Notes under the pieces: generated by a model | What the model saw: only the letters and a program-made list of their open reading frames with translations | What the model was told of the DNA's origin: nothing | The model's database searches: none | Part shown: positions 1 through 64,000 of the stretch, piece after piece | How the letters are laid out: every line of letters starts with the position of its first letter | Numbering within the stretch: the first letter of the stretch is position 1 | DNA from: Sulfuricurvum sp. | GTDB taxonomy: Bacteria; Campylobacterota; Campylobacteria; Campylobacterales; Sulfurimonadaceae | Direction: 5' to 3' | DNA length: 64,000 nt | Assembly: GCF_030691015.1 (NCBI RefSeq) | Contig: NZ_JAUYFF010000008.1 | Location: 124,001 to 188,000, forward strand | Position numbers and translations under genes: made by a program

Positions 1-1431
<1,431 letters not shown>

Positions 1432-1432
<1 letters not shown>

Positions 1433-1770
1433 TGCGCCCTTACCGCAATATCAGTGACTCGGAACTCGAAGCACTCGGTGCAACGCGCGAATGGAACAGA
1501 GAATTTCTCCTCTCCCTAGCGCTCCCCGCACACATCCTCTGGGTACATACTGCCAGAGAAAAATATCATCGCCTTGATCCGCTTGACCCCTCTTTGGTAC
1601 GTACACTCACGATAGAGCGCATCCAAGGGGATGTGATTAAAACCGATTTCGGAAGTTACTCCCTCGATACGGGAAAAAATATATTTTATGCGTGCGGCTG
1701 TAAAAAGTTTTGCGATTGTTACGGGCAGCTCTATCCGCTGATGAAAAATACCCAACAATCAGCTTCCTAG
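1432..1770 (+). CDS. Small Cys-rich protein translationally coupled to nifS
   Basis: I do not recognise this 112-residue protein. It starts within the nifS stop codon (TGATG), so the two are probably co-translated. The C-terminal third carries four clustered cysteines in CGCKKFCDCYG, which could bind a metal or cluster or accept sulfur. No signal peptide or membrane segment is visible. Its position where nifU usually sits in epsilonproteobacteria suggests a role with NifS, but that is inference from context only. Confidence 0.7.
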
Positions 1771-1810
1771 CAAAATCGCTTATTCTTATACAAATACCTC
1801 GGCAATGTGC

Positions 1811-1816
1811 TATTAT
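1811..1816 (+). promoter_or_regulatory. Extended -10 promoter (TGC TATTAT)
   Basis: TATTAT preceded by TGC forms an extended -10 element 28 bases before the ATG at 1845. It fits the AT-rich sigma-70 promoters of epsilonproteobacteria, which often lack a clear -35 box. Confidence 0.45.
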
Positions 1817-1844
1817 AGTACGCAAATTTGATTAAAGGTTTTTG

Positions 1845-2729
1845 ATGAGTCTCCCGGAAAAAGAGGTATTTTTAATCACTGAAAATGATGTATGCAGTAA
1901 GCTTTTCCAATCCGCCATCGACACTCAAACTAATTTAATCATCCTCATGCATCACAATACTCCCGTACTTTTTAATAAAGCGTTTCAAACTTTTACCGGT
2001 ATGCCGAATGTCAAAATGTTTCTCCGTGAATTCGGTTCTCTTTTGAACCGTTTTGTACCGCATGATGCCTACTTTCACGCAGGCAAAGCCGAAAATCAAG
2101 ACAACTGGACGGAAAGTTTCTTGAATCTGCCCGAAACCGACAGAGTTGTCAGTATGATCAATTACCGTGCCGAACCGTACGCTTTTGCGGTTACCCTTGA
2201 TCAACCGGTAGAAGAGTACACGATTGTTTCCTTTACCGATATTTCGCAAGATCTTATCAAACGGATCATGATCGAGAATGATGTCAGTATCGATAAAGAG
2301 AGCGGTGCATTCAACAAAGATTATTTTATCCACACCTCTAAAAGTTTTCAAAACGCGGCAGAATTCAATAAAAAAGCGATCGGGATTACAATGATAGAGT
2401 TGATGTCATCGGATAGTGAGGCCCACATATATCTGCACGATTTTACCTCCAGTATCAAATGCAATATTCGTCAGAGCGATATGCTTGTACGGTGGGACAA
2501 AAAAATATTTTTACTGGCTTATTTGGTTGAGAGCCCTGAAAATGCGATGAAGTTCAGCCGAAAATTACTCAGTGTTATGAGTGAAGAACCTTTTGAGAAC
2601 CTAAAAACGATCAGTATGCGTCTCGGTACGAGTGTGCAAATAGACCAAGAAGAGATCGAAGAGATTATCACCCGTGCCGAAAGTGCATTACGACAATCCT
2701 CCGATACCTCAAAAACAACTCTCCTCTAA
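1845..2729 (+). CDS. PAS-like protein with degenerate GGDEF domain
   Basis: This 294-residue soluble protein has a PAS-like N-terminal half (about 15-135, ending in SFTDIS) and a GGDEF-like C-terminal half (about 150-285). In the GGDEF signature position it reads VRWDKK, so the catalytic GGDEF residues are gone and diguanylate cyclase activity is unlikely. It may be a sensor or adaptor. I chose ATG 1845 because it follows AAAGG at a suitable distance; a TTG one codon upstream is also possible. It stands alone, with its own candidate promoter. Confidence 0.75.
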   Translation: MSLPEKEVFLITENDVCSKLFQSAIDTQTNLIILMHHNTPVLFNKAFQTFTGMPNVKMFLREFGSLLNRFVPHDAYFHAGKAENQDNWTESFLNLPETDRVVSMINYRAEPYAFAVTLDQPVEEYTIVSFTDISQDLIKRIMIENDVSIDKESGAFNKDYFIHTSKSFQNAAEFNKKAIGITMIELMSSDSEAHIYLHDFTSSIKCNIRQSDMLVRWDKKIFLLAYLVESPENAMKFSRKLLSVMSEEPFENLKTISMRLGTSVQIDQEEIEEIITRAESALRQSSDTSKTTLL

Positions 2730-2747
2730 TTTCCAATCCACAACTTA

Positions 2748-3449
2748 TTACTCGAAATGTGCCATCGGCACATCAAATAAAAACAAATGAGCATCCCTAT
2801 TGGCTGTAATCTCAAAGGTTTCATCCCCAACTATTTGGAGTTCATCACGCCGTTTCAAAATATGTCCGCACGCATTGACCTCACCGTCAAGAACAAATAA
2901 AAGTCTCCCGTATCCCGGTTTCATAGGATCAGAAACAAGAGTATGCCCCATAAAGAGATGCGATACCCGTATGCTCACATCTTGTTTTATTTGCAAAGAG
3001 TTTTTTCGTCCGTTTCCGCTGATAATAAGTGCCCAGCGGTTAAATCTGTCCATATCACAACTGCGCTGTTCATATCGGGGAACAGAATTTTTTTGACGTG
3101 GGATAATCCATAGTTGCAATAATTCAGTCTTCTCAATCGGGGAAGGATTATGCTCCAAAAGTCTAAAATTATTTTCGGCAGACATATACTGAATATGCCC
3201 TGCCCTAATCACTCCATGACTGCCATCCATATCTTTATGTTCCAAGGAGCCTTGTGTAACAATCGTAATGATCTCGGTATCACGATGCAGATGGAACTCA
3301 CAGCTCCCTAAAGGCTCTATTTCTGTCTCATTGAGAAAACATAAAGCCCCAAATCTATTCTTCTCACAATGGTTGGCATCATCGTGTCTGATAAATGAAT
3401 CTTTATCAGATATACCACGCTTGCCGGCTCGATGTAGAGATATTTTCAT
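2748..3449 (-). CDS. Pirin family cupin protein
   Basis: This 233-residue protein has the pirin bicupin layout. The N-terminal cupin holds the metal-site signature FHLHRDTEIITIV followed by a further His in GSLEHKD. The usual TAGxGxxHSE segment is altered to AENNFRLLEHNPS, so the iron site may be modified. Pirins are cytoplasmic metalloproteins, some with quercetinase-like activity; the substrate cannot be told. The ATG at 3449 follows an AAGGGG-like ribosome site; a GTG one codon earlier is an alternative. It is separated by 85 bases from the SulP gene upstream on the same strand. Confidence 0.85.
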   Translation of the reverse strand: MKISLHRAGKRGISDKDSFIRHDDANHCEKNRFGALCFLNETEIEPLGSCEFHLHRDTEIITIVTQGSLEHKDMDGSHGVIRAGHIQYMSAENNFRLLEHNPSPIEKTELLQLWIIPRQKNSVPRYEQRSCDMDRFNRWALIISGNGRKNSLQIKQDVSIRVSHLFMGHTLVSDPMKPGYGRLLFVLDGEVNACGHILKRRDELQIVGDETFEITANRDAHLFLFDVPMAHFE

Positions 3450-3534
3450 CACGCACCCCTTTCCTAAAAAAGAGTTCTCTCTTATTAGCTACTCGGATTT
3501 AAATAAAACTATTCTAGCACTTTTGTCATAAACT

Positions 3535-5730
3535 TTAAACATCATATTCTGCTCCAAGCTCTGAGCGGGTCAATCGAAGTCTCTCTGCTAATACCGCGGC
3601 AAGCGACAACATAAAATGGAGGGATGCTTTTTTGTGATGCTTAGAAAACAAATCGTAGGCTTCACGTGAAATGCAGTACAAATCAGTATCACTGCCGGCA
3701 ATGGTATCGGTATAGTGCGGTGCACCTTCCAAAAATGAAAATTCTCCGAAAAAATTGTTTTGCCCCAAGGTACTGAGATGAACACTTTTACGTCCGGGAT
3801 AGGGGAGCATAATTCTCACTGAACCGCGACGAATCAGAAAAATCTCTCCGTTTCCATCCCCTTCCGAATAAATGAGCTCCCCTTTCTTGTACGTTCGGAG
3901 TTCCGCCAGACTCCGTATCTCCTCTAACGTCTCCTCTTTTCGCCCTTTAAAAAGATCGAAATTGCTCAGATCCAGAAGCTCTTCCCCTTTTTGCTCAAGC
4001 AACCCCTCTTTAATGATCTTGTCTTCTGCCCACTCAATCGCATCATCCAGATCATCAAACACTTTAATCGGACTCAAATGCCGAAGCAAGCCGACATGAT
4101 TGAAATAATTCTCCAAATCATCTCCGCTGGGGAGTTTGTGCGGTAATCGGCATAAAAGGAGATACCCCTCACGATCGTGCAGAATATCTTTTATTTGCAA
4201 TAAAATATGTGCCGCCGTCAAATCGACGGTCTGTACCCGTTTCATATCCATGATGATGTATTTTTTGTGCTGTAAATCTTCTTGTAAAATCGTGTAAAGC
4301 TGATTGGCCGTTCCGAAAAAAAGGCTTCCGTGCAACTCATAAACCGAAAAATCGATTCCGTTGGTACGAAGTAGATTTTCCTCCTCTTTGCATCGTACAA
4401 TCTTACTTCTTGCCTCAGTGCCGTCAAGATGACGGTACACCACCGAGGCTCCGATTTGCTGGGCGATATAAAGGACAACCGCCAAGATCAGCCCTACCCC
4501 CGCCGCCGCAATCAAACTCACGGAGAGCGCCGTAACGGCAACCGCAGCGATAATGAAAAAATCGAGCGCCGTCTGACGTGATTTCAAAAGTTTCAAACTG
4601 TGTCGATCGATCATACGCAAACCGATGACGATCAATATTCCTGCCAATGCGGCAACCGGAATCCATGCTATAAAGGTTGCCAGTACGAGAAACGCAACGA
4701 CTGCCATTACCCCCTCGATAAATCCTGAGAGGTGTGTTTTACCGCCGCTGGAGATATTCACCATCGTTGCCCCCATCGTTCCCGATCCCGGCATCCCCCC
4801 GATCAATGCCGAAACAATGTTACCGGAGCCTTGAGCAATCAGTTCTTTATTGGAGTTGTGAAAAGAGTGGGTCATCGAATCGAGGATAACACACGTTTTT
4901 AGGGTATCAATCGAGAGCAATGCCGCCAAAGTCAATGCCGGAAAAAAAAGAAGTGCCATCTCTTCCCATCCGATATAGAGCATGGTTTCAAAACGTCCTG
5001 TAAACATCTGGTCAAAGTTGATCCCCTCATGTCCTCCTAACTCTCCGATAACAAAAGAGTTATTTGCCTGAAGCAAAGTAGGATCGATCAAACCAAAAGC
5101 AAAATAGGCTCCGATCCCGACGACCAATGCGGTAATAACGGCAGGGATAGCACGAAACACTCTATCGGCGTAGAGCATCGTCACAATGGTAATCAAGCCG
5201 ACCGCAATACTCTGCCATTGCCAAGCACTCGTTATTTGAAACGAATCCCAGAAATGGGTTCCCTGTGGGAGTCCTAAAAATATGGGAGCCTGTGATGCAA
5301 AGATATAAAGCCCTACGCCGCTTAAATATCCGCTGACAACCGGAAAAGGCATATATTTGATCAGTTTGCCCAATCCGATCACACCGAAAGTGATCTGAAA
5401 TAATCCTGCCAGCAAAGCAACGATCATCAGCATCACAAAAACAAGATCAGCCCCAATACCTTGATTAATAGTTTGCAGTGCAAAAGCGGCTAATACGGCA
5501 GCCGCAGGAGCGCTCGGAGCAGAGATCAACCGCTCTGTCCCCCCCATAAGTGACGCAACGATACCCATCGCCGCTACCCCTAAAATACCGGCAACCGCAC
5601 CGTAAGCGCCATAGTGTCCGCCGATCACCGCATAAATCGTTACCCCAAACGCGATAGCAGCGGGTAACGCCACCAGCATCGCCGCCGTTCCACCCCAAAA
5701 ATCACCTAGAAAATTTTCTCTTTTAAACAT
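3535..5730 (-). CDS. SulP family anion transporter with STAS and cyclic-nucleotide-binding domains
   Basis: This inner-membrane transporter of the SulP/SLC26 family carries sulfate, bicarbonate or another anion. Residues about 1-420 form the multi-spanning core, with a SAPSAPAAAVLAAFA stretch typical of the substrate site. A STAS domain follows (about 440-560), then a cNMP-binding domain (about 595-720) with GEIFLIRRGSVRIML and FFGEFSFLEGAPH. The C-terminal fusion suggests gating by a bound nucleotide or another ligand. I prefer ATG 5730 over an upstream TTG at 5751. It is divergent from the EamA gene. Substrate specificity cannot be read from sequence; bicarbonate uptake would suit an autotroph. 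Confidence 0.9.
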   Translation of the reverse strand: MFKRENFLGDFWGGTAAMLVALPAAIAFGVTIYAVIGGHYGAYGAVAGILGVAAMGIVASLMGGTERLISAPSAPAAAVLAAFALQTINQGIGADLVFVMLMIVALLAGLFQITFGVIGLGKLIKYMPFPVVSGYLSGVGLYIFASQAPIFLGLPQGTHFWDSFQITSAWQWQSIAVGLITIVTMLYADRVFRAIPAVITALVVGIGAYFAFGLIDPTLLQANNSFVIGELGGHEGINFDQMFTGRFETMLYIGWEEMALLFFPALTLAALLSIDTLKTCVILDSMTHSFHNSNKELIAQGSGNIVSALIGGMPGSGTMGATMVNISSGGKTHLSGFIEGVMAVVAFLVLATFIAWIPVAALAGILIVIGLRMIDRHSLKLLKSRQTALDFFIIAAVAVTALSVSLIAAAGVGLILAVVLYIAQQIGASVVYRHLDGTEARSKIVRCKEEENLLRTNGIDFSVYELHGSLFFGTANQLYTILQEDLQHKKYIIMDMKRVQTVDLTAAHILLQIKDILHDREGYLLLCRLPHKLPSGDDLENYFNHVGLLRHLSPIKVFDDLDDAIEWAEDKIIKEGLLEQKGEELLDLSNFDLFKGRKEETLEEIRSLAELRTYKKGELIYSEGDGNGEIFLIRRGSVRIMLPYPGRKSVHLSTLGQNNFFGEFSFLEGAPHYTDTIAGSDTDLYCISREAYDLFSKHHKKASLHFMLSLAAVLAERLRLTRSELGAEYDV

Positions 5731-5811
5731 CAAACCCAATCCAATACCCAATCAAATCATAGAAAGTATTTTATTGTATCTAAAATTAGTGGTTGGATTT
5801 CAATATCATGC

Positions 5812-5817
5812 TACAAT
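5812..5817 (+). promoter_or_regulatory. Extended -10 (TGC TACAAT) abutting a start codon
   Basis: TACAAT preceded by TGC ends seven bases before the ATG at 5825. Transcription from it would begin at or next to the start codon, and no Shine-Dalgarno is seen, so the transcript may be leaderless. Confidence 0.4.
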
Positions 5818-5824
5818 CCCCCCT

Positions 5825-6706
5825 ATGAAACTACTCTCTTCCGATACCCGTCTGGGCATTTTGTATATGCTTATCGCTTCGTTTTTATTTGCCCTTACGA
5901 TGGTGTTTGCCAAACTCCTCTCAGGTTCTATGGGGTCGGTTGAAGTGACCTTTTGGCGTAACGCTATCGGATTGGCCGTTATCGGTGTATTTGTTTTACG
6001 CAAACCGATCCATAATATCGGAGGCAAACCGATCACCCTGCTTTTCCGTGGTGTGATCGGAACGATTGCCTTACTCACCTTTTTTTATACCATCAGTGCG
6101 ACTTCTCTCTCCAATGCCATCGTCTATGCTAAAACGGAGCCGATTTTTACCGCTCTGCTCGCTTTATTAGTGCTGGGTGAAAAACTAAAATCACACGCCC
6201 TCCTCGCTGTTATCGTCGGATTTGCGGGGGTGGCGATGCTCAGCGGTTTGGAAATGGGGTATTTGCACATTATGGGGATTTTGACAGGGTTTCTCTCCGC
6301 CTTGGCTTATACCAGTGTCCGCAGTCTCAAAGCCTATTATGATGAGCGAACCGTCGTCCTCTCGTTTATGGTGTCGGGTGTAGTGATCCCTCTCGTGCTG
6401 ATGATGATAGCGGAATATACAACCTCAGAGCTGTTTGCCTTCGCCCTTAATCCTTTTGTTCTGCCGAGGGGAAATGACTGGGTGTGGATTGCTCTGATGG
6501 GAATTGCCGCCGCATACGGACAGATATATATGACACGCGCCTATTTTTATGCCAAGGCGGGGATTGTCAGCACGGTCAGTTATTCTGTTGTGTTATTCGC
6601 GACGTTTTTCGGGATTATGTTAGGGGATGTTCTCCCAACCCCTATGGTAGTTACGGGGGGGATATTGATTATTGTGAGCGGTATTTTACTCTCTCGGCAA
6701 AAATAG
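5825..6706 (+). CDS. EamA/DMT superfamily transporter
   Basis: This 293-residue inner-membrane protein has ten predicted membrane segments in two EamA repeats (about 8-140 and 150-290), as in drug/metabolite exporters. The substrate is unknown. ATG 5825 matches the usual family start just before the first helix; an in-frame ATG at 5774 would add 17 unlike residues. A -10-like hexamer lies just before 5825. It converges with the small membrane protein at 6711. Confidence 0.88.
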   Translation: MKLLSSDTRLGILYMLIASFLFALTMVFAKLLSGSMGSVEVTFWRNAIGLAVIGVFVLRKPIHNIGGKPITLLFRGVIGTIALLTFFYTISATSLSNAIVYAKTEPIFTALLALLVLGEKLKSHALLAVIVGFAGVAMLSGLEMGYLHIMGILTGFLSALAYTSVRSLKAYYDERTVVLSFMVSGVVIPLVLMMIAEYTTSELFAFALNPFVLPRGNDWVWIALMGIAAAYGQIYMTRAYFYAKAGIVSTVSYSVVLFATFFGIMLGDVLPTPMVVTGGILIIVSGILLSRQK

Positions 6707-6710
6707 GCGT

Positions 6711-6971
6711 TTACAATTTAATATGTTTCGTTAAATCGTCCCCTAATTGATCAAGCGGCATTTTTTTAACTTCAGGGCTCTCTTTTTTCTCTTCTGCCAT
6801 TCCGCTAACATTCCCTTCATTCGGGGCTGATACAACTTCAGGCACGCTATTTTCTTCGACCGTTGTATTCGCATCAGAGATACGTTTCTCTTCCAAATAC
6901 TCATCTAAAAAAAATGCTTTAAACAGTAAAAAAGCAAAAGCAAACATAAAAGCATAGATAATTAATCGCAC
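6711..6971 (-). CDS. Small single-span membrane protein, unknown
   Basis: This 86-residue protein has one N-terminal hydrophobic helix (about 4-22) followed by a charged, acidic, low-complexity tail rich in Glu, Val and Pro. I do not recognise a family. It lies upstream (to the right) of nothing on its own strand for 78 bases, where the nif accessory operon ends, so it could be read from that operon. Confidence 0.6.
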   Translation of the reverse strand: MRLIIYAFMFAFAFLLFKAFFLDEYLEEKRISDANTTVEENSVPEVVSAPNEGNVSGMAEEKKESPEVKKMPLDQLGDDLTKHIKL

Positions 6972-7049
6972 TTTTTCACCTCCGATTAGGTTAAATGAGT
7001 AACGTATTTTATCGTATATTGTTAACCGTTTTTAAATAAGTGGAGTCTC

Positions 7050-7448
7050 TTATCCAACTTCTTGCATCTCTTCAGGCTCTTCTTGAACCAATTTTCCGAT
7101 ACCACGCTCGCTTAGGGGAATATCCTCGCGGAAGCTTTTGGCTTTGTAGGTCGGTGATCTGAGTTTCCCCTCTTTGTTGTGACCTAGTTTGTAGATCTCT
7201 TCGTTGCGGAAATGTTCGTCAAACTCAGCCGTAAACGGCATATCCCACGTAATACATCCGATACTCGGACAAATCGCCGCACATTGAGGATCATCGTAAA
7301 GTCCGACACATTCGACACATTTGTCAGGCTGAACGTAGTATTGTTTTTTCCCCGTCGGATTAGAAGTATCATCCACAATCGCATTGACCGGACATTGTTG
7401 CAAACACGCATCACAAGTGATGCAGGTATCGTTGATAATAACAGCCAT
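7050..7448 (-). CDS. 2[4Fe-4S] ferredoxin, FdxN-like, nif-associated
   Basis: This 132-residue ferredoxin carries two cluster motifs: CITCDACLQQCP (C-x2-C-x2-C-x3-C) and CVECVGLYDDPQCAAICP, where an insertion widens the second motif (C-x2-C-x8-C-x3-C), as in Allochromatium-type and FdxN ferredoxins. About 50 extra residues follow the clusters. These proteins donate electrons to nitrogenase or to cofactor assembly. It is the last gene of a five-gene minus-strand operon and overlaps the stop of nifX by one base. A paralogue lies two genes upstream at 7843. Confidence 0.9.
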   Translation of the reverse strand: MAVIINDTCITCDACLQQCPVNAIVDDTSNPTGKKQYYVQPDKCVECVGLYDDPQCAAICPSIGCITWDMPFTAEFDEHFRNEEIYKLGHNKEGKLRSPTYKAKSFREDIPLSERGIGKLVQEEPEEMQEVG

Positions 7449-7831
7449 TAGAGTAGTTCCTTATCTTTAGATGTGTGGACGATTCGAAGAAGCCACGGCG
7501 GCGGATTGCCCAATAAAAGTTCTTGAAGCTTTACAATCGTCTCATCGATTCGATCATTTTCACCGGAGCGTACCGGATAGATTTTCGAAGCCAGTACCAT
7601 TTTTGAAGCGGTAGGCCCTATCGCGGAGCAATAAAGAATATCCGCCTCTTGAATAGTACTGATTTTGTAGGCGAGTTTTTCGTGTTCATCCGCAATCGCA
7701 TCTTCCGAACTGTCGAGTGTCTTGACATATTCGGCACTCTCAGAGGTGATACGATAAAGCTCAAAGCTTTTCGACCAACCGAAATGTTGATTGACAAAGA
7801 CACCGTCAGTGGAAGCGAATGCGATGAGCAC
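7448..7831 (-). CDS. nifX: NifX-type FeMo-cofactor carrier protein
   Basis: This 127-residue protein belongs to the NifX/NifB-C family (dinitrogenase iron-molybdenum cofactor domain). The N-terminal ASTDGVFVNQHFGWSKSFELY is the family hallmark, with the His in NQHFG expected to contact the cofactor precursor. NifX holds NifB-co/VK-cluster during FeMo-cofactor synthesis in the cytoplasm. It sits between two paralogous ferredoxin genes in the nif accessory operon, 11 bases after the upstream one. The C-terminal 25 residues are less conserved. Confidence 0.88.
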   Translation of the reverse strand: MLIAFASTDGVFVNQHFGWSKSFELYRITSESAEYVKTLDSSEDAIADEHEKLAYKISTIQEADILYCSAIGPTASKMVLASKIYPVRSGENDRIDETIVKLQELLLGNPPPWLLRIVHTSKDKELL

Positions 7832-7842
7832 AACTTATCCTT

Positions 7843-8217
7843 TTAAACCGCTACCGCTTCACGCGCTTCACGCTGAGCTATAGTGATATCATCACGGAAC
7901 GTTTGCGGTGCTATTTCAGGTGAAAGGAGACCCCGTTTTTTCGACTCGCTGATAACATATTCTGAGCTGTTTACATAATAGTCGTTGAACTCGGCAGTGT
8001 ATGGCATATCCCAAACGATACACCCCTCAGTAGGACAGGCTGCGGCACACGCAGGTGTAGTTGCATGTCCGACACACTCGATACATTTTTCCGGTTTTAC
8101 GTAGGTATATTCCCAATCATCACGCGGTGAATCACCCTCACTCGCGATTGCGCTTACAGGACATTCGTCGATACACGCATCACAGTTAATACAAGAATCA
8201 GTAATCATTACGGCCAT
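7843..8217 (-). CDS. 2[4Fe-4S] ferredoxin, FdxN-like, nif-associated (second copy)
   Basis: This 124-residue ferredoxin has cluster motifs CINCDACIDECP and CIECVGHATTPACAAACP and a long C-terminal extension containing TFRDDITIAQ. It is clearly paralogous to the protein at 7050, including the WDMPYTAEF segment after the second cluster. ATG 8217 follows TAAGGAGT at good spacing; upstream in-frame codons overlap the previous gene. It is the third gene of the operon, likely an electron donor for nitrogenase or its cofactor machinery. Confidence 0.9.
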   Translation of the reverse strand: MAVMITDSCINCDACIDECPVSAIASEGDSPRDDWEYTYVKPEKCIECVGHATTPACAAACPTEGCIVWDMPYTAEFNDYYVNSSEYVISESKKRGLLSPEIAPQTFRDDITIAQREAREAVAV

Positions 8218-8227
8218 AATAGACTCC

Positions 8228-8674
8228 TTAGTTAGTTTTATACAATTGCTCTTTGCATTTTTCATACGAGGTACTATCAAGTAAGGGAGTGAGTTTAATA
8301 TCCACCGCTTTTAAAAGTAGTGTCACCTCACACCCCTCACATAAATGCATCCGCTCAAACGCATCGGTCGTAATGAGAGAGTTCATCATTCCGCATGGGG
8401 TATCGACACTCACTTCGCTAAGAACCAACCCCTTACGAAAATGTTGCAGTTCACCTACCAGATGGTTCTCTATCGAGACATTCCCCTCTTTGGTTTCAGT
8501 ACAGATCGCTATCGCCGCCTCTTGGATACGGCATTCGACCTCATCACCGATTCGAAGCCATTTAGGGAGTTGGGTTTTGAGCAGTTTCAAATCTACCCCG
8601 TTGACGTTGACGTTGATGCAGCTAAAGAACTGATCGCTTTTAATATCTTCAACCCGTGCCGCAAAGGTATTCAT
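8228..8674 (-). CDS. Two-domain TOBE/Mop molybdate-binding protein
   Basis: This 148-residue protein looks like two tandem Mop/TOBE domains (about 4-65 and 72-140), as in molbindins and the C-terminus of ModE. The pattern is N-x-F-x-A-x-V followed by ALLKAVDIKL-like ends. Such proteins bind molybdate or tungstate and act as cytoplasmic storage or regulators. No DNA-binding domain is present. Its place between a NifU-domain fusion and nifX suggests supply of molybdenum for FeMo-cofactor. Gaps to neighbours are about ten bases. Confidence 0.75.
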   Translation of the reverse strand: MNTFAARVEDIKSDQFFSCINVNVNGVDLKLLKTQLPKWLRIGDEVECRIQEAAIAICTETKEGNVSIENHLVGELQHFRKGLVLSEVSVDTPCGMMNSLITTDAFERMHLCEGCEVTLLLKAVDIKLTPLLDSTSYEKCKEQLYKTN

Positions 8675-8684
8675 GGTAAACCTC

Positions 8685-9575
8685 CTACCAGAGATAGATC
8701 ACAATTTTTTTATCAATGACCTTTTCAAACTGCTCCAGTATCATCCCCGCCGTAGACGTAGGCCCAAGGTGGCATCCCGAACACGCACCCAGATAGCGAA
8801 GCCAAATTTCAGGGGTATCTCCGCTCACATAATTGACAAGTGCTACCCCGCCACCATCACTTGCGAGGATAGGAGCCAGATTCTCTGTAATAACCGATTC
8901 TACTTTCGCGCGCTGAGAGGGTTCATCCATCATTCGAAACGTGACATTTATGTCGGTTGCTGCATTCTGGTTACTGACGTACGTGAGGAGTGCATGGGCT
9001 TGTGCCTCTCCTGCGTGGGCAGCTTTAATCATCCACTTCATCGAGTTTAGAACATCATCGTTGCGGAGTAAAATACCTAGTTTGAGTTGAGCGGTAGGCA
9101 TATTGGCCTCTGCGGCTACACTATAGTAACGGATCGATTGATCTTTATCGGCAGTGACACCGATCCCGTTTTCAAACATACCGCCTAGATAAAACGAAGC
9201 GACTTCATGACCTTGTTCCGCTGCACGATCAAAAAGCTTATATGCCGTTTGTATATCTTTAGCGACACCGAACCCTTTGACATACATCGTTCCGAGATTG
9301 ACCATAGCGTCCGTGTTCGTAGCGCTCAACCCTTCCCAAATCGATTTTGCCACGGCGAACTCTTTACGATCGTATGCTCCAATCGCGCTCTCCATCAATG
9401 ATTCTGCTTCCATTGTTCTCTCCTCATTTCGTTTCAAATTTATACGCAAATCGTCCATTGCCTCTTCATAACTCTCACCAAAACCTTTGACATCAGGGAA
9501 ATCACAGCTGTATATCTCATAGCCGTCCCCCTCTTCATTACTGAAATAGTGATAATGGGTTCGCAACTCTTCCAT
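8685..9575 (-). CDS. HicB-like / Sel1-repeat / NifU C-terminal domain fusion
   Basis: This 296-residue protein joins three modules. Residues 5-50 resemble a HicB-type fold (YEIYSCDFPDVKGFGESYEEA). Residues about 65-200 hold Sel1-like repeats (AMVNLGTMYVKGFGVAKD, AAEQGHEVASFYLGGMFENG). Residues 224-296 are a NifU C-terminal (Nfu) domain with the cluster motif C265-S-G-C268. Nfu domains carry a [4Fe-4S] cluster to apo-targets; Sel1 repeats mediate protein contacts. It is the first gene of the nif accessory operon, so it probably delivers clusters to nitrogenase proteins or ferredoxins. No N-terminal IscU-like scaffold is present. The start follows an AAAGAG-type site. Confidence 0.85.
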   Translation of the reverse strand: MEELRTHYHYFSNEEGDGYEIYSCDFPDVKGFGESYEEAMDDLRINLKRNEERTMEAESLMESAIGAYDRKEFAVAKSIWEGLSATNTDAMVNLGTMYVKGFGVAKDIQTAYKLFDRAAEQGHEVASFYLGGMFENGIGVTADKDQSIRYYSVAAEANMPTAQLKLGILLRNDDVLNSMKWMIKAAHAGEAQAHALLTYVSNQNAATDINVTFRMMDEPSQRAKVESVITENLAPILASDGGGVALVNYVSGDTPEIWLRYLGACSGCHLGPTSTAGMILEQFEKVIDKKIVIYLW

Positions 9576-9679
9576 ACTTTGCTCTTTTTACTCATTTATA
9601 GGATGTGATTGCAATTGCCGTTCTAAATCAAAGAATAAGATATGCATAAGCGTTTATATCAATGGACAAAGGAGCAGTA
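9576..9679. promoter_or_regulatory. Divergent intergenic region of nif accessory genes
   Basis: This 104-base region separates the minus-strand fusion-protein operon from the plus-strand NifX-like operon and must hold both promoters. A GATTGCAATTGC stretch near 9607-9618 contains the palindrome TTGCAA/ATTGCAAT. I found no GG-N10-GC pair at exact spacing on either strand. AAAGGAG at 9668-9674 is the ribosome site for the ATG at 9680. Confidence 0.35.
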
Positions 9680-10075
9680 ATGATCGCCATCCCTGTGGAA
9701 CAAAACAGCGATAATCCTATGAGTACAAAACTCTTCGGTAACGCCAAATTTTTCGCCTTAGTTGATCCAAAAAACAAACACTACACGATTATCCCCAATG
9801 AGGGGTGCGGCAACGGTATCAAAACCGCTCATTATCTGTTAGAGCAAGGGGCGACGTCCGCTTTGTACGGATTTTTAGGAGACGGTCCTTTTCATGTGAT
9901 GGTACGTGAGGGGATGGAAGTGTATTGGCTCGGGAAAGAGACAATGGCGCTTAATCAAGCGATTGAGGCCGCCTTCTCTGAATCTCTGGTTCGGGTTACC
10001 CCTGAAAATGCCGATAGTTATCTCGATCCGGGTACCAATGCGGGTGCGTGTGAATGCGGGTGTAGTCATGAGTGA
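9680..10075 (+). CDS. NifX/NifB-C family protein with Cys-rich tail
   Basis: This 131-residue protein has the dinitrogenase iron-molybdenum cofactor fold (IAIPVEQ...STKLFGNAKFFALVD), with the usual glycine-rich middle (ALYGFLGDGPF). It ends in GACECGCSHE, a Cys/His-rich tail that could bind metal. ATG 9680 is preferred to 9662 because AAAGGAG lies six bases before it. Its stop overlaps the next gene by eight bases. It probably binds a cofactor or cluster intermediate during nitrogenase assembly. It differs from the NifX at 7448 and lacks the NQHFG motif. Confidence 0.8.
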   Translation: MIAIPVEQNSDNPMSTKLFGNAKFFALVDPKNKHYTIIPNEGCGNGIKTAHYLLEQGATSALYGFLGDGPFHVMVREGMEVYWLGKETMALNQAIEAAFSESLVRVTPENADSYLDPGTNAGACECGCSHE

Positions 10076-10295
10076 GATCATTACCAATGAAATGGAAGAG
10101 ATTCGTCGACTTATCGTTGAGACCGTCGCCAAGCGCAACGCTCTCAAAACCGAGATGGCACAATGGTATGAAGCGCACAGTAAACGGTTTGAACATACCA
10201 ATGAACTCATCACGCTCGATTCAACCCTCAGCGAGCTAGACAGTCACTATAAGCGGCTGTGGGATTACCATAATACAAAACCTATCGCATCTTAA
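10068..10295 (+). CDS. Small helical protein, nif-associated, unknown
   Basis: This 75-residue protein begins in the overlap ATGAGTGA with the preceding NifX-like gene, so the two are likely coupled. It is charged and predicted largely helical, with a heptad-like pattern from about 5 to 66. I recognise no family. It contains no cysteine and no membrane segment. Location suggests a role in nitrogen fixation. Confidence 0.7.
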   Translation: MSEIITNEMEEIRRLIVETVAKRNALKTEMAQWYEAHSKRFEHTNELITLDSTLSELDSHYKRLWDYHNTKPIAS

Positions 10296-10305
10296 AGGAA
10301 AAACT

Positions 10306-10785
10306 ATGAATGAAAATCTACGCAATGACCTCATCAAACACGCCAAAGTAGCGTTTGAGCGGGCATGTACGTTACGGGAAAATGAGCGAATAGAAGTCTA
10401 TCTGAATGAGGGCACAGTAAAAGTAAGCGATGTTTTGGGAGAAGATGAAAACATCCTTTATGGCCAAAATCGTATCTTGTGTTATCAGGTATGGGGGCAT
10501 GATTATCTCGAAGAGGAGATCCGCACATGGATCGATCAGGCCCGAGCCGAGATCAGCCCTAAGCCGCTGGAAGAGAGTATTATCGAAACGCTGAACGCCG
10601 TTGCAGCGTCCAAAGGGCTAACCCCTGAAGAGATCACCTCCGCAGAAGTATTTGCCAACCTGAAAATGGATCAGTTAGAGCAAATCGAACACGCCATCAT
10701 CGAATACTGGTGGCATAATAAAGAGGTTGAAAATGCCAAGTCGCTGGCATTGGAGCAAATCAACGAAGCACTAAAAGGGTTATAA
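10306..10785 (+). CDS. Hypothetical cytoplasmic protein, nif-associated
   Basis: This 159-residue acidic protein is unknown to me. It is predicted mainly helical, with a conserved-looking aromatic patch (EYWWHNKE) near residue 138 and LTPEEITSAEVFANL before it. It follows the 75-residue gene by ten bases with an AAAGGAAAA ribosome site, so it is the third gene of the NifX-like operon. No cofactor motif is visible. Confidence 0.75.
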   Translation: MNENLRNDLIKHAKVAFERACTLRENERIEVYLNEGTVKVSDVLGEDENILYGQNRILCYQVWGHDYLEEEIRTWIDQARAEISPKPLEESIIETLNAVAASKGLTPEEITSAEVFANLKMDQLEQIEHAIIEYWWHNKEVENAKSLALEQINEALKGL

Positions 10786-10823
10786 TCCAATCCTGATATA
10801 AATTAATTTTTAATTATCAATGC

Positions 10824-10829
10824 TATAAT
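10824..10829 (+). promoter_or_regulatory. Extended -10 promoter (TGC TATAAT)
   Basis: A perfect TATAAT preceded by TGC lies 32 bases before the lipoprotein start at 10862. The upstream sequence is AT-rich with no clear -35 box. Confidence 0.55.
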
Positions 10830-10861
10830 TCAAAATAAATCGTATTAGTGGGAGTTATTTT

Positions 10862-11968
10862 ATGTTTTTGAAAACTGCTCTAATGTCAAGTGCCCTTTTT
10901 TTATCAGCACTTGTGATTAGTGGATGTACGACAGTTACTCCCCACGAATCTCTCAAAAACGGATTGATGAAAACATTTGATACCACCGGATATAACTATA
11001 CATCGACGACACGTATTACAAAACTCTCTTTCCCTAAAAATGAAACCAATACAACATCACGGACCTCTCTCTATCTGAAAAAAGGGATTGATATCATCCG
11101 AGGATTCTCGTTTGAGATTAACGGAGCGATTGATTATCGCGAGACCATCCGATCCGAAGCAATTTATGATCTCCATTACAATAAAGACAATGTCGAAATC
11201 TCGATGAAGTTCCCGTTTTTGTTCGATTATTCGACCAAAACACTCTATATGGGGAAAACATTTCTAAATACCATTTTCCCTATGCAGGCTGAAGATGAGG
11301 GGAAATTCATACGGTTTGATCTCAATGATACTCTCATTAGTAGCCTCATCACTGAAGAGAGTATGAAACAATTTGATGAAAAGAAAGTTCACAGTATCAA
11401 CGCTGCAATCAAAGAGGGGACGATCAAAGCTTTTAGCGACATAAACGGCTCGCATTTTAGTTACAAGCCGCTAAATTCTCTGGAAAAAAACAGCGGAAGT
11501 AGCAAAAAAGTTCACATCTCTCTCGATCATAATCAATCGATAAAGCTACTTTTAACCGTAACCGATTCGATAATTCAGAAAATGTACTCTGAATCACTGA
11601 TTACCAAAGAGGTATACGGTTCGTATATGTTTATCAGCGATCCGAACCAACTCGAACCGCTCATCAAAGAGCTTAACCTACAGCTAGAATTTGATTTCGG
11701 TATCGCTTCGGATGGACATATTGTTTATGTCCAATCACGAATCAATGGATCCGATAAACGTGATCGTTTTGCCCTCGGGATTGAGAACACTACCTCATTG
11801 GAACATTTCAATGCTCCAAAATTCACCCTTGATCCCAAAAGTTCAGGAAGTGTTGATTACCTAAAAGCCTTTAGCAGCTGGAAAGAGCTAATCCCCGCAG
11901 ATACGACCCAAGACTCATTTGAAGAGATTGAAAAGATAGTCGATACGAGCAGCGAACAAATTATCTAA
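10862..11968 (+). CDS. Putative lipoprotein, unknown
   Basis: This 368-residue protein has a lipoprotein signal peptide: a hydrophobic stretch and the lipobox VISGC at residues 18-22, so it is lipidated and membrane-anchored facing the periplasm. The rest is polar, with alternating strands, and shows no catalytic motif I know. Base composition is more AT-rich than the neighbouring nif genes. It has its own promoter and converges, two bases apart, with the small membrane gene at 11971. Confidence 0.75.
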   Translation: MFLKTALMSSALFLSALVISGCTTVTPHESLKNGLMKTFDTTGYNYTSTTRITKLSFPKNETNTTSRTSLYLKKGIDIIRGFSFEINGAIDYRETIRSEAIYDLHYNKDNVEISMKFPFLFDYSTKTLYMGKTFLNTIFPMQAEDEGKFIRFDLNDTLISSLITEESMKQFDEKKVHSINAAIKEGTIKAFSDINGSHFSYKPLNSLEKNSGSSKKVHISLDHNQSIKLLLTVTDSIIQKMYSESLITKEVYGSYMFISDPNQLEPLIKELNLQLEFDFGIASDGHIVYVQSRINGSDKRDRFALGIENTTSLEHFNAPKFTLDPKSSGSVDYLKAFSSWKELIPADTTQDSFEEIEKIVDTSSEQII

Positions 11969-11970
11969 AA

Positions 11971-12279
11971 TCAAAAAAAGAACCACACCAACAGAGCGGT
12001 GGCGATAGCAAGATTTACCCAGCTTCCCCCCTCTTCAAACATCATGACTAAAAAATCAAAATAGTATTTCTCTACCCCTCCGGCGTGCAACAGTGCCTCT
12101 TTGGCATAGGCAGTGATCTCTGCACCCCAAATAAAAGCGATAATCTCAGGAACAATCAAAAATAGGACGATTCCTAAAAATCCCCACACCGACTTTTCAG
12201 GTTTCATAGCGATAAGGGCTTTTTTCGTAGCGGGACTTTGAGCGATTTGAGCGGCTTTAGCATGTAGTTTTTGTTTCAT
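11971..12279 (-). CDS. Small membrane protein, unknown
   Basis: This 102-residue protein has two hydrophobic segments (about 31-52 and 85-102) separated by a polar stretch with an aromatic YYFDF. The basic N-terminus probably lies in the cytoplasm. It ends in LLVWFFF. No family is recognised. It is divergent from the gene at 12355. Confidence 0.6.
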   Translation of the reverse strand: MKQKLHAKAAQIAQSPATKKALIAMKPEKSVWGFLGIVLFLIVPEIIAFIWGAEITAYAKEALLHAGGVEKYYFDFLVMMFEEGGSWVNLAIATALLVWFFF

Positions 12280-12354
12280 AAGCGGAAGTTTACCCTCTTT
12301 ATTGATAGAACAATAATTGTATTGAGAGAGTTAACTAATCTTGAAGGAACCCTA

Positions 12355-12912
12355 ATGTCAATCCAAAGCTACATCGCCGAGAACAAACTCGAATGGATGA
12401 TCGTCTACAACGCCCCTACCGATGCGTACAAATACGCTTATCGCGGATGCCTCGTCGTAACAGAAGGTAAAGTGATCACTGCCGATAAAAGTCTCCCACC
12501 AAAAGAGATCGTGAAACAAGTGATCCTCGCTACCAACTCTGACAAAATTGACTTCTTGGCGTGTGAACTCACATCATTGGATATTTTTGAAGGTTTCGTA
12601 GCGAAATACAAAGAGTTCTTGACTCCTGAGGGGAAATATCTTCTTTTCGTCTCCGACATTATCGGAAAAGGCTCATTCGTTTATGAGGGAATCACCTTCC
12701 ATACCTTTTCATTGGATGAAAGTTCTGTATGGAATGACTTGCTCGATATTGCCGATCTCTCAAAAGGGGATTTGAAAAAGATGTCCGACAAAGAGAAAAT
12801 TGATGCGGTATGTAAAGAGGTTCTACGCAGTAACCTCCGTCTTAGCGAAAAAACGTACGAAGAGATCAAATCGTTCCAACGCGGCGGAAAACTCTCTTTC
12901 GGAGCGGTGTAA
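12355..12912 (+). CDS. Hypothetical cytoplasmic protein
   Basis: This 185-residue protein is unknown to me. ATG 12355 is used because GAAGGAAC precedes it; the in-frame ATG at 12271 would overlap the divergent gene. The sequence mixes strands and helices (DKIDFLACELTS, YLLFVSDIIGKGSFVYEG) and has no signal peptide or cofactor motif. It is monocistronic and ends at a strong hairpin (12921-12947). Confidence 0.7.
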   Translation: MSIQSYIAENKLEWMIVYNAPTDAYKYAYRGCLVVTEGKVITADKSLPPKEIVKQVILATNSDKIDFLACELTSLDIFEGFVAKYKEFLTPEGKYLLFVSDIIGKGSFVYEGITFHTFSLDESSVWNDLLDIADLSKGDLKKMSDKEKIDAVCKEVLRSNLRLSEKTYEEIKSFQRGGKLSFGAV

Positions 12913-12920
12913 TCCTAGTG

Positions 12921-12947
12921 CTCATTTCCTTTTATATAGGAAATGAG
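12921..12947 (+). terminator. Hairpin after the 12355 gene
   Basis: A perfect ten-base stem, CTCATTTCCT (12921-12930) paired with AGGAAATGAG (12938-12947), encloses a seven-base loop. It lies nine bases after the stop codon. No long T-run follows, so efficiency is uncertain. Confidence 0.65.
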
Positions 12948-13158
12948 TATCCGTTCTCATACTAATGCCCGAAATTCTTTCATAGCCAATCTCCTTCACT
13001 TCCACTGCACTTGTTTACTTAACGCTACACAAATGTTAAATTCATAGTAAATTAATAGATTTACTTGATATTAATCAAAGCACTATGCTACCATACATGA
13101 ATAGTCATTCACTTTTGACACTATACAAAATTAATTTATATTCATGAGGAGTAGCCCT
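12948..13158 (+). promoter_or_regulatory. Upstream region of the CetB/CetA-like pair
   Basis: This AT-rich non-coding stretch precedes the taxis genes. The only clear element is GAGGAG at 13147-13152, the ribosome site for the ATG at 13159. No palindrome or riboswitch was recognised. Confidence 0.3.
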
Positions 13159-13647
13159 ATGGCTGGAAAAGAGGTATTTTTTCTAGACAACCAATTTATT
13201 GTCTCAAAAACAGATACATCCGGAAAAATAATATACGGTAATGAGCTATTTGTTCAAATATCAGGCTATAGTGAATCCGAATTGCTCAATCAGCCGCATA
13301 ATATATTACGGCATCCTGATATGCCAGCAACCGTCTATAAACACTTATGGGATCATATTAAACAAAAAGAAGAAGTTTTTGCCTATGTTATCAATCGTAC
13401 CAAAAATCAAGACTTTTACTGGGTATTTGCACATATTACTGCAAGTTTAGATGATAACAATAAGATCATTGCCTACCATTCCGTACGACGCAAACCTGAT
13501 ATACAAGCCTTGGATGCGATAAAACCGCTTTATCAAGCTTTATTAATAGCAGAGCGCAGCGGAGGGATTCAATCAGGAGAAGCATTACTGAATACTGAGT
13601 TACAAAAACGAAAGGTCACCTACGATGAATTTGTCCTCTCTCTCTAA
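13159..13647 (+). CDS. PAS-domain energy-taxis sensor, CetB/Aer-like
   Basis: This 162-residue soluble protein is a PAS domain (about 10-125) of the Aer type, with the RHPDMP and WVFAHITAS segments characteristic of that group, which binds FAD. It resembles CetB of Campylobacter, the separate sensor that signals through the membrane receptor CetA. ATG 13159 follows GAGGAG. It overlaps the next gene, a chemoreceptor with no periplasmic domain, by 23 bases. Together they probably read redox or electron-transport state. Aer-like identity is confident; the two-protein function is inferred. Confidence 0.85.
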
Positions 13648-15058
13648 ATTACAACATTTAAATCTTCTCGCGATCATTGTATTTGCAATTGCACTCATTT
13701 TTGAACTTGCGACCATCGGATTTGACTGGATTCGGTTATTGAATCTCATCAATTTTGCCATTGCTTGGGCTATCTTTATTCATATACGTAAAGTTCAATC
13801 AACCATCAAAAAAGTAGCTGACGTTATGAAAGAGATTGAACAAGGGCATATGGATTCACGTATCATCTCCATTGATGAAGGCGGTGAATTAAAATCACTT
13901 TGCTGGAATACCAACAATATGATCGACCAGCTTCAAGTCTATATGAATGATACCTATTCCGTCATTGAAGCACTGAGCAAAGACCGTTTTCATCGAAAAG
14001 TTCAAATATCCGGTCTAAAAGGATCTTTTAAACGCTCGGCTGAATACATTAATCAAAACGTCGAAAAAATGAAAGATCACCACAACTCGCTTAAACTTTT
14101 TGATTTGGACGGAAAACTAGCTGAGATCAGCCGTTCCACCGGTGGTTTGGATGTTATACAGCAAGATCTTTTATATACGTTAGATAATCTATCCAATATC
14201 GCAAAACTCTCCCAAAATACGGCAACACAATCAACAGAAACCGTCGGTTCTCTCGGTGAGGTAACAAACAATCTCTTTCAATTGATTGAATTAGTCCAGA
14301 ACTCCAACGACACCATCAACGTATTAAGCACTAAAGCCAATGATATTAATTCCGTCATCAACCTGATTAAAGATATTGCCGATCAAACTAATCTATTAGC
14401 ACTCAATGCAGCTATCGAAGCGGCACGTGCAGGTGAACACGGTAGAGGATTTGCCGTCGTTGCGGATGAAGTACGAAAATTGGCTGAAAAAACACAAAAA
14501 GCGACTAACGAAATATCCATCGCGATACAAACACTTCAGCAAGAAACGACTGAAATTCAAGACAGCTCAGACAACATGAATACGATTGCTACAAAATCAA
14601 CCAGTTTGATTCAAAGTTTTACCGATTCTATCTCCGACTTCAATACAAATGCACTCCAAACCGCAAAAGTTGTGGGAAGTATTGAGATGATTGCTTATAT
14701 TACTCTGGCAAAAATTGACCATATACTCTTCAAAGGTAATGCCTATAACGCTGTATATACACGAAAAATGGACGGGAATGTTGTTGACCATCATAATTGT
14801 CGATTCGGTAAATGGTACGATACGGGACAAGGAAAAATACTGTTTAGCCACTTTCCGTCCTATAACACTGTTTTAGAACCACACAAAAAAATCCATGCGC
14901 ATATTCATGAAATAGATGAAATGATCGAAAGTGAAAACGCACTATTAGAGAATAAAACAATAATAATTGACCGATTCCAAAAAGTCGAAAGTGCCTCTCA
15001 AGAATTATTTACTATTATGGATACCATGCTCAAAGAGGCTCAGGGCACGATGAAATAG
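13625..15058 (+). CDS. Methyl-accepting chemotaxis protein with CZB domain, CetA-like
   Basis: This 477-residue receptor has two closely spaced N-terminal membrane helices (about 10-32 and 36-55) with almost no periplasmic loop, as in CetA. A HAMP-like linker follows, then the MCP signalling hairpin near 245-290 ([20 protein letters not shown]). The C-terminus is a zinc-binding CZB domain (about 360-470) with [11 protein letters not shown]. It starts inside the PAS gene. It should relay the PAS signal to CheA/CheW, with zinc or oxidant sensing by CZB as a second input. Confidence 0.9.
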
Positions 15059-15066
15059 CCTTAAAG

Positions 15067-15486
15067 TTATTCAGCCCGAATCTGCAAGCATCCCTTTTCC
15101 AGACAGTTGATTTTCGGCATTGGTTTGACATAGCGTTCCAACACTTCGGATACTCTGTCCGCATCAAACCCGCACAGTTTCTCCGTTCCGATCACCATCA
15201 GCGGGCGACGGATCAAAATCGGATTAGCCATCAGCAACTCCATGGCAGAGCCTTCATCCAGTGTTTCAGGAAAAATCTCGCCGTTTTTGATCGCGGGGGC
15301 GGCAGGATTAAACCAATCGGCTACCTTTTTACCCTCCATAAAACTGCGAAGAGTATCAGCATCCAAACCGTGTTCGAGAAGGTTTCGCTCAATGAGGGTA
15401 CAGCCACTTTGACGGAGTATCTGCTTTTGCTTGGCATTGGCGGCACAAAAAGGTTTTTCATAAAAGACCACTAACTTTATCATCAT
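15067..15486 (-). CDS. NifO/ArsC-like nitrogenase-associated protein
   Basis: This 139-residue protein has the ArsC/Spx thioredoxin-like fold. It begins with VVFYEKPFCAANAKQK, where a single Cys replaces the usual CxxC, and contains ILIRRPLMVIG, the substrate-loop region. It matches the family called nitrogenase-associated protein (NifO type) in nif clusters, whose biochemical role is poorly defined. The start codon overlaps the stop of the 80-residue gene upstream (ATGATG). It is the last gene of the nifQ operon. The C-terminus carries two extra cysteines (CLEKGC). Confidence 0.8.
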   Translation of the reverse strand: MMIKLVVFYEKPFCAANAKQKQILRQSGCTLIERNLLEHGLDADTLRSFMEGKKVADWFNPAAPAIKNGEIFPETLDEGSAMELLMANPILIRRPLMVIGTEKLCGFDADRVSEVLERYVKPMPKINCLEKGCLQIRAE

Positions 15487-15725
15487 TCCATCCCGATGAG
15501 CGTACGCCCTTTTTTGTTCAGATAGAAAGTATCGAATCCATCGTCTCCCGCCGTCATGCATTCACCCAAATACCCCTCGTCGTAGAGATTACTGATGATG
15601 CTACGCACCTCATCCGTATCCATCTGCGCATATTCGGCGATATCGACCGCCTCGTAGATATTGTATTCGATCTCGTCACTCAGCGAAAAAATCGCCTGCA
15701 TAACCCGTAGTGTTGATTCATTCAT
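15483..15725 (-). CDS. Small winged-helix-like protein in the nifQ operon
   Basis: This 80-residue protein resembles a winged helix-turn-helix (helix AQMDTDEVRSIISNLYDEGYL, then a wing ending YLNKKGRTLI). It could bind DNA or act as a small adaptor. It lies 24 bases after the NifQ-like gene and overlaps the NifO-like start, so all three are co-transcribed. I do not know a named family. Confidence 0.7.
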   Translation of the reverse strand: MNESTLRVMQAIFSLSDEIEYNIYEAVDIAEYAQMDTDEVRSIISNLYDEGYLGECMTAGDDGFDTFYLNKKGRTLIGME

Positions 15726-15749
15726 GATATTTTCCTTTAAACCGTAATT

Positions 15750-16079
15750 TCACGCACTCGCCTCCGCGATCAAACAGGTAAAGCAGTGCTCTTGATCATG
15801 ACACGTCGCACACGCGGGGGCAACTTTTCCGATGGCGTCGTAGAGAAATTTTTTCCAGAGTTTATCTTTGGGCTTCAGCGATGCAAGACGAGGGAAATGT
15901 GTAGCCATATAGGCACCCATTTGTACACGGCTTTTAAAGCCCAAATCCTGATAAAGATGGTTCATTTCCAGTGATTTTTTAGCGATATGCGGTGCAATCA
16001 CATATCGTGCTTCATCATCTATCGCGTATTTTTTCAAATAATCTTCTATCTCACGGCATAAAGTATCCAGTTCGCTCAT
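15750..16079 (-). CDS. nifQ: NifQ-like molybdenum donor, short form
   Basis: NifQ delivers a Mo-Fe-S unit for FeMo-cofactor. This 109-residue protein matches the NifQ C-terminal part: HLYQDLGFKSRVQMGAYM, HFPRLA and KLWKKFLYDAI are family signatures. Usual NifQ is about 170-200 residues with a C-x4-C-x2-C-x5-C motif. Here the cysteines are C90, C93, C99 and C102 (C-x2-C-x5-C-x2-C), so the first is missing and a new one follows the last. ATG 16079 follows AAGGAAAAGG. A candidate sigma-54 promoter lies 32 bases upstream. Confidence 0.82.
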   Translation of the reverse strand: MSELDTLCREIEDYLKKYAIDDEARYVIAPHIAKKSLEMNHLYQDLGFKSRVQMGAYMATHFPRLASLKPKDKLWKKFLYDAIGKVAPACATCHDQEHCFTCLIAEASA

Positions 16080-16110
16080 GGCCTTTTCCTTGGACGGTTT
16101 AAAAAGATAA

Positions 16111-16126
16111 TGCAATTTTCGTGCAC
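16111..16126 (-). promoter_or_regulatory. Candidate sigma-54 promoter of the nifQ operon
   Basis: On the minus strand the site reads GTGCACGAAAATTGCA. Compared with the consensus TGGCACGNNNNTTGCA it differs only in its first two bases, keeps the -12 GC and has exact spacing. The -24 GG is TG here, which weakens it. Transcription would start about 20 bases before nifQ. RpoN is encoded at 51294-52559. Confidence 0.55.
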
Positions 16127-16183
16127 GCCCCTTTCAGAGACCATTTTTTGCCCGAAAGGCTTCTTTCATTAGGAAAATCTAGG

Positions 16184-16189
16184 TAGAAT
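16184..16189 (+). promoter_or_regulatory. -10 hexamer abutting a start codon
   Basis: TAGAAT ends eight bases before the ATG at 16198, and no Shine-Dalgarno is evident. Transcription would start at or beside the start codon, suggesting a leaderless message. Confidence 0.35.
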
Positions 16190-16197
16190 GCGCGGTT

Positions 16198-17052
16198 ATG
16201 AAACGAACCAAATCTTTTTCCCTTTACGCATTTATAATCGCCGCTTTGGTTCACCTCATCATTCTACTAGTGCTTATTTTATTAGACCAATTTAAACCGC
16301 TCCCTCCTCCTCCCGAAGAAATGAGTGAGCCGAAAGAAGAGCGTTTCAGGCTCTCGATGAAAGAACGCCCGAACATTACAAAAGAGGCCATTGTTAAAAA
16401 CGAGATTCCGAAAGTGATTCCAAACCGTTCGATTCCGCGCGGAGAGCAGATGATCAAAGATGCTCAGCCTCTGCCAAAACCGCAAAAGCCCAAATCGCTG
16501 ACACCTGAAACTAAACCGACTCCTCCCACCCCTGAGCCGATCCCAGAACCCAGAAAAGCGTTCGAGCGCCATGTTGCCAAGCCGGTTGCTGAGATAGAGC
16601 GAAAACCCCTAGCGAAAAAAGAGTTCAGTCTCCATGACAGCCTCTCAAAAGCTGACCCCTCCGCACAGGATCGACCGACCCGTAGTTCTACCAAAATTGC
16701 CGATTCTATCCAACGTCTTTATGGGGATAAGTTCAATGAACTCTCCGAGGGGGAGCAAAAATATATCCTCGATAACCAAGAGGTAATGCGCCGTATAACC
16801 CAAGGGGTCTTGGATCGCTACGGACGAAGCCGCATCCCCGATAGCATTCGGACAAACGATACCAATATGATCGAGTTTTATCTCCTCCCTGATGGAAGCA
16901 TCTCAGACATACGCTTTCTCAAAAACAGCAATCTCGCTATTTTGGATGACACGACCAAAGAGGTGATCGAACTCGCCTATTCCAAATATCCCCGACCTCA
17001 GCAAAAAACACTGATCCGCTATCGGGTATGGTATAACCTTACCGGTTATTAA
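16198..17052 (+). CDS. TonB-like protein, first of a tandem pair
   Basis: This 284-residue protein has TonB/TolA architecture: a short basic N-terminus, one membrane anchor (about 10-30), a long Pro/Lys/Glu-rich periplasmic spacer (about 35-150) and a C-terminal globular domain (about 185-284) ending in FYLLPDGSISDIRFLKNS and RYRVWYNL. TonB proteins pass proton-motive energy to outer-membrane receptors. ExbB/ExbD are not nearby. It is followed after 13 bases by a shorter paralogue. Which receptor it serves is unknown. Confidence 0.8.
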   Translation: MKRTKSFSLYAFIIAALVHLIILLVLILLDQFKPLPPPPEEMSEPKEERFRLSMKERPNITKEAIVKNEIPKVIPNRSIPRGEQMIKDAQPLPKPQKPKSLTPETKPTPPTPEPIPEPRKAFERHVAKPVAEIERKPLAKKEFSLHDSLSKADPSAQDRPTRSSTKIADSIQRLYGDKFNELSEGEQKYILDNQEVMRRITQGVLDRYGRSRIPDSIRTNDTNMIEFYLLPDGSISDIRFLKNSNLAILDDTTKEVIELAYSKYPRPQQKTLIRYRVWYNLTGY

Positions 17053-17065
17053 ACCGCTATCCTAG

Positions 17066-17716
17066 ATGAAACCGAATCCATCTCTCCTCTCACTCCTCAT
17101 CGCACTCTTGATTCATTCAGTGATACTTGTTTTGGTTTGGTATGGAATTTCCCATGAAGAGAATGAAGATAAACCTTTTTACAAAGAGAAGCGTTTCGGC
17201 GTAACCCTGAATGAAGAGACCGATATAAAGGAGAAAATTACCCCTCCATCCGCTCCGCCTCAGAGCAGTGCCATTTCAAAGGGAAAAAAAGCGGATGCAC
17301 CGATGCCGCTTGCACAGCAGCCCATCCATTCGACAGAGCTCAAACGTATCACCGAAGCCGACCGAGAGAGCCTCCCCTATTCCGTTCTCCACCACTACGG
17401 TGATGAATTTTTTGAACTCTCCGCAGGAGAACAGCACTACATCATCGATAATCTTCAAAGAATCCGTAAAATAAATGAAGTGGTCGGCACTAGGTTGCTT
17501 CGTGACCGATCCGATGTCGATCCGATGGATAATAATGTCGTTGAATTCATCCTCAAGCCTGATGGAAGCATCAGCGATCTGACGTTAGAAAAAAACCGCA
17601 TCGGAACGGCACTTGATGAGCTGACGTTGCAGACCATCAACCTCGCCCATCCCAAATATCCGAAACCCGAACAGCCCACACGGGTACGGATACGGGTTTA
17701 TATTATCGTCAAATAA
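17066..17716 (+). CDS. TonB-like protein, second of a tandem pair
   Basis: This 216-residue protein repeats the layout of its neighbour: membrane anchor (about 8-27), short Pro-rich spacer and a C-terminal domain (about 110-216). The paralogy shows in YGDEFFELSAGEQHYIIDN against YGDKFNELSEGEQKYILDN and in LKPDGSISDLTL. The spacer is about 60 residues shorter, so it reaches less far across the periplasm. It probably shares a transcript with the first gene. It converges with the diguanylate cyclase at 17728. Confidence 0.78.
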   Translation: MKPNPSLLSLLIALLIHSVILVLVWYGISHEENEDKPFYKEKRFGVTLNEETDIKEKITPPSAPPQSSAISKGKKADAPMPLAQQPIHSTELKRITEADRESLPYSVLHHYGDEFFELSAGEQHYIIDNLQRIRKINEVVGTRLLRDRSDVDPMDNNVVEFILKPDGSISDLTLEKNRIGTALDELTLQTINLAHPKYPKPEQPTRVRIRVYIIVK

Positions 17717-17727
17717 ACGGATTCAAC

Positions 17728-19779
17728 TCACTGTTTGTTATACCTATAGGTGCAAACACGGTTACGCCCTTGAGCTTTCGCTTGATAGAGTGCTTCATCC
17801 GCCCGTTTTATTGTTTCATTAAGATTATCATGGTATTCGCAAACTCCAATACTGGCCGTTTTATTTCCAACATACTCCATTGGAAATATTTCGATAGCCT
17901 TACGAATTTTTTCAGCAGCTATCTCTGCCTCAGACTCTTCCGTATTGGGGAAAATAATCAAAAACTCCTCCCCACCCCATCGTCCTAATATATCTACCGC
18001 ACGACATTGACTCTTGAGAATTTCTGAGAGATTCTGAAGAACATAATCACCAACTTGATGACCATAAGTGTCGTTGACATTCTTAAAATGGTCAATATCA
18101 ATAATGGCAACACTAAAGGGGATATTATAACGTTCAGCCATTTGGCAGTTTTTTTCCAACACGGCATCTAAATGGCGTCGATTATATAGCCCGGTCAGCT
18201 GATCCTTCAAAGAAATTTCTTCAATCATTTTTTTATCGGTAATATTTTGTCGAATTGCCGTATATCCGATCATTTTGCCCTGTGCATCAAAGTTTGGAGA
18301 AATATGGACACTGACCCAGTAGTAACTTCCGTCTTTAGCAATATTACGAATCTCTCCATGCCAATCTTTGCCGCTTGTAATTGTCTCCCATAAGTTCTCA
18401 AACAACTCATTGGGCATTTGCGGGTCTCGGAGTATCCGATGGTTTTTTCCTATCAATTCCTCATTCGAATATCCTGAAATTTCTTCAAACGCTTTGGATG
18501 CGTAGGTTATCTTCCCGTTTAGATCTGTAGAAGAGGTAATAACGAACCGATCAACAATTCCGACATAATTTTCGATCGAACTTTTGGCAAGTCGAAGTTC
18601 ATTCGTCCGCTGATGTATTTTTTCCTCAAGATTGTGATGATGGGCTTTAATCTCTTCCGCCATTGTAAGAAACTCTTGTGAGAGATAACATAGTTCCCCC
18701 TCACACTCCGCAACGTTTAAATTAAACACCCCTTCTTTTCGAAATTGCCGCATCGACATTATGAGATTATTAATCGGACGTGTAATCCTCTTCGCACTCA
18801 TAAATATAGTCCCTATAAGTGCGATTATGATAAAAATCAAAATATACAATAGTTGCTCTTCATCTTTATAAAATGTATTCAATACTTCATTTTTATCCGT
18901 TTTAACAACAATACCCCATTTTAATATAGGTTCATATCCCCAGACGGCTAAACTGGGGACACCTCGATAATCGACAATCTCACCCCTTCCCCCTTTACCT
19001 CGTACCGCCTGAACCATACCGGTGGCATTATGACCCGCATTTAATACACGTTCATTTTTATAAGCATCTGCATCGTATTTTAAGGGCATCGCCGCAACTA
19101 CTTTTCCATCGGGCGTTAATGCTCCGGCGACAACTTCACCGGTTTTTCCCAAACCGTTATAATGCTTAAGCAAATCAAAAATATGATTATCATTGAGCTG
19201 TACCGCGATTACCCCTACGACTTTTTGATTCTTGAGAATGGGTGTAGCAATAAAACTCGATTTACGTTTGGAATGTGAATAGTATTCAAGCGGGCTTACA
19301 GCGCTGCTTCGGGTCGCCAATACTTGAAAACACACTTTTGCCAAAGCAGTCTTTTTCATGCTCAAATCATTTATGCTTTTTCCGTAGTCGCCCTCTTTTT
19401 TATAGCTGTAAACAACGACGCCGGTTTCGGATAAAATGAAAAAATCGTAATATCCATTCTCCTTTACGACATTCGTGACATAATTTTCAATCACAGGATC
19501 AAGTTGCATGGTTTCATTTGGATTTGTGCTCAGAAGTTTTTCGGCTATTCGCTGCTTCGCTGCTATATTTTTTAAAAGCTGCTGCTGGTATTGGAGGTTT
19601 GTCTCGATTTTATCAATCGTCTGATTAAACACCACTTGTAGATTCGAAAGGTGCTGCGCTGTGATTTCATCTTTTTTTTGATACAGCAAGGTATACGCTA
19701 TCACAAGCAAAGGGACAGATGCGATAACAATCATCCATATGGCTATTCGGGTTGTAATACTTTGTAGAAATAGTTTCAT
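17728..19779 (-). CDS. Cache-HAMP-PAS-GGDEF diguanylate cyclase
   Basis: This 683-residue membrane protein has a first helix (about 10-30), a periplasmic double Cache domain (about 35-290), a second helix (about 310-328), HAMP (RITRPINNLIMSM), a PAS domain (about 410-520) and a GGDEF domain (about 525-683). The signature is GRWGGEEFLIIFP, so synthesis of c-di-GMP is expected; TGLYNRR precedes it. The PAS carries the RDPQMP motif seen in energy-sensing PAS domains. ATG 19779 follows AAGAAGG. Ligand unknown. It could feed the LapD receptor at 58155. Confidence 0.92.
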   Translation of the reverse strand: MKLFLQSITTRIAIWMIVIASVPLLVIAYTLLYQKKDEITAQHLSNLQVVFNQTIDKIETNLQYQQQLLKNIAAKQRIAEKLLSTNPNETMQLDPVIENYVTNVVKENGYYDFFILSETGVVVYSYKKEGDYGKSINDLSMKKTALAKVCFQVLATRSSAVSPLEYYSHSKRKSSFIATPILKNQKVVGVIAVQLNDNHIFDLLKHYNGLGKTGEVVAGALTPDGKVVAAMPLKYDADAYKNERVLNAGHNATGMVQAVRGKGGRGEIVDYRGVPSLAVWGYEPILKWGIVVKTDKNEVLNTFYKDEEQLLYILIFIIIALIGTIFMSAKRITRPINNLIMSMRQFRKEGVFNLNVAECEGELCYLSQEFLTMAEEIKAHHHNLEEKIHQRTNELRLAKSSIENYVGIVDRFVITSSTDLNGKITYASKAFEEISGYSNEELIGKNHRILRDPQMPNELFENLWETITSGKDWHGEIRNIAKDGSYYWVSVHISPNFDAQGKMIGYTAIRQNITDKKMIEEISLKDQLTGLYNRRHLDAVLEKNCQMAERYNIPFSVAIIDIDHFKNVNDTYGHQVGDYVLQNLSEILKSQCRAVDILGRWGGEEFLIIFPNTEESEAEIAAEKIRKAIEIFPMEYVGNKTASIGVCEYHDNLNETIKRADEALYQAKAQGRNRVCTYRYNKQ

Positions 19780-19843
19780 ATTCAACCTTCTTTAAAGCGT
19801 TATTGTAATTACTTTAATTTATTATAACTAATTTTCAATATAT

Positions 19844-20776
19844 TTATAAACGGTTGATAATAGTCATAGCCCCTTTATAAATCGGCTCGTCGATAAATCC
19901 GTACCGCGCATCGACAAATCCGCTAATCCCCTGCGCAGAGTGTTCTTCAAAGAGTCTAACAATCTCGCGACACCGTTCTATCTCCGCTTCGCTATGCCCG
20001 AAAATCTCATGGATGAGAGTAACTTGAGCGGGAGCGATGCACCCTTTGGCATCAAATCCCATCATCTTCTCCAACTCCAGCCAGTTGCGCAGTCCGTCGC
20101 TGTTTTTATAATCTTGATACACAAACGAAACAGGTTTAACACCGCATGCACGGCACGTCATTAAAAAATGGGAAAGCATATAGTGGACGGTAGGGTTATC
20201 GGGGAGCAAAAGACTCTGAGATAGCCCAAGATCAGCGAAAAGATCAAGGACACCAAGATAATAGACTTTGATACGCGGATCGACGGAGAGATGAGAAAGG
20301 GCTAACCATCCCTCTTTCGTCTCGATGGAGAGGTGTATCTCTATATTGTCATCCACCAAGGTCAAAATACGGCGAACATCCTCAACCGAGCGGATTTTAG
20401 GGACACGAATCGCATCAGGCATAAAAGGGTTGAGAAACGCTATCTCCTCAGCACCCCCCTCATCAAGAGGGTTAACACGAACGACCAGTTTTTTATCACT
20501 CTCAGGATTGGAAGCCAATGCCATCGCGCACAGCGCTAGAGCAAACGGCTTTTGTTCACGACTGACACCGTCTTCGAGGTTCAGCATTACACACTCCGCA
20601 TCAAGGAACGGAATTTTAGAGAGATGTTTGAGGTTATGGGTAGAGATCATCATAGCGGATCGAAACGACAACGAACGATTAAGTTGCCGTTTTTGCGGCA
20701 ATGCCAATGCTCTTAGTGACGCAATATCGCCTGAGGAAATAAGGTTATTGAGCTTTTCGGGGTTGTTGAGCGGCAC
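19844..20776 (-). CDS. HpcH/HpaI-CitE-like aldolase/lyase family protein
   Basis: This protein matches the CitE/malyl-CoA lyase TIM-barrel family: AECVMLNLEDGVS is the family's aspartate/glutamate metal motif, LVVRVNPLD holds the Arg, and EIHLSIETKEGWLAL the second Glu. Family members cleave acyl-CoA or act as aldolases with Mg2+. The start is uncertain: the only upstream ATG (20857) overlaps the cytochrome gene by 113 bases; GTG 20776 or TTG 20707 are more likely. The family core begins at NRSLSF (residue about 33 from the GTG). The substrate cannot be assigned. Confidence 0.78.
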   Translation of the reverse strand: MPLNNPEKLNNLISSGDIASLRALALPQKRQLNRSLSFRSAMMISTHNLKHLSKIPFLDAECVMLNLEDGVSREQKPFALALCAMALASNPESDKKLVVRVNPLDEGGAEEIAFLNPFMPDAIRVPKIRSVEDVRRILTLVDDNIEIHLSIETKEGWLALSHLSVDPRIKVYYLGVLDLFADLGLSQSLLLPDNPTVHYMLSHFLMTCRACGVKPVSFVYQDYKNSDGLRNWLELEKMMGFDAKGCIAPAQVTLIHEIFGHSEAEIERCREIVRLFEEHSAQGISGFVDARYGFIDEPIYKGAMTIINRL

Positions 20777-21107
20777 GTTTAAACTCGTCTCTGTGGAGAT
20801 AATAGTAGAGGGTCTGAATCTCCGTATCGGTGAGATAATAGCGAGGCATTCCGACAATACGGCTGTTTATTTTTTCGTAAAATTCTCGAAACGGAAGTTT
20901 GTTGATCGGTTTGCCGGCGAAAATCTTCTTCTCACCTTTGTCACGATAGCGGGCGATCAGTTTCCCCTCACCCTCTTCACCGTGACATAAATGGCACCCT
21001 ACTCCGCGAGGGTTATGGTACAGTCCTGCGGCATACTCTTCTTTCGTAATAAACGACTCTGCGTAAGAGAGTGTAAATGTCAAAAATAGTAGAAAAACCC
21101 CGCGCAC
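20745..21107 (-). CDS. Periplasmic c-type cytochrome
   Basis: This 120-residue protein has a signal peptide (residues 1-16, cleavage after SYA) and one haem site, CHLCH, near residue 38. A distal Met in RIVGMPRYYL is a candidate sixth ligand, giving a class I single-haem cytochrome. It starts with GTG 21107 after an AAAGGGATC site. Such proteins shuttle electrons between respiratory complexes. It is followed by the CitE-like gene with overlap, though no functional link is evident. Confidence 0.85.
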   Translation of the reverse strand: MRGVFLLFLTFTLSYAESFITKEEYAAGLYHNPRGVGCHLCHGEEGEGKLIARYRDKGEKKIFAGKPINKLPFREFYEKINSRIVGMPRYYLTDTEIQTLYYYLHRDEFKRAAQQPRKAQ

Positions 21108-21175
21108 CTGATCCCTTTAACCAATTATTAGTCTTTTAGCGGTATCATACCCAAAAACAATTTGACGGTGATTAA

Positions 21176-22033
21176 ATGCAAATTCTTGACGGTAAAGCGC
21201 TCGCACAAAAAATCGAAGAAAAAGTCTCTCTCGGAGCAAAAGAACTCAAAGTATCAACAGGGAGAGTTCCCGGTTTGGCGGTCATTTTAGTCGGTCATGA
21301 TCCAGCGAGCCAAGCCTATGTCGGAATGAAGAAAAAAGCGTGTGACCGTGCCGGATTTTACTCCGTTACCCACGAAATGCCCGATGATATTTCCCAAGAC
21401 GCCATCGTTAAAACCATCGAAATGATGAACACCAATCCCAACATTGACGGTATTTTGATTCAGCTTCCCCTACCGTCTCATATCGACACCACCAAAATCC
21501 TCGAAGTGGTTGCCCCATCCAAAGACGTAGACGGCTTCCACCCCTACAATGTCGGACGTCTCGCTACGGGGTTGGACGGATTTGTACCGTGTACGCCTCT
21601 GGGAGTCATGGAACTTTTGAGCGAATACGATATCGATCCGAAAGGGAAAAACTGCTGCATCGTCGGTGCTTCCAATATCGTCGGAAAACCGATGGCAGCC
21701 CTCTTGCTTAACGCCAATGCAACGATCGAAATCTGCCATATTTTCACCGATGATTTGAAAAAACACACCCTGAATGCCGACATTGTCCTCGTCGGTGCGG
21801 GAGTCATTAATCTGATCAAAGAAGATATGGTCAAAGAAGACGCTATCGTCATCGATATCGGTATCAACCGCGCGCCAGATGGTCGCCTTGTCGGTGACGT
21901 CGATTATGACGCCGTTGCCCCTAAAACATCCTACATTACCCCTGTACCGGGAGGAGTTGGTCCGATGACCATCGCGATGCTCCTCTCTAACACCCTAAAA
22001 GCCGCCAAAATTCATGCAGAAGAAGAGAAATAA
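21176..22033 (+). CDS. folD: Bifunctional methylenetetrahydrofolate dehydrogenase/cyclohydrolase FolD
   Basis: FolD interconverts methylene- and formyl-tetrahydrofolate with NADP in the cytoplasm. Length (285) is normal. Motifs include GHDPASQAYVGMKKKAC with the catalytic Lys, the QLPLPSH segment, DVDGFHPYNVG, and the Rossmann ASNIVGKPMA with PVPGGVGPMT. It leads a same-strand run of nine genes; the TTG start of lepB follows after three bases. Confidence 0.96.
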   Translation: MQILDGKALAQKIEEKVSLGAKELKVSTGRVPGLAVILVGHDPASQAYVGMKKKACDRAGFYSVTHEMPDDISQDAIVKTIEMMNTNPNIDGILIQLPLPSHIDTTKILEVVAPSKDVDGFHPYNVGRLATGLDGFVPCTPLGVMELLSEYDIDPKGKNCCIVGASNIVGKPMAALLLNANATIEICHIFTDDLKKHTLNADIVLVGAGVINLIKEDMVKEDAIVIDIGINRAPDGRLVGDVDYDAVAPKTSYITPVPGGVGPMTIAMLLSNTLKAAKIHAEEEK

Positions 22034-22036
22034 CCT

Positions 22037-22855
22037 TTGAAGAAAAAAATATTTAATGCCGCCCACAGCGCCTACCGTTTTTCCAATACTTGGACGGGAA
22101 CTATCATCATCGTTTTGTTCGTCATTTTCTTCATTGCACAGGCGTTTCGTATCCCCAGCGGATCGATGAAAGATTCTCTCCTCGTAGGGGATCATCTTTT
22201 TGCCAAAAAATTCGCTTACGGCATCTCCACTCCCCACATCCCATTTCTTGAAATTCCTCTGATTCCGGGGACAGATGGACATATCATCGATGGTGATGAA
22301 CCTGCGCGCGGCGATATCGTCATTTTCCGCTATCCGAACAACACACAGCTTCACTACGTCAAACGCTGTGTTGCATTGCCGGGGGATGAACTCTTTTTAC
22401 AGGATAAAGTCCTTTACCTCCACCCGCGAGAAGGGGATGAATACGCCAAAAAAGCGTTTGCCGGATATGAACTCGTAGAGGTTGAAGGGAAGTTATGGGT
22501 TAAAAACCCGTATGCCAAAGAGCATCCGGGAATCCACAACGATGAAAAAATGGTTGACAACGGCATCTTCCCTACTGAGCTTTTCAATGTCGCTCCGATC
22601 CAAGTCCCTGAGGGTGAATACTTTATGATGGGAGACAACCGTGACCACTCGAACGACAGCCGTTTTTGGGGAAGTGTCCCCTACGGACTCATCGAGGGGA
22701 CACCGTGGTTTGTCTATTTCAGTTTAGACAGCAATTATGAAGTACGCTGGGATCGGATCGGAAAAACTCCGAGTGATTTAGAACTTCAAGATCCACTTGA
22801 GCGCGCAATAGCTGAGCGCATTCGCGAAGATGCCAACGACCATGAGCTCTATTGA
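22037..22855 (+). CDS. lepB: Signal peptidase I
   Basis: LepB removes signal peptides on the periplasmic side of the inner membrane. One membrane helix (about 18-38) precedes the catalytic serine in IPSGSMKDSLLVGD; the general-base lysine is in LHYVKRCVALPGD, and GDNRDHSNDSR is the conserved box E. It starts with TTG at 22037. The gene overlaps the next by 14 bases. Confidence 0.95.
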   Translation: MKKKIFNAAHSAYRFSNTWTGTIIIVLFVIFFIAQAFRIPSGSMKDSLLVGDHLFAKKFAYGISTPHIPFLEIPLIPGTDGHIIDGDEPARGDIVIFRYPNNTQLHYVKRCVALPGDELFLQDKVLYLHPREGDEYAKKAFAGYELVEVEGKLWVKNPYAKEHPGIHNDEKMVDNGIFPTELFNVAPIQVPEGEYFMMGDNRDHSNDSRFWGSVPYGLIEGTPWFVYFSLDSNYEVRWDRIGKTPSDLELQDPLERAIAERIREDANDHELY

Positions 22856-23519
22856 TCTACTCGAAATCGCTGCGGCGATACTCGCTCTTCTCATCGCCAT
22901 TATCGGACATGAGATTATGCACGGGTGGGTCGCCTATAAATACGGTGACCATACCGCAAAAAGTCAGGGGCGACTAAGTATTAATCCTCTCATCCATATC
23001 GATCCCTTCGGCTCGATTCTCGTCCCGTTGATGACCTATTTTATACCTATGCTCCTCGGTGCTTCCAGCGGTTTTTTATTCGGATGGGCAAAACCGGTAC
23101 CGATCAATACCCATACGGTGATTCGAAACGGCGGATACAATGCGGCAATGCAGGTGAGTTTGGCGGGGATTGCGTATAATATTTTTTTAGCAACCCTCTC
23201 TTCCGTCATTCTCCTCTCTCTTGCACAACCGAGTGAAGCGGACACAATCGCCTATCTTTTCGGCTATCTCCTCATTATGAAGCTTCTGCTGATCAATGTC
23301 GTTCTCGCCGTTTTCAATCTTCTCCCTATTCCGGGATTTGACGGAGCCCATTTTATTACCTATATGAGCCTAAAATATAAAATACGTGCCGTTGCCGAAT
23401 TTTTCGTCAAAGCCGAACCTTATGGAATGATTGTTATCATCATCATATTGGTTACTCCACTGAAAATTCCGTTGGTTATCTGGCCAATCCAGAGCGTCTT
23501 ACATTTTTTATTGAACTAA
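22842..23519 (+). CDS. Site-2 protease family (M50) membrane metallopeptidase
   Basis: This 225-residue protein is a compact M50 intramembrane protease of the archaeal/bacterial type without PDZ domain. The zinc motif is HEIMH in IIGHEIMHGWVAYKYGD, and the third ligand lies in NLLPIPGFDGAH. Five or six membrane segments are visible. ATG 22842 lies inside lepB. Membrane-bound substrates such as anti-sigma factors are typical of the wider family; none is known here. Confidence 0.9.
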   Translation: MSSIDLLEIAAAILALLIAIIGHEIMHGWVAYKYGDHTAKSQGRLSINPLIHIDPFGSILVPLMTYFIPMLLGASSGFLFGWAKPVPINTHTVIRNGGYNAAMQVSLAGIAYNIFLATLSSVILLSLAQPSEADTIAYLFGYLLIMKLLLINVVLAVFNLLPIPGFDGAHFITYMSLKYKIRAVAEFFVKAEPYGMIVIIIILVTPLKIPLVIWPIQSVLHFLLN

Positions 23520-23527
23520 GGAGAGTT

Positions 23528-23965
23528 ATGAAATTTTACATTGCCACCGATCACGCCGGAATCGATCTAAAAGATTTTACCGTCGAACTGCTCCGTTCAA
23601 AAGGACATGAAGTGATCGATTTGGGGCCATTTTCAAAAGATCGTGTCGATTATCCCGATTATGCGATCAAAGTGTGTGAAAATGTCCTCGCTGACACTGC
23701 TTCTCAGGGAATTTTGATTTGCGGTTCAGGGATCGGAATGTCGATTGCGGCCAACCGACATCACGGTATTCGCGCCGCACTGTGCCACGATGCCTATACG
23801 GCAACCGTCGCACGGGGGCATAATGATGCAAATGTTTTGTGCTTCGGTGAGCGTATCGTGGGTCAAGGGGTTGCCGAATCAATCCTCGATGCATGGATTG
23901 CGGGTGCATTCGAAGGGGGTCGCCATTGCGGCCGTGTCGAAAAATTAGAGGCGATCAAAGGATAA
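23528..23965 (+). CDS. rpiB: Ribose-5-phosphate isomerase B
   Basis: RpiB interconverts ribose 5-phosphate and ribulose 5-phosphate in the pentose phosphate or Calvin pathways. Length (145) is typical. The N-terminal ATDHAGIDLK and the active-site loop CGSGIGMSIAANRHHGIRAA with catalytic Cys are conserved. It has an AAGGAG ribosome site and sits in the folD-pepA run. Confidence 0.95.
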   Translation: MKFYIATDHAGIDLKDFTVELLRSKGHEVIDLGPFSKDRVDYPDYAIKVCENVLADTASQGILICGSGIGMSIAANRHHGIRAALCHDAYTATVARGHNDANVLCFGERIVGQGVAESILDAWIAGAFEGGRHCGRVEKLEAIKG

Positions 23966-23968
23966 GGT

Positions 23969-24301
23969 ATGTTTTTAGAGTGGTCATTGCTCACGATTGT
24001 CACGTTAGGAGCGCTTTTCTTTTTAGTTAAGATGTTCTATTTTCGGAGTATCACCGTCAAAGAACAGCGCACCAGTGAAATGATGAAGCTGACTCTCAAA
24101 GAGGCTGAAGTACTGATCCGAAAATATCAGATTCAACTCCAACGTGCACTTGGGAATGTCGACATTCTCAGTGAAGAGCTGAACAATCTCCGTAACGAAG
24201 TCAAGTCACTCAAACAGCGTAACTCGAAACACCGTTCCGAAACCGACCGTCTCCAAAACAAAATCAAAGAGCTAGAAGGGCGTATCGACGCACTTATTTA
24301 A
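23969..24301 (+). CDS. Membrane-anchored coiled-coil protein
   Basis: This 110-residue protein has an N-terminal membrane helix (about 3-22) and a long charged coiled coil (about 35-108) rich in Leu, Glu, Lys and Arg. It begins three bases after rpiB and is followed by apt. No named family is recognised; it could be a scaffold. Confidence 0.75.
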
Positions 24302-24315
24302 AAAAGGAAACCTTT

Positions 24316-24864
24316 ATGAATCTCACTGTAAACGACAGAGCTATTTTAATCAATGCCATTCGGGATATCCCCGATTTTCCGAAACCGGGAATCGTGTTTA
24401 AAGATATTACCACCCTCCTCTCAGACGGTGAAGCGTTCGGTGTCTTGATGCGCCACTTGCATGATCGCTACAGTACCTATGATCTGACCCACATTGCGGG
24501 GATCGATGCGCGAGGTTTTATCTTCGGTGCCGCACTCGCTCAAATGCTCGGCATCGGCTTCGTTCCCATCCGTAAAAAAGGGAAACTCCCCTACACCACC
24601 GTCTCAGAGAAATACTCTCTTGAATACGGTGTGGATGAAGTGGAAATCCACATTGATGCTTTCAATGGGGTTGAAAAACCTCGTGTCTTGCTGATCGATG
24701 ATTTGATCGCAACGGGGGGAACCGCGTATGCGGCGGCAAACCTTATCAACAAGGTGGGTGCCGAGTGCATAGAAGCGTGTTTTGTGATGGGTCTTGATTT
24801 CCTGAGCGGACAGGCAAAATTGCGTGAGATGGTTGAAGTTTATACTGTGATTGGAGTCGATTAA
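24316..24864 (+). CDS. apt: Adenine phosphoribosyltransferase
   Basis: Apt salvages adenine to AMP with PRPP. The protein has 182 residues. The PRPP-binding loop is [17 protein letters not shown], and [21 protein letters not shown] with [10 protein letters not shown] are the Apt signatures. Its stop codon overlaps the trpB start by one base, so the two are translationally coupled. Confidence 0.96.
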
Positions 24865-26063
24865 TGTATATCCCTTCCCCTTCCAAATTTGATCCCGTTG
24901 AGGGGCACTTCGGTATCTTCGGCGGACGTTATGTCCCTGAAACCCTTATGCCCGCCCTTTTAGAGCTTGAAGAAGCTTACAAAGAGATCCGTTTTGATAA
25001 AGCATTTTGGAGCGAAGTGGACGGCTATCTCACCGATTATGTTGGTCGTCCGAGTCCCCTCTACTATGCCGCAAACCTCTCTGAAGAGCTGGGTGCCAAA
25101 ATCTATCTCAAGCGTGAAGACTTGAACCATACGGGTGCCCATAAAGTTAACAATGTTATCGCACAGGGACTTATGGCAAAACGTTTGGGCAAGAAAAAAG
25201 TGATCGCCGAAACGGGTGCGGGACAGCACGGTGTCGCGACCGCTACCATTGCCGCATTATTGGGATTGGAATGTGAAATCTTTATGGGTGCGAAAGACGT
25301 CGCACGACAAGAGCTAAATGTTTTTCGAATGAAACTTCTCGGAGCCAAAGTTCACGCGGTGGAAAGCGGCTCTAAAACCCTCAAAGATGCCATGAACGAT
25401 GCCATCCGCCACTGGGTCACCCATGCACGCGATACGTTTTACATCATCGGCACCGTTGCAGGGCCTCACCCCTATCCTATGATGGTACGTGATTTTCAGG
25501 CGATTATCGGATGTGAAGCGCGTGCTCAGATTTTGGAAAAAGAGAACCGCCTCCCCGATTACGTCATTGCCTGCATCGGCGGCGGTTCTAATGCCATCGG
25601 AACGTTTCAACATTTCCTCGAAGATAAAGAGGTACGCTGTATCGGAATCGAAGCGGGAGGACTTGGGGTCGAGACCGATAAACACGGATGTTCCCTCCTC
25701 AAAGGACGCCCGGGGGTATTGCACGGTCAAATGAGCTATCTCCTCCAAGACGATGACGGTCAGATTCTCGAAGCCCACTCGATTTCAGCAGGACTCGATT
25801 ATCCGGGCATCGGGCCTGAGCATGCTTTCCATAAAGATAATGATAATGTCACCTATGACAACATCACCGACCAAGAAGCCTTAGACGCTTTCGTATGGCT
25901 CAGCCGCGCGGAGGGGATTATCCCCGCCTTTGAAACCGCTCACGCCGTCGCATACTTGAAAAAAATGACCGATATCAAAGACAAACTCATCATCGTTAAC
26001 CTCTCCGGTCGCGGTGACAAGGATATGATGCAGGCAAAACAAATATTAAATTTTGACAACTAA
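24864..26063 (+). CDS. trpB: Tryptophan synthase beta chain
   Basis: TrpB joins indole and serine to make tryptophan, using PLP. It has 399 residues. The PLP lysine is in [11 protein letters not shown], and [10 protein letters not shown] plus the phosphate-binding [10 protein letters not shown] are conserved. No trpA follows; trpD is at 53688, so the trp genes are scattered. Coupling to apt is unusual in general but, as I recall, seen in epsilonproteobacteria. Confidence 0.96.
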
Positions 26064-26071
26064 GGGCACGT

Positions 26072-26665
26072 ATGGAGCATTTATTTATTGAATGGTTGAG
26101 AGAATACGGCTACATTGTCCTTTTTGGATGGAGTATATTAGAGGGTGAGCTTGGTCTTGTCATGGCAGGGATCATGTCCCATACGGGAGATATGTTTCTC
26201 CCCCTAGCGATTGTTGTAGGAGCTCTCGGCGGATTTGTCGGAGATCAAATCTATTTTTATATCGGACGCTTTAACAAAAGCTATATCCATGACAAACTTC
26301 GCTCACAACGTCGTAAATTTGCGATTGCTCACCTGTTGCTCAAAAAATACGGCTGGCCCCTTATTTTCGTACAGCGTTATATGTACGGAATGCGGACAGT
26401 TATCCCGATGGCGATAGGACTTACTAAATACTCCTCGCGCGATTTTGCCATCATCAACTTTGTCAGTGCTATTTTCTGGGCTTCATTGACCATTATCCCC
26501 GCCTATTATTTCGGAGATGAGTTACTCAAACTGCTCGCATGGATCAAAGCGCACTGGTACTTCGCTATACCTTTAGCCCTCAGCATTATTGGCGGTATCG
26601 CTTTTATGTTTAACCGTATTGAAAAAAATCTTTTGGAGAAACGCCGTGAACGTCAAAATCGTTAA
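26072..26665 (+). CDS. DedA family membrane protein
   Basis: This 197-residue inner-membrane protein belongs to DedA/VTT, implicated in lipid flipping and membrane homeostasis. It shows EGELGLVMAG, the GDQIYFYIGR segment and the FVQRYMYGMRTVIPMAIG motif with the conserved Arg residues, plus four to five hydrophobic segments. Its last codons overlap the pepA start. Confidence 0.9.
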   Translation: MEHLFIEWLREYGYIVLFGWSILEGELGLVMAGIMSHTGDMFLPLAIVVGALGGFVGDQIYFYIGRFNKSYIHDKLRSQRRKFAIAHLLLKKYGWPLIFVQRYMYGMRTVIPMAIGLTKYSSRDFAIINFVSAIFWASLTIIPAYYFGDELLKLLAWIKAHWYFAIPLALSIIGGIAFMFNRIEKNLLEKRRERQNR

Positions 26666-28082
26666 TCAACCTCTTGGGCAGATCAATGCCGACCTGAGCG
26701 TAGAATTCGTCACACCTGCGCAGCTCGCAACTCATCCTCATACTGCACTCTTAAAGCAAGCCGGATTTAAAGCCGACCTTGAACAGCTCTGCGCTTTACA
26801 TGAGCACCGTCTTCTGGTGTGCGGTATCGACAATAACGCGAGCGATGAGCTTTACCGATCTGCTATGGCCGCAGCGATCCGAAGCGCAATGAACTACGGC
26901 TATGGAACCCTTAAACTCGCGCAATATACACAGAAATCTTTTAAAGCATTGATCGAGGGTGTACTTTTGGGAAGCTACCGATTTGAAGCCTATAAATCGG
27001 AGCCTAAACCCTCTTCTCTAACAGAAGTTATCTTCAGCAATGAAAATCATGACGGAAGTGGTAATGCAATTGATGAGTTGGAAGCGATTCTCAAACAAAC
27101 GACGATCATTGCCAAAGCCACCAACTTCGTCCGTACTTTGGTCAATCAAACGCCTGATGATATGACACCGCAGCAGATGGCTATTACCGCAGATATATTG
27201 GCGAAAAACAATAATCTCGAATGCACCATCCTCGATGTCAACGGGTTAGAAGATGAAAAAATGTTTGCTATGCTCTCCGTCGGACGCGGTTCAGCCCACC
27301 CTCCCCGTCTGATTCACCTCGCCTACAAACCCGAAAATCCGAAACGTGTCATCACCCTAGTCGGAAAGGGTCTCACCTATGACAGCGGCGGATTAAGCCT
27401 CAAAGCGGCCACCTCAATGGTGACGATGAAGATGGACAAAGCGGGCGGATGTGCCGTAATGGGGATCATCAAAGCGGTGAGCGAACTGAACCTCGATATC
27501 GAAGTCCACGCTTTTGTCGGTGCAGTTGAGAACATGATCAGCGGCAATGCCTACAAACCCGATGACGTCCTCCGTGCTAAAAACGGCAAAACGATCGAAG
27601 TACGCAATACCGATGCCGAAGGTCGCCTCGTCCTCGCCGATGTACTCGGCTATGCACAAGAGTACGTCAAAGCCGATTACCTCTTCGACTACGCTACTCT
27701 CACGGGCGCGTGTATGGTTGCTCTTGGGCCGTATACAACAGGGGTTATGGGGCATAATGAGTCACTCAAACAAGAGTGGCTGAGTGCGGCAGACGCGAGC
27801 GGCGAATACTGTGGTATTTTACCGTTCAACCGCCACCTCAAAAAACTGATCAAAAGCGACCTCGCCGATGTCTGCAACGTCTCTAGCAAACCTTACGGTG
27901 GAGCGATCACAGCGGCATTGTTCCTCGATAATTTTATCAATGAGGACATGAAAGAGAAATGGGTACATTTTGATATCGCAGGTTCTGCCTATACCGAGAG
28001 CGCATGGGATGTTCATACCTATGGCGGTACGGGCGCAGGGGTACGTATGACACTCAACTGGTTAATGGAACAGTGTAAATAA
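26646..28082 (+). CDS. pepA: Leucyl aminopeptidase (M17)
   Basis: This cytoplasmic dizinc aminopeptidase removes N-terminal residues from peptides. It is 478 residues from the GTG at 26646, which follows TTGGAGA within dedA; an upstream ATG lies deep in dedA. Signatures are GKGLTYDSGGLSLK and the metal/catalytic NTDAEGRLVLAD. It closes the folD-pepA gene run; a hairpin at 28092-28112 follows. Confidence 0.94.
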   Translation: MNVKIVNQPLGQINADLSVEFVTPAQLATHPHTALLKQAGFKADLEQLCALHEHRLLVCGIDNNASDELYRSAMAAAIRSAMNYGYGTLKLAQYTQKSFKALIEGVLLGSYRFEAYKSEPKPSSLTEVIFSNENHDGSGNAIDELEAILKQTTIIAKATNFVRTLVNQTPDDMTPQQMAITADILAKNNNLECTILDVNGLEDEKMFAMLSVGRGSAHPPRLIHLAYKPENPKRVITLVGKGLTYDSGGLSLKAATSMVTMKMDKAGGCAVMGIIKAVSELNLDIEVHAFVGAVENMISGNAYKPDDVLRAKNGKTIEVRNTDAEGRLVLADVLGYAQEYVKADYLFDYATLTGACMVALGPYTTGVMGHNESLKQEWLSAADASGEYCGILPFNRHLKKLIKSDLADVCNVSSKPYGGAITAALFLDNFINEDMKEKWVHFDIAGSAYTESAWDVHTYGGTGAGVRMTLNWLMEQCK

Positions 28083-28091
28083 ATTTTTCTC

Positions 28092-28112
28092 ATTCCCGAC
28101 TTGATCGGGAAT
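28092..28112. terminator. Hairpin between pepA and the toxin gene
   Basis: The stem ATTCCCGA (28092-28099) pairs with TCGGGAAT (28105-28112) around a five-base loop. It sits between convergent genes and could stop transcripts from either side. No T-run is attached, and this type of hairpin is also common as a dispersed repeat. Confidence 0.55.
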
Positions 28113-28117
28113 CCAGC

Positions 28118-28381
28118 TTATAACATCCGATAAACTTCTTTTCGATGTGCTACTTTGACGACATACACCGTCACAATCTCATCTTCGATCTCGTATAAAA
28201 TCCGATAATCCCCTACTCTAATCCGAAATTTTTCATCACCGCTCAGTTTTTTGCACCCAAGCGGTCTGGGATCGTTGGCGAGGGCTTGGATATGTGAAAC
28301 AACCCTTTTTAAAATCACCGAGGGAAGATTCTCGATCTCTTTTGCCGCAGATTTTTTGATCTCGATTTTATAACTTGCCAT
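28118..28381 (-). CDS. RelE/ParE family toxin
   Basis: This 87-residue protein has the RelE fold signature: KSAAKEIENLPSVILKRVVSHI at the start, then LSGDEKFRIRVGDYRILYEIED and a C-terminal VVKVAHRKEVYR. RelE toxins cut mRNA on the ribosome; ParE relatives poison gyrase, and the sequence fits RelE better. It overlaps the antitoxin gene upstream by 14 bases. Confidence 0.9.
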   Translation of the reverse strand: MASYKIEIKKSAAKEIENLPSVILKRVVSHIQALANDPRPLGCKKLSGDEKFRIRVGDYRILYEIEDEIVTVYVVKVAHRKEVYRML

Positions 28382-28592
28382 TAGTTTCCAGTTGTTTTAA
28401 AAACGACTCAAATGAGAGCGTCTCTTCATTTTTTCGCTCATCGAATGCTTTGAGATCAGCGCTATCTTCTCTAAACGCATCGACAACAATATTATTGACG
28501 AGCGAAGAGAGCGATTCGGAGGTCTCTACTGCTTTGAGTTTGAGGAGTTTGAGGATGTTTTCATCGAGAGTAATCGTGGTTCGTACACTCAT
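28368..28592 (-). CDS. Ribbon-helix-helix antitoxin
   Basis: This 74-residue protein has an N-terminal ribbon-helix-helix DNA-binding region (RTTITLDENILKLLKLKAVET) and an acidic C-terminal tail that would wrap the toxin. It precedes and overlaps the RelE-type gene, the standard antitoxin-first order, and probably represses its own promoter between 28592 and 28690. Confidence 0.85.
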   Translation of the reverse strand: MSVRTTITLDENILKLLKLKAVETSESLSSLVNNIVVDAFREDSADLKAFDERKNEETLSFESFLKQLETNGKL

Positions 28593-28692
28593 ACCATCTC
28601 CTTTTTAGTGCATTATAGCATAAAATCATCAATACATCATGATGTTTAAACATCTTGCCTCTCCCCTCAGTCCCCACTCAACAACACTGTAT

Positions 28693-28698
28693 TATAAT
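28693..28698 (+). promoter_or_regulatory. -10 promoter of ychF
   Basis: A perfect TATAAT lies 44 bases before the ychF ATG at 28743. AAGGAA at 28730-28735 is the ribosome site. Confidence 0.5.
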
Positions 28699-28742
28699 TG
28701 CGTCAATATTTTACGCATCGAAACACTATAAGGAAACACTCC

Positions 28743-29843
28743 ATGGGATTATCAATCGGACTCGTAGGACTACCAAACGTCGGAAAATCAACCACCTTTA
28801 ACGCACTTACCAAAGCACAAAACGCCGAAGCGGCAAACTATCCGTTCTGTACTATCGAGCCGAACAAAGCGACCGTTCCGGTTCCTGATATCCGTTTGAC
28901 TGAACTCGCTAAAATCGTAAACCCTGAGCGTATCCAACACTCGACTCTCGATTTCGTTGATATCGCCGGTCTCGTTAAGGGAGCCAGCAAGGGCGAAGGG
29001 TTGGGGAATAAGTTCCTCTCGAACATCCGTGAAACCGAAGTAATCCTCCAAATCGTCCGTTGTTTCGAAGATGATAATATCGTCCACACCGAGGGGCGTA
29101 TCGATCCTCTTCTCGATGTCGAAATCATCGAAAATGAACTGATCTTTGCCGATATCGAAGTGTTGACCAACCGTATCGAACGACTCAAAAAACAGGCGAA
29201 AAACGATAAAGATTCTGCTGTTATGGCTGAATTTGCCGAAGAGCTGGCGGAGTTTTTGGCGGAGGGGAACCTCGCACGCAACTTTCCGAAAGCGGATAGC
29301 GAAATGTATGAAAAACTGATGAGTGAGACTCGACTTTTGAGTGCCAAAGAGATTATGTACGGAGCGAACGTCGATGAAGACAGTCTGACCGAAGACAACG
29401 AGTTCGTTCAACGTCTCCGTGAACACGCGGCAAAACACGGATGTGAAGTGATCAAACTGTGCGCCAAAATCGAAGAAGAGCTCGTCGGGATGGAAGATGA
29501 TGAGCGTGATGAATTCTTACGCGACATGGGTGTCGAAGAATCAGGGCTAGAGCAAATCATCCGTAAAGGATTCGATAAACTGGGTCTCATGAGCTACTTT
29601 ACTGCAGGGGTCAAAGAGGTTCGTGCGTGGACAATTCATAAAAACACAACAGCCCCGAAAGCGGCTGCCGTTATCCACAACGACTTTGAAAAAGGGTTCA
29701 TCCGCGCCGAAGTGATCGGGTATGAAGATTTTGTTGCCTGCGGCGGTGAAGCAAAATCAAAAGAAGCGGGCAAAATGCGTCTAGAGGGGAAAGAGTATAT
29801 TGTTGCCGATGGTGACATCATGCACTTCAGATTTAATGTATAA
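28743..29843 (+). CDS. ychF: Redox-regulated ATPase/GTPase YchF
   Basis: YchF is an Obg-family ribosome-associated ATPase. It has 366 residues, with P-loop GLPNVGKST, switch DFVDIAGLVKGASKGEGLGNKFL and C-terminal TGS-like domain (about 280-366; ending YIVADGDIMHFRFNV). The start at 28743 follows AAGGAAACA. It is the first gene of a short unit with the unknown gene at 29876. Confidence 0.96.
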   Translation: MGLSIGLVGLPNVGKSTTFNALTKAQNAEAANYPFCTIEPNKATVPVPDIRLTELAKIVNPERIQHSTLDFVDIAGLVKGASKGEGLGNKFLSNIRETEVILQIVRCFEDDNIVHTEGRIDPLLDVEIIENELIFADIEVLTNRIERLKKQAKNDKDSAVMAEFAEELAEFLAEGNLARNFPKADSEMYEKLMSETRLLSAKEIMYGANVDEDSLTEDNEFVQRLREHAAKHGCEVIKLCAKIEEELVGMEDDERDEFLRDMGVEESGLEQIIRKGFDKLGLMSYFTAGVKEVRAWTIHKNTTAPKAAAVIHNDFEKGFIRAEVIGYEDFVACGGEAKSKEAGKMRLEGKEYIVADGDIMHFRFNV

Positions 29844-29875
29844 TTAGTCACTATCCACTTGTATAGGAGTTTTTA

Positions 29876-30478
29876 ATGTCTTTGAAGTATGCCGGTCCAA
29901 AGCCTCTTATCTCGGCGCATGGAATCACTTTTGATCTTAACAAAGATGATAAATTTATTTATCTCAGTATCGTTGCAGAACTTATTCAGGCATTAAATCA
30001 CGAATACGTGGGAGGCGAACGCTATACCCACATAACGGCTAAAAAACCTATGGATTGCGATGAGATACTTGAACTCATCCGCCGTAATGATCCCCTTTTG
30101 GATCAAGAGATCCAAGATCGTCAAAAAATCGTAGAACAAGAGATACAAGAAGAGCTCGAACGTGCACATAGCAATCGGGTATTGTGTGAAGAAGAGCGCG
30201 ATGTCCTCGTTAAAAATATCGAACTTTTACGTAGCTATCGTATTAACCGCTCTATTAACAAAACGGTCTACTACAGTGCGATCAGCTCATTGGCCCATAT
30301 CATCCAAAAAGGGCATATCGATACGATCTTCGCCCCGATGTTTCCTAAATTTACCCACGTTTTTCACTCTATTCAGGGGGCACTGGTTAAACTCCATCCG
30401 CCAATCGACAGTACGATCGATATTTACGAGGAAAACGGACATCTAAACGTCCGTCTCGATATCCTTTTTAGAAAATAA
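29876..30478 (+). CDS. Hypothetical protein downstream of ychF
   Basis: This 200-residue protein is unknown to me. The middle (about 75-115) is a charged helical segment (EIQDRQKIVEQEIQEELER), followed by a Tyr/Arg-rich stretch and a C-terminal strand region (NGHLNVRLDILFRK). No membrane helix or signal peptide. It overlaps the convergent psd end by 11 bases. Confidence 0.7.
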   Translation: MSLKYAGPKPLISAHGITFDLNKDDKFIYLSIVAELIQALNHEYVGGERYTHITAKKPMDCDEILELIRRNDPLLDQEIQDRQKIVEQEIQEELERAHSNRVLCEEERDVLVKNIELLRSYRINRSINKTVYYSAISSLAHIIQKGHIDTIFAPMFPKFTHVFHSIQGALVKLHPPIDSTIDIYEENGHLNVRLDILFRK

Positions 30479-31286
30479 GCCGCCCGATCGTTTGGGCGAA
30501 TTTCACATTGTGCCCGCTTGATACTCCCAGTTCTACCATATCTTTTTCACATAACATAACAATCGTTGATCCCATGCGGAAACATCCGAAATCATCCCCT
30601 TTGCTTAGATGCAAATCTCTGTAACTGTATTGGCTCGGAACCAACGTCGTGTTGGTTCGGATACGCGGTTCAAAACTCACTTCCATCTCTCCCACATTGA
30701 GGGCACCTACCAAAATCAAGAAAAACCGTTTTCCCTCACTGCTCAAGCACTCTATAACAACCCGCTCATTTTCGATAAATAGATTTACCTGTTTTTTGAG
30801 CGAGGGGATGTTAACCGGATAGAGTTTGCCGGGAATATGGACGACATGAAGCACTTGCATATCGAGTGGAGCATGATAACGATGGTAATCACGCGGAGAG
30901 AGGTAAAAATTGACAAAGGTTCCGTTATGGATACTTTTTTTGGAATCCGTTGTTATCCCCTCTCCCAACACTTCATCAACACTGTAGCGCATCCCTTTGA
31001 TCTGCAGTGCCATATCCTCTTCTATTACGCCGCATTCGGTAATAAGGGAGTCACACGGGCTGATCATATCATGAGAATCCGTTGAGTATTTTCGCATATG
31101 GCGAAATTTACGGGTAAAAAGAGCATTGAGACTCGGATACGATTCTGTAGCGTCAAAATCAGACATATCCAGCCCCATAGAGCGTACATAAGTACGATTA
31201 ATGAGTTTTTGAAAAGTTTTCCCATGCTCTTTGGATGCAAATCGACCAAAAGATTGAGAGATTGCAGAGGTGATGTGTTGTTTCAT
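30468..31286 (-). CDS. psd: Phosphatidylserine decarboxylase
   Basis: Psd makes phosphatidylethanolamine at the inner membrane. The proenzyme has 272 residues. Self-cleavage at the GST motif (RMGSTIVML) generates the pyruvoyl group; the LSPRDYHRYHAP motif carries the conserved His residues. It is the last gene of the thiL-truD-psd unit on the minus strand, two bases after truD. Confidence 0.95.
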   Translation of the reverse strand: MKQHITSAISQSFGRFASKEHGKTFQKLINRTYVRSMGLDMSDFDATESYPSLNALFTRKFRHMRKYSTDSHDMISPCDSLITECGVIEEDMALQIKGMRYSVDEVLGEGITTDSKKSIHNGTFVNFYLSPRDYHRYHAPLDMQVLHVVHIPGKLYPVNIPSLKKQVNLFIENERVVIECLSSEGKRFFLILVGALNVGEMEVSFEPRIRTNTTLVPSQYSYRDLHLSKGDDFGCFRMGSTIVMLCEKDMVELGVSSGHNVKFAQTIGRLIF

Positions 31287-31288
31287 GG

Positions 31289-32380
31289 TTACTCCTGAGT
31301 TTCATCCGTTTGAATTTGTCGTTTGGCGATCTCTTCGATCAATACGGTGGCATAGCACCCTTTTGGAAGGGTAAAATGGAGTTCAAACCACGCTTCGTTC
31401 TCTTTATACTCCCCCTCGATCTCTTCAGGAAAAATCCATCCGTAACGGCGTGCGCCGTCGATTCCCTCGTGAATGGTGTCGTACTCTTTTTCGATAGACT
31501 CAGCAAATGAGGTAGCGCGTGTTGCCCGCTTACCGCTTAAAAGACCACTGACGGAAATATCACGTTTGTTAAACCGCTCAATCTCTTCATCGCTCTCATA
31601 ATGAAAAAGTTTACCGTGAGGATAATGCATCATCACATCCCCATGGATCAGTTTGAACGGATGTTTTTGAGCCTTCATTGAGAGGAGTTCCTCTTTAGGG
31701 AGCGGCAAAACGGTGCAGAGTTCATCGATTCCGAAACCCTCGACGAGTTTAGAAATTTGAATACGATGACTCAGCCAACCATTAAAAAGATAGCTTTGAT
31801 ACGCATTAACGTAAAACTGCGACAGCTTTTTATTCCGTTCTTTGAGACTCCCGTCTAAGATAGCTTGACCTTTTTTATAATTCTCCCCGTCGATACCGAA
31901 ACGCTGAAATCCGAAATAATTCGGCATCCCCTGTTTTTTGATCATTTTAAGCGCTTCTTGAATTTTCATGGCCGATGTCGGATTTACTTTTTTAAGACGG
32001 ATAAAAAAGCGGTTTCCTTTGAGATGACCGATACGTATTTTATTGTTATGGTACGTTTTTTCGAGGATTTTAATCCCCTCATGCTCAAAATTCTCTAATA
32101 CCGCTTCGAATTTTCGAGGTAATGAAATATATTGCTTGGTTTGGGCATTTTTATCTTTTAGCCCCGCGTAACCGATATCGCGTCCTTTGATCCCCAAATG
32201 GTTGCTGAAGATATCGATCATCTGCCATGTGGAAAGATTTTTTTTACGGACATGAAGCACCAAATGCTCTCCGTCACCGCTGAATGGGTAAAGAGGTATC
32301 TCATCCACCACAAAATCACGCGGGGATTGGCGAAAATGAAATTCGATTGCACTGTGAGGGAGGTAATATTGACGTTCCAT
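31289..32380 (-). CDS. truD: tRNA pseudouridine(13) synthase TruD
   Basis: TruD converts U13 of tRNA(Glu) to pseudouridine. It is 363 residues from ATG 32380. The catalytic Asp lies in GYAGLKDKNAQTKQYISLP, and RFFIRLKKVNPTSAMKIQEAL with NYFGFQRFG are conserved. An upstream in-frame start would extend into thiL and is rejected. Gaps to thiL and psd are seven and two bases. Confidence 0.93.
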   Translation of the reverse strand: MERQYYLPHSAIEFHFRQSPRDFVVDEIPLYPFSGDGEHLVLHVRKKNLSTWQMIDIFSNHLGIKGRDIGYAGLKDKNAQTKQYISLPRKFEAVLENFEHEGIKILEKTYHNNKIRIGHLKGNRFFIRLKKVNPTSAMKIQEALKMIKKQGMPNYFGFQRFGIDGENYKKGQAILDGSLKERNKKLSQFYVNAYQSYLFNGWLSHRIQISKLVEGFGIDELCTVLPLPKEELLSMKAQKHPFKLIHGDVMMHYPHGKLFHYESDEEIERFNKRDISVSGLLSGKRATRATSFAESIEKEYDTIHEGIDGARRYGWIFPEEIEGEYKENEAWFELHFTLPKGCYATVLIEEIAKRQIQTDETQE

Positions 32381-32387
32381 GAAACTC

Positions 32388-33212
32388 CTAAAAATGATGA
32401 CGCTTACAGCGATTGACATAGCTTCCGCGCACTGCGCGAGCCACAGGGGTGATGGTTGTTCGATTTCGTGCCGCAATGCGGCGAATTGCGCTTAGACGAT
32501 GAGGAGGAAACGCTATCAGCATCTCGTATTCTTCACCGCTACAGCCGATTTTTTTTTCTATTTTTCTCTGAAATCGAATTCCCATCCGATTGGCATTACA
32601 CAATTTTTCCATATCACTGAAAAGACCGTCGGAAATATCCATACCACATCGTAAATAACGACGAGATTGCATCACAAAAGATTGGCGCAGTTGCGGGGAT
32701 ACAAAACGCCATTGCGTATGAACACTCCCCCCGGCCAACAGATAACGGAGCTGTTTAGCCGATTTGCCCAGCTCGCCCGTATACGCGATGATATCCCCTC
32801 TTTTTAACCCGCGACGCGTTAACGGAGCGGTAGATTCAGAGATAATCGTAACGGAGAGATCAAGCTTTGAGTTGCCGATCGTATCCCCTCCGATTATCTC
32901 AATATTGTATTTCGACGCTGCCGCTTGAATCCCGGATGAGAGTTCATCCATCTGAGACAAACTCATCGACTTCGGCATCGCTACACCCAGCAATGCATAC
33001 TTAGGTATCGCATTCATAGCAATCGCATCAGAAATATTAATAATCATCGCTTTATAGCCGATTTGATAAAAGCTAAGCCACGTTCTCTTAAAATGGACAT
33101 TTTCGAAAAAAAGATCTTTACTGTAGACCCACTTGCCGATAAGGGCACCATCATCTCCGATGTGTGAGCCTGATGAGCAAAAGGTGGAAATAAAATAGTT
33201 TTCTACGTTCAC
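32388..33212 (-). CDS. thiL: Thiamine-monophosphate kinase
   Basis: ThiL phosphorylates thiamine phosphate to thiamine pyrophosphate with ATP. It has 274 residues, slightly short of the usual 310-330. DDGALIGKWVYSKDLFFENVHF gives the metal-binding Asp residues, and GGDTIGNSKLDLSVTI and DISDGLFSDMEKL the phosphate loops. It leads the thiL-truD-psd unit. Confidence 0.92.
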   Translation of the reverse strand: MNVENYFISTFCSSGSHIGDDGALIGKWVYSKDLFFENVHFKRTWLSFYQIGYKAMIINISDAIAMNAIPKYALLGVAMPKSMSLSQMDELSSGIQAAASKYNIEIIGGDTIGNSKLDLSVTIISESTAPLTRRGLKRGDIIAYTGELGKSAKQLRYLLAGGSVHTQWRFVSPQLRQSFVMQSRRYLRCGMDISDGLFSDMEKLCNANRMGIRFQRKIEKKIGCSGEEYEMLIAFPPHRLSAIRRIAARNRTTITPVARAVRGSYVNRCKRHHF

Positions 33213-33361
33213 GCTTTATATCCATCTTTAAAAATAGTATTATTATAGACAAAAGGAGATTATGTAGGCGTTAAAATTGCAAGTTTACCTATTTGTGTTA
33301 AAATGTTATCTAACTAAATGATACAAAAGTATATAAAAACCATTTTTTGAAAAGGAAGATA

Positions 33362-34558
33362 ATGTTGCTATCTATACGAAAAGTTTTTAAAAATCTAAAA
33401 ACTACTTTATTAATACTCGGTGTCGGCGTTGCATTTTTAACCCTGCAACTCTTCCATATCTCAGCCTATAGTGAGCGCTTAAGCGCACTTAAAAATCAGC
33501 ATCTCTCCATGGAAAAAATCATTCATGCCGAAATTACCGATCCTAAAATGGGTTCCATTGTCATCAACGGTGCAATAGCGGAAATTGCACTTGCAGTTAA
33601 ACTCTCGAGTGAAGATCCCTTTCTAACCACTTTGACCTCTTCCCAACAAGAGCAACTTAGCCTTTTGGACTCATTAACCATTTCGTCTGAGACATTCCGT
33701 AACTATGCTTCGGATTGGTCTGCATCTCTTGGCACCCCTCGCCAAAATGACGCACATGCAAAAATGCTCCGTGTAAGCACACCCTATTTAAAAGATATCG
33801 ATAGATTGATAGACTACCAAATACATCTCACCAATGACGCAATTTCTACTGCCAAACTGATAGCGCTTCTCCTCTTTTTTATCGGGTTAGGGGTATTTTT
33901 CCGTTACCGTTACCTGCTTGATCAAATTTACAGTGATATTGATAGAGCATGTTCCGTTGACACAGACGGTACCCAAAAAGCTGCTATCACTCAAGAGATC
34001 GACTTTATCCTTAAACGGTTAATGCGAAGATGTACACAAACAGCCGTTAGCCCAAGCATGCTCCACCCACTAAGCGGTATGAACAATCAAAAAGGGCTTA
34101 TTACTGCTTTTAATGCCAAAAAATCGAGTCGTGGCAGTAATAACGTTTTTGTGGTACTTTTTGAAATTGACCAATACACCTCTCTCGTCAATACTCTCTC
34201 CAAAGACGATAGGGTGAATCTTTTCAAAAAACTCGGCGATATGATCTCTATGTATGAACAACCGCTCGACGTTATTGCGCATATGGATGATGACCGTATT
34301 ATTTTTCTGATGTCACGCATCAACAAGCAAATGGCATTGGACGATTGTGAAAAAATTCTTCACACCGTTGAGGCTTCCGGTTTCAGTACGGTAAAAGGGG
34401 TTATAAAAATAACACTCAGCGCAGGATTCCTCCTTAAAATTCCTGTAAAATCGGTGGAAGAAGCGGCAGAAGATGCCCTTAAATTGATTCAAAAAGCCAA
34501 AGAAAACGGTGGAAACCGTATCGCACAACTCAGGGATCGTGCCGATTCTTATCATTAA
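33362..34558 (+). CDS. Membrane protein with degenerate GGDEF domain
   Basis: This 398-residue protein has two membrane helices (about 13-33 and 168-188) flanking a helical periplasmic region, and a cytoplasmic GGDEF-fold domain (about 230-390). The signature position reads HMDDDRIIFLM, so cyclase activity is lost. It may sense a ligand or bind GTP or c-di-GMP. ATG 33362 follows AAGGAAG. A TAAAAT -10 lies near 33299. Confidence 0.8.
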   Translation: MLLSIRKVFKNLKTTLLILGVGVAFLTLQLFHISAYSERLSALKNQHLSMEKIIHAEITDPKMGSIVINGAIAEIALAVKLSSEDPFLTTLTSSQQEQLSLLDSLTISSETFRNYASDWSASLGTPRQNDAHAKMLRVSTPYLKDIDRLIDYQIHLTNDAISTAKLIALLLFFIGLGVFFRYRYLLDQIYSDIDRACSVDTDGTQKAAITQEIDFILKRLMRRCTQTAVSPSMLHPLSGMNNQKGLITAFNAKKSSRGSNNVFVVLFEIDQYTSLVNTLSKDDRVNLFKKLGDMISMYEQPLDVIAHMDDDRIIFLMSRINKQMALDDCEKILHTVEASGFSTVKGVIKITLSAGFLLKIPVKSVEEAAEDALKLIQKAKENGGNRIAQLRDRADSYH

Positions 34559-34698
34559 GTTCTCCCTTATATGTAACTTTTCCACTCATATTGGATGGTA
34601 ATTTTTCCTATTTTGTTACGATTTTGGACAAGATTTACTACTTTCATTCCTAACACCGCTCTATAACCCTTTTTAATCTTGCCCAAGGAGCGGCGCGC

Positions 34699-34704
34699 TA
34701 TAAT
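34699..34704 (+). promoter_or_regulatory. -10 promoter of sdhABE
   Basis: TATAAT sits 31 bases before the sdhA ATG at 34736, in a gap of 177 bases after the previous gene. AAGGAAGG at 34727-34734 is the ribosome site. Confidence 0.5.
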
Positions 34705-34735
34705 CATCCACAGATTTTATCAACAAGGAAGGCGT

Positions 34736-36448
34736 ATGAGTATTCCCATTTATACTTATGATGCGGTTATTGTCGGAGCAGGACTAGCCGGATGTGCGGC
34801 AGCTCGCGAGTTGCAAAAAGCCGGCAAAAAAGTTGCCGTTGTCACAAAACTTCACCCGTTGCGTAGTCACTCCGGTGCTGCACAGGGGGGAATTAACGCT
34901 GCATTTAGTGATGCAGACAGCGTTGAGCTCCATGAGTTCGATACCGTTAAGGGGTCAGACTATCTTGCAGACCAAGATGTTGTCCAGTTTATGTGTGAAA
35001 AAGCACCGGAAACAATCCGTTGGGTTGAACGTATGGGTGCGGCATTTAGCCGCAACGAAGACGGTACCATTGCTCAACGCCCTTTCGGCGGACAATCTTC
35101 ACCGCGCGCCTGTTTTGCAAAAGACCGTACAGGTCTTACCCTCCTACAAACTATTTATGAGCAAGCTTTCCGTGAAGGTGTAGAGTTTTGGGATGAGTGG
35201 TATGTTGCCGACTTGTTGTATAACGAAGGCAAAGTATATGGAGTAAGCGCATATAACATCCGTAACTCTGAAAAAGCGATTTTCAACGCGAAAGCGGTTA
35301 TGTTTGCTACCGGCGGATACGCCCGTGCATTTAAAATCAACTCCAATGCTCACGCCAATACCGGTGATGGACTCTCTCTCGTAGCCCGTCACGGTCTTCC
35401 TCTCGAAGATATGGAATTCGTTCAATTTCATCCGTCAGGACTTTCCGGTAACGGTGTGCTCATCTCTGAAGCGGCTCGCGGAGAGGGTGGGAAACTTCTC
35501 AACTCACTCGGTGAGCGTTTTATGGAAAAATATGCCCCTAACGCTATGGAACTCGCATCTCGCGACGTTGTAGCCCGCGCAATCATCCAAGAGATTCGTG
35601 AAGGGCGCGGTGTCGGTCCTCGCAAAGACGCCGTTTATATCGACCTTGTCCATTTGGGCAAAGAGAAAATTATGGAGCGCCTACCGGAGCTTCGTGACCT
35701 TGCGATCACCTTCCTAGGTCTTGATATGATCAAAGAGCCGATCTTAATCTCCGCAACAGCCCACTACTCTATGGGCGGTATTCCAATGGACAAACACGGA
35801 CATGTCCGAAAAAACAATACAGAATTTGTTGAAGGGTTCTACGCAGCGGGTGAGTGTTCATGCTCATCCGTCCACGGAGCAAACCGCCTCGGTGCAAACT
35901 CGGTTCTTGAAGCGTTGTTATTCGGCCGTTTCGTCGGAAAAACAATGGTAGACGAAGTGGATAACATACCATTGCACCAAGCGAGCGAAGCAGATGCGGA
36001 ACGTATGTTGGGTGAGATGGAATGGGTTCTTACCAACAACGGTCAAGAATCGGTTAGCGTCTTGCGCGAAGAACTTCAACAATCGATGACTGATAATGCG
36101 GGAGTTTTTCGAACAGCAGAAACACTCACGGCACAAATGGGAATTTTAAAAGATTTGCGTAACCGTTATAAAAGTATTCGTATCGCCGATAAATCAAAAA
36201 TTTTCAATACCGAGCTTCAAGAAGCGATCGAATTCGGTCATATGCTTGATTATTCACTCTTTATCGTTGCCAGTGCATTGGACCGACAAGAGAGCCGTGG
36301 AGCACACTTCCGTGAAGATTTCCCGACACGTGATGATGAAAAATTCTTGAAACACACCATGGCGTACATGGATGAAAACGGTGAAATCACGCTTGATTAC
36401 ATGGATGTAACCCTCGGTCGCCATGAACTCAAAGCACGATCATATTAA
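34736..36448 (+). CDS. sdhA: Succinate dehydrogenase/fumarate reductase flavoprotein subunit
   Basis: This 570-residue flavoprotein oxidises succinate or reduces fumarate at covalently bound FAD. The FAD-binding GAGLAGCAAAREL and the flavinylated His in LRSHSGAAQGGINAAF are clear, with the catalytic Arg in the HGANRLGANSVLE region. It begins SIPIYTYDAVIVG with no twin-arginine signal, unlike the periplasmic MfrA of Wolinella, so a cytoplasmic position is expected. It leads sdhABE. Confidence 0.93.
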   Translation: MSIPIYTYDAVIVGAGLAGCAAARELQKAGKKVAVVTKLHPLRSHSGAAQGGINAAFSDADSVELHEFDTVKGSDYLADQDVVQFMCEKAPETIRWVERMGAAFSRNEDGTIAQRPFGGQSSPRACFAKDRTGLTLLQTIYEQAFREGVEFWDEWYVADLLYNEGKVYGVSAYNIRNSEKAIFNAKAVMFATGGYARAFKINSNAHANTGDGLSLVARHGLPLEDMEFVQFHPSGLSGNGVLISEAARGEGGKLLNSLGERFMEKYAPNAMELASRDVVARAIIQEIREGRGVGPRKDAVYIDLVHLGKEKIMERLPELRDLAITFLGLDMIKEPILISATAHYSMGGIPMDKHGHVRKNNTEFVEGFYAAGECSCSSVHGANRLGANSVLEALLFGRFVGKTMVDEVDNIPLHQASEADAERMLGEMEWVLTNNGQESVSVLREELQQSMTDNAGVFRTAETLTAQMGILKDLRNRYKSIRIADKSKIFNTELQEAIEFGHMLDYSLFIVASALDRQESRGAHFREDFPTRDDEKFLKHTMAYMDENGEITLDYMDVTLGRHELKARSY

Positions 36449-36458
36449 GGGAGAGAGT

Positions 36459-37436
36459 ATGGAGTCGATAAAATCGCAACAAGTAACATTTAAAGTTTTC
36501 CGTTTCAACGAAGAGACCGATTATCTTCCTTACTATAATACCTATGTTTTGGATGTCACTCACGAAGAGGTTGTCCTTGATATCCTTAATCGAATCAAAT
36601 GGGATCACGACGGAAGTCTATCGTACCGCCGTAGCTGCCGCCACGGTATCTGCGGTGTCTGCTCGATCAAAGTCAACGGAAAAGGTATCTTGGCTTGTAA
36701 ATCACGTCTATTCGATCTTGTAGAGGTATTCGGTAATGAAATCATTATTGAGCCGCTCAGCACCAAACGTGTTGTAAAAGACCTTATTATCGACAAAAAA
36801 GATTTTTGGGACAAACACGCTTCGGTTAAACCGTACCTTGTCAGTGAGATCGAAGAGCACCCTGCGTCAGAGCACCTTGTCAGCCCGCACGATGCCGAGA
36901 AACTTCTCGAAGCCGATTACTGCATCCAATGCGGAGCATGTCACTATTCATGTCCTGCATTAGCTATCAATGAAGAGTTTATCGGACCTGCGGCATTCGC
37001 TGCGGCATACCGTTTCAGCGCCGATGTCCGTGATGAAGCATCACTTCAGCGCTTGCATACTGTAAACGAAGAGGCTCAAGGGGTTTGGGATTGTGTCAAA
37101 TGTATGGAGTGTGCAGAGGTTTGTCCTAAAGATGTCAATCCGATTGAGAAAATTACCAAACTTCATAATATGGTCTTTGAAGCGGGTATCGCGAAAAACA
37201 ATGTTGCTACCCGCCATGCCGTTGGATTTGCCCATTCTATACAAAAACACGGTCTATTAGATGAAGGCGAGTTAGTCCGTTATTCCGAAGGGAATATCGG
37301 CGTTATGAAACATATCCCTGAAGCGATCGCTATGTTTGCCAAAGGGAAAATCGTTATGCCGTGGAATATGCCGAAATCAAAAAATCTGGATGAAGTAAAA
37401 AAATTGATCAAATCTTCATCTACCGTAAAATTTTAG
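36459..37436 (+). CDS. sdhB: Succinate dehydrogenase iron-sulfur subunit
   Basis: SdhB (325 residues) relays electrons from FAD through three clusters. The [2Fe-2S] site is CRHGICGVCSIKVNGKGILAC; CIQCGACHYSCP and CVKCMECAEVCP bind the other two clusters. It is longer than usual at the C-terminus. ATG 36459 follows AAGGGAGAG. It lies ten bases after sdhA and six before sdhE. Confidence 0.95.
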   Translation: MESIKSQQVTFKVFRFNEETDYLPYYNTYVLDVTHEEVVLDILNRIKWDHDGSLSYRRSCRHGICGVCSIKVNGKGILACKSRLFDLVEVFGNEIIIEPLSTKRVVKDLIIDKKDFWDKHASVKPYLVSEIEEHPASEHLVSPHDAEKLLEADYCIQCGACHYSCPALAINEEFIGPAAFAAAYRFSADVRDEASLQRLHTVNEEAQGVWDCVKCMECAEVCPKDVNPIEKITKLHNMVFEAGIAKNNVATRHAVGFAHSIQKHGLLDEGELVRYSEGNIGVMKHIPEAIAMFAKGKIVMPWNMPKSKNLDEVKKLIKSSSTVKF

Positions 37437-37442
37437 GAGCTG

Positions 37443-38324
37443 ATGATGGAAAAACTAAAATACGCCCTCTATACCGGATGTACGGCGCGTGAAAGTACGC
37501 CTGAGCTTCTAAAATCAACGTTAGCAATTGCCGACAAATTGGGAATTGAACTGATTCTTTTAGACGAAGCGTCGTGCTGCGGTGCGTCACATCTCCAAGA
37601 TTACGATGATTTCCTCTCATTGGTTCTTAATGCCCGTAACATCTGCTACGCTGAGAAACTTGGACTTACCATGGTGACCATCTGTAATACGTGTCAGCTT
37701 AACACGGCCATGACCAAGCACCGCCTCGATACCAATCCTGAGCTAAAAGCAAAGGTCAATGTGAAATTGGCGGAAGTTGGCTTGGAGTACAAAGGGAGTT
37801 CAGAAGTGACTCACTTCCTTTATGCTCTTATCCAAGATTTCGGTTTGAAAAACCTTGCGGCCAAAGTAGAAGTACCTTTGAGCCAATTTAACATTGCACC
37901 ATTTTACGGATGCCATAACATCCGCCCCTCAGAGCTTCAAAATCTCAGTAACGGCGGTGAAAATCCCTATACTCCGACATCCCTCGATGATTTGATCATT
38001 GCGTGCGGTGGTGTCAACGTTCATTACGAAGAAAAAAATAAATGTTGCGGGTTCCATGCCGAACTTCAATCTCCTCGTACAGCGGCTATTCTTACCGGTA
38101 ATGCAATTGCCGGTGCTATGGATGCCAATGCAGACTGGATGGTTACACCGTGTCCTCTTTGCCATCTTAAACTTGACGTTCAAAACCACGGTGCATCTAA
38201 AGCACTGGGACGCGATGTCAAACTTCCGGTCTTACATATGCCGCAAATGGTAGGTCTTGCCCTTGGATGTACTCCTGCGGAACTTGGTCTCAATCACCAC
38301 GTTACCAAAGTCGATTTCGTATAA
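37443..38324 (+). CDS. sdhE: Succinate dehydrogenase subunit E (CCG-domain, HdrB-like)
   Basis: This 293-residue protein carries two CCG domains as in heterodisulfide reductase HdrB and GlpC: EASCCGASHLQDYDD with CNTCQLN, and PFYGCHNIRPSE with NKCCGFHAE and TPCPLCHLKLD. It replaces the membrane subunits SdhC/D in the non-classical type E complex, linking to menaquinone, probably through an amphipathic contact. No membrane helices are visible. The operon ends at the hairpin 38330-38346. Confidence 0.92.
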   Translation: MMEKLKYALYTGCTARESTPELLKSTLAIADKLGIELILLDEASCCGASHLQDYDDFLSLVLNARNICYAEKLGLTMVTICNTCQLNTAMTKHRLDTNPELKAKVNVKLAEVGLEYKGSSEVTHFLYALIQDFGLKNLAAKVEVPLSQFNIAPFYGCHNIRPSELQNLSNGGENPYTPTSLDDLIIACGGVNVHYEEKNKCCGFHAELQSPRTAAILTGNAIAGAMDANADWMVTPCPLCHLKLDVQNHGASKALGRDVKLPVLHMPQMVGLALGCTPAELGLNHHVTKVDFV

Positions 38325-38329
38325 TCTTC

Positions 38330-38346
38330 ATCCCCTTTATGGGGAT
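38330..38346 (+). terminator. Terminator of sdhABE
   Basis: ATCCCC (38330-38335) pairs with GGGGAT (38341-38346) around TTTAT, followed by TCTCTACTTTTT. This looks like an intrinsic terminator a few bases after the sdhE stop. Confidence 0.75.
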
Positions 38347-38403
38347 TCTCTACTTTTTCCAACAAAAATTAATTTTTTTAACTTTTATAATTTAAAATAA
38401 TGC

Positions 38404-38409
38404 TATACT
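38404..38409 (+). promoter_or_regulatory. Extended -10 (TGC TATACT)
   Basis: TATACT preceded by TGC lies 32 bases before the ATG at 38442. Confidence 0.45.
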
Positions 38410-38441
38410 CTTAAAAAGATCTCTCTGGTGGATCAGCAGGT

Positions 38442-41024
38442 ATGCGAAAAATCAATTTTACAAAGCAGCTTTTTCGAATAATTGCCTCCTTTATAGTTGT
38501 TGCAACACTCCTCATCACTTTTTATCTTTATCAACAAACACAAGTTCTTATAGAATCCAGAGCGCTTCAAAAAGCCAGATCCCTTCAAACGTATTTTGTC
38601 TCAATGCGCTATGTCTATCATCAGCAATTTTTGAAAAGCGGTTTAGATCTAAACGATTCAACCGTCGGATTTTTACCCGCCCATGCAGCAGCATTTATTA
38701 GTGACGAGTTTGAAAAACGCTCACAAGATGGGGTAACGATCCGCAATGTCACCGACCGTCCACGAAACCCTAGTAATCGAGCCGATGCTTATGAGCTTGC
38801 AGCCATACGCTACTTTACTGAGAATTCTGACGCTAAAGAAAAACTCACCCGAATTAAACACAATAATCAAGAGTATTTCTTTTACTCTTCTCCTCTAAAA
38901 ATAGAATCTTACTGCATAAAATGTCACGGTAAAAAGGAAGAAATAATCCCATATATCGCTAAACGCTATAAGAGTGCTTATAATTATAAAATTGGAGATA
39001 TTCGGGGGGTAACCAGTATTAAAATTCCTCGTAAAACGATTGCCGATCAAACACTTTCCATCTTTTGGAAAGAAGCTTTATTAAGCTGGACGATCATCTT
39101 TTTTCTATTGGGACTCATCCATTATGCAATACGTCAACTGACCCTCAAAGAGGTAAAAGCCAAAAAATTACTTGAGAGCGAAGTAAAAAATCGGACATCA
39201 GAACTTCAGGAAATAACTCAGGATCTTAAAGATTCGAATGCCTACCAGCAACACCTCTACTCCATCCTTCGAACGGTTGCGGACAGCAATAAAATCCTCA
39301 TCACGGCACAGTCGCTTGAAGAACTGATTCAGCAGACAGCTTTGTGTTTAGTAGCGAATAAAGCATTTTTAAGTGTAAAGATCTCCTTAATCGAAAATGG
39401 AGAGTTACAAGTAAAAGCCTCCAACGGTATAGATAATGAGTGGCATATTCTTCCGATTGAGAGGATAGCACTTGAGCGGAATACCTCTATTATTTTAACC
39501 GATTTCAGTTCCGATATTTCCGAAGAGTGTCGTCGTAAAGTTGCTGAATACGGTATAACCGCCGTTTATGCAGCAACACTGCGTAAGGATAACTTAGCGT
39601 CAGAGGCATTTGGGGTCATGATGATTTGCACCTCTCAGGAAAACGGGTTTACGGCCGAAGAGACAGCCATGATCGATGAATTATCAGGGGATTTGGGATT
39701 TGCGATAAACTCATTTTACCAAAAAGAAAATATTATAAAACTCTCTTTTTATGACCCCTTGACGGAACTCCCTAACAGACGGTTACTGATAGAGCGCTTT
39801 AAACAAGCCATGCTCACCAGTTCACGTACACTGCAATTTGGTGGTCTCCTGTTTATCGATTTGGATAATTTTAAAGCAATTAATGATATCAACGGTCATA
39901 TAGCCGGTGATGAAGTCCTCAAACAGATGGGGCAAAGATTATCGACAATTTTACGACAATCCGATACCGTTGCCCGTTTCGGAGGGGATGAGTTTGTCAT
40001 CCTGATTGAAAATATCGGAGCCATACAGCAAGAAGCGGCTGCGGCTATCCAAACAGCATCCAATAAAATTCTTGAAGCTGCTAAAGAGCCTTTTATCGTC
40101 GACAACCATCCTTTCTATCTTAGTGCAAGTATCGGTATCGTCTTATTTTTCGGTGAAGACTCAACCATAGACCAGCTCTTTACATATGCGGACAGTGCGA
40201 TGTATGCGGCAAAAAATAGCGGACGAAATACGTCCCGTTTTTATGATTCACTCCTCCAAGAGACGATGGCTGAAAATGCCCGTCTAACACATGCGCTTAG
40301 AATGGCTATAGAGGGGAATCAACTGTATGTCGTTTATCAGGAACAAGTCAATATTCAGGGAGTGACGCAAGGGGTTGAAGCGCTGTTACGATGGGATCAT
40401 CCCGAACGTGGACTGATTCCACCCTCCTTATTTATACCTCTGGCAGAAAGTTCAGGAATGATTATCGCTTTGGGGGATTGGGTTTTTAACGAAGTTACCA
40501 AACAAATCCGATTATGGGATACCCACCCTATCAAGCAAAATTGGCGTATTTCGGTCAATGTAAGTCCGAAGCAGTTTGAAGAAGAACGTTATATAGCAAA
40601 ACTTCAAGAACAACTTAGCCTTACTGAGATTAATCCGGCCAAAATACGTCTTGAACTCACCGAAGGGCTGTTGATACACGATATTCAAAATACGATGGAG
40701 AAAATTCACACCTTAAAAGCAATCGGATTTACCCTCTCTATTGATGATTTCGGCACCGGATATTCAAGTCTCTCTTACTTAAAAAATCTCTCCATTGACG
40801 AACTAAAAATTGATCAATCGTTTGTCAAAGCTTTGCCCGATAGCCTCTCTGATCAGATTATTATTCAAACGATTATTACAATAGGAAAAACATTCGGGCT
40901 TGAGGTAATCGCCGAAGGGGTCGAAACGGTTGAGCAATTTGAACTCTTGAGGGATATGCAATGTAATGCATTTCAAGGATTCCTTTTCAGCCGTCCGCAG
41001 AGAAGTGAATATTACATGAATTAA
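38442..41024 (+). CDS. DUF3365 (haem-site)-GAF-GGDEF-EAL signalling protein
   Basis: This 860-residue membrane protein has one N-terminal helix (about 10-30), a periplasmic DUF3365/Tll0287-like domain (about 45-195) with a c-type haem motif CIKCHG near residue 160, a second helix (about 210-230), a GAF domain (about 285-430), an active GGDEF domain (RFGGDEFVIL) and an EAL domain (EALLRWDHPERG, DDFGTGYSSLSYL). Both output domains look catalytic, so it can make or break down c-di-GMP. The haem site suggests redox, NO or O2 sensing, by analogy with the Tll0287 fold. Confidence 0.92.
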   Translation: MRKINFTKQLFRIIASFIVVATLLITFYLYQQTQVLIESRALQKARSLQTYFVSMRYVYHQQFLKSGLDLNDSTVGFLPAHAAAFISDEFEKRSQDGVTIRNVTDRPRNPSNRADAYELAAIRYFTENSDAKEKLTRIKHNNQEYFFYSSPLKIESYCIKCHGKKEEIIPYIAKRYKSAYNYKIGDIRGVTSIKIPRKTIADQTLSIFWKEALLSWTIIFFLLGLIHYAIRQLTLKEVKAKKLLESEVKNRTSELQEITQDLKDSNAYQQHLYSILRTVADSNKILITAQSLEELIQQTALCLVANKAFLSVKISLIENGELQVKASNGIDNEWHILPIERIALERNTSIILTDFSSDISEECRRKVAEYGITAVYAATLRKDNLASEAFGVMMICTSQENGFTAEETAMIDELSGDLGFAINSFYQKENIIKLSFYDPLTELPNRRLLIERFKQAMLTSSRTLQFGGLLFIDLDNFKAINDINGHIAGDEVLKQMGQRLSTILRQSDTVARFGGDEFVILIENIGAIQQEAAAAIQTASNKILEAAKEPFIVDNHPFYLSASIGIVLFFGEDSTIDQLFTYADSAMYAAKNSGRNTSRFYDSLLQETMAENARLTHALRMAIEGNQLYVVYQEQVNIQGVTQGVEALLRWDHPERGLIPPSLFIPLAESSGMIIALGDWVFNEVTKQIRLWDTHPIKQNWRISVNVSPKQFEEERYIAKLQEQLSLTEINPAKIRLELTEGLLIHDIQNTMEKIHTLKAIGFTLSIDDFGTGYSSLSYLKNLSIDELKIDQSFVKALPDSLSDQIIIQTIITIGKTFGLEVIAEGVETVEQFELLRDMQCNAFQGFLFSRPQRSEYYMN

Positions 41025-41080
41025 TATTCATTTAATCAATATTAACTTATAGTATTAGTAATGTCATTCAAGGAGTTTTC

Positions 41081-41488
41081 ATGGATAAAAAGTTTTTAAT
41101 CGGTGCCGTTGCGGCTTTGGCATTTAGTTCGGTACTCTCTGCAAGTGAATACGATCTCAAAGACAATATGTACAAACTCAATAATTACATGATGATTATG
41201 CAGGCGGGTTTTATCGAAGGGGATAAACAAAAAGCGCTCAAAGCCGCCGAAGCTCTAGGGGTAGAGAGTCAAAAACTATTGGGCAACGAAGCGATGATGA
41301 GCAAAATGCTCCCGAAAGAGAAAGCTCATAAAGCTAGAATTGCGACAACATCAGCACACCTGATCACCGATAACGTCGATATTATTAAATCGAGTATGGA
41401 TAACGTCCGTCGTGATACCGCACAAAATGCCTATCTCGATATTCAACGTGCCTGTATGCGCTGTCATAACCTCGTGCGCGACTGGTAA
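41081..41488 (+). CDS. Small cytochrome c'-like protein
   Basis: This 135-residue periplasmic protein has a signal peptide (1-21, cleavage near LSASE). It is helical, and one haem motif CMRCH sits at its C-terminus, the layout of cytochrome c' four-helix bundles. Such proteins bind NO or carry electrons. It follows the haem-sensor gene by 56 bases and has an AAGGAG ribosome site. Confidence 0.85.
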   Translation: MDKKFLIGAVAALAFSSVLSASEYDLKDNMYKLNNYMMIMQAGFIEGDKQKALKAAEALGVESQKLLGNEAMMSKMLPKEKAHKARIATTSAHLITDNVDIIKSSMDNVRRDTAQNAYLDIQRACMRCHNLVRDW

Positions 41489-41493
41489 AACGG

Positions 41494-41509
41494 TACGGCT
41501 CACGCCGTA
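41494..41509. terminator. Hairpin between convergent genes
   Basis: TACGGC (41494-41499) pairs with GCCGTA (41504-41509) around TCAC, between the cytochrome and the TraB-like gene. The T-run on the plus strand is poor. Confidence 0.5.
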
Positions 41510-41526
41510 TCCTTCTCGTTCTTTGT

Positions 41527-42396
41527 TTATTCGGTTTTCGTTAATTCGACTTTGTAGCCTTGTTTTCGAAACTGCTCCAACAGCCCATCACTCCCAAGCA
41601 AATGCATCGCTCCGACAAGGACGAATCCCCTCTGCTCTTCTTTCATCATCCTTACTAACGTCTTCATCCAGATACCGTTACGCTCTTGTAAAACACGACG
41701 ATACATTTTCGGTGACTCCACCATCATCTCATCTACCAACTCACGTTCCAACCGTTCAGTTTTACCCTGCCGCCAATCCTCTACCATCCACGTGATCATC
41801 GTACTTAACTCTTTCATATCCGAAAGCGTTTGAAGAATCATTGCATCCTCTTCCCCTTGACCTATCTCGGTAATAATGGCACTTTGTTCCTGAATACTCT
41901 CAAGATAACGTTGTGGGAGGTGATCGTTCACCGCGCGGTTTCGGTAATGACTATCGACTCCGCTTTGATCAATCCCTATCGAGGAGAGTTTTAACTGTGT
42001 CAGCGTCAACATCACCGCCCATGGTTCCAATCGATCAAACTGTGTGATCGAATAACCTTGGGAATCGAGATACCGCTTCAGTTCTCTATACGTTTGAGGA
42101 GAGAGTTTATCACCGAGCGTTTGACCTATGGGCAATATCATTTTTTGAGTCAATATTTTCTGCAATATAAGGGTATTTTCCGAAGACAAATCGGTCTCAA
42201 AAACGACATAATCTGCCTCCGAATACGCTTCATCAAACTCTATAGGTAGAGGATAATCGGATGCACGGAGAACGTGAATCGTTCCGCCGAGATACATCGT
42301 GTGGATACCGTCACTGATTTTCCAGACACTCGATTGAGCGAAGAGATTGGAGAGGGGGAAAAGAAGCGTTATAAAAAATGAAAAGAGTATTTTCAT
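41527..42396 (-). CDS. TraB/GumN family protein
   Basis: This 289-residue protein has a signal peptide (1-20) and the TraB/GumN motifs: YLGGTIHVLR near the start and RGFVLVGAMHLLGSDGLLE near the end, with paired Gly-x-x-His residues that relate the family to metallopeptidases (TIKI/EreA-like). It is probably periplasmic. It is the last gene of the aroB operon, five bases after mogA. Confidence 0.88.
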   Translation of the reverse strand: MKILFSFFITLLFPLSNLFAQSSVWKISDGIHTMYLGGTIHVLRASDYPLPIEFDEAYSEADYVVFETDLSSENTLILQKILTQKMILPIGQTLGDKLSPQTYRELKRYLDSQGYSITQFDRLEPWAVMLTLTQLKLSSIGIDQSGVDSHYRNRAVNDHLPQRYLESIQEQSAIITEIGQGEEDAMILQTLSDMKELSTMITWMVEDWRQGKTERLERELVDEMMVESPKMYRRVLQERNGIWMKTLVRMMKEEQRGFVLVGAMHLLGSDGLLEQFRKQGYKVELTKTE

Positions 42397-42401
42397 TTTT
42401 C

Positions 42402-42926
42402 TTACTGTTTCGGTCGAAATGCTTTTATAACCTCTTCGTTACACTCCAAATACGGTCCCTCAATTAAATCGATGCAATACGGAACGGCAGGAAATACGGC
42501 GTCCAGACACTCACGGATAGATTTTGGTTTTCCCGGAAGATTGATAATAAGGCTTTTGCCTCGGATTCCCGCCGTCTGTCGAGATAAAATCGCTGTAGGA
42601 ACGTATTTAAGGCTCACTTGACGCATTAACTCACCGAACCCCGGCATCATCTTCTCACACACGTTTTCGGTCGCTTCAGGGGTCACGTCTCGCTTTGCAG
42701 GACCTGTTCCCCCCGTCGTTACCACGAGACAGCACCCCTCACGGTCACACAACTCCATCATCGTCTCTTCAATCGTATCTTGATTGTCGGGAATACAGCG
42801 GTATACAATCTCATGTTCCGATTTTAAATAATCGCTCATCGTCTCTTGGATCGCAACCCCTGAAATATCTTCATATATACCTGCACTTGCACGGTCTGAT
42901 GCGGTAATAACCCCTATTTTAATCAT
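42402..42926 (-). CDS. mogA: Molybdopterin adenylyltransferase MogA/MoaB
   Basis: MogA adenylylates molybdopterin before molybdenum insertion. This protein has 174 residues, with VVTTGGTGPAKRDVTPEA and SRQTAGIRGKSLIINLPGKPKSI, the family's active-site and nucleotide segments. It overlaps bioV by four bases in the operon. Confidence 0.92.
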   Translation of the reverse strand: MIKIGVITASDRASAGIYEDISGVAIQETMSDYLKSEHEIVYRCIPDNQDTIEETMMELCDREGCCLVVTTGGTGPAKRDVTPEATENVCEKMMPGFGELMRQVSLKYVPTAILSRQTAGIRGKSLIINLPGKPKSIRECLDAVFPAVPYCIDLIEGPYLECNEEVIKAFRPKQ

Positions 42927-43438
42927 AAATTCTCCTGTAAAAAATGGTTTCCTCTTCGAATAGAGATGACGGTGGCATAGGGGAGGAAAAACTCCCTCGC
43001 TCCTACTACATCGATCACCTGATCATTAAGCCCCAGATAGACCTCGATCCGTATCCCCTTGGTGCGGATAGCCTCCAGCAGTTCAGGTGTCCACTCATAA
43101 TAGAGAAGCTCTTGCAACGATTCGGTATCATTACTTCCAAGAGAAATAGGGGCGACGGGCGAAGGGGCAAAACAGCTCGTCAAAAAGTTTTCCAGATACC
43201 GTTCGGCATCTTTGATATATCCCCCCATCTGAAGACGGCGAAACGACTCTTTTTTCGTTTGAAAAAAAGCGGGGGAGAAGAGTTGGAGGGTATCTATACG
43301 CTCATGTGATTCAGCCGCATACTGAGCCGCTTTGATCGCACCGTAGCTAAATCCCGCCACTGTGTAGTCACTGTGTTTGAGATAAGGATCAAAAAAACAT
43401 TGCTCCTCACTCAGAGCGAAACCGCTATAAAATCTCAT
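42923..43438 (-). CDS. bioV: Pimeloyl-ACP methyl ester esterase BioV
   Basis: BioV frees pimeloyl-ACP from its methyl ester in the biotin pathway. The 171-residue size and N-terminus [16 protein letters not shown] match the Helicobacter-type family I know. The nucleophile elbow is GFSYGAIKAAQ, an Asp follows in GLNDQVID, and the His in RRGNHFL completes the triad. It overlaps the FtsH-like gene by 14 bases and mogA by four. Confidence 0.88.
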   Translation of the reverse strand: MRFYSGFALSEEQCFFDPYLKHSDYTVAGFSYGAIKAAQYAAESHERIDTLQLFSPAFFQTKKESFRRLQMGGYIKDAERYLENFLTSCFAPSPVAPISLGSNDTESLQELLYYEWTPELLEAIRTKGIRIEVYLGLNDQVIDVVGAREFFLPYATVISIRRGNHFLQENL

Positions 43439-45086
43439 TCATCGTTGCTTTGGCAAGGGTTTTGGAGATGTGTTCGTACTCATCCAAAATCGCTTCAAAT
43501 TTGGAAAGAATTTTTTCATTCCGCTCCAAAAGAGTAGCCATCTCGGTATAAAGGCGATCCATCAACTTTGCTTCGTCCTCATCGGAGGGGAGAACCGTGC
43601 TTCCCATCCCGTACTCATAGACCATCGCATGAACCAAATCTTTGGCGACACCCAGATCATGCGACGCGTTGCTGGCGTGTTCGCCGAAACGAAGATGCGA
43701 CGATGCGATCCCCGCCAAATGAACCCGTATATGAGCTTCTATCTCATGACGTAATTGCGGTTCGGCTGTCGGAGGGGTAATCGCGTCGTTGGTGAGAGTG
43801 ATCTTTTCATACGGGAGATCAAACCACGTGGCGGCAAATACTTTTCCCGCTTGATAGCGCACCTGATAACGGCGTTGTTCGTCACTGAGCATCGCGATTT
43901 TTTTCTTCCCGAACATCACCTTGTCTTTGACGGCTAAGAAGTGTTCTTGCTTCACTTGAATCTCGTTTTGACGCATACAAAGAAGTGCCGCTTCATTGAC
44001 TAATGCCGCGAGTGATGCACCGTTAAATCCGACCGTCATTTTGGCAATATCCGCTATCGAGAGATCATTCGGAATATGGCGAAGGTATTTTTGCAAAATC
44101 GCTTCACGTTCACTTGCGGTCGGAAGCTCGACGAAAATACGGCGGTCAAACCGTCCCGCGCGGAGCAATGCCGCGTCCATAACGTCGATGTTATTGGTCG
44201 CGGCGATAACGACGATACCGCTTGTCTCTTCAAATCCGTCCATCTCGGTTAGGAGCTGATTGAGGGTTCCTTCACGTTCGTCGTTTCGTCCCCCCTCACG
44301 CTTTTTACCCACCGCATCGATCTCGTCGATAAAGATGATGGCAGGGGCATTTTTCTTGGCGGCAGAGAAAAGCTCATTCACCCGTTTCGCCCCCATTCCG
44401 ACGTAAATCTGAACAAACGACGCACCGCTTTGGTAGAAAAAGGGAACATCCGCTTCGGCGGCAACCGCTTTGGCGATCATCGTTTTGCCGACACCCGGAG
44501 GGCCTACGAGCAACACACCGCGCGGCATACGCGCACCGAAGCTGTAGTAGCGTTTCGGGTTGCGTAAAAAGTCGATAATCTCTTCGAGTTCCTCTTTAAC
44601 ATCGCCGATTCCGCCGATATCGCTAAAACGGACGGTCGATTTCGCCGGAGTGATAGAAGAAGACGGCGCTTCAGGCTCAGCAGAAGCTTTGGCAACCGGT
44701 ACCTCTATCGGGGTATCATCCTCAAAACCGAGGCGACTTTTCCAAGCCCAAAATCCGGCACCGCTAATCAGGGCAAAAAAGATAAAAAACCATCCCCAAC
44801 CGCTCCCCCCTTTGGGTTCGATAATGAGATGAGCGGTCAATTCTGAGGGTAATTGGGACGACGCGATTTTCACCACACCGTTTTCTTTCGTCGCGAAATA
44901 GGTGTATCCGTCGTCGCTGAATGCTTTTTCGATCTGATCATTTTCGATAAGTTTTGCCGCTTCAGAGAGGGTTACGGTGTCACTGCTGTCTCGTAAAAGA
45001 GCGAAAAGGAGCAAGAGTAAAACAATCCCGCCAGAAATGAGGAGAATCAGCTGATTACGGTTAAAATTTGGCCATGTTATATTCAT
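43425..45086 (-). CDS. FtsH-like AAA protein lacking the zinc-protease motif
   Basis: This 553-residue membrane protein has FtsH layout: helix (about 14-34), small periplasmic domain, second helix (about 98-114), then an AAA module with Walker A GPPGVGKT (195-202), Walker B IIFIDE (250-255) and the SRH ([21 protein letters not shown]). In the protease domain the HEAGH site is YQAGK (411-415), so both His ligands and the Glu are gone; the third-ligand Asp (477) in ASHDLG remains. It may unfold or chaperone substrates without cutting. ATG 45086 overlaps mtaB by 26 bases. Confidence 0.93.
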
Positions 45087-46308
45087 CGTGTACCTCATAC
45101 TTTTGCAGTGTGATCCAATCGCCGCTAATATCTTCGAGCGATTCAATCACTACTTTGTTATAAAACTGATCGTATCCGATATACTGAGTCCCCTCACCCG
45201 ATTCAACCAGTACTTCCAACGGAACATTCGTCTTTTTTTGACGGAATGCTTTATTGTTCGATTCAATGATACCATTAAGCTCAACCATTCTTTGTGATGA
45301 GATGGCTCCGTTTACTTCGGGCTTCATCAGCGCACTCGGTGTTCCGTCACGTTTTGAGTAGGTAAAAGGGTGAATATGGGTAAGGTTCAAAGCGCGAATG
45401 TTCTCCATCGCCTCTTTCCAGATCACATCACTCTCTCCCGGATGACCGACAATGAAATCGGTTCCGAGGGCAAATCCTTTATCATTCAACATCCCGAATA
45501 ACTCAATATCGCTCACATGACGGTTGCGACGGTTCATAAGGCGAAGCATCGAATCGCTGCTGTGTTGAATCGCGATGTGAAGGTGGCGTTCCAGCCACGG
45601 TTCATCCAAAATTTCCCGAAACGATTCATTGACCTGTATCGGCTCCAACGACCCGACACGAATACGACGAACCCCACGGATCAGCGACATTTTTTTCATC
45701 AATTCCGCGATATTTCGCCCCTCACCCTGACCGTAACTTCCGACATTCGTCCCCGTGAGGACAAACTCTCCGAAACCGTTGCTTGCGAGTCGTGATACCT
45801 GCTCTAAAATCTTGGCTTCATCCATACTGCGTGCATCACCGCGAACAAAAGGGATAATACAGTAGCTGCAACGGAAGTTGCACCCCTCTTGGATTTTGAT
45901 AAATGCACGCGATTTGCCGACGAACTCATCGACAATCGCATCATCGATGTAGTTCAGATCACCGATCTCATAAAAGCGATTCTCGGTTGAGAGTAGTGTG
46001 TTGATTTTCATTTTTTCAGAAGGGCCGAAGACCCCTTGGATTTTCCCTGCACCGAAAAGAGATTCGCCCTTAGTATGAGCCCCGCATCCCGTTAAAAAGA
46101 GCTTTTTCCCCTGTTTATCCATCTGATTGATGTAACCGCGGACACTTACATCGGCACCGTTGGTCACCGTGCAGGAGTTGACGACAACGATATCGGCGCT
46201 CCCCTCATCTTCGGTCACTTCATAGTCACTCAAGGCAGACATCATCACCTGCGAATCAAAAACGTTCGTGCGGCAACCGAACGTTTTGAAATAAACTTTC
46301 GGCTTCAT
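45061..46308 (-). CDS. mtaB: tRNA t6A37 methylthiotransferase MtaB
   Basis: MtaB adds a methylthio group to t6A37 in tRNA using radical SAM chemistry. It has 415 residues. The N-terminal domain (KTFGCRTNVFDSQ) binds one cluster with three Cys, the radical SAM triad is CNFRCSYCIIP, and a TRAM-like C-terminus follows. It overlaps mscS by one base and the FtsH-like gene by 26. Confidence 0.93.
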   Translation of the reverse strand: MKPKVYFKTFGCRTNVFDSQVMMSALSDYEVTEDEGSADIVVVNSCTVTNGADVSVRGYINQMDKQGKKLFLTGCGAHTKGESLFGAGKIQGVFGPSEKMKINTLLSTENRFYEIGDLNYIDDAIVDEFVGKSRAFIKIQEGCNFRCSYCIIPFVRGDARSMDEAKILEQVSRLASNGFGEFVLTGTNVGSYGQGEGRNIAELMKKMSLIRGVRRIRVGSLEPIQVNESFREILDEPWLERHLHIAIQHSSDSMLRLMNRRNRHVSDIELFGMLNDKGFALGTDFIVGHPGESDVIWKEAMENIRALNLTHIHPFTYSKRDGTPSALMKPEVNGAISSQRMVELNGIIESNNKAFRQKKTNVPLEVLVESGEGTQYIGYDQFYNKVVIESLEDISGDWITLQKYEVHDEYNMAKF

Positions 46309-47930
46309 TACACGTCCATCGGCGGCGGCGGAGATTTCGGCGGTATCGGAGCCGTATAGAACGTCTGTGTCGGATAGGCAATCGTAATATCTGACTCACC
46401 ATTGAATGCATCAATAATATCGGCAGAGATCGTACTGCGTAACGTTAACGTCGCGTAGGCATTTGTCAGATACCATGCACTGATTTTAACCCCGTGCGGT
46501 TCAATAAAGGTAAAGACGCGCGGTTCAACATTACTGTTTTTGAGGCTGTAACGATCCCTGAGTTTGTTGATCTGCTTTCGGGTGATATCGGTGTACCCTT
46601 TGGAATATTTACGGCAAAGTTCTTTTACCAAATGAGCCGCTTTTTTGTGATTCGAATCGAATGTAATGACAATATCAATCCCGTCCCAAACCGTTTTAAG
46701 CGAACCATGCGAATAGTTGGCGATCATCGAGGTAAAAATATAGTTGTTAGGGACAAACACGATTCGCCCCGCTCGGCGATTTGTTTCCAATGTCGTCAAC
46801 GTTACATCTTCCATCAACGTTATCCGCTGCATCGAGATATCCAAAACATCTCCGACATATTCCATCCCGTCTTTCACAAAACGGACACGATCACCGACAT
46901 GGATCGAACCACCGACGACGATAACAAGCCATCCGAGTAACGACATAAACCAATCCCGCATCGCAATGGCGAGACCGGCAGACGCAAATCCGAGTACGGT
47001 GGCGAAATAGCCGACATTATCGATATAGCTGAAGAGTAAAATAATAATAATCAACGTGACATTGATAAAGGTGACGATCTTATTCGCCATATAAAATCGT
47101 TCATTATCAACGATGTAGCGTTTAATCACCCGCTTAAACAAAAAGGAGATGATAATCAAAACAGCGACGATCATTCCGATGTTGAGCAGTTTATATATCT
47201 GGTCTTTTATCTCTTTATTGATTTTAGCTTCGGTCGATTCGATCCGTTTCTCGTACACTTCAGCGGTAGAGACAAGCGTTTCCAACGCCAATTTGAATTT
47301 TTCAACCTGCAACAATGTTGCTTCAAGTTCTACCTCATAATCGGCTTTTGGATCAAGACGGGTGATGGTTTTGTAAAGGGTGACCTGCCGATCCAAAATA
47401 GTTATCAGTTCTTGGAGTTCCTCTTCACGCAGAACATAATCTTTATAGTAACTGTTAAGGCGTTTGACATACGATAAACCGGTAATAATATCAAACGGAT
47501 TGGTAATACTAGGAAGTTCACCTGCTTCATCCGGCTTCAGTAGCGACACAAACGGAGATGCCCCTTGCGCTTTCAGAAATTCGATTTGCTCGGTTAAAAC
47601 TTTTTGCTTGGCTTGTAGCGCTTCGATTTCAAGCTTACGTTCGACAGAGGATGAACGCCCCTCCAGTTGCTCAATTCGATATTTAACCTCTCGAAGACTT
47701 TTACGGGACTCTTGATACGCCATATAGGAGTTATAGCTTTTGAGCCAAATACTGTTCCCTTTTGAGAGCTCTTTTTGAATTTTAGAGAGCTCGTCACGGG
47801 CATTTTCAAGTTCAACCTCTTTAGGGAGTTCTATGGCGTTTTCTTGAATGGTTTGCTCATCATTTTGTGCGGCATTAAGGGTTAAAAGCGCAAAAAATAA
47901 AGATACTAAAAAGAGTCGATAAAGTCTCAC
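46308..47930 (-). CDS. Mechanosensitive channel, MscS family
   Basis: This 540-residue channel has a signal peptide (1-21), a long periplasmic coiled-coil N-terminal part (about 25-240), several membrane helices (about 245-340) and the MscS pore and beta domain (ATVLGFASAGLAIAMRDWFMSLLGW, then GDRVRF). It releases osmolytes on membrane tension. It shares four bases with aroB. Confidence 0.92.
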   Translation of the reverse strand: MRLYRLFLVSLFFALLTLNAAQNDEQTIQENAIELPKEVELENARDELSKIQKELSKGNSIWLKSYNSYMAYQESRKSLREVKYRIEQLEGRSSSVERKLEIEALQAKQKVLTEQIEFLKAQGASPFVSLLKPDEAGELPSITNPFDIITGLSYVKRLNSYYKDYVLREEELQELITILDRQVTLYKTITRLDPKADYEVELEATLLQVEKFKLALETLVSTAEVYEKRIESTEAKINKEIKDQIYKLLNIGMIVAVLIIISFLFKRVIKRYIVDNERFYMANKIVTFINVTLIIIILLFSYIDNVGYFATVLGFASAGLAIAMRDWFMSLLGWLVIVVGGSIHVGDRVRFVKDGMEYVGDVLDISMQRITLMEDVTLTTLETNRRAGRIVFVPNNYIFTSMIANYSHGSLKTVWDGIDIVITFDSNHKKAAHLVKELCRKYSKGYTDITRKQINKLRDRYSLKNSNVEPRVFTFIEPHGVKISAWYLTNAYATLTLRSTISADIIDAFNGESDITIAYPTQTFYTAPIPPKSPPPPMDV

Positions 47931-48982
47931 GCGCCGATTCCTTGAAATACAGATAATATTTTTTTAACAATGGAAGCTTCGATCGCATCTGTGATCTCAA
48001 CCCCGCCGATTCCTCGCGGAAGGATAAATGTAATAGCACTGTCGGCACTTTTTTTATCTAAGAAAAAAGTTTCATAAAATTTCTCAACGTCTTGAATCAA
48101 ATAGCTAAGTGGCAAATCATAACGTCCCAAAAGATGTTTGACACGCTCGGCTTCCTCGTGAGTCATCAACCCTACTTCACACGCAAGAGCGTTTGCCATC
48201 ACCATACCGATAGCAACACTCTCTCCATGCAGGTAGGTTTCGTATTTGGTCTCATTCTCGATGACATGACCGAATGTGTGGCCGTAGTTCAGTGCTGCAC
48301 GAAGTCCCTGCTCTTTTTCATCTTCTTCGACCACACCCGCTTTGGTCTCAACCGCTTTAGCGATCGCATGAAGAAGATTATCTCCCTCTCGCAAATCATT
48401 CTGCTCCAGCCACTCGAAAAAAGGTGCGTTAAACGTTACCGCCATTTTGACAATCTCCGCGACCCCTGCTCCAAACTCCCGAGGAGGAAGTGTTGCGAGA
48501 AAACTCGGATCGATATAAACGGCGCGAGGCTGATGAAAGGCTCCTATCAGGTTTTTACCGTATCGATTATTAACCCCTGTTTTACCGCCGACACTCGCAT
48601 CAACTTGGGAAAGGAGCGTTGTCGGAATTTGGATGAAGTCGATCCCGCGGTTGTAAAGGCTGGCGGTAAATCCCCCCATGTCACCGATCACGCCGCCGCC
48701 GAATGCGACCAAAAGCGATTTACGGTTCAAACGATGATCAAACATGCGCTCCAAAACCGATTCAATCGTCGCTAATGTTTTGTACTGCTCGCCATCGGGA
48801 ATCGTAACGATATAGACCTCTTTAGCACTCAATCGTGTCAAAAGTGTTTGCAAGTGCAAACCTGCCACTTTCGGATTAGTCAAAACGACGACTTTTCCCT
48901 CAAAGTTAATTTCCGGCAAAGGACCGATATGGATGGGATAAGAGTCGTCAATTACACGTTTAAGATTGATAGATATCGTCAT
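47927..48982 (-). CDS. aroB: 3-dehydroquinate synthase
   Basis: AroB makes 3-dehydroquinate in the shikimate pathway, using NAD and zinc or cobalt. It has 351 residues. IPDGEQYKTL, GGGVIGDMGGFTAS, TTLLSQVDASVGGKTGVN and NYGHTFGHVIE (metal His) are all present. It begins the seven-gene overlapping operon to 41527. Confidence 0.96.
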   Translation of the reverse strand: MTISINLKRVIDDSYPIHIGPLPEINFEGKVVVLTNPKVAGLHLQTLLTRLSAKEVYIVTIPDGEQYKTLATIESVLERMFDHRLNRKSLLVAFGGGVIGDMGGFTASLYNRGIDFIQIPTTLLSQVDASVGGKTGVNNRYGKNLIGAFHQPRAVYIDPSFLATLPPREFGAGVAEIVKMAVTFNAPFFEWLEQNDLREGDNLLHAIAKAVETKAGVVEEDEKEQGLRAALNYGHTFGHVIENETKYETYLHGESVAIGMVMANALACEVGLMTHEEAERVKHLLGRYDLPLSYLIQDVEKFYETFFLDKKSADSAITFILPRGIGGVEITDAIEASIVKKILSVFQGIGA

Positions 48983-49044
48983 AGAAAAACCTGATAAATT
49001 AAGTTGTTACGGAATGAGATATATATTACTAAAAGATGACTTAA

Positions 49045-49063
49045 AACCCTCTTGCGCAGGGTT
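49045..49063 (-). terminator. Terminator after the TrkA-domain gene
   Basis: On the minus strand AACCCT (49063-49058) pairs with AGGGTT (49050-49045), and the sequence runs on as TTAAGTC. It overlaps the stop codon of the gene at 49062. Confidence 0.5.
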
Positions 49064-50468
49064 AAATTTGAGTTGGGATGAAAAGCTGGTGGTAGCGTCC
49101 GAGTTTACGATACAGCACTTCCGGATCGGTTGAAAAATACGCCGTAAACGGGTTCATAAACATTTTAGAGGTAAACGGCAACACATGGAGAAAATTTTCC
49201 CTCTCGCGTAACTCACGGATCGGATTACTCTCTTGCGCTGAGACACGAATCGATTTGGAAAAAATGGCGGAGAGATTGTTAAAATGTTCAATCACCTCAT
49301 TTTTATGGGAGCCCTCTTCATTTATGTAGTCTATGAGTTCAAGGTTAAATCCAAATTGGGAGGAGACGTCGAAGATGGTGGTGGAGATGTTTTCAATATG
49401 CCCCTCTTCGCTCAAAATCACCACACTCTCGTGCAACGAAGAGAATGAACAATCGGCGAGTTTCAACACCGGCACATTTCCGGCATAGAGCTTTTTCCGT
49501 ATCGAGGTAATTGAAAAAGCGGTGTGAGAAACAAGGAAAAGACCGATATGATATTTTTTGATGTCATTAAGGATCATCCCCTCATCCGGCAGGGCTTCAT
49601 ACCCGATATCAATCGTCACATCACCTTGAGCAGAAGCTTTAATCATTCTCAGTACGTCAATGTCGCCCGGATTAATCACCTTAATGATAAGAGGTTTGCG
49701 AAGCTTTTTCTGGATGAATACGCTTCGTCTGACCAATGCCATTATGGCTGAAGATTTTTCGATACTCATATCGATATAGAGGTAAATTTTAGACCCAAAC
49801 GGTGCCGGAAACTGACCGAGTTCCCGCTTAATCGCTCGGTAAATCGAGCGTAGTACCGCCGGATCACCGACCAATACCAACGTATCGTTGGGTTGAATCA
49901 TTTTATTGTCACTCGGGATAATCAACTGTCGGTTACGGTAAATAGCCGCAATTTTCCAATTCTTTTGCTCAATCGAGCCGATATGACGGTAGACAAATGA
50001 GCTTCCGAACGGAACCAAAACTTCCATGATCTCACCTGAACCCAATCCTATATTTTTAGCTAAAACAGGGATGTTCGGGAGATAGTCGATCATATTGGCG
50101 GCAATAAGCTCTTGCATATTGACCCATTCGATATCATCGCACGGACTTATCGTATTCCATAAATCGAGAGCAATAATTCGAATATTCGGCTTATTCAAAC
50201 GGATATTTTTAATCGTATGTTCCAAATCGCTTTGGTTTTCCATGGCCAACACCACTTGCCAAAAATCCATCTTTAATAAATTGGCAATTTTGTAAAAACT
50301 GGTGGGGTCAAATTGAAAGAATTTGTATCGTCCCGGGTTATACCCCTCAAAAACTTTATCACTTGTTTGGACAATATAATAAAGATTTTCAGTGGTATAG
50401 GTACCGATTACACGTTCAATAAAGTGCTGACCGATAGCTCCGTCACTGACGATTAAAATTTTTTTCAT
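49062..50468 (-). CDS. TrkA-N/TrkA-C domain protein (COG3400-like)
   Basis: This 468-residue cytoplasmic protein has an N-terminal Rossmann region (KKILIVSDGAIGQHFIERVIG, about 1-120), a TrkA-C-like domain (about 140-215, DTLVLVGDPAVLRSI) and a second Rossmann-like half (about 225-380). It resembles the COG3400 group of unknown function, presumed to regulate ion transport by NAD(H) binding. It lies upstream of aroB in the same direction but is separated by 79 bases and a hairpin. Confidence 0.82.
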   Translation of the reverse strand: MKKILIVSDGAIGQHFIERVIGTYTTENLYYIVQTSDKVFEGYNPGRYKFFQFDPTSFYKIANLLKMDFWQVVLAMENQSDLEHTIKNIRLNKPNIRIIALDLWNTISPCDDIEWVNMQELIAANMIDYLPNIPVLAKNIGLGSGEIMEVLVPFGSSFVYRHIGSIEQKNWKIAAIYRNRQLIIPSDNKMIQPNDTLVLVGDPAVLRSIYRAIKRELGQFPAPFGSKIYLYIDMSIEKSSAIMALVRRSVFIQKKLRKPLIIKVINPGDIDVLRMIKASAQGDVTIDIGYEALPDEGMILNDIKKYHIGLFLVSHTAFSITSIRKKLYAGNVPVLKLADCSFSSLHESVVILSEEGHIENISTTIFDVSSQFGFNLELIDYINEEGSHKNEVIEHFNNLSAIFSKSIRVSAQESNPIRELRERENFLHVLPFTSKMFMNPFTAYFSTDPEVLYRKLGRYHQLFIPTQI

Positions 50469-50544
50469 TAGGACATAAACTTCTTATCATTCAATTTTAT
50501 GGACGAGATTGTACCACAATCTATACATAGCCCCCTATTGCTTT

Positions 50545-51294
50545 TCATCTCGGAAGGATTTTTTCCTGCCCTATCCGATAGAGGGCAAAATCGTATTTCA
50601 GGGGGTCAAGGGGATCAAATAGTTTAAGAGCTTCGGTCAGTTCGATAGCGGCTCTCATATCACACTGAGACCTGCTTAAAAGCCCAAGCGCGCGTGAAAC
50701 GTTAAAAGTATGGGTATCAAGCGGCATAATCAAATCGCTTTGACTCACCCCGCTCCATAATCCCATATCGAGTTCGCATTTGCGTACCATCCACCGCAGG
50801 TACATCATCCACCGTTTCATGGCTGAGGCTTTTGTTATGGAGACAATCGGTTTTCCGATCAAAAATTCATACCCTTTGGAACGATACGGGTTAAGGTCAT
50901 AAAGAGATGTTATCAATGTTGATACTCCGCCGATAACACCATCTGACGAATACCCATCTTTAAAGGCCTTCTCAGCCCCGCCAGAAGCTTTTAAGTCCCT
51001 AAGGGTACAAAACCATTGAATAATATCTTCGCTACTCTGAAAGCGATAATATTTCCCCTCTAACTGTGAACGTAAAACCGATTCTTCGCAATCTGTTAAA
51101 TCCTCATTTAAAGAGGTTAAAAAAGCAACAATAGCTTTGGCACTCCCGTACGAGAATAGAGCACACGTCAGGGCATGATGCTGATCCATAGTGGTTCTGG
51201 CTACCATCAGAGGATCGGGACGTTCGGCACACAACTCATCTTTATGGTTTCGAGCGGCTACCTGCTCATCGAGATACGCTTTTAAATGGTTCAC
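50545..51294 (-). CDS. TIGR02757 (DUF2400) family protein
   Basis: This 249-residue protein belongs to a family of unknown function seen mainly in Bacteroidetes and epsilonproteobacteria. MVARTTMDQHHALTCALFSYGSAKAIVAFL and MYLRWMVRKCELDMGLW with PLDTHTFNVSRALGLL are its signatures; the last part recalls DNA-glycosylase HhH-like folds. It overlaps rpoN by one base. Confidence 0.85.
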   Translation of the reverse strand: MNHLKAYLDEQVAARNHKDELCAERPDPLMVARTTMDQHHALTCALFSYGSAKAIVAFLTSLNEDLTDCEESVLRSQLEGKYYRFQSSEDIIQWFCTLRDLKASGGAEKAFKDGYSSDGVIGGVSTLITSLYDLNPYRSKGYEFLIGKPIVSITKASAMKRWMMYLRWMVRKCELDMGLWSGVSQSDLIMPLDTHTFNVSRALGLLSRSQCDMRAAIELTEALKLFDPLDPLKYDFALYRIGQEKILPR

Positions 51295-52559
51295 TAACGC
51301 CCTAAAAGATAAAGCTGTTTACGCTCGCTGGAGCCTGCGATATTGAGCTGTTTACGGTATTTTGCGATCGTTCGGCGCACCATCGTGATTTTAAATTTCT
51401 CTTGGATCATTTCCAAAAGTTTCATATCGCTGAGAGGTTTTTTATGGGATTCGTTTTTGACCAGTTCCGCCACATAATCTTTGATTGCGGCATTGGAGAC
51501 ATCTTCATCGATAGCGGTGGTGAAAAAATCTTTCATCGGATAAATGCCGCGATCACAGGCAATGTATTTGTTAGCGATGGCACGTGAAATAGTGGAGGGA
51601 TTATGACCGAATTCATCGGCAAGCGTTTTAAGGGTGAGCGGTTTGATCGCACCCCCCGTAAAAAAATCGTACTGATATTCGACGATCATCAATCCCACTT
51701 TATAGAGGGTCGCTTTACGCATTTCCAACGCATCGACTAGGCTTTTTGCCTCTTTAAGCTTTTCACGGACAAACGGATGATCGACGCCGTACGCGGCATC
51801 AATGGTGACACTCGGATAATATTGATCATTAAGTCTTACCTCGATCCCCTCTTCGGGATCATTGTGAATCATCAAATCGGGAATCACTTGCTGAGAATCT
51901 TCCAAATAATCAATCGCAGGGGGATTTTTAAAACTCCCGACTACCCGCATCGCCTCTTCAAATGCACTCTCTTTACGATAGCGCCCCAACTCGTCCATGT
52001 GGGTAATCATTTCACGGGCAAGATCATATCCCGCGTCGCTGATCGAGGCAGATTCAAGCTGAAATAGAAACGATTCACTGACGTTGCGCGCACCGATCCC
52101 TACCGGTTCGACATGGATAAATCGGAGACGGATTTTTTCAAATTGTTCCGAACTAATCCCCTGAGCTGAACAAAAAGCGGTGTCATCCCCCTCATAATAT
52201 CCCCCCTCATCGAGGTTTTCAATGATATGTCTGGCAATGAGCTGTGATACGGGGGTAGGAAACAGTGAACCGTCAACCTGCTCTTCGAGTATTTCATACA
52301 AACTTTTATGCTGAATCGTAAGGGCTTCAATCGCTTCGCTGTGGGAATTTTGGACATAGCCGTATTGAATTTTTTTCGGGATTCTCGATTCAAAGGACTC
52401 TTCATATCCCGATTTAATATCGATAAGAGGGTTCCCCTCAACAAACGGAGCCATCGCTTCACCCAAATCACTCAGACTCGATTGAAGAATCGGAAGCCAG
52501 TTGCGCAGTGTGTTGGAAAGCTTATTTTTTAGCTCAACGCTTGTTTTTACCCGTAGCAT
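51294..52559 (-). CDS. rpoN: RNA polymerase sigma-54 factor
   Basis: RpoN directs RNA polymerase to -24/-12 promoters of flagellar and nif genes, with an AAA activator. It has 421 residues. Region I (about 8-50) is a divergent glutamine-poor form (VELKNKLSNTLRNWLPILQ), the core-binding region follows, and the C-terminus has an HTH (TLKTLADEFGHNPSTISRA) and the RpoN box VRRTIAKYRKQL. It lies six bases after lptB, the lptB-rpoN order being common in proteobacteria. Confidence 0.95.
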   Translation of the reverse strand: MLRVKTSVELKNKLSNTLRNWLPILQSSLSDLGEAMAPFVEGNPLIDIKSGYEESFESRIPKKIQYGYVQNSHSEAIEALTIQHKSLYEILEEQVDGSLFPTPVSQLIARHIIENLDEGGYYEGDDTAFCSAQGISSEQFEKIRLRFIHVEPVGIGARNVSESFLFQLESASISDAGYDLAREMITHMDELGRYRKESAFEEAMRVVGSFKNPPAIDYLEDSQQVIPDLMIHNDPEEGIEVRLNDQYYPSVTIDAAYGVDHPFVREKLKEAKSLVDALEMRKATLYKVGLMIVEYQYDFFTGGAIKPLTLKTLADEFGHNPSTISRAIANKYIACDRGIYPMKDFFTTAIDEDVSNAAIKDYVAELVKNESHKKPLSDMKLLEMIQEKFKITMVRRTIAKYRKQLNIAGSSERKQLYLLGR

Positions 52560-52565
52560 GCGATA

Positions 52566-53288
52566 CTAGAACTTAAACGATTCGCCGAGATAGTGTTGAC
52601 GGACATCGCTGTTATGGGCGATCTCATCACTTGATCCTGATGCTAACAGCTCACCGCTTTTAATAACGTAAGCACGATCACATACCGCTAACGTTTCACG
52701 GACATTATGGTCGGTTATCAAGACACCGATACCGTATTCTACCAATTGGGAAATGACCCCCTGAATATCCATAACGGCAATAGGGTCAACCCCTGCAAAC
52801 GGCTCATCCAACAGCAGAAATCGGGGTTTATTGACTAACGCGCGTGCAATTTCGGCACGACGGCGTTCTCCGCCGCTGAGATTGATCCCGCGACGGTTTC
52901 GGATCGGCTCAATGTTAAACATCTCCAGCAGCTCTTCGATCCGTTTTTCTGCCGTTTCCGCATCAAGATCACCTGCCTGCGCAGCAATTATAAGGTTTTC
53001 CTCTACGGTAAGGTCTTTAAAAATAGAGGCCTCCTGCGGCAGATACCCGATCCCCATACGCGAGCGTTTATGGAGCGGCAAATGGGAGACATCCTCGCCA
53101 TCAATGTACACTTTACCAGCCGTTGCTTCGATAAGCCCGCATACCATATAAAACGTCGTTGTTTTACCCGCTCCGTTGGGTCCCAGCAATCCTACGACTT
53201 CACCGGTATGAAGCTCCATACTGATTCCACGGACAATTTCGTGATTCTTGATCGTTTTGACTAAGTTTTCAATTTTTAATTCATGCAC
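52566..53288 (-). CDS. lptB: LPS export ABC transporter ATP-binding protein LptB
   Basis: LptB powers lipopolysaccharide extraction by LptFG. It is 240 residues from GTG 53288, which follows a GAGGT site; ATG 53300 and 53315 are alternatives. Walker A GPNGAGKTT, Q-loop YLPQEASIF, signature LSGGERRRAEIARAL and Walker B FLLLDEPFAGVDP are intact. The start overlaps the tsaE stop by eight bases. Confidence 0.94.
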   Translation of the reverse strand: MHELKIENLVKTIKNHEIVRGISMELHTGEVVGLLGPNGAGKTTTFYMVCGLIEATAGKVYIDGEDVSHLPLHKRSRMGIGYLPQEASIFKDLTVEENLIIAAQAGDLDAETAEKRIEELLEMFNIEPIRNRRGINLSGGERRRAEIARALVNKPRFLLLDEPFAGVDPIAVMDIQGVISQLVEYGIGVLITDHNVRETLAVCDRAYVIKSGELLASGSSDEIAHNSDVRQHYLGESFKF

Positions 53289-53691
53289 GTTGCACCTCAT
53301 AACATCGCGATTCATCGTCGCATTTGGTAATTTTTAAAATAACACTCTCCATTCCGGCACGGTTGAGCCATCCTATCAGCGTCTCATCTCCCCACTCGAT
53401 CAAGTGATACCCCTCATGTTCGAGTTCTTCCATCATCCCAAGCGATAAAAACTTCTCAAAACCGTAATTATAGAGATCATAATGGTACAGTTTTTCACCG
53501 TAGCACTGTTGTAGCGAAAAAGTCGGTGACGTAACGGCATCATCTACCCCTAAATAATCGGCAAATGCCTGGGTAAAGGTCGTTTTTCCGCTCGCCAAAT
53601 CCCCCTGTAAAACGACGATACCGCCATGAGGCAGCTCAGAGACGAGATGTTCACACAAGGGTGCTAAGTTATCAAGGGAGAGCTTCATCAT
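53281..53691 (-). CDS. tsaE: tRNA threonylcarbamoyladenosine ATPase TsaE
   Basis: TsaE is the ATPase that supports t6A synthesis with TsaB/TsaD. It has 136 residues with P-loop LQGDLASGKTTFTQAFA, VTSPTFSLQQCYG and HYDLYNYG; HLIEWGDE follows. It shares four bases with trpD and eight with lptB. Confidence 0.94.
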   Translation of the reverse strand: MMKLSLDNLAPLCEHLVSELPHGGIVVLQGDLASGKTTFTQAFADYLGVDDAVTSPTFSLQQCYGEKLYHYDLYNYGFEKFLSLGMMEELEHEGYHLIEWGDETLIGWLNRAGMESVILKITKCDDESRCYEVQRA

Positions 53692-54668
53692 AGTTTGGAC
53701 GATACCGATATGATTTGTTTCAGCTTTTCGGCTGCTTTACCGCTAAGCAAAGTGTCACGGGCAATCTCAAGCCCCTCTTGAGCATCGCGTGCCATCCCCT
53801 CAGCCACGAGAGCGTATGCGGCATTAATCAGTACCATATCCCGTTGCGCTTCGGTTGAGCGGTTGTTTAAAATATCGGTGAGGATCTCGGCATTTCGTTC
53901 CGCTTCCCCGCCGAGGATCGCTTCAAACGGCGCTTTTTTGATCCCTAACATCTGAGGATCGATCTCGAAATACTCGATACCGCCGTTTTTCAGATGTCCC
54001 GCATAGGTAATATCGCTGATACTGATCTCGTCCATCTTTTCGCGGGAACTCACAACGATAGCTGATTGCATCCCCAGTTCACGTGCCGCTTCTGCCATTT
54101 TAGGGACAAACACCTCATCAAATACCCCAAGAAGTATTTTAGAGAGTCCCACAGGATTAGTGAGCGGTCCGAGGATATTGAAAATCGTTTTCTCAGGGAT
54201 CGAGCGACGGATCGGCATGATGAACTTCATTGCAGGATGATGGTATTGGGCGAACAAAAAGGTAAATCCGCACTCTTGAAGAAGGGTCGAGCTTTGCTCC
54301 AGCGTTAGATCAAGTTTCACCCCCAGATATTCGAGGACATCGGCACTTCCAGATTTGGAAGTGATGGAGCGGTTCCCGTGTTTGGCGACGTATGCACCCG
54401 ATGCGGCAAGGAGGAGAGCGACGGTGGAGCTGACATTAAAACTGCCGCTCTTGTCTCCCCCCGTCCCGACGACATCGATCAATTTAGGTTTAAGTTCAGC
54501 GGGGACTTCGAGGATGATCGAATGTCTACGCATCACCTCAGCGGCGGTTGCGATCATCTCCGAAGAGGTCTGCGCATTGAGGGATAATGAGAGTAAAAAC
54601 TCCCGCATCTCCTCATCGCTCATTTTATGTTCAAAGAGTGCTTCAAAATCAGCTTTGGTGGCGTTCAT
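53688..54668 (-). CDS. trpD: Anthranilate phosphoribosyltransferase
   Basis: TrpD joins anthranilate to PRPP in tryptophan synthesis. It has 326 residues. VGTGGDKSGSFNVSSTVALL is the PRPP loop, HGNRSITSKSGSADVLEYLG the anthranilate site, and HPAMKFIMPIRRS is conserved. It is between the S4 gene and tsaE, overlapping both by four bases. Confidence 0.95.
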   Translation of the reverse strand: MNATKADFEALFEHKMSDEEMREFLLSLSLNAQTSSEMIATAAEVMRRHSIILEVPAELKPKLIDVVGTGGDKSGSFNVSSTVALLLAASGAYVAKHGNRSITSKSGSADVLEYLGVKLDLTLEQSSTLLQECGFTFLFAQYHHPAMKFIMPIRRSIPEKTIFNILGPLTNPVGLSKILLGVFDEVFVPKMAEAARELGMQSAIVVSSREKMDEISISDITYAGHLKNGGIEYFEIDPQMLGIKKAPFEAILGGEAERNAEILTDILNNRSTEAQRDMVLINAAYALVAEGMARDAQEGLEIARDTLLSGKAAEKLKQIISVSSKL

Positions 54669-54913
54669 GAGAGTTCCTTGATGTAGAGATGCTGTTGAGA
54701 TTTCGGGGTCGATTTGATGCTAGGGATGGCGAGCACTTCATAACGCATCTGTTTTTCGAGATACACGAGGGTGATAATATCCCCTACTGCCACGTTTTTA
54801 GCGGGTTTCACCGCTTTATCGTTGATGTAGACAACACCCTCCCCGATCATATCCTGAGCGACGGCACGACGTTTGGTCAGATTGACGGCGTTTAAAAATT
54901 TATCGATACGCAA
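54665..54913 (-). CDS. S4-domain RNA-binding protein
   Basis: This 82-residue protein is a single S4 domain (RIDKFLNAVNLTKRRAVAQDMIGEGVVYINDKAVKPA), like HslR/YlmH-type factors that bind structured rRNA at stalled ribosomes. It begins a dense unit running through trpD, tsaE, lptB and rpoN. Confidence 0.88.
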   Translation of the reverse strand: MRIDKFLNAVNLTKRRAVAQDMIGEGVVYINDKAVKPAKNVAVGDIITLVYLEKQMRYEVLAIPSIKSTPKSQQHLYIKELS

Positions 54914-55018
54914 ATAAAAGTTCCATAATGTTAAGTTTGAAGTGTTTATTGTAGGTAATTGAAGCTAAAAGAGAGGTAAGAGCGCAAAAATTGTTCCACT
55001 ATTTTTCGGGTTTGCGAT

Positions 55019-56758
55019 TTAACTCCCAAACCCGCTTTTAAAATTGTCTTTGGCAACGACGATCTGTTTTTGTTTCTCTTTGCGTGCCGTATCTTTTTCA
55101 ACGAAGATTTTTTTGCGGGTTGCGGGGTCCATCTCGGTGTAGTACATCACCGCCGAGTACGTTCCCGGTGTCGGGGTAAAGACCTGTGCTTGTTCAGGGT
55201 TCATCTTGAGTTCATCAGTCGTAAAGCGTTTCAGATCGTGCATATCTTTCTCGGTACATCCCGGATGGGCGGCGATCAGATAGTAGGTCAAGAACTGCTT
55301 TTTCCCCTCTTCTTTGTTCAATTTGTCATAAAGCTTTTTAAAATCGACTAACGTTTGTTTCCCCGGTTTGTTCATCAGATGGAGGACGTGTTCTGAGGTG
55401 TGTTCGGGAGCGACTTTCATCTGTCCTGAGATGTGATGACGCACCATCTCTTTGAGGTATTCATACCCTTGGCGTTTGTCCTCATTTATCAGATCGTAGC
55501 GCACTCCTGAGGCGACAAACGCTTTTTTTATCCCCCGAATTTCTCGAAGACGACGGAGGAGATTGATAACACGGGTATGATCGACTTTCATCGATTTACA
55601 CAGGTGGGTATCATCGACACACCGCTGATGATCACAGGTACCGTGCTTTAGCTTTTTGTTGCACTCATAGCCGTACATGTTGGCAGTAGGGCCTCCGACG
55701 TCGCTGATGATCCCTTTGAAATCCTTGTATTCGGTAAACTGCGTGGCCTCTTTTAAAATCGACTCTTCGCTGCGGGTACGGATGGTACGCCCCTGATGGA
55801 CACCGATCGCGCAGAAGTTACACTCCCCCCAGCACCCCTGATGGGTCATAATGGAAAACTTGATCGTCTCCAGACACTTCACCGCACCTTGCGGTCTATG
55901 GTAGGGATGAAGCTCACGGGTAAAGGGCAATGCGCTCACGGCGTCCATCTCGTTCTCATCCAGATAATCGGCAGGAGGGTTTTGGATAGCGTATCGTCCG
56001 TCCACCTCTTGACATAACCCCTTTGCCGAGATGGGGTCGTTGTGGTTATAAAACAGATCAAAGAGATCGATATACTTCTCTTTGTTTTCCAAACACTCTG
56101 CATGAGACGGTAAGCTCAGATACCCCTCACGAGGCTCTTTAGCGATATAACATACCCCTCGAATGTTATGAGGTGATTCACCGGAGGCTAATGCTTTAGG
56201 CAGAGCGACAATCGCCCCCTCCCCCATCCCGTAGATCAGATAATCGGCTTTGGCATCAAAGAGGATCGGTTTGCGCAGTTTGTTTGTCCAGTAGTCATAA
56301 TGGGTGACGCGGCGTAAACTCGCTTCGATCCCCCCCAACACTATAGGGACGGTGTTTTTGAAGTGTTTGCGGATCAGGTTCGTATATACGAGCGTCGCGC
56401 GATCGGGTCGCGCGTTATTAACACCGCCTGGGGTGTAGTCGTCGCTGTTACGGAATTTTTTGGTTGCGGTATAGTTGGAGACCATCGAATCGACACTCCC
56501 GCCGCTCACTCCCCAAAAGAGTTTCGGCTCCCCAAGACGCATTATATCTTCGTTCGTGATATCGGGTTGCCCGATGATCCCGACACGATACCCCTCCCGC
56601 TCCAATATCCGCCCAACAACGGCAACCCCGATAAAGGGTGAATCGATATAAGCATCGCCGGAGATGAGGATCACGTCACACTGATCCCATCCGCGTGCAT
56701 CCATTTCAGCACGGGTGGTGGGTAAATAACGGAGAGTTTCAGGGGTTAGGGTTTTCAT
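55019..56758 (-). CDS. YgiQ family radical SAM protein
   Basis: This 579-residue protein has the YgiQ layout: N-terminal cobalamin-like domain (DVILISGDAYIDSPFIGVAVVG), radical SAM triad CWGECNFCAIGVHQG, a second Cys group (CNKKLKHGTCDHQRC) and a C-terminal YgiQ extension. Its exact substrate is not known. A hairpin CGGGTTTG/CAAACCCG (55007-55034) overlaps the stop but has no T-run. It is divergent from the IscU-like gene by 59 bases. Confidence 0.93.
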   Translation of the reverse strand: MKTLTPETLRYLPTTRAEMDARGWDQCDVILISGDAYIDSPFIGVAVVGRILEREGYRVGIIGQPDITNEDIMRLGEPKLFWGVSGGSVDSMVSNYTATKKFRNSDDYTPGGVNNARPDRATLVYTNLIRKHFKNTVPIVLGGIEASLRRVTHYDYWTNKLRKPILFDAKADYLIYGMGEGAIVALPKALASGESPHNIRGVCYIAKEPREGYLSLPSHAECLENKEKYIDLFDLFYNHNDPISAKGLCQEVDGRYAIQNPPADYLDENEMDAVSALPFTRELHPYHRPQGAVKCLETIKFSIMTHQGCWGECNFCAIGVHQGRTIRTRSEESILKEATQFTEYKDFKGIISDVGGPTANMYGYECNKKLKHGTCDHQRCVDDTHLCKSMKVDHTRVINLLRRLREIRGIKKAFVASGVRYDLINEDKRQGYEYLKEMVRHHISGQMKVAPEHTSEHVLHLMNKPGKQTLVDFKKLYDKLNKEEGKKQFLTYYLIAAHPGCTEKDMHDLKRFTTDELKMNPEQAQVFTPTPGTYSAVMYYTEMDPATRKKIFVEKDTARKEKQKQIVVAKDNFKSGFGS

Positions 56759-56805
56759 AGTGCGATTGTACGGTGAGGACTCTTACAAAGAGGTTCAACC
56801 TGCGT

Positions 56806-56811
56806 TATAAT
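56806..56811 (+). promoter_or_regulatory. -10 hexamer abutting a start codon
   Basis: A perfect TATAAT ends six bases before the ATG at 56818; no ribosome-binding site lies between. This suggests a leaderless transcript for the scaffold gene. Confidence 0.45.
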
Positions 56812-56817
56812 AATCAA

Positions 56818-57249
56818 ATGGAAAATAATCTAAATCAAGAGATCATCGAGCATCTCATGCATCCTCACAACTACGGTCCGCTTGAAAATCCTAGCGGAGT
56901 TGGGGTTGGACACAGTGAAGAAAGCGGCGAATTCGTCATTTTTTATATCCAAAGTGAAGGCAATATCTTAGAGTCAGTCGCTTACGCCACAAACGGATGT
57001 CACGATACCGTTGTACTGGGGTCGATGTTCACCGAGATGATCAAAGGGCAATCGTATGAGTATGCCCGAAGTGCAGCACTAAAGCTACGTGATAAAGTAG
57101 CCCTTGGGCCGATAAAACAACAAGCGTGCGCTCAAATGGTTCTCACCGCCTTCGAAGCGGCACAAATCAATGAAGCACACCGATTTGAAGGGATGGAGGA
57201 AGAACTTCATGCGATTGAAATCGGTATGGAATGTGAGGTAGAGGTATGA
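56818..57249 (+). CDS. IscU/NifU-N-like Fe-S scaffold, one cluster Cys missing
   Basis: This 143-residue protein has the IscU/NifU N-terminal fold (EHLMHPHNYGPLENPSGVG). Canonical scaffolds hold a cluster with three Cys. Here the second (C61 in NGCHDTVVLGSM) and third (C104 in QQACAQM) are kept, while the first, normally in an AxCGD loop near residue 36, is replaced in EESGEF. It may bind metal or a different cluster. It starts at ATG 56818. The ferritin-like gene overlaps it by four bases. Confidence 0.85.
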   Translation: MENNLNQEIIEHLMHPHNYGPLENPSGVGVGHSEESGEFVIFYIQSEGNILESVAYATNGCHDTVVLGSMFTEMIKGQSYEYARSAALKLRDKVALGPIKQQACAQMVLTAFEAAQINEAHRFEGMEEELHAIEIGMECEVEV

Positions 57250-58073
57250 TGGATGCAGCTCTTTTTAGAACGAAACACCAACTGTGGCTGAGGATAGCAT
57301 TTATGTCGTTCTCCGTGAGTGATCCATGGGTTAAAAATCGTCTCTATGAATTTTCACAGATCGAATTTCGCCATCTTAAATGGATTGCCGTATCTCTTTA
57401 CGAAAACCATTCCGCGTATGATTATGAACGGGATAGTCGTTTTGAGATTGAGAGTGAATCGTTCTTTGCCCTTGTACGGACAACGATCAATGAGATCAAG
57501 TCTCTTCACCTTTTGTATGGAGATTCTCCCCTCTCAGAACGGATGGCTCATGATGAGCACTATATTCTCTCTACTTTGAACGCATACCTTGAAAAACTTA
57601 CATTGGATGAGCCGCTTAGTGCTTTTAACCGCTCTCGCCATTGGCCGGATGCACTGTTAAACTCCGCAGAAACTGACGCGCTCACCCTCTTTTTATTCGA
57701 AGAGCTTTACAAAGAGTATGAACTTATTATGGTCTACTTTTACCGACAAATCCGTGCCGAAACGGCGGCAGAAGTAACCCATTTTCAAGACCTGATCGAT
57801 GAATCGCATTTTCATCTCCGCTCGTTCGGAGAGATGATGGCGAAGATGGGGATTTTAGCACTTCCGAGAGTACTTCACCCTCTCACCTATGAAATTGCCG
57901 ATATGGAAAAATTTCTCCGCTCAGGGATCATCGAAGAGGAGAATGCAAAGGAAGAGTGTCGTAAACTCTCATCATCCATACGCGACGAAAAGCTCTCCAG
58001 CTTTTTTGAGTTTATCAATTACCAAGAGAGCTATCACATTGAAATTATGAAAAAATTATTAGGAGAACACTAA
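57246..58073 (+). CDS. Ferritin-like diiron protein, unknown
   Basis: This 275-residue protein is strongly helical, and I recognise no named family. It contains ExxH motifs spaced as in ferritin-like four-helix bundles: IEFRHLKW (about 40), DESHFHLRSF (about 188) and YQESYHIEIM (about 263), plus FEELYKEYE near 157. A diiron site is inferred from them. It is co-translated with the IscU-like gene and followed by a 26-residue membrane protein (TAATG overlap). An oxidase or iron-handling role is possible. Confidence 0.75.
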   Translation: MMDAALFRTKHQLWLRIAFMSFSVSDPWVKNRLYEFSQIEFRHLKWIAVSLYENHSAYDYERDSRFEIESESFFALVRTTINEIKSLHLLYGDSPLSERMAHDEHYILSTLNAYLEKLTLDEPLSAFNRSRHWPDALLNSAETDALTLFLFEELYKEYELIMVYFYRQIRAETAAEVTHFQDLIDESHFHLRSFGEMMAKMGILALPRVLHPLTYEIADMEKFLRSGIIEEENAKEECRKLSSSIRDEKLSSFFEFINYQESYHIEIMKKLLGEH

Positions 58074-58153
58074 TGGAAGAACAAGGGAATATTTATATCT
58101 TATTGGCCGTTGTAGCCGTTTTCGCATATGTCCTTACCCGTAAAAAAGGGTAA
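58073..58153 (+). CDS. 26-residue single-span membrane microprotein
   Basis: Starting at ATG 58073 inside the TAATG stop/start overlap with the ferritin-like gene and ending at TAA 58153, this reading frame encodes 26 residues: an acidic start (MEEQGN), a hydrophobic helix (IYILLAVVAVFAYVL) and a basic end (TRKKG). AGGAGAAC lies just before it. The charge pattern predicts a positively charged cytoplasmic C-terminus. It may anchor or regulate the preceding protein at the membrane. Confidence 0.65.
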   Translation: MEEQGNIYILLAVVAVFAYVLTRKKG

Positions 58154-58154
58154 G

Positions 58155-60113
58155 CTACAACAGTGCTACGGGAGCAATGAATGAACCTTGGAATTGTTCA
58201 ATTCCAAGTGCTTTCAAATGTTCAACATCCTGAGCCTCTTCAATATTTATCGCAATAATCGAAATCCCGAGACTACGGATGACGTTGTTAAAACTCTCTC
58301 TGCTTTTTCCCGTATCTTGATCGAACATCATATCTTGCAAATAGGCACAATTGGCTTTCACGTAATCAGGTCGAATGGTTTGAAGATAGTGCGCTCCCGC
58401 TTCAGGGATCGTAAAATGGTCAATCCCGAAACGATAACCGAACCTTTTAACCATAGCACTAATAGCGGATACTGCTTCAAGCTCATTCAGTGCTGTGGTA
58501 TTGTTCACTTCAAACCACAACACCAAGTCATTATGACGATTAAAATTTTCCAGTTCTTCTCTCAACCACTGTATATTGGCGTATTTTTTCACAAAATCAC
58601 CACTCAGGTTTAGTGCCAACGGAGTAATCGGATGGTGATCTTTGATATGCTTAAGGACTTTTTCGATCATATAGCGATCAAGGGTATCGATAAGCCCCAA
58701 ACTCGTCGCAACAGGGATAAAATATCCGGCTGAATGGATTGTCCCCTCTCGATCAAGCAAACGTAAAAATATCTCCTCATGTAATACACTGAGGGTGTCA
58801 GCACGCTGTTCAACGACACTTTGAAATGCCAAAAGCATCCGTGATTCTTCTAGACTTTTAAGCAACTCTTCCCGCCACTCGTCACGTCCAAGCACCAAAG
58901 CACTATCATTGACTTGGTTTTCTTCAACCACAAACTGCCCACATTGTTTTGCCTGGATCACTGAATGATCGGCACGAGAAAAAAGTGCTTTCAGCGTATC
59001 ATTTTCACTATACGTTCCGATTCCGCATCCGATGAGTAAATAATCTAAAATTTCACGGTCTATTCCCACTATGACCTGAGCGACTTTGGAAATAACATTT
59101 TCAATTTGAGGGGTAATCGAATGTATCTCACACGCGGGAAGAACGACGAAAAAATCAGATTCATTGAGTCTCGCGATCAATGCATGTCGAAAAGAACCTA
59201 AGTGCGCATTCAACGCTTCAGCAAGAGCATTAATAACTATGTTATAGCGATCATACCCCTTCTCACGCTTTAGCCGATCTATCTCATCCAAACTAACCAT
59301 TACATAAGTTCCCGAAGATAACGATGCATCCGACTGAAGATAATCAGGAAGTTTTGCGGCAAGATAACGTCGGTTATGAAGTTTGGTTTCCGAGTCTTTA
59401 TAGAGAAGTTCATGATAACGTAACAGCGTCTCATTTTCTCTCTCAAAAATATCTTTTACTTTTTCGACCATTGCATTCATAGCCGTTGTAACCGACCGAA
59501 ATTCGGTCGTAAAAGGGATCTTTTTCTCAATAATGAATTCGTTGTCAAGAATGGCTTTCGCTTGTTTCTTAATTCGCTTGAGTGATTGAAGACTCACACT
59601 TAGGAGCACATACAGAGTCAGAAACACGACAATGGCAATCATTAAAAACGTTTGTACCAAATCGATCAAGGTTGAATAAAGCTGTCGATAGGTATTTCCC
59701 GTATGTGCGCTTACTTCGAGTGTGCCGAAACGGCTCCATCCTATCATAATATCGCTGGATGCACTCGCATTATAAATCGGTACCATATCGATAAACCATT
59801 GAGGTACATCACTGACATAAACATCATTTTCTCGGGTATAGACCTCTTTTCCATCGACATCGACTAAACGTATACTTTGATAATATCCGCTGTCATAGAT
59901 CGCATTGATCATCGTCTCCATACTCGACGTATCGGAGGAATCGGCAACTTTTGAGAGTGAAAGTCCGAGAGAATGGGCTGTATTTTTGGCATCATTATAA
60001 AGCTGATTTTGGGCAAATTCGGTGGCAGAGCGAAAATTCAACACCATAACCGAGACTAAAATCACCGCTAAAAAGAGGCTCAGCATTATCACCAGTTGTT
60101 TAAATAAACTCAT
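58155..60113 (-). CDS. lapD: LapD-like c-di-GMP receptor
   Basis: LapD is an inner-membrane receptor that, with c-di-GMP bound, captures LapG and keeps the adhesin on the surface. This 652-residue protein has a helix (6-26), periplasmic LapD/MoxY-N domain (about 30-145), second helix (about 150-172), HAMP, a degenerate GGDEF (LNESDFFVVLP) and a degenerate EAL (HEEIFLRLLDREG). The changed motifs mean binding, not catalysis. It follows lapG by two bases. Confidence 0.93.
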   Translation of the reverse strand: MSLFKQLVIMLSLFLAVILVSVMVLNFRSATEFAQNQLYNDAKNTAHSLGLSLSKVADSSDTSSMETMINAIYDSGYYQSIRLVDVDGKEVYTRENDVYVSDVPQWFIDMVPIYNASASSDIMIGWSRFGTLEVSAHTGNTYRQLYSTLIDLVQTFLMIAIVVFLTLYVLLSVSLQSLKRIKKQAKAILDNEFIIEKKIPFTTEFRSVTTAMNAMVEKVKDIFERENETLLRYHELLYKDSETKLHNRRYLAAKLPDYLQSDASLSSGTYVMVSLDEIDRLKREKGYDRYNIVINALAEALNAHLGSFRHALIARLNESDFFVVLPACEIHSITPQIENVISKVAQVIVGIDREILDYLLIGCGIGTYSENDTLKALFSRADHSVIQAKQCGQFVVEENQVNDSALVLGRDEWREELLKSLEESRMLLAFQSVVEQRADTLSVLHEEIFLRLLDREGTIHSAGYFIPVATSLGLIDTLDRYMIEKVLKHIKDHHPITPLALNLSGDFVKKYANIQWLREELENFNRHNDLVLWFEVNNTTALNELEAVSAISAMVKRFGYRFGIDHFTIPEAGAHYLQTIRPDYVKANCAYLQDMMFDQDTGKSRESFNNVIRSLGISIIAINIEEAQDVEHLKALGIEQFQGSFIAPVALL

Positions 60114-60115
60114 TT

Positions 60116-60760
60116 TTATTCCTTTGACCTTGTTATTGATAATTCATTCCATGGGCGTTTTTGGCGGGTTGACGCCGGAACCATTTTGCCGATTTGTGCC
60201 TGCTTGGCATTGAACAGTTCATCCCCGCTGAAACTGTAAATCGGGATCAAATCATTACGCTGTGATGCAGGGAGAATTTTGTAGTTGTAATTATCCAAAA
60301 CCAACGGGACAGAACGGGGAGTTTCATAGTACGTGAGTACTAAATGGGCTGTTTTGTACCGAATCGATTTGGCATAGGTCATAAAGAGTTTGGAAGTAGG
60401 AACTCCCAGCTCTTTAAGGGTAAAATATTTGGCGATAACATAGTCCTCGCAATCGGCTTTATCTTTACCGATAAACTCATACCGTGTCGCCCAATAATCA
60501 CTCTCCCCCCATATCGCCTTATCCGAAGCGTATGGGGTTTGATTGAAAAATTCGTTCACTTTTTCAAGCTTCTCCATCTCATCTACGTCACGTGATTCAT
60601 TCATCATCTGCACAAGAGCAAAAGCTCTTCTCTTTGCAAAAGCACCGTATTCACGCTCAATTTTATCTAAAAAAACTTTGGTAATAGAGAATTCGGGAGA
60701 GCTAAGGAGTACGGCAGCAAGTGCCGCCGTAATGAAGAAAAGGGTGAGCGTTTTTTTCAT
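60116..60760 (-). CDS. lapG: LapG-like periplasmic cysteine protease
   Basis: LapG is a calcium-dependent transglutaminase-like cysteine protease that releases LapA-type adhesins by cutting near their N-terminus. This 214-residue protein has a signal peptide (1-20), and the triad C104 in DKADCEDY, H139 in TAHLVLTYY and D156 in VLDNYNY. It lies between the adhesin gene, 22 bases upstream, and lapD, as a single unit. Confidence 0.93.
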   Translation of the reverse strand: MKKTLTLFFITAALAAVLLSSPEFSITKVFLDKIEREYGAFAKRRAFALVQMMNESRDVDEMEKLEKVNEFFNQTPYASDKAIWGESDYWATRYEFIGKDKADCEDYVIAKYFTLKELGVPTSKLFMTYAKSIRYKTAHLVLTYYETPRSVPLVLDNYNYKILPASQRNDLIPIYSFSGDELFNAKQAQIGKMVPASTRQKRPWNELSITRSKE

Positions 60761-60782
60761 CCTTTTATTTTAGCGTAATTCA

Positions 60783-63700
60783 CTACGAGTGTGTAATATC
60801 TTGTTCAATTTTCACAGTAACAGTTGGATCGCCTGCATTGCTACTATACGTATAAACATCAAACCCGCCATCAATAGCTTTTGCTACCGAGTAATTACCG
60901 CTAGTCTGCGGAATATTGACACTGTCTGCACTATCACCAACGATGGTTAACGTATGATTGCTGTCTGTCATATCGATCACATCGGACAATGACAAATTGG
61001 TTAGCTGATGATTTCCTTGTGATAAATCTATGATTTCGATATTAGCAATCGGATTATTATTAGAACTTAGTGCTTTAAAATTGATATTGGTGTCACCCGT
61101 AAAAATAAGGGTATCTGTTCCGGCGCCTCCATCAATCGAATTGACAATATTATCTCCCGTCAAGGTATTATCGCCATCTATACGCGTTGCAACCAAATCG
61201 GTAATCAATGTGTCATTGCCAAAACCTCCGAATAATTTATCTGATCCTGAGCCTCCGACTAAAATATCATTTCCGTTATCCCCATTAAGCGTATCATTTC
61301 CATTGTTACCGTATATCGTGTCATCACCTTCTGTTCCGTTCATAGTGTCATTTCCGCTACTGCCGTTGAGGGTAGAACCGGTCGGAGCAGTTATCGTGTA
61401 CTCGATGACATTAAAATTACTCTCATTTCCTTGATCATCGATCCCGCTAAATTGAATCTCTCTGGTACCGTTAATGCCTGAATCGGTCTGGAAACTAATC
61501 GAACTGAGCAGTTCAGAATAGACACTCAACGATGCGGTTCCTGTGAAATTCAAGATTCCGGTAATACTATTGAATCCAGATGAATTAATACCGGTATCTA
61601 TACCGTTAAGAAGTACATTTCCATTTCCGTCAATCGAATACATAGGATCAAGTTTCAATGCATCACCAGTGTGATAATTAGTAGTAATAGCTACAGATGA
61701 ACTGGTTAAATTTTCGCTATCCGGATCAGATATGACGACATCTCCTAACCATCCTGATGCTAATGATTTCATCGTCGCGGTACCCAGATTGATTTCAAAA
61801 ACAATGTCTTCGAAATCCTGATCTCCACCGCCATACAAATCTTCGAATCCGATTTTTAACATGCCATCAGTACTTCCTCTACCGCCGATAGCATGAACTC
61901 GATCGTCACGGTTCAAATTAGAATAGCTTAAAAAGTAAATCTGTCCTAAATCTGCTGTCGATTGATTATTGACCAATGTTCCGTTTGCATATAGATTCGG
62001 TGTCTCTTGATCATAGATGGTAGCCGAATTTCCTGTAGAAGAATTTATAACATTTAATGTCTGACCTGCTCTCACACCATCTGTATAACCATCTGCAATA
62101 AGAAAGAATCCTATCTTCGTCCCTTCTGTGATTGAACCTAGATTGACAGTTGAGGCATTGGGAATCAATGAACCTCCACTTCCTGTTGCGGATGCATTAT
62201 CCCAAATAATTTGCATATTGCCAATGGTTCCGTCTTCTGCAATAGTGTACCATCCGAAAGAGCTTTTAAATCCGGCACCTTCTGAGATAAATTTAACCGA
62301 TATATCTTGTGTCGTCTGTAGGATTATCTCACCAACATCGATCTGTTGAGCCGATGACAGGGTCTGCCCTTCGTGTACCGTAGGGAAATCACGTAACATT
62401 AAGTCTCCATAATCGCTCCCAACTTTTTCTTGAGATGAAGTAAGTGACGTATACGAAGAAACAATGGTTGGAGATTCATCAATATTTGTCTCATTGAGCG
62501 TAATCGTCGCAGTGGTCATGTTACCAACACTATCTTTGGCGTTGATAGCATAGTTTCCGCTGTTGATTCCTTGTTCGAAGTCGTTCACTGCTGAAGCCGC
62601 TCCCGCCGTGGTGAGAGTGATGACACCGCTGTTATCGATTTGATAAAAACCATCCGCGGAGGTGTTAGTTCCTGTCGCCGTAAAAGTAAAGCTAGTAATT
62701 CCGACATTATCACTGGCTGCTACGTTAGCAACGGTTGCACCTGCAGTTTGACCTTCTGCATAGGTGAAACTTTGGTTTGCTATCACCGGTGCGGTCGTAT
62801 CGACGCTGGAAGTTGCCGTCACATCGATTTGTCCCGTTGCAGTATCACCATCCGCATCTTGCATAAGATAGGTGAAAGTATCATTGCCCTCAGCATAACT
62901 GATTCCTGTTGCACTTTTTAGAGAAAATTTTACGCCGTCGTTATCTGCACCGTGTGAAAAAATAGCTAGGTATTGGAAGGTTCCTTCCGGATTGACAGCT
63001 ACGCTGAAATCTTTTGATGATACATTGGTTAAGCCTTCTCCGACATAGTGTCCATTACTATCATACGCAACCCAATAAACTTCACCGTTAGAACCTGAAC
63101 CGCTTTGTTGATTGGTTCCGCTGTACATGCCCAAGGTTAGATCAGTAATAGCGTGTTCGAAATCAACAACTAAGACCTCAGGTTCATTGGTATCGGCATT
63201 GATATAATCCGCATTTCCAGTTCCCCCTGCAACTCCTAATCCATTGATTTGATACGCAATGGTTCCACTTGGAGCACTCAAATCAAGCGTTTGTGGTCTA
63301 ATATAACTTGATGTCGCCGTATCATAAGTGAAATAATGGCTTTCTGCCCCTGTTGGGTTTTCTTTAAATGCATACAATCCTGTCCCTGTCCATGCAGGAG
63401 CTAAACCACTTCCACCGATAGAGGAAGAAAGCGAAGACGTGTATGTGTATGCACCATTTTGATTGATGTTCAAGGAACCATTCTCAGTTGTTATGGTTGC
63501 ATTACCGTTATTATCTAGCGCATAAGTAGTACCGTTATAGACGATACCGGTTACTTTGCCCGGCATATCAGCACCCAAATCATTGGTTAGAACATTTCCA
63601 TTCACCGTCGTGCCAACGGTAGCGATTGTTATTGATGCCGTATCTGCAATTGCACGCGGCGCATCATCCTCAATCGTAACACTCAAAGTTCCAGATGCTG

Positions 63701-64000
63701 TTAGGGCACCATCAGACACAGTAACACTAACGTTGAATGATTTAATATCCTCAACATCTACCGTTGCATGATCTATGGTATCACTCAGAGTAACCGTATA
63801 CGCTCCCGTATTGGTAATATTAATGCGAATAACCTCTCCGGCAGTTGTACTACCGATCAAAGTATTCGTATCAATACCGCTCCATGTTACCTCTAACCCA
63901 TTCGATGTCAATGCAGCCGACGGAGTTCCTAGCACTACAGAGCTAATAGTGCTATCAATATCTGAAATATTAAACGTGCCTGTTGCAATTGTAGAATTCG
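60783..64000 (-). CDS. Large RTX/VCBS-type adhesin, C-terminal part (partial)
   Basis: This reading frame stays open to the window edge, so only the C-terminal ~1070 residues of a large secreted adhesin are seen; the internal GTG at 63935 is not the true start. It shows VCBS-like modules (SVTVSDGALTASGTLSVTIEDDAPRA), a cadherin-like repeat (VIANQSFTYAEGQTAG), a DUF4114-type calcium domain (FEDLYGGGDQDFEDIVFEIN) and RTX nonapeptides (GNDTLNGDNGNDILVGGSGS), ending in a type I secretion signal region. With lapG and lapD downstream it is the expected LapA-type substrate. The LapG site would be outside the window. Confidence 0.93.
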   Translation of the reverse strand, partial: NSTIATGTFNISDIDSTISSVVLGTPSAALTSNGLEVTWSGIDTNTLIGSTTAGEVIRINITNTGAYTVTLSDTIDHATVDVEDIKSFNVSVTVSDGALTASGTLSVTIEDDAPRAIADTASITIATVGTTVNGNVLTNDLGADMPGKVTGIVYNGTTYALDNNGNATITTENGSLNINQNGAYTYTSSLSSSIGGSGLAPAWTGTGLYAFKENPTGAESHYFTYDTATSSYIRPQTLDLSAPSGTIAYQINGLGVAGGTGNADYINADTNEPEVLVVDFEHAITDLTLGMYSGTNQQSGSGSNGEVYWVAYDSNGHYVGEGLTNVSSKDFSVAVNPEGTFQYLAIFSHGADNDGVKFSLKSATGISYAEGNDTFTYLMQDADGDTATGQIDVTATSSVDTTAPVIANQSFTYAEGQTAGATVANVAASDNVGITSFTFTATGTNTSADGFYQIDNSGVITLTTAGAASAVNDFEQGINSGNYAINAKDSVGNMTTATITLNETNIDESPTIVSSYTSLTSSQEKVGSDYGDLMLRDFPTVHEGQTLSSAQQIDVGEIILQTTQDISVKFISEGAGFKSSFGWYTIAEDGTIGNMQIIWDNASATGSGGSLIPNASTVNLGSITEGTKIGFFLIADGYTDGVRAGQTLNVINSSTGNSATIYDQETPNLYANGTLVNNQSTADLGQIYFLSYSNLNRDDRVHAIGGRGSTDGMLKIGFEDLYGGGDQDFEDIVFEINLGTATMKSLASGWLGDVVISDPDSENLTSSSVAITTNYHTGDALKLDPMYSIDGNGNVLLNGIDTGINSSGFNSITGILNFTGTASLSVYSELLSSISFQTDSGINGTREIQFSGIDDQGNESNFNVIEYTITAPTGSTLNGSSGNDTMNGTEGDDTIYGNNGNDTLNGDNGNDILVGGSGSDKLFGGFGNDTLITDLVATRIDGDNTLTGDNIVNSIDGGAGTDTLIFTGDTNINFKALSSNNNPIANIEIIDLSQGNHQLTNLSLSDVIDMTDSNHTLTIVGDSADSVNIPQTSGNYSVAKAIDGGFDVYTYSSNAGDPTVTVKIEQDITHS

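Follow-up and report, generated by a model that had tools for sequence, protein, structure and literature searches.

The DNA analysed here (the window) is a 64,000-nt stretch from a diazotrophic Sulfuricurvum sp., and all coordinates refer to it. On its minus strand, a single open reading frame of 296 aa (8685–9575) encodes a HicB-like N-terminal module with a beta-beta-beta-alpha arrangement (residues 1–51, 9423–9575), a Sel1 helical solenoid (residues 55–202, 8970–9413), and an Nfu domain (PF01106; residues 225–288, 8712–8903) that contains a putative cluster-binding motif, CSGC (residues 265–268, 8772–8783). The first-pass annotation had proposed that these parts are joined in one frame, and domain searches together with profile and structure comparison confirmed this. 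Pfam returned the expected Sel1 repeats (PF08238, E = 5e-18, above cut-off) and PF01106/NifU domain (E = 3e-9, 37.3 bits, cut-off 27), but did not call HicB, for which support came from hhalign and Foldseek. Sel1 proteins in the PDB matched the fusion by sequence (best E = 1e-38), and in the AF2 model the Sel1 helices had a pLDDT of mostly about 90, with the Nfu region modelled at low confidence (pLDDT 52–75, shallow alignment). Purifying selection acts on the coding sequence, with pN/pS values of 0.11 for the HicB-like part, 0.21 for Sel1 and 0.09 for Nfu; since gene order is also kept in many genomes, the fusion is not a chance open reading frame.

As had been claimed, the fusion gene heads an operon with a Mop/TOBE protein, a NifX and two ferredoxins, which is tightly packed: adjacent genes are about 10 bases apart or overlap by 1 base, and all are on the same strand. 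By profile match, these are a Mop/TOBE molybdate-binding-like protein (8228–8674; the next gene in 17 loci), a YfhL-like 2[4Fe-4S] ferredoxin (7843–8217, start taken at MAVMITD), a NifX paralog, NifX2 (7448–7831), and a second YfhL-like ferredoxin (7050–7448). NifX2 scored 108.9 bits, just below the NifX cut-off of 112, and in a tree the fusion-linked NifX2 proteins formed a clade of their own, separate from the NifX encoded in nifENX (100% SH-aLRT). A match to the Nitro_FeMo-Co family lies at 9662–10075. The genome (2.33 Mb) has nifH, nifD and nifK together on one contig; nifE, nifN, another NifX and a NifX-associated protein are on the same contig as the window, about 15–20 kb ahead of it.

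A sigma-54-type −24/−12 element, TAGAACGGCAATTGCA (9610–9625, minus strand), lies 34 bases upstream of the fusion start codon, and fits the sigma-54 consensus. The pattern TAGAAC-N5-TTGCA was found at five sites genome-wide, four of which precede nifH, nifB, a second nifU (nifU2) and the fusion gene (nifB and nifU2 identified by sequence reading and a PF01106 match), at a spacing of 34–35 nt for nifH, nifU2 and the fusion, and 74 nt for nifB. A −24/−12 element in common with nif genes, looked for as a sign of the nif sigma-54 regulon, is thus present, and it is retained upstream of orthologues in Sulfuricurvum and its neighbours. An rpoN gene is located within the window (51294–52559), and no exact NifA site (TGT-N10-ACA) was found within 400 bp upstream of the fusion gene.

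Since PDB matches of the full-length model were mostly Sel1 proteins, the N-terminal domain was modelled on its own (residues 1–54, 54 aa, AlphaFold pLDDT 89), and its six top Foldseek matches in the PDB were all of the HicB family (2dsy, 6g26 twice, 6g1c, 6hpb and 6u0i), with probabilities of 0.89–1.00 yet E values of only 0.15–0.25, the domain being short. Comparison of 31 aligned fusion N-termini with Campylobacterota HicB antitoxins by hhalign gave a probability of 95% (E = 2e-8); neither the reversed control nor any of ten unrelated local families exceeded 1.7%. One HicB-type protein of Campylobacterota starts with NLEYYLNLPYEI, resembling KDLEYYLSLDYP, the start of the longer fusion N-termini. 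Judged by profile and modelled fold, the homology of the N-terminus to HicB is real. The module shares its beta-beta-beta-alpha fold and profile match with the N-domain of HicB antitoxins, but differs from these proteins in that the C-terminal DNA-binding domain is absent, Sel1 repeats following directly and leading into Nfu, and in that no HicA toxin was found in the genome (PF07927 search, E 0.01). Because HicA and the DNA-binding tail are both missing, the module is regarded as a borrowed fold and not as an antitoxin, and a toxin–antitoxin reading of the fusion was rejected for want of HicA. The fusion is a case of an antitoxin domain reused outside toxin–antitoxin systems.

The HicB-like part is present in 32 of 63 copies of the fusion family, and a tree of the remaining part required eight gains or losses of it, so that on the phylogeny the part is optional and repeatedly lost; the earlier HicB assignment stands as homology, but neither as an antitoxin nor as a fixed component. 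The nearest relative, from a S. kujiense MAG, is 95% identical over the shared part and is missing exactly the HicB-like segment; its promoter region is retained, as is the start downstream of the missing segment. A separate upstream HicB gene in HicB-less relatives was also considered, and none was seen among the upstream frames examined; the segment is absent in the S. kujiense locus (L012) and in L013.

The start retained by HicB-less relatives corresponds to the ATG at codon 55 of the fusion (9411–9413, minus strand), which is a likely internal start. A Shine-Dalgarno-like AGGAG (codons 51–52, 9420–9424, minus strand) is placed about 6 bases upstream of this ATG in the fused Sulfuricurvum genes, and xAG-GAG is kept in 10 of 10 of them, with codon 51 encoding E, K or Q, while their synonymous sites diverge widely (pS about 0.65). 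This conservation ahead of codon 55 makes a second, HicB-less product from internal translation likely, and purifying selection on the HicB-like part suggests that the long product is made too. In genus g6, AGGAGGAG occupies the internal Shine-Dalgarno position in four relatives. In the g6 loci L029–L032, about 11 bases separate the end of the sigma-54-like element from the HicB-like start codon, a spacing from which the transcript is predicted to begin at or beside the HicB-like ATG, leaving the long form leaderless and the internal start with its AGGAGGAG.

Relatives were searched for in 397 Campylobacterota genomes, and were counted only if matched through to the end of Nfu. They were found in 53 genomes, among them members of families f1, f4, f7 and f10, and the closest named relatives are Sulfuricurvum. 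The architecture is not unique but widespread in Campylobacterota. Matches of nifD/E type were present in 78 of the 397 genomes (73 above the nifD cut-off), and relatives were found in 53 of these 78 and in none of the 319 negative genomes (Fisher 5e-47, kinship ignored). Among 349 Pseudomonadota genomes, 38 of them with nifD above cut-off, no Sel1+Nfu relative was found, the only matches being Sel1-only at the 1e-24 limit; a plasmid collection gave no match to the linker and Nfu part, and viral contigs gave no fusion relative. No fusion relative was found in 21 Campylobacterota genomes with nifD above cut-off, and in those read, a second NifX and a ferredoxin persist; the fusion is therefore neither essential nor strictly needed by NifX2. 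Three nif-positive loci (L217, L218 and L219, in G350, G232 and G379; genera g28 and g55) have a ferredoxin–NifX pair in a similar slot and no fusion. For G239, the contig data stop just upstream of Mop, at the expected position of the fusion. MAG STA_65 has the locus on two contigs (L008 and L009) with equal identity to the query, either an assembly duplication or two copies.

Across 48 loci, NifX2 was located downstream of the fusion on the same strand in 47, the sole exception being at the end of a 3-kb contig. NifQ is a neighbour in 23 fusion loci, and a ferredoxin in 30. One layout, that of the window, is fusion–Mop–ferredoxin–NifX2–ferredoxin, and the other is NafY-like/(ferredoxin or CowN-like)–fusion–NifX2–FprA–(NifQ or NifB–NifV), usually divergent from nifEN (names such as NafY-like, CowN-like and FprA being given by sequence reading and clustering, not family searches). 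The first-pass annotation had suggested that the Sel1 repeats could dock nitrogenase proteins; this linkage points to NifX2, the ferredoxins and NifQ as candidate partners, rather than NifH. The claim that the fusion is a nif accessory protein is upheld by its nif-only occurrence, its operon and the shared promoter element.

Nfu domains transport [4Fe-4S] clusters from scaffold to client. The first-pass annotation had named an Nfu domain with CxxC, and its cysteines are intact: all 63 copies have CxGC, and 62 have a DGG or DSG motif. In a tree with NifU C-terminal domains and stand-alone Nfu proteins (few columns, long branches), the Nfu domains of the fusions formed one clade (support 100/100), nearer to the NifU C-terminal domain, with the stand-alone Nfu group beyond a further long branch (2.6). 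From this monophyly the fusion family probably had a single origin, perhaps from the NifU C-terminal domain. The Campylobacterota NifU C-terminal domain, closest in the tree, has the pattern DGG...GxCxGC...STxT in common with the fusion, but the fusion lacks both the IscU-like scaffold domain and the [2Fe-2S] domain of NifU, and instead has Sel1 repeats with or without the HicB-like module. The model for NifU proper (TIGR02000) was accordingly not matched (22.8 bits against 273.3, C-terminal part only), and neither was that for NfuA (TIGR03341; 23.1 bits against 269.35, residues 217–269 only), which is defined by an A-type domain plus Nfu. Stand-alone Nfu, YutI and NfuA carriers have an Nfu domain with CxxC, as in the fusion, whereas the local stand-alone Nfu group has no adaptor domains. 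The Sel1-like adaptor proteins HcpC, LceB and SEL1L share the solenoid fold, but are not nif-linked, and the descriptions of the matched entries give no Fe-S domain. In the nif region of A. vinelandii, the LRV protein also combines a repeat solenoid with an Fe-S site, as an analogy only, since its repeats are of the leucine-rich-variant type and its N-terminal 4Fe-4S domain is unrelated. Because the genome also encodes a stand-alone Nfu, on another contig, as well as two complete NifU proteins, the fusion supplements these and does not replace them.

We favour, with moderate confidence, a reading in which the fusion is an Nfu-type carrier of [4Fe-4S] clusters that is dedicated to nif, has its Sel1 repeats as a docking arm, and serves the cofactor-assembly branch of NifX2, the ferredoxins and NifQ. 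We infer this role from gene linkage and from published functions of NifU, YutI and NifX: NifU of A. vinelandii supplies [4Fe-4S] clusters to NifQ (PMC11605450), in P. polymyxa, nitrogenase is supported by the Nfu-type protein YutI, for which nifU of K. oxytoca or nfuA of E. coli can substitute (PMC8038749), and NifX carries NifB-co to NifEN (PMC13128457). The Nfu domain, probably dimeric, would bridge a [4Fe-4S] cluster through CxGC, receive it from NifU/NifS, and pass it to apo-proteins of the adjacent branch, with YfhL-type ferredoxins, NifQ and possibly NifB as candidate clients, working alongside the dedicated NifX2. Client specificity would come from the Sel1 solenoid as docking arm, and the HicB-like module, a captured antitoxin N-domain, may serve only in oligomerisation or protein contact, and would be omitted through the internal translation start or by deletion. 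Some relatives are without most of the Sel1 part (e.g. 139–159 aa) and retain Nfu; by comparison of these sequences, Sel1-mediated docking is dispensable there. A more elaborate version is put forward tentatively: the fusion together with NifX2 would be a dedicated relay, feeding FeMo-co assembly with clusters or with cofactor intermediates, and two translation products, with and without the HicB-like module, would set the oligomeric state of the carrier.

A scaffold for NifX2, in which the fusion would hold NifX2 (with NifB-co or another intermediate) near NifEN or the ferredoxins and Nfu would be a binding platform or hold a structural cluster without delivering it, draws on the almost invariable association with a dedicated NifX paralog, the presence of a solenoid and the divergent placement of nifEN in many genomes; it is unlikely, however, as CxGC and DGG/DSG are conserved as expected of a labile-cluster carrier, and the shortened relatives keep Nfu without most Sel1 repeats. 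Less probable again is a redox or oxygen sensor, in which loss of the CxGC cluster would alter Sel1-mediated contacts to protect or regulate nitrogenase: the FprA-type flavoproteins and CowN-like genes read in many loci are suggestive of protection, but the closest domain family, the NifU C-terminal domain, is a carrier, and no regulatory domain is present except the HicB-like one, itself without a DNA-binding tail. An accidental fusion of a HicB antitoxin domain with no function in nitrogen fixation, which HicB homology, patchy occurrence and repeated loss might suggest, is very improbable given a genome without HicA, the missing tail and a HicB-like part that is under strong purifying selection. 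The fusion is rated as a putative Nfu carrier with adaptors.

No description of a Sel1–NifU or HicB–nif protein was found in the open-access literature, in agreement with the statement of the first-pass annotation that no protein of this domain order was known, and the family is apparently undescribed; each of the domains belongs to a known kind, but no account was found in that literature of their combination, of the restriction to nif genomes, of the association with NifX2 or of a HicB module that can be absent. The routing of iron-sulfur clusters to nitrogenase assembly proteins is partly known, mostly from work in Azotobacter and Klebsiella. A carrier that is nif-only, so far seen only in Campylobacterota, and that would have its own docking arm and a partner NifX, is a concrete candidate for routing clusters to specific clients, and might be of use in engineering nitrogenase assembly.

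Further genes were noted around the operon. Divergent from it, and after the Nitro_FeMo-Co gene, two conserved genes of 75 and 159 aa (10068–10785, plus strand) form a pair kept in about 18–20 loci. A short NifQ (PF04891, E = 2e-18) is encoded at 15750–16115 (minus strand), adjoined by a small ArsC-like, possibly NifO-like protein (15067–15561, minus strand; by reading only), making a possible nifO–nifQ pair at 15067–16115. A Campylobacterota-type NifS cysteine desulfurase (TIGR03403) is encoded at 248–1432 (plus strand), about 7 kb from the fusion, and NifS is found nearby in about 15 fusion loci.

Follow-up and report, generated by a model that had tools for sequence, protein, structure and literature searches.

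Iron delivery to Fe-S scaffolds is an open question in bacteria that lack frataxin. It arises at a locus from a Sulfuricurvum sp. in which the gene for an altered IscU-like protein overlaps the gene for a ferritin-like protein; no frataxin above the cut-off was found in this genome. We analyzed the surrounding stretch of 64,000 nucleotides (contig NZ_JAUYFF010000008.1, positions 124,001 to 188,000), which is referred to as the window, and asked what the two proteins might do together. The pair and both folds are well supported, and we infer from them that the two proteins are probably an unstudied pair for iron or Fe-S supply or repair.

Organization of the locus

A preliminary description of the window, made from the sequence alone, had proposed three overlapping genes, and this was confirmed. 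On the forward strand, P1 (56818-57249) codes for a protein of 143 aa with the IscU/NifU_N fold, P2 (57246-58073) for a tandem ferritin-like protein of 275 aa, and P3 (58073-58153) for a single-pass membrane microprotein of 26 aa. The tight coupling that had been claimed is also borne out: P1 and P2 overlap by four bases (ATGA) and P2 and P3 by one base (TAATG). On the reverse strand, ygiQ and a lapD-like gene flank the three genes. According to the GTDB genome scan, the nearest named locus is that of S. kujiense, with a P2 identity of 92%. Also on the reverse strand, lapD-like, lapG-like and large RTX/cadherin-type adhesin genes lie in a row (58155-63935), which we read as a Lap-type biofilm adhesin release locus.

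A TATAAT -10 hexamer is located at 56806..56811 (+ strand), exactly 6 nt 5' of the ATG of P1. It occurs at identical spacing in all 13 distinct Sulfuricurvum regions upstream of P1, and this spacing is kept even where the DNA farther upstream diverges. At 6-nt spacing, the hexamer was not found before Sulfurimonas P1 genes. Because the hexamer is so close to the start codon, the P1 transcript in Sulfuricurvum is predicted to be leaderless, starting at or near the ATG.

P1 is an altered relative of IscU

P1 scores 48.3 bits against the Pfam family NifU_N (PF01592), for which the cut-off is 22 (E 1.4e-12). The profile of the P1 family matches IscU structures in the PDB (7c8n, E 6.6e-30; 4eb5, E 9.4e-28), and the predicted structure has a pLDDT of 88.9. 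Two ordinary NifU proteins with the motifs ESCGD, FGCG, and MHCS are encoded in the same genome. When aligned with these, P1 has SGE instead of CGD at the first site and retains the second and third cysteines (Cys61 and Cys104).

The earlier statement that one of three cluster cysteines is missing thus holds for the canonical first position: where Cys35 would be expected, Thr, Asn, or Ser is found and never Cys in the 40 P1 proteins encoded beside P2, and the position of Asp37 is occupied by an invariant Glu38. It overlooked an extra cysteine in the C-terminal tail, Cys139, which falls in the low-confidence tail of the model and may compensate for the lost first cysteine. No variation is seen at Glu38, Cys61, Cys104, or Cys139 among 69 aligned close P1 sequences or in any of the 40 P1 proteins adjoining P2, which represent several families.

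The metal ligands of mammalian ISCU are Cys35, Asp37, Cys61, and His103, with Cys104 as the persulfide acceptor (PMC8924461). P1 therefore still has the persulfide-acceptor position and one metal cysteine. The residue preceding Cys104 is not His in P1; we dropped this as a peculiarity of P1, since the archaeal IscU 7c8n also deviates there, with Ala. IscU/NifU scaffolds are recognized by three cluster cysteines and an Asp by the first of these. Because P1 has neither the canonical first Cys nor the Asp, we class it as an altered relative and not as an IscU.

Elsewhere in the window, Sel1 repeats (PF08238) are fused to a C-terminal NifU domain (PF01106) in a gene at 8685-9575 (- strand), near which Nitro_FeMo-Co domain proteins are encoded at 7448-7831 and 9662-10075.

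P2 is a tandem ferritin-like protein with one candidate diiron site

P2 had been described as a probable diiron four-helix protein. It is ferritin-like, but its AlphaFold model (pLDDT 94.7) consists of eight helices in two bundles. Bundle 1 (approximately residues 4-115) comprises helices 4-23, 27-53, 73-88, and 95-115, and bundle 2 (approximately residues 140-271) comprises helices 140-169, 174-200, 220-244, and 248-271. The profile of the P2 family matches PDB entry 9viw over its full length (E 1.9e-22). Bundle 2 matches each half of 9viw (7.5e-13 and 1e-4); the match of bundle 1 is to the first half (1.2e-6). With VIA-align, residues 1-123 reach a Z of up to 11.8 against bacterioferritins and residues 120-275 a Z of about 10 against Dps/ferritins; values of this size are only moderate for helical bundles and are not decisive alone. 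A Foldseek search with the model of the whole tandem gave no match at E <= 0.001, so that the assignment of the fold is based on the VIA-align results for each half together with the profile match to 9viw.

A ligand set of the diiron type is found in bundle 2; bundle 1 is devoid of such a set. In bundle 2, each of the four helices carries one part of the set (E157, E186/H190, E231, E261/H264), the second as Glu-x-x-x-His in contrast to the usual Glu-x-x-His. This set is invariant among 75 close P2 sequences; in divergent P2 families, E186 is sometimes replaced by Asp while the other ligands hold. As the full ligand set is kept, bundle 2 is a candidate diiron site, judged from the alignment and the model. 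The two bundles can be aligned by hhalign only weakly (E 0.03-0.05), and we used this alignment solely for the residue register, in which K10 corresponds to E157, the variable E104 to E261, and residue 107 to H264. The only residues still conserved in bundle 1 are H11, R42, H43, R99, and D103. Mean column identity is 60% for bundle 2 and 41% for bundle 1.

No curated family covers P2: the protein from the window does not itself match any family in Pfam or NCBIfam. The Pfam family touched most commonly is Rubrerythrin, with a weak match in 55 of 75 P2 relatives (best E 1.3e-4). P2 stays below the rubrerythrin family cut-off and has no Pfam match to rubredoxin. It also differs from RIC/YtfE proteins, as it has neither the DfCCgG motif nor a match to a hemerythrin or RIC family.

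Conservation of the P1-P2 pair

P2 was detected in 52 and P1 in 50 of 298 Campylobacterota genomes. In 43 of the 52 genomes with P2, P1 is located directly upstream (families f1, f4, f7, f8, f9, and f11). P2 occurs alone in family f5 (seven genomes) and in one f10 genome, and one f11 genome has P2 without an adjacent P1. A GTDB genome scan returned 272 encoding stretches. Among the best 80 of these, which were examined, P1 adjoins P2 in 75; the remaining five comprise three loci interrupted by contig ends, one with a truncated P2, and one with a truncated P1. A neighborhood search in Campylobacterota, which had been suggested for all three genes, thus establishes the conservation of P1-P2 across many families but not that of P3.

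Apart from the pair itself, no neighbor recurs in more than 27 of the 60 long loci. There is no constant iron or Fe-S gene among the neighbors, which include genes that we take to be truA, ygiQ, and psd, and no IscS/NifS gene is located beside P1. In the literature searched, there is no mention of 9viw or of the P1-P2 pair. As P2 is encoded without P1 (f5, one f10 genome) and P1-like proteins without P2, neither protein strictly requires its partner.

Two loci from metagenome-assembled genomes (MAGs) deserve mention. In a Sulfuricurvum MAG (L090:2818-2922), P1 is cut to approximately its first 30 residues immediately ahead of an intact P2, either by a real internal deletion or by an assembly fault. 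In MAG STA_65, two contigs (L082, L083) carry the P2-P3 region, P3 being identical and P2 showing the same degree of identity to the window; this is either a duplication or a binning/assembly artefact.

P1 relatives in genomes without P2

Five Sulfurimonas genomes that are devoid of P2 (L053, L054, L057, L059, L071) carry a relative of P1. It is a protein of approximately 180 aa with an inserted stretch and, in the loci read, is encoded next to a deaminase-like gene. In all five, E38, C61, and C104 are gone and the tail cysteine is kept. These relatives nest within the Sulfurimonadaceae P1 clade with a support of 100/100, their exact branch being less certain. Their position in the tree and the loss of the site in genomes without P2 indicate that the internal site of P1 tracks P2. 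This suggests, without proving it, a role of the internal site in the partnership with P2, and the five genomes represent a natural experiment on the residues that would take part in it.

A further NifU_N protein with a long branch is encoded at L070:9423-9905 (-) and L069:9284-9727 (+), which adds a third kind to the IscU-like proteins of these bacteria. In L070, it adjoins what we take to be an anaerobic ribonucleotide-reductase-like gene.

Association with autotrophy

ATP-citrate lyase (ACL), which points to autotrophy by the reductive TCA cycle, is encoded in 51 of the 52 genomes with P2. There are 25 genomes with ACL that lack P2, and only one of the 222 genomes without ACL has P2 (counts leave out three marginal hits). 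The genomes with isolated P2 occurrences in f7 and f10 carry ACL in both cases. All sampled members of the family to which the window belongs have ACL, with or without P2. The association is heavily confounded by ancestry: it runs mostly along family lines and does not count as independent evidence. A link to nitrogen fixation was rejected, because in the family of the window nifH occurs in genomes that have P2 as well as in genomes that lack it. The lone P2 of f5 adjoins genes that we take to code for a 2-oxoacid:ferredoxin oxidoreductase.

Proposed function and alternatives

The best explanation in our view, although we give it somewhat less than even probability, is that a diiron P2 serves the rewired scaffold P1 in Fe-S supply or repair. 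It starts from the folds, as established by homology and structure modeling, the conserved ligands, the adjacency of the genes, and their near restriction to reductive-TCA genomes, and extends to what we infer: which metals are bound, that P1 and P2 interact physically, in which direction transfer takes place, and which enzymes are the clients. P2 would bind two irons in bundle 2, and bundle 1 would be a degenerate domain, probably structural or used for docking. P1 would be an IscU-type scaffold with a rewired metal or cluster site, for which Glu38, Cys61, Cys104 at the persulfide-acceptor position, and Cys139 of the tail are candidate ligands. P2 would pass iron (or electrons) to this site, where P1 would build or hold a labile Fe-S or Fe center, and this center would supply or repair oxygen-sensitive Fe-S enzymes of autotrophic Campylobacterota. 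Such bacteria depend on oxygen-sensitive Fe-S enzymes for carbon fixation at oxic-anoxic borders, and the conserved, unnamed pair, in which a scaffold-fold protein is coupled to one of the diiron type, offers a candidate that can be tested directly.

There is a precedent for such a transfer, as YtfE donates iron to IscU (PMC9268430). Weighing against the proposal are the occurrence of either protein without the other, gene neighbors unrelated to iron or Fe-S, the ancestry behind the ACL association, the Glu-x-x-x-His of bundle 2, and the low model confidence around Cys139. A more specific version of the proposal, which we put forward as speculative and consider distinctly less probable, is that the pair is dedicated to Fe-S supply or repair, with the tandem ferritin-like P2 replacing frataxin/RIC beside an IscU-fold scaffold in which the third cysteine lies no longer in the canonical loop but in the C-terminal tail, and that loss of the partner was followed by loss of the internal site.

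The main rival to a supply or repair pair casts P2 as a reductase of oxygen or peroxide that resembles rubrerythrin and receives electrons from a [2Fe-2S] cluster on P1, much as bacterioferritin does from Bfd, so that the pair would serve oxygen detoxification in microaerophilic autotrophs and not cluster assembly. The frequent touch of Rubrerythrin and the bundle 2 ligands, which are of the peroxidase/oxidase diiron type, are consistent with it; the three invariant cysteines and the Glu of P1 could hold a stable cluster, and the lone P2 of f5 would still function with another donor. However, IscU folds are not known to act as electron carriers, no rubredoxin-like domain was found in P2, and the loss of P1 cysteines in genomes without P2 fits either model. 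We thus consider this rival possible but rather unlikely.

It is still less likely that P1 is an accessory subunit (structural, zinc-binding, or regulatory) and P2 a small ferroxidase or iron store. The absence of the first cluster cysteine throughout P1 would agree with this, as would the five Sulfurimonas genomes in which P1 relatives persist without E38, C61, and C104, the fold evidently being useful without the site. The strict invariance of these residues and C139 in every examined P1 beside P2 argues against it.

The microprotein P3 is a separate gene

The preliminary description had included P3 as a 26-residue membrane peptide and as the third member of a cassette. The first claim stands. 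P3 has hydrophobic residues at approximately 7-21 followed by TRKKG and would span the membrane once; members of its family have 26-30 aa and an RKK ending. It follows P2 in all 20 Sulfuricurvum genomes with P2. Its dN/dS is 0.083, and differences number 213, 120, and 581 at the first, second, and third codon positions; it thus exceeds what chance would produce and is clearly a real coding gene under selection.

The second claim fails. Outside Sulfuricurvum, no P3 was found above chance, weak hits being at chance level. In five genomes (G324, G321, G312, G299, G310), the gene order is ygiQ - P3 - lapD without P1 and P2, and these P3 proteins are 76-88% identical. As P3 survives without P1 and P2, it is a separate gene and not a member of the pair, and its coupling to P2 is translational and incidental at this locus. 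The idea that P3 serves as an anchor or regulator of P1-P2 in a membrane-linked cassette of three components is hence largely refuted and highly improbable, despite the TAATG overlap and the constant position of P3 behind P2 within the genus.

Comparison with known systems

With the N-terminal domain of IscU/NifU (PF01592; PDB 7c8n, 4eb5, 2z7e), P1 shares the fold, the overall sequence, the positions of Cys61 and Cys104, and a carboxylate near the site. It differs by the lack of the first ligand cysteine, by Glu in place of Asp, by the extra invariant Cys139, and by its gene neighbor, which codes for a ferritin-like protein and not for IscS/NifS.

For P2, the closest counterpart is PDB 9viw, a tandem protein of 306 aa annotated as "Bacterioferritin", whose two ferritin-like bundles follow each other as they do in P2. 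Judged from the alignments, Glu/His ligands seem to be retained in both bundles of 9viw, while bundle 1 of P2 has K10 in place of Glu and lacks the Glu/His pair in the last helix.

The system of bacterioferritin and bacterioferritin-associated ferredoxin (Bfr-Bfd) likewise consists of a protein of ferritin fold and a small partner that contains cysteines; P1, however, has the fold of IscU and not that of Bfd. EncB encapsulin cargo (NCBIfam NF058679) is matched weakly by 22 of 75 P2 relatives. A role as encapsulin cargo of the EncB type was rejected, as the shell gene (PF04454) is absent from this genome.

RIC/YtfE (PMC9268430) resembles P1-P2 in joining a diiron helical-bundle protein with an IscU-type scaffold, the transfer from P2 to P1 being our proposal. 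YtfE is hemerythrin-like and has another bundle handedness and ligand set, whereas P2 is a ferritin-like tandem protein.
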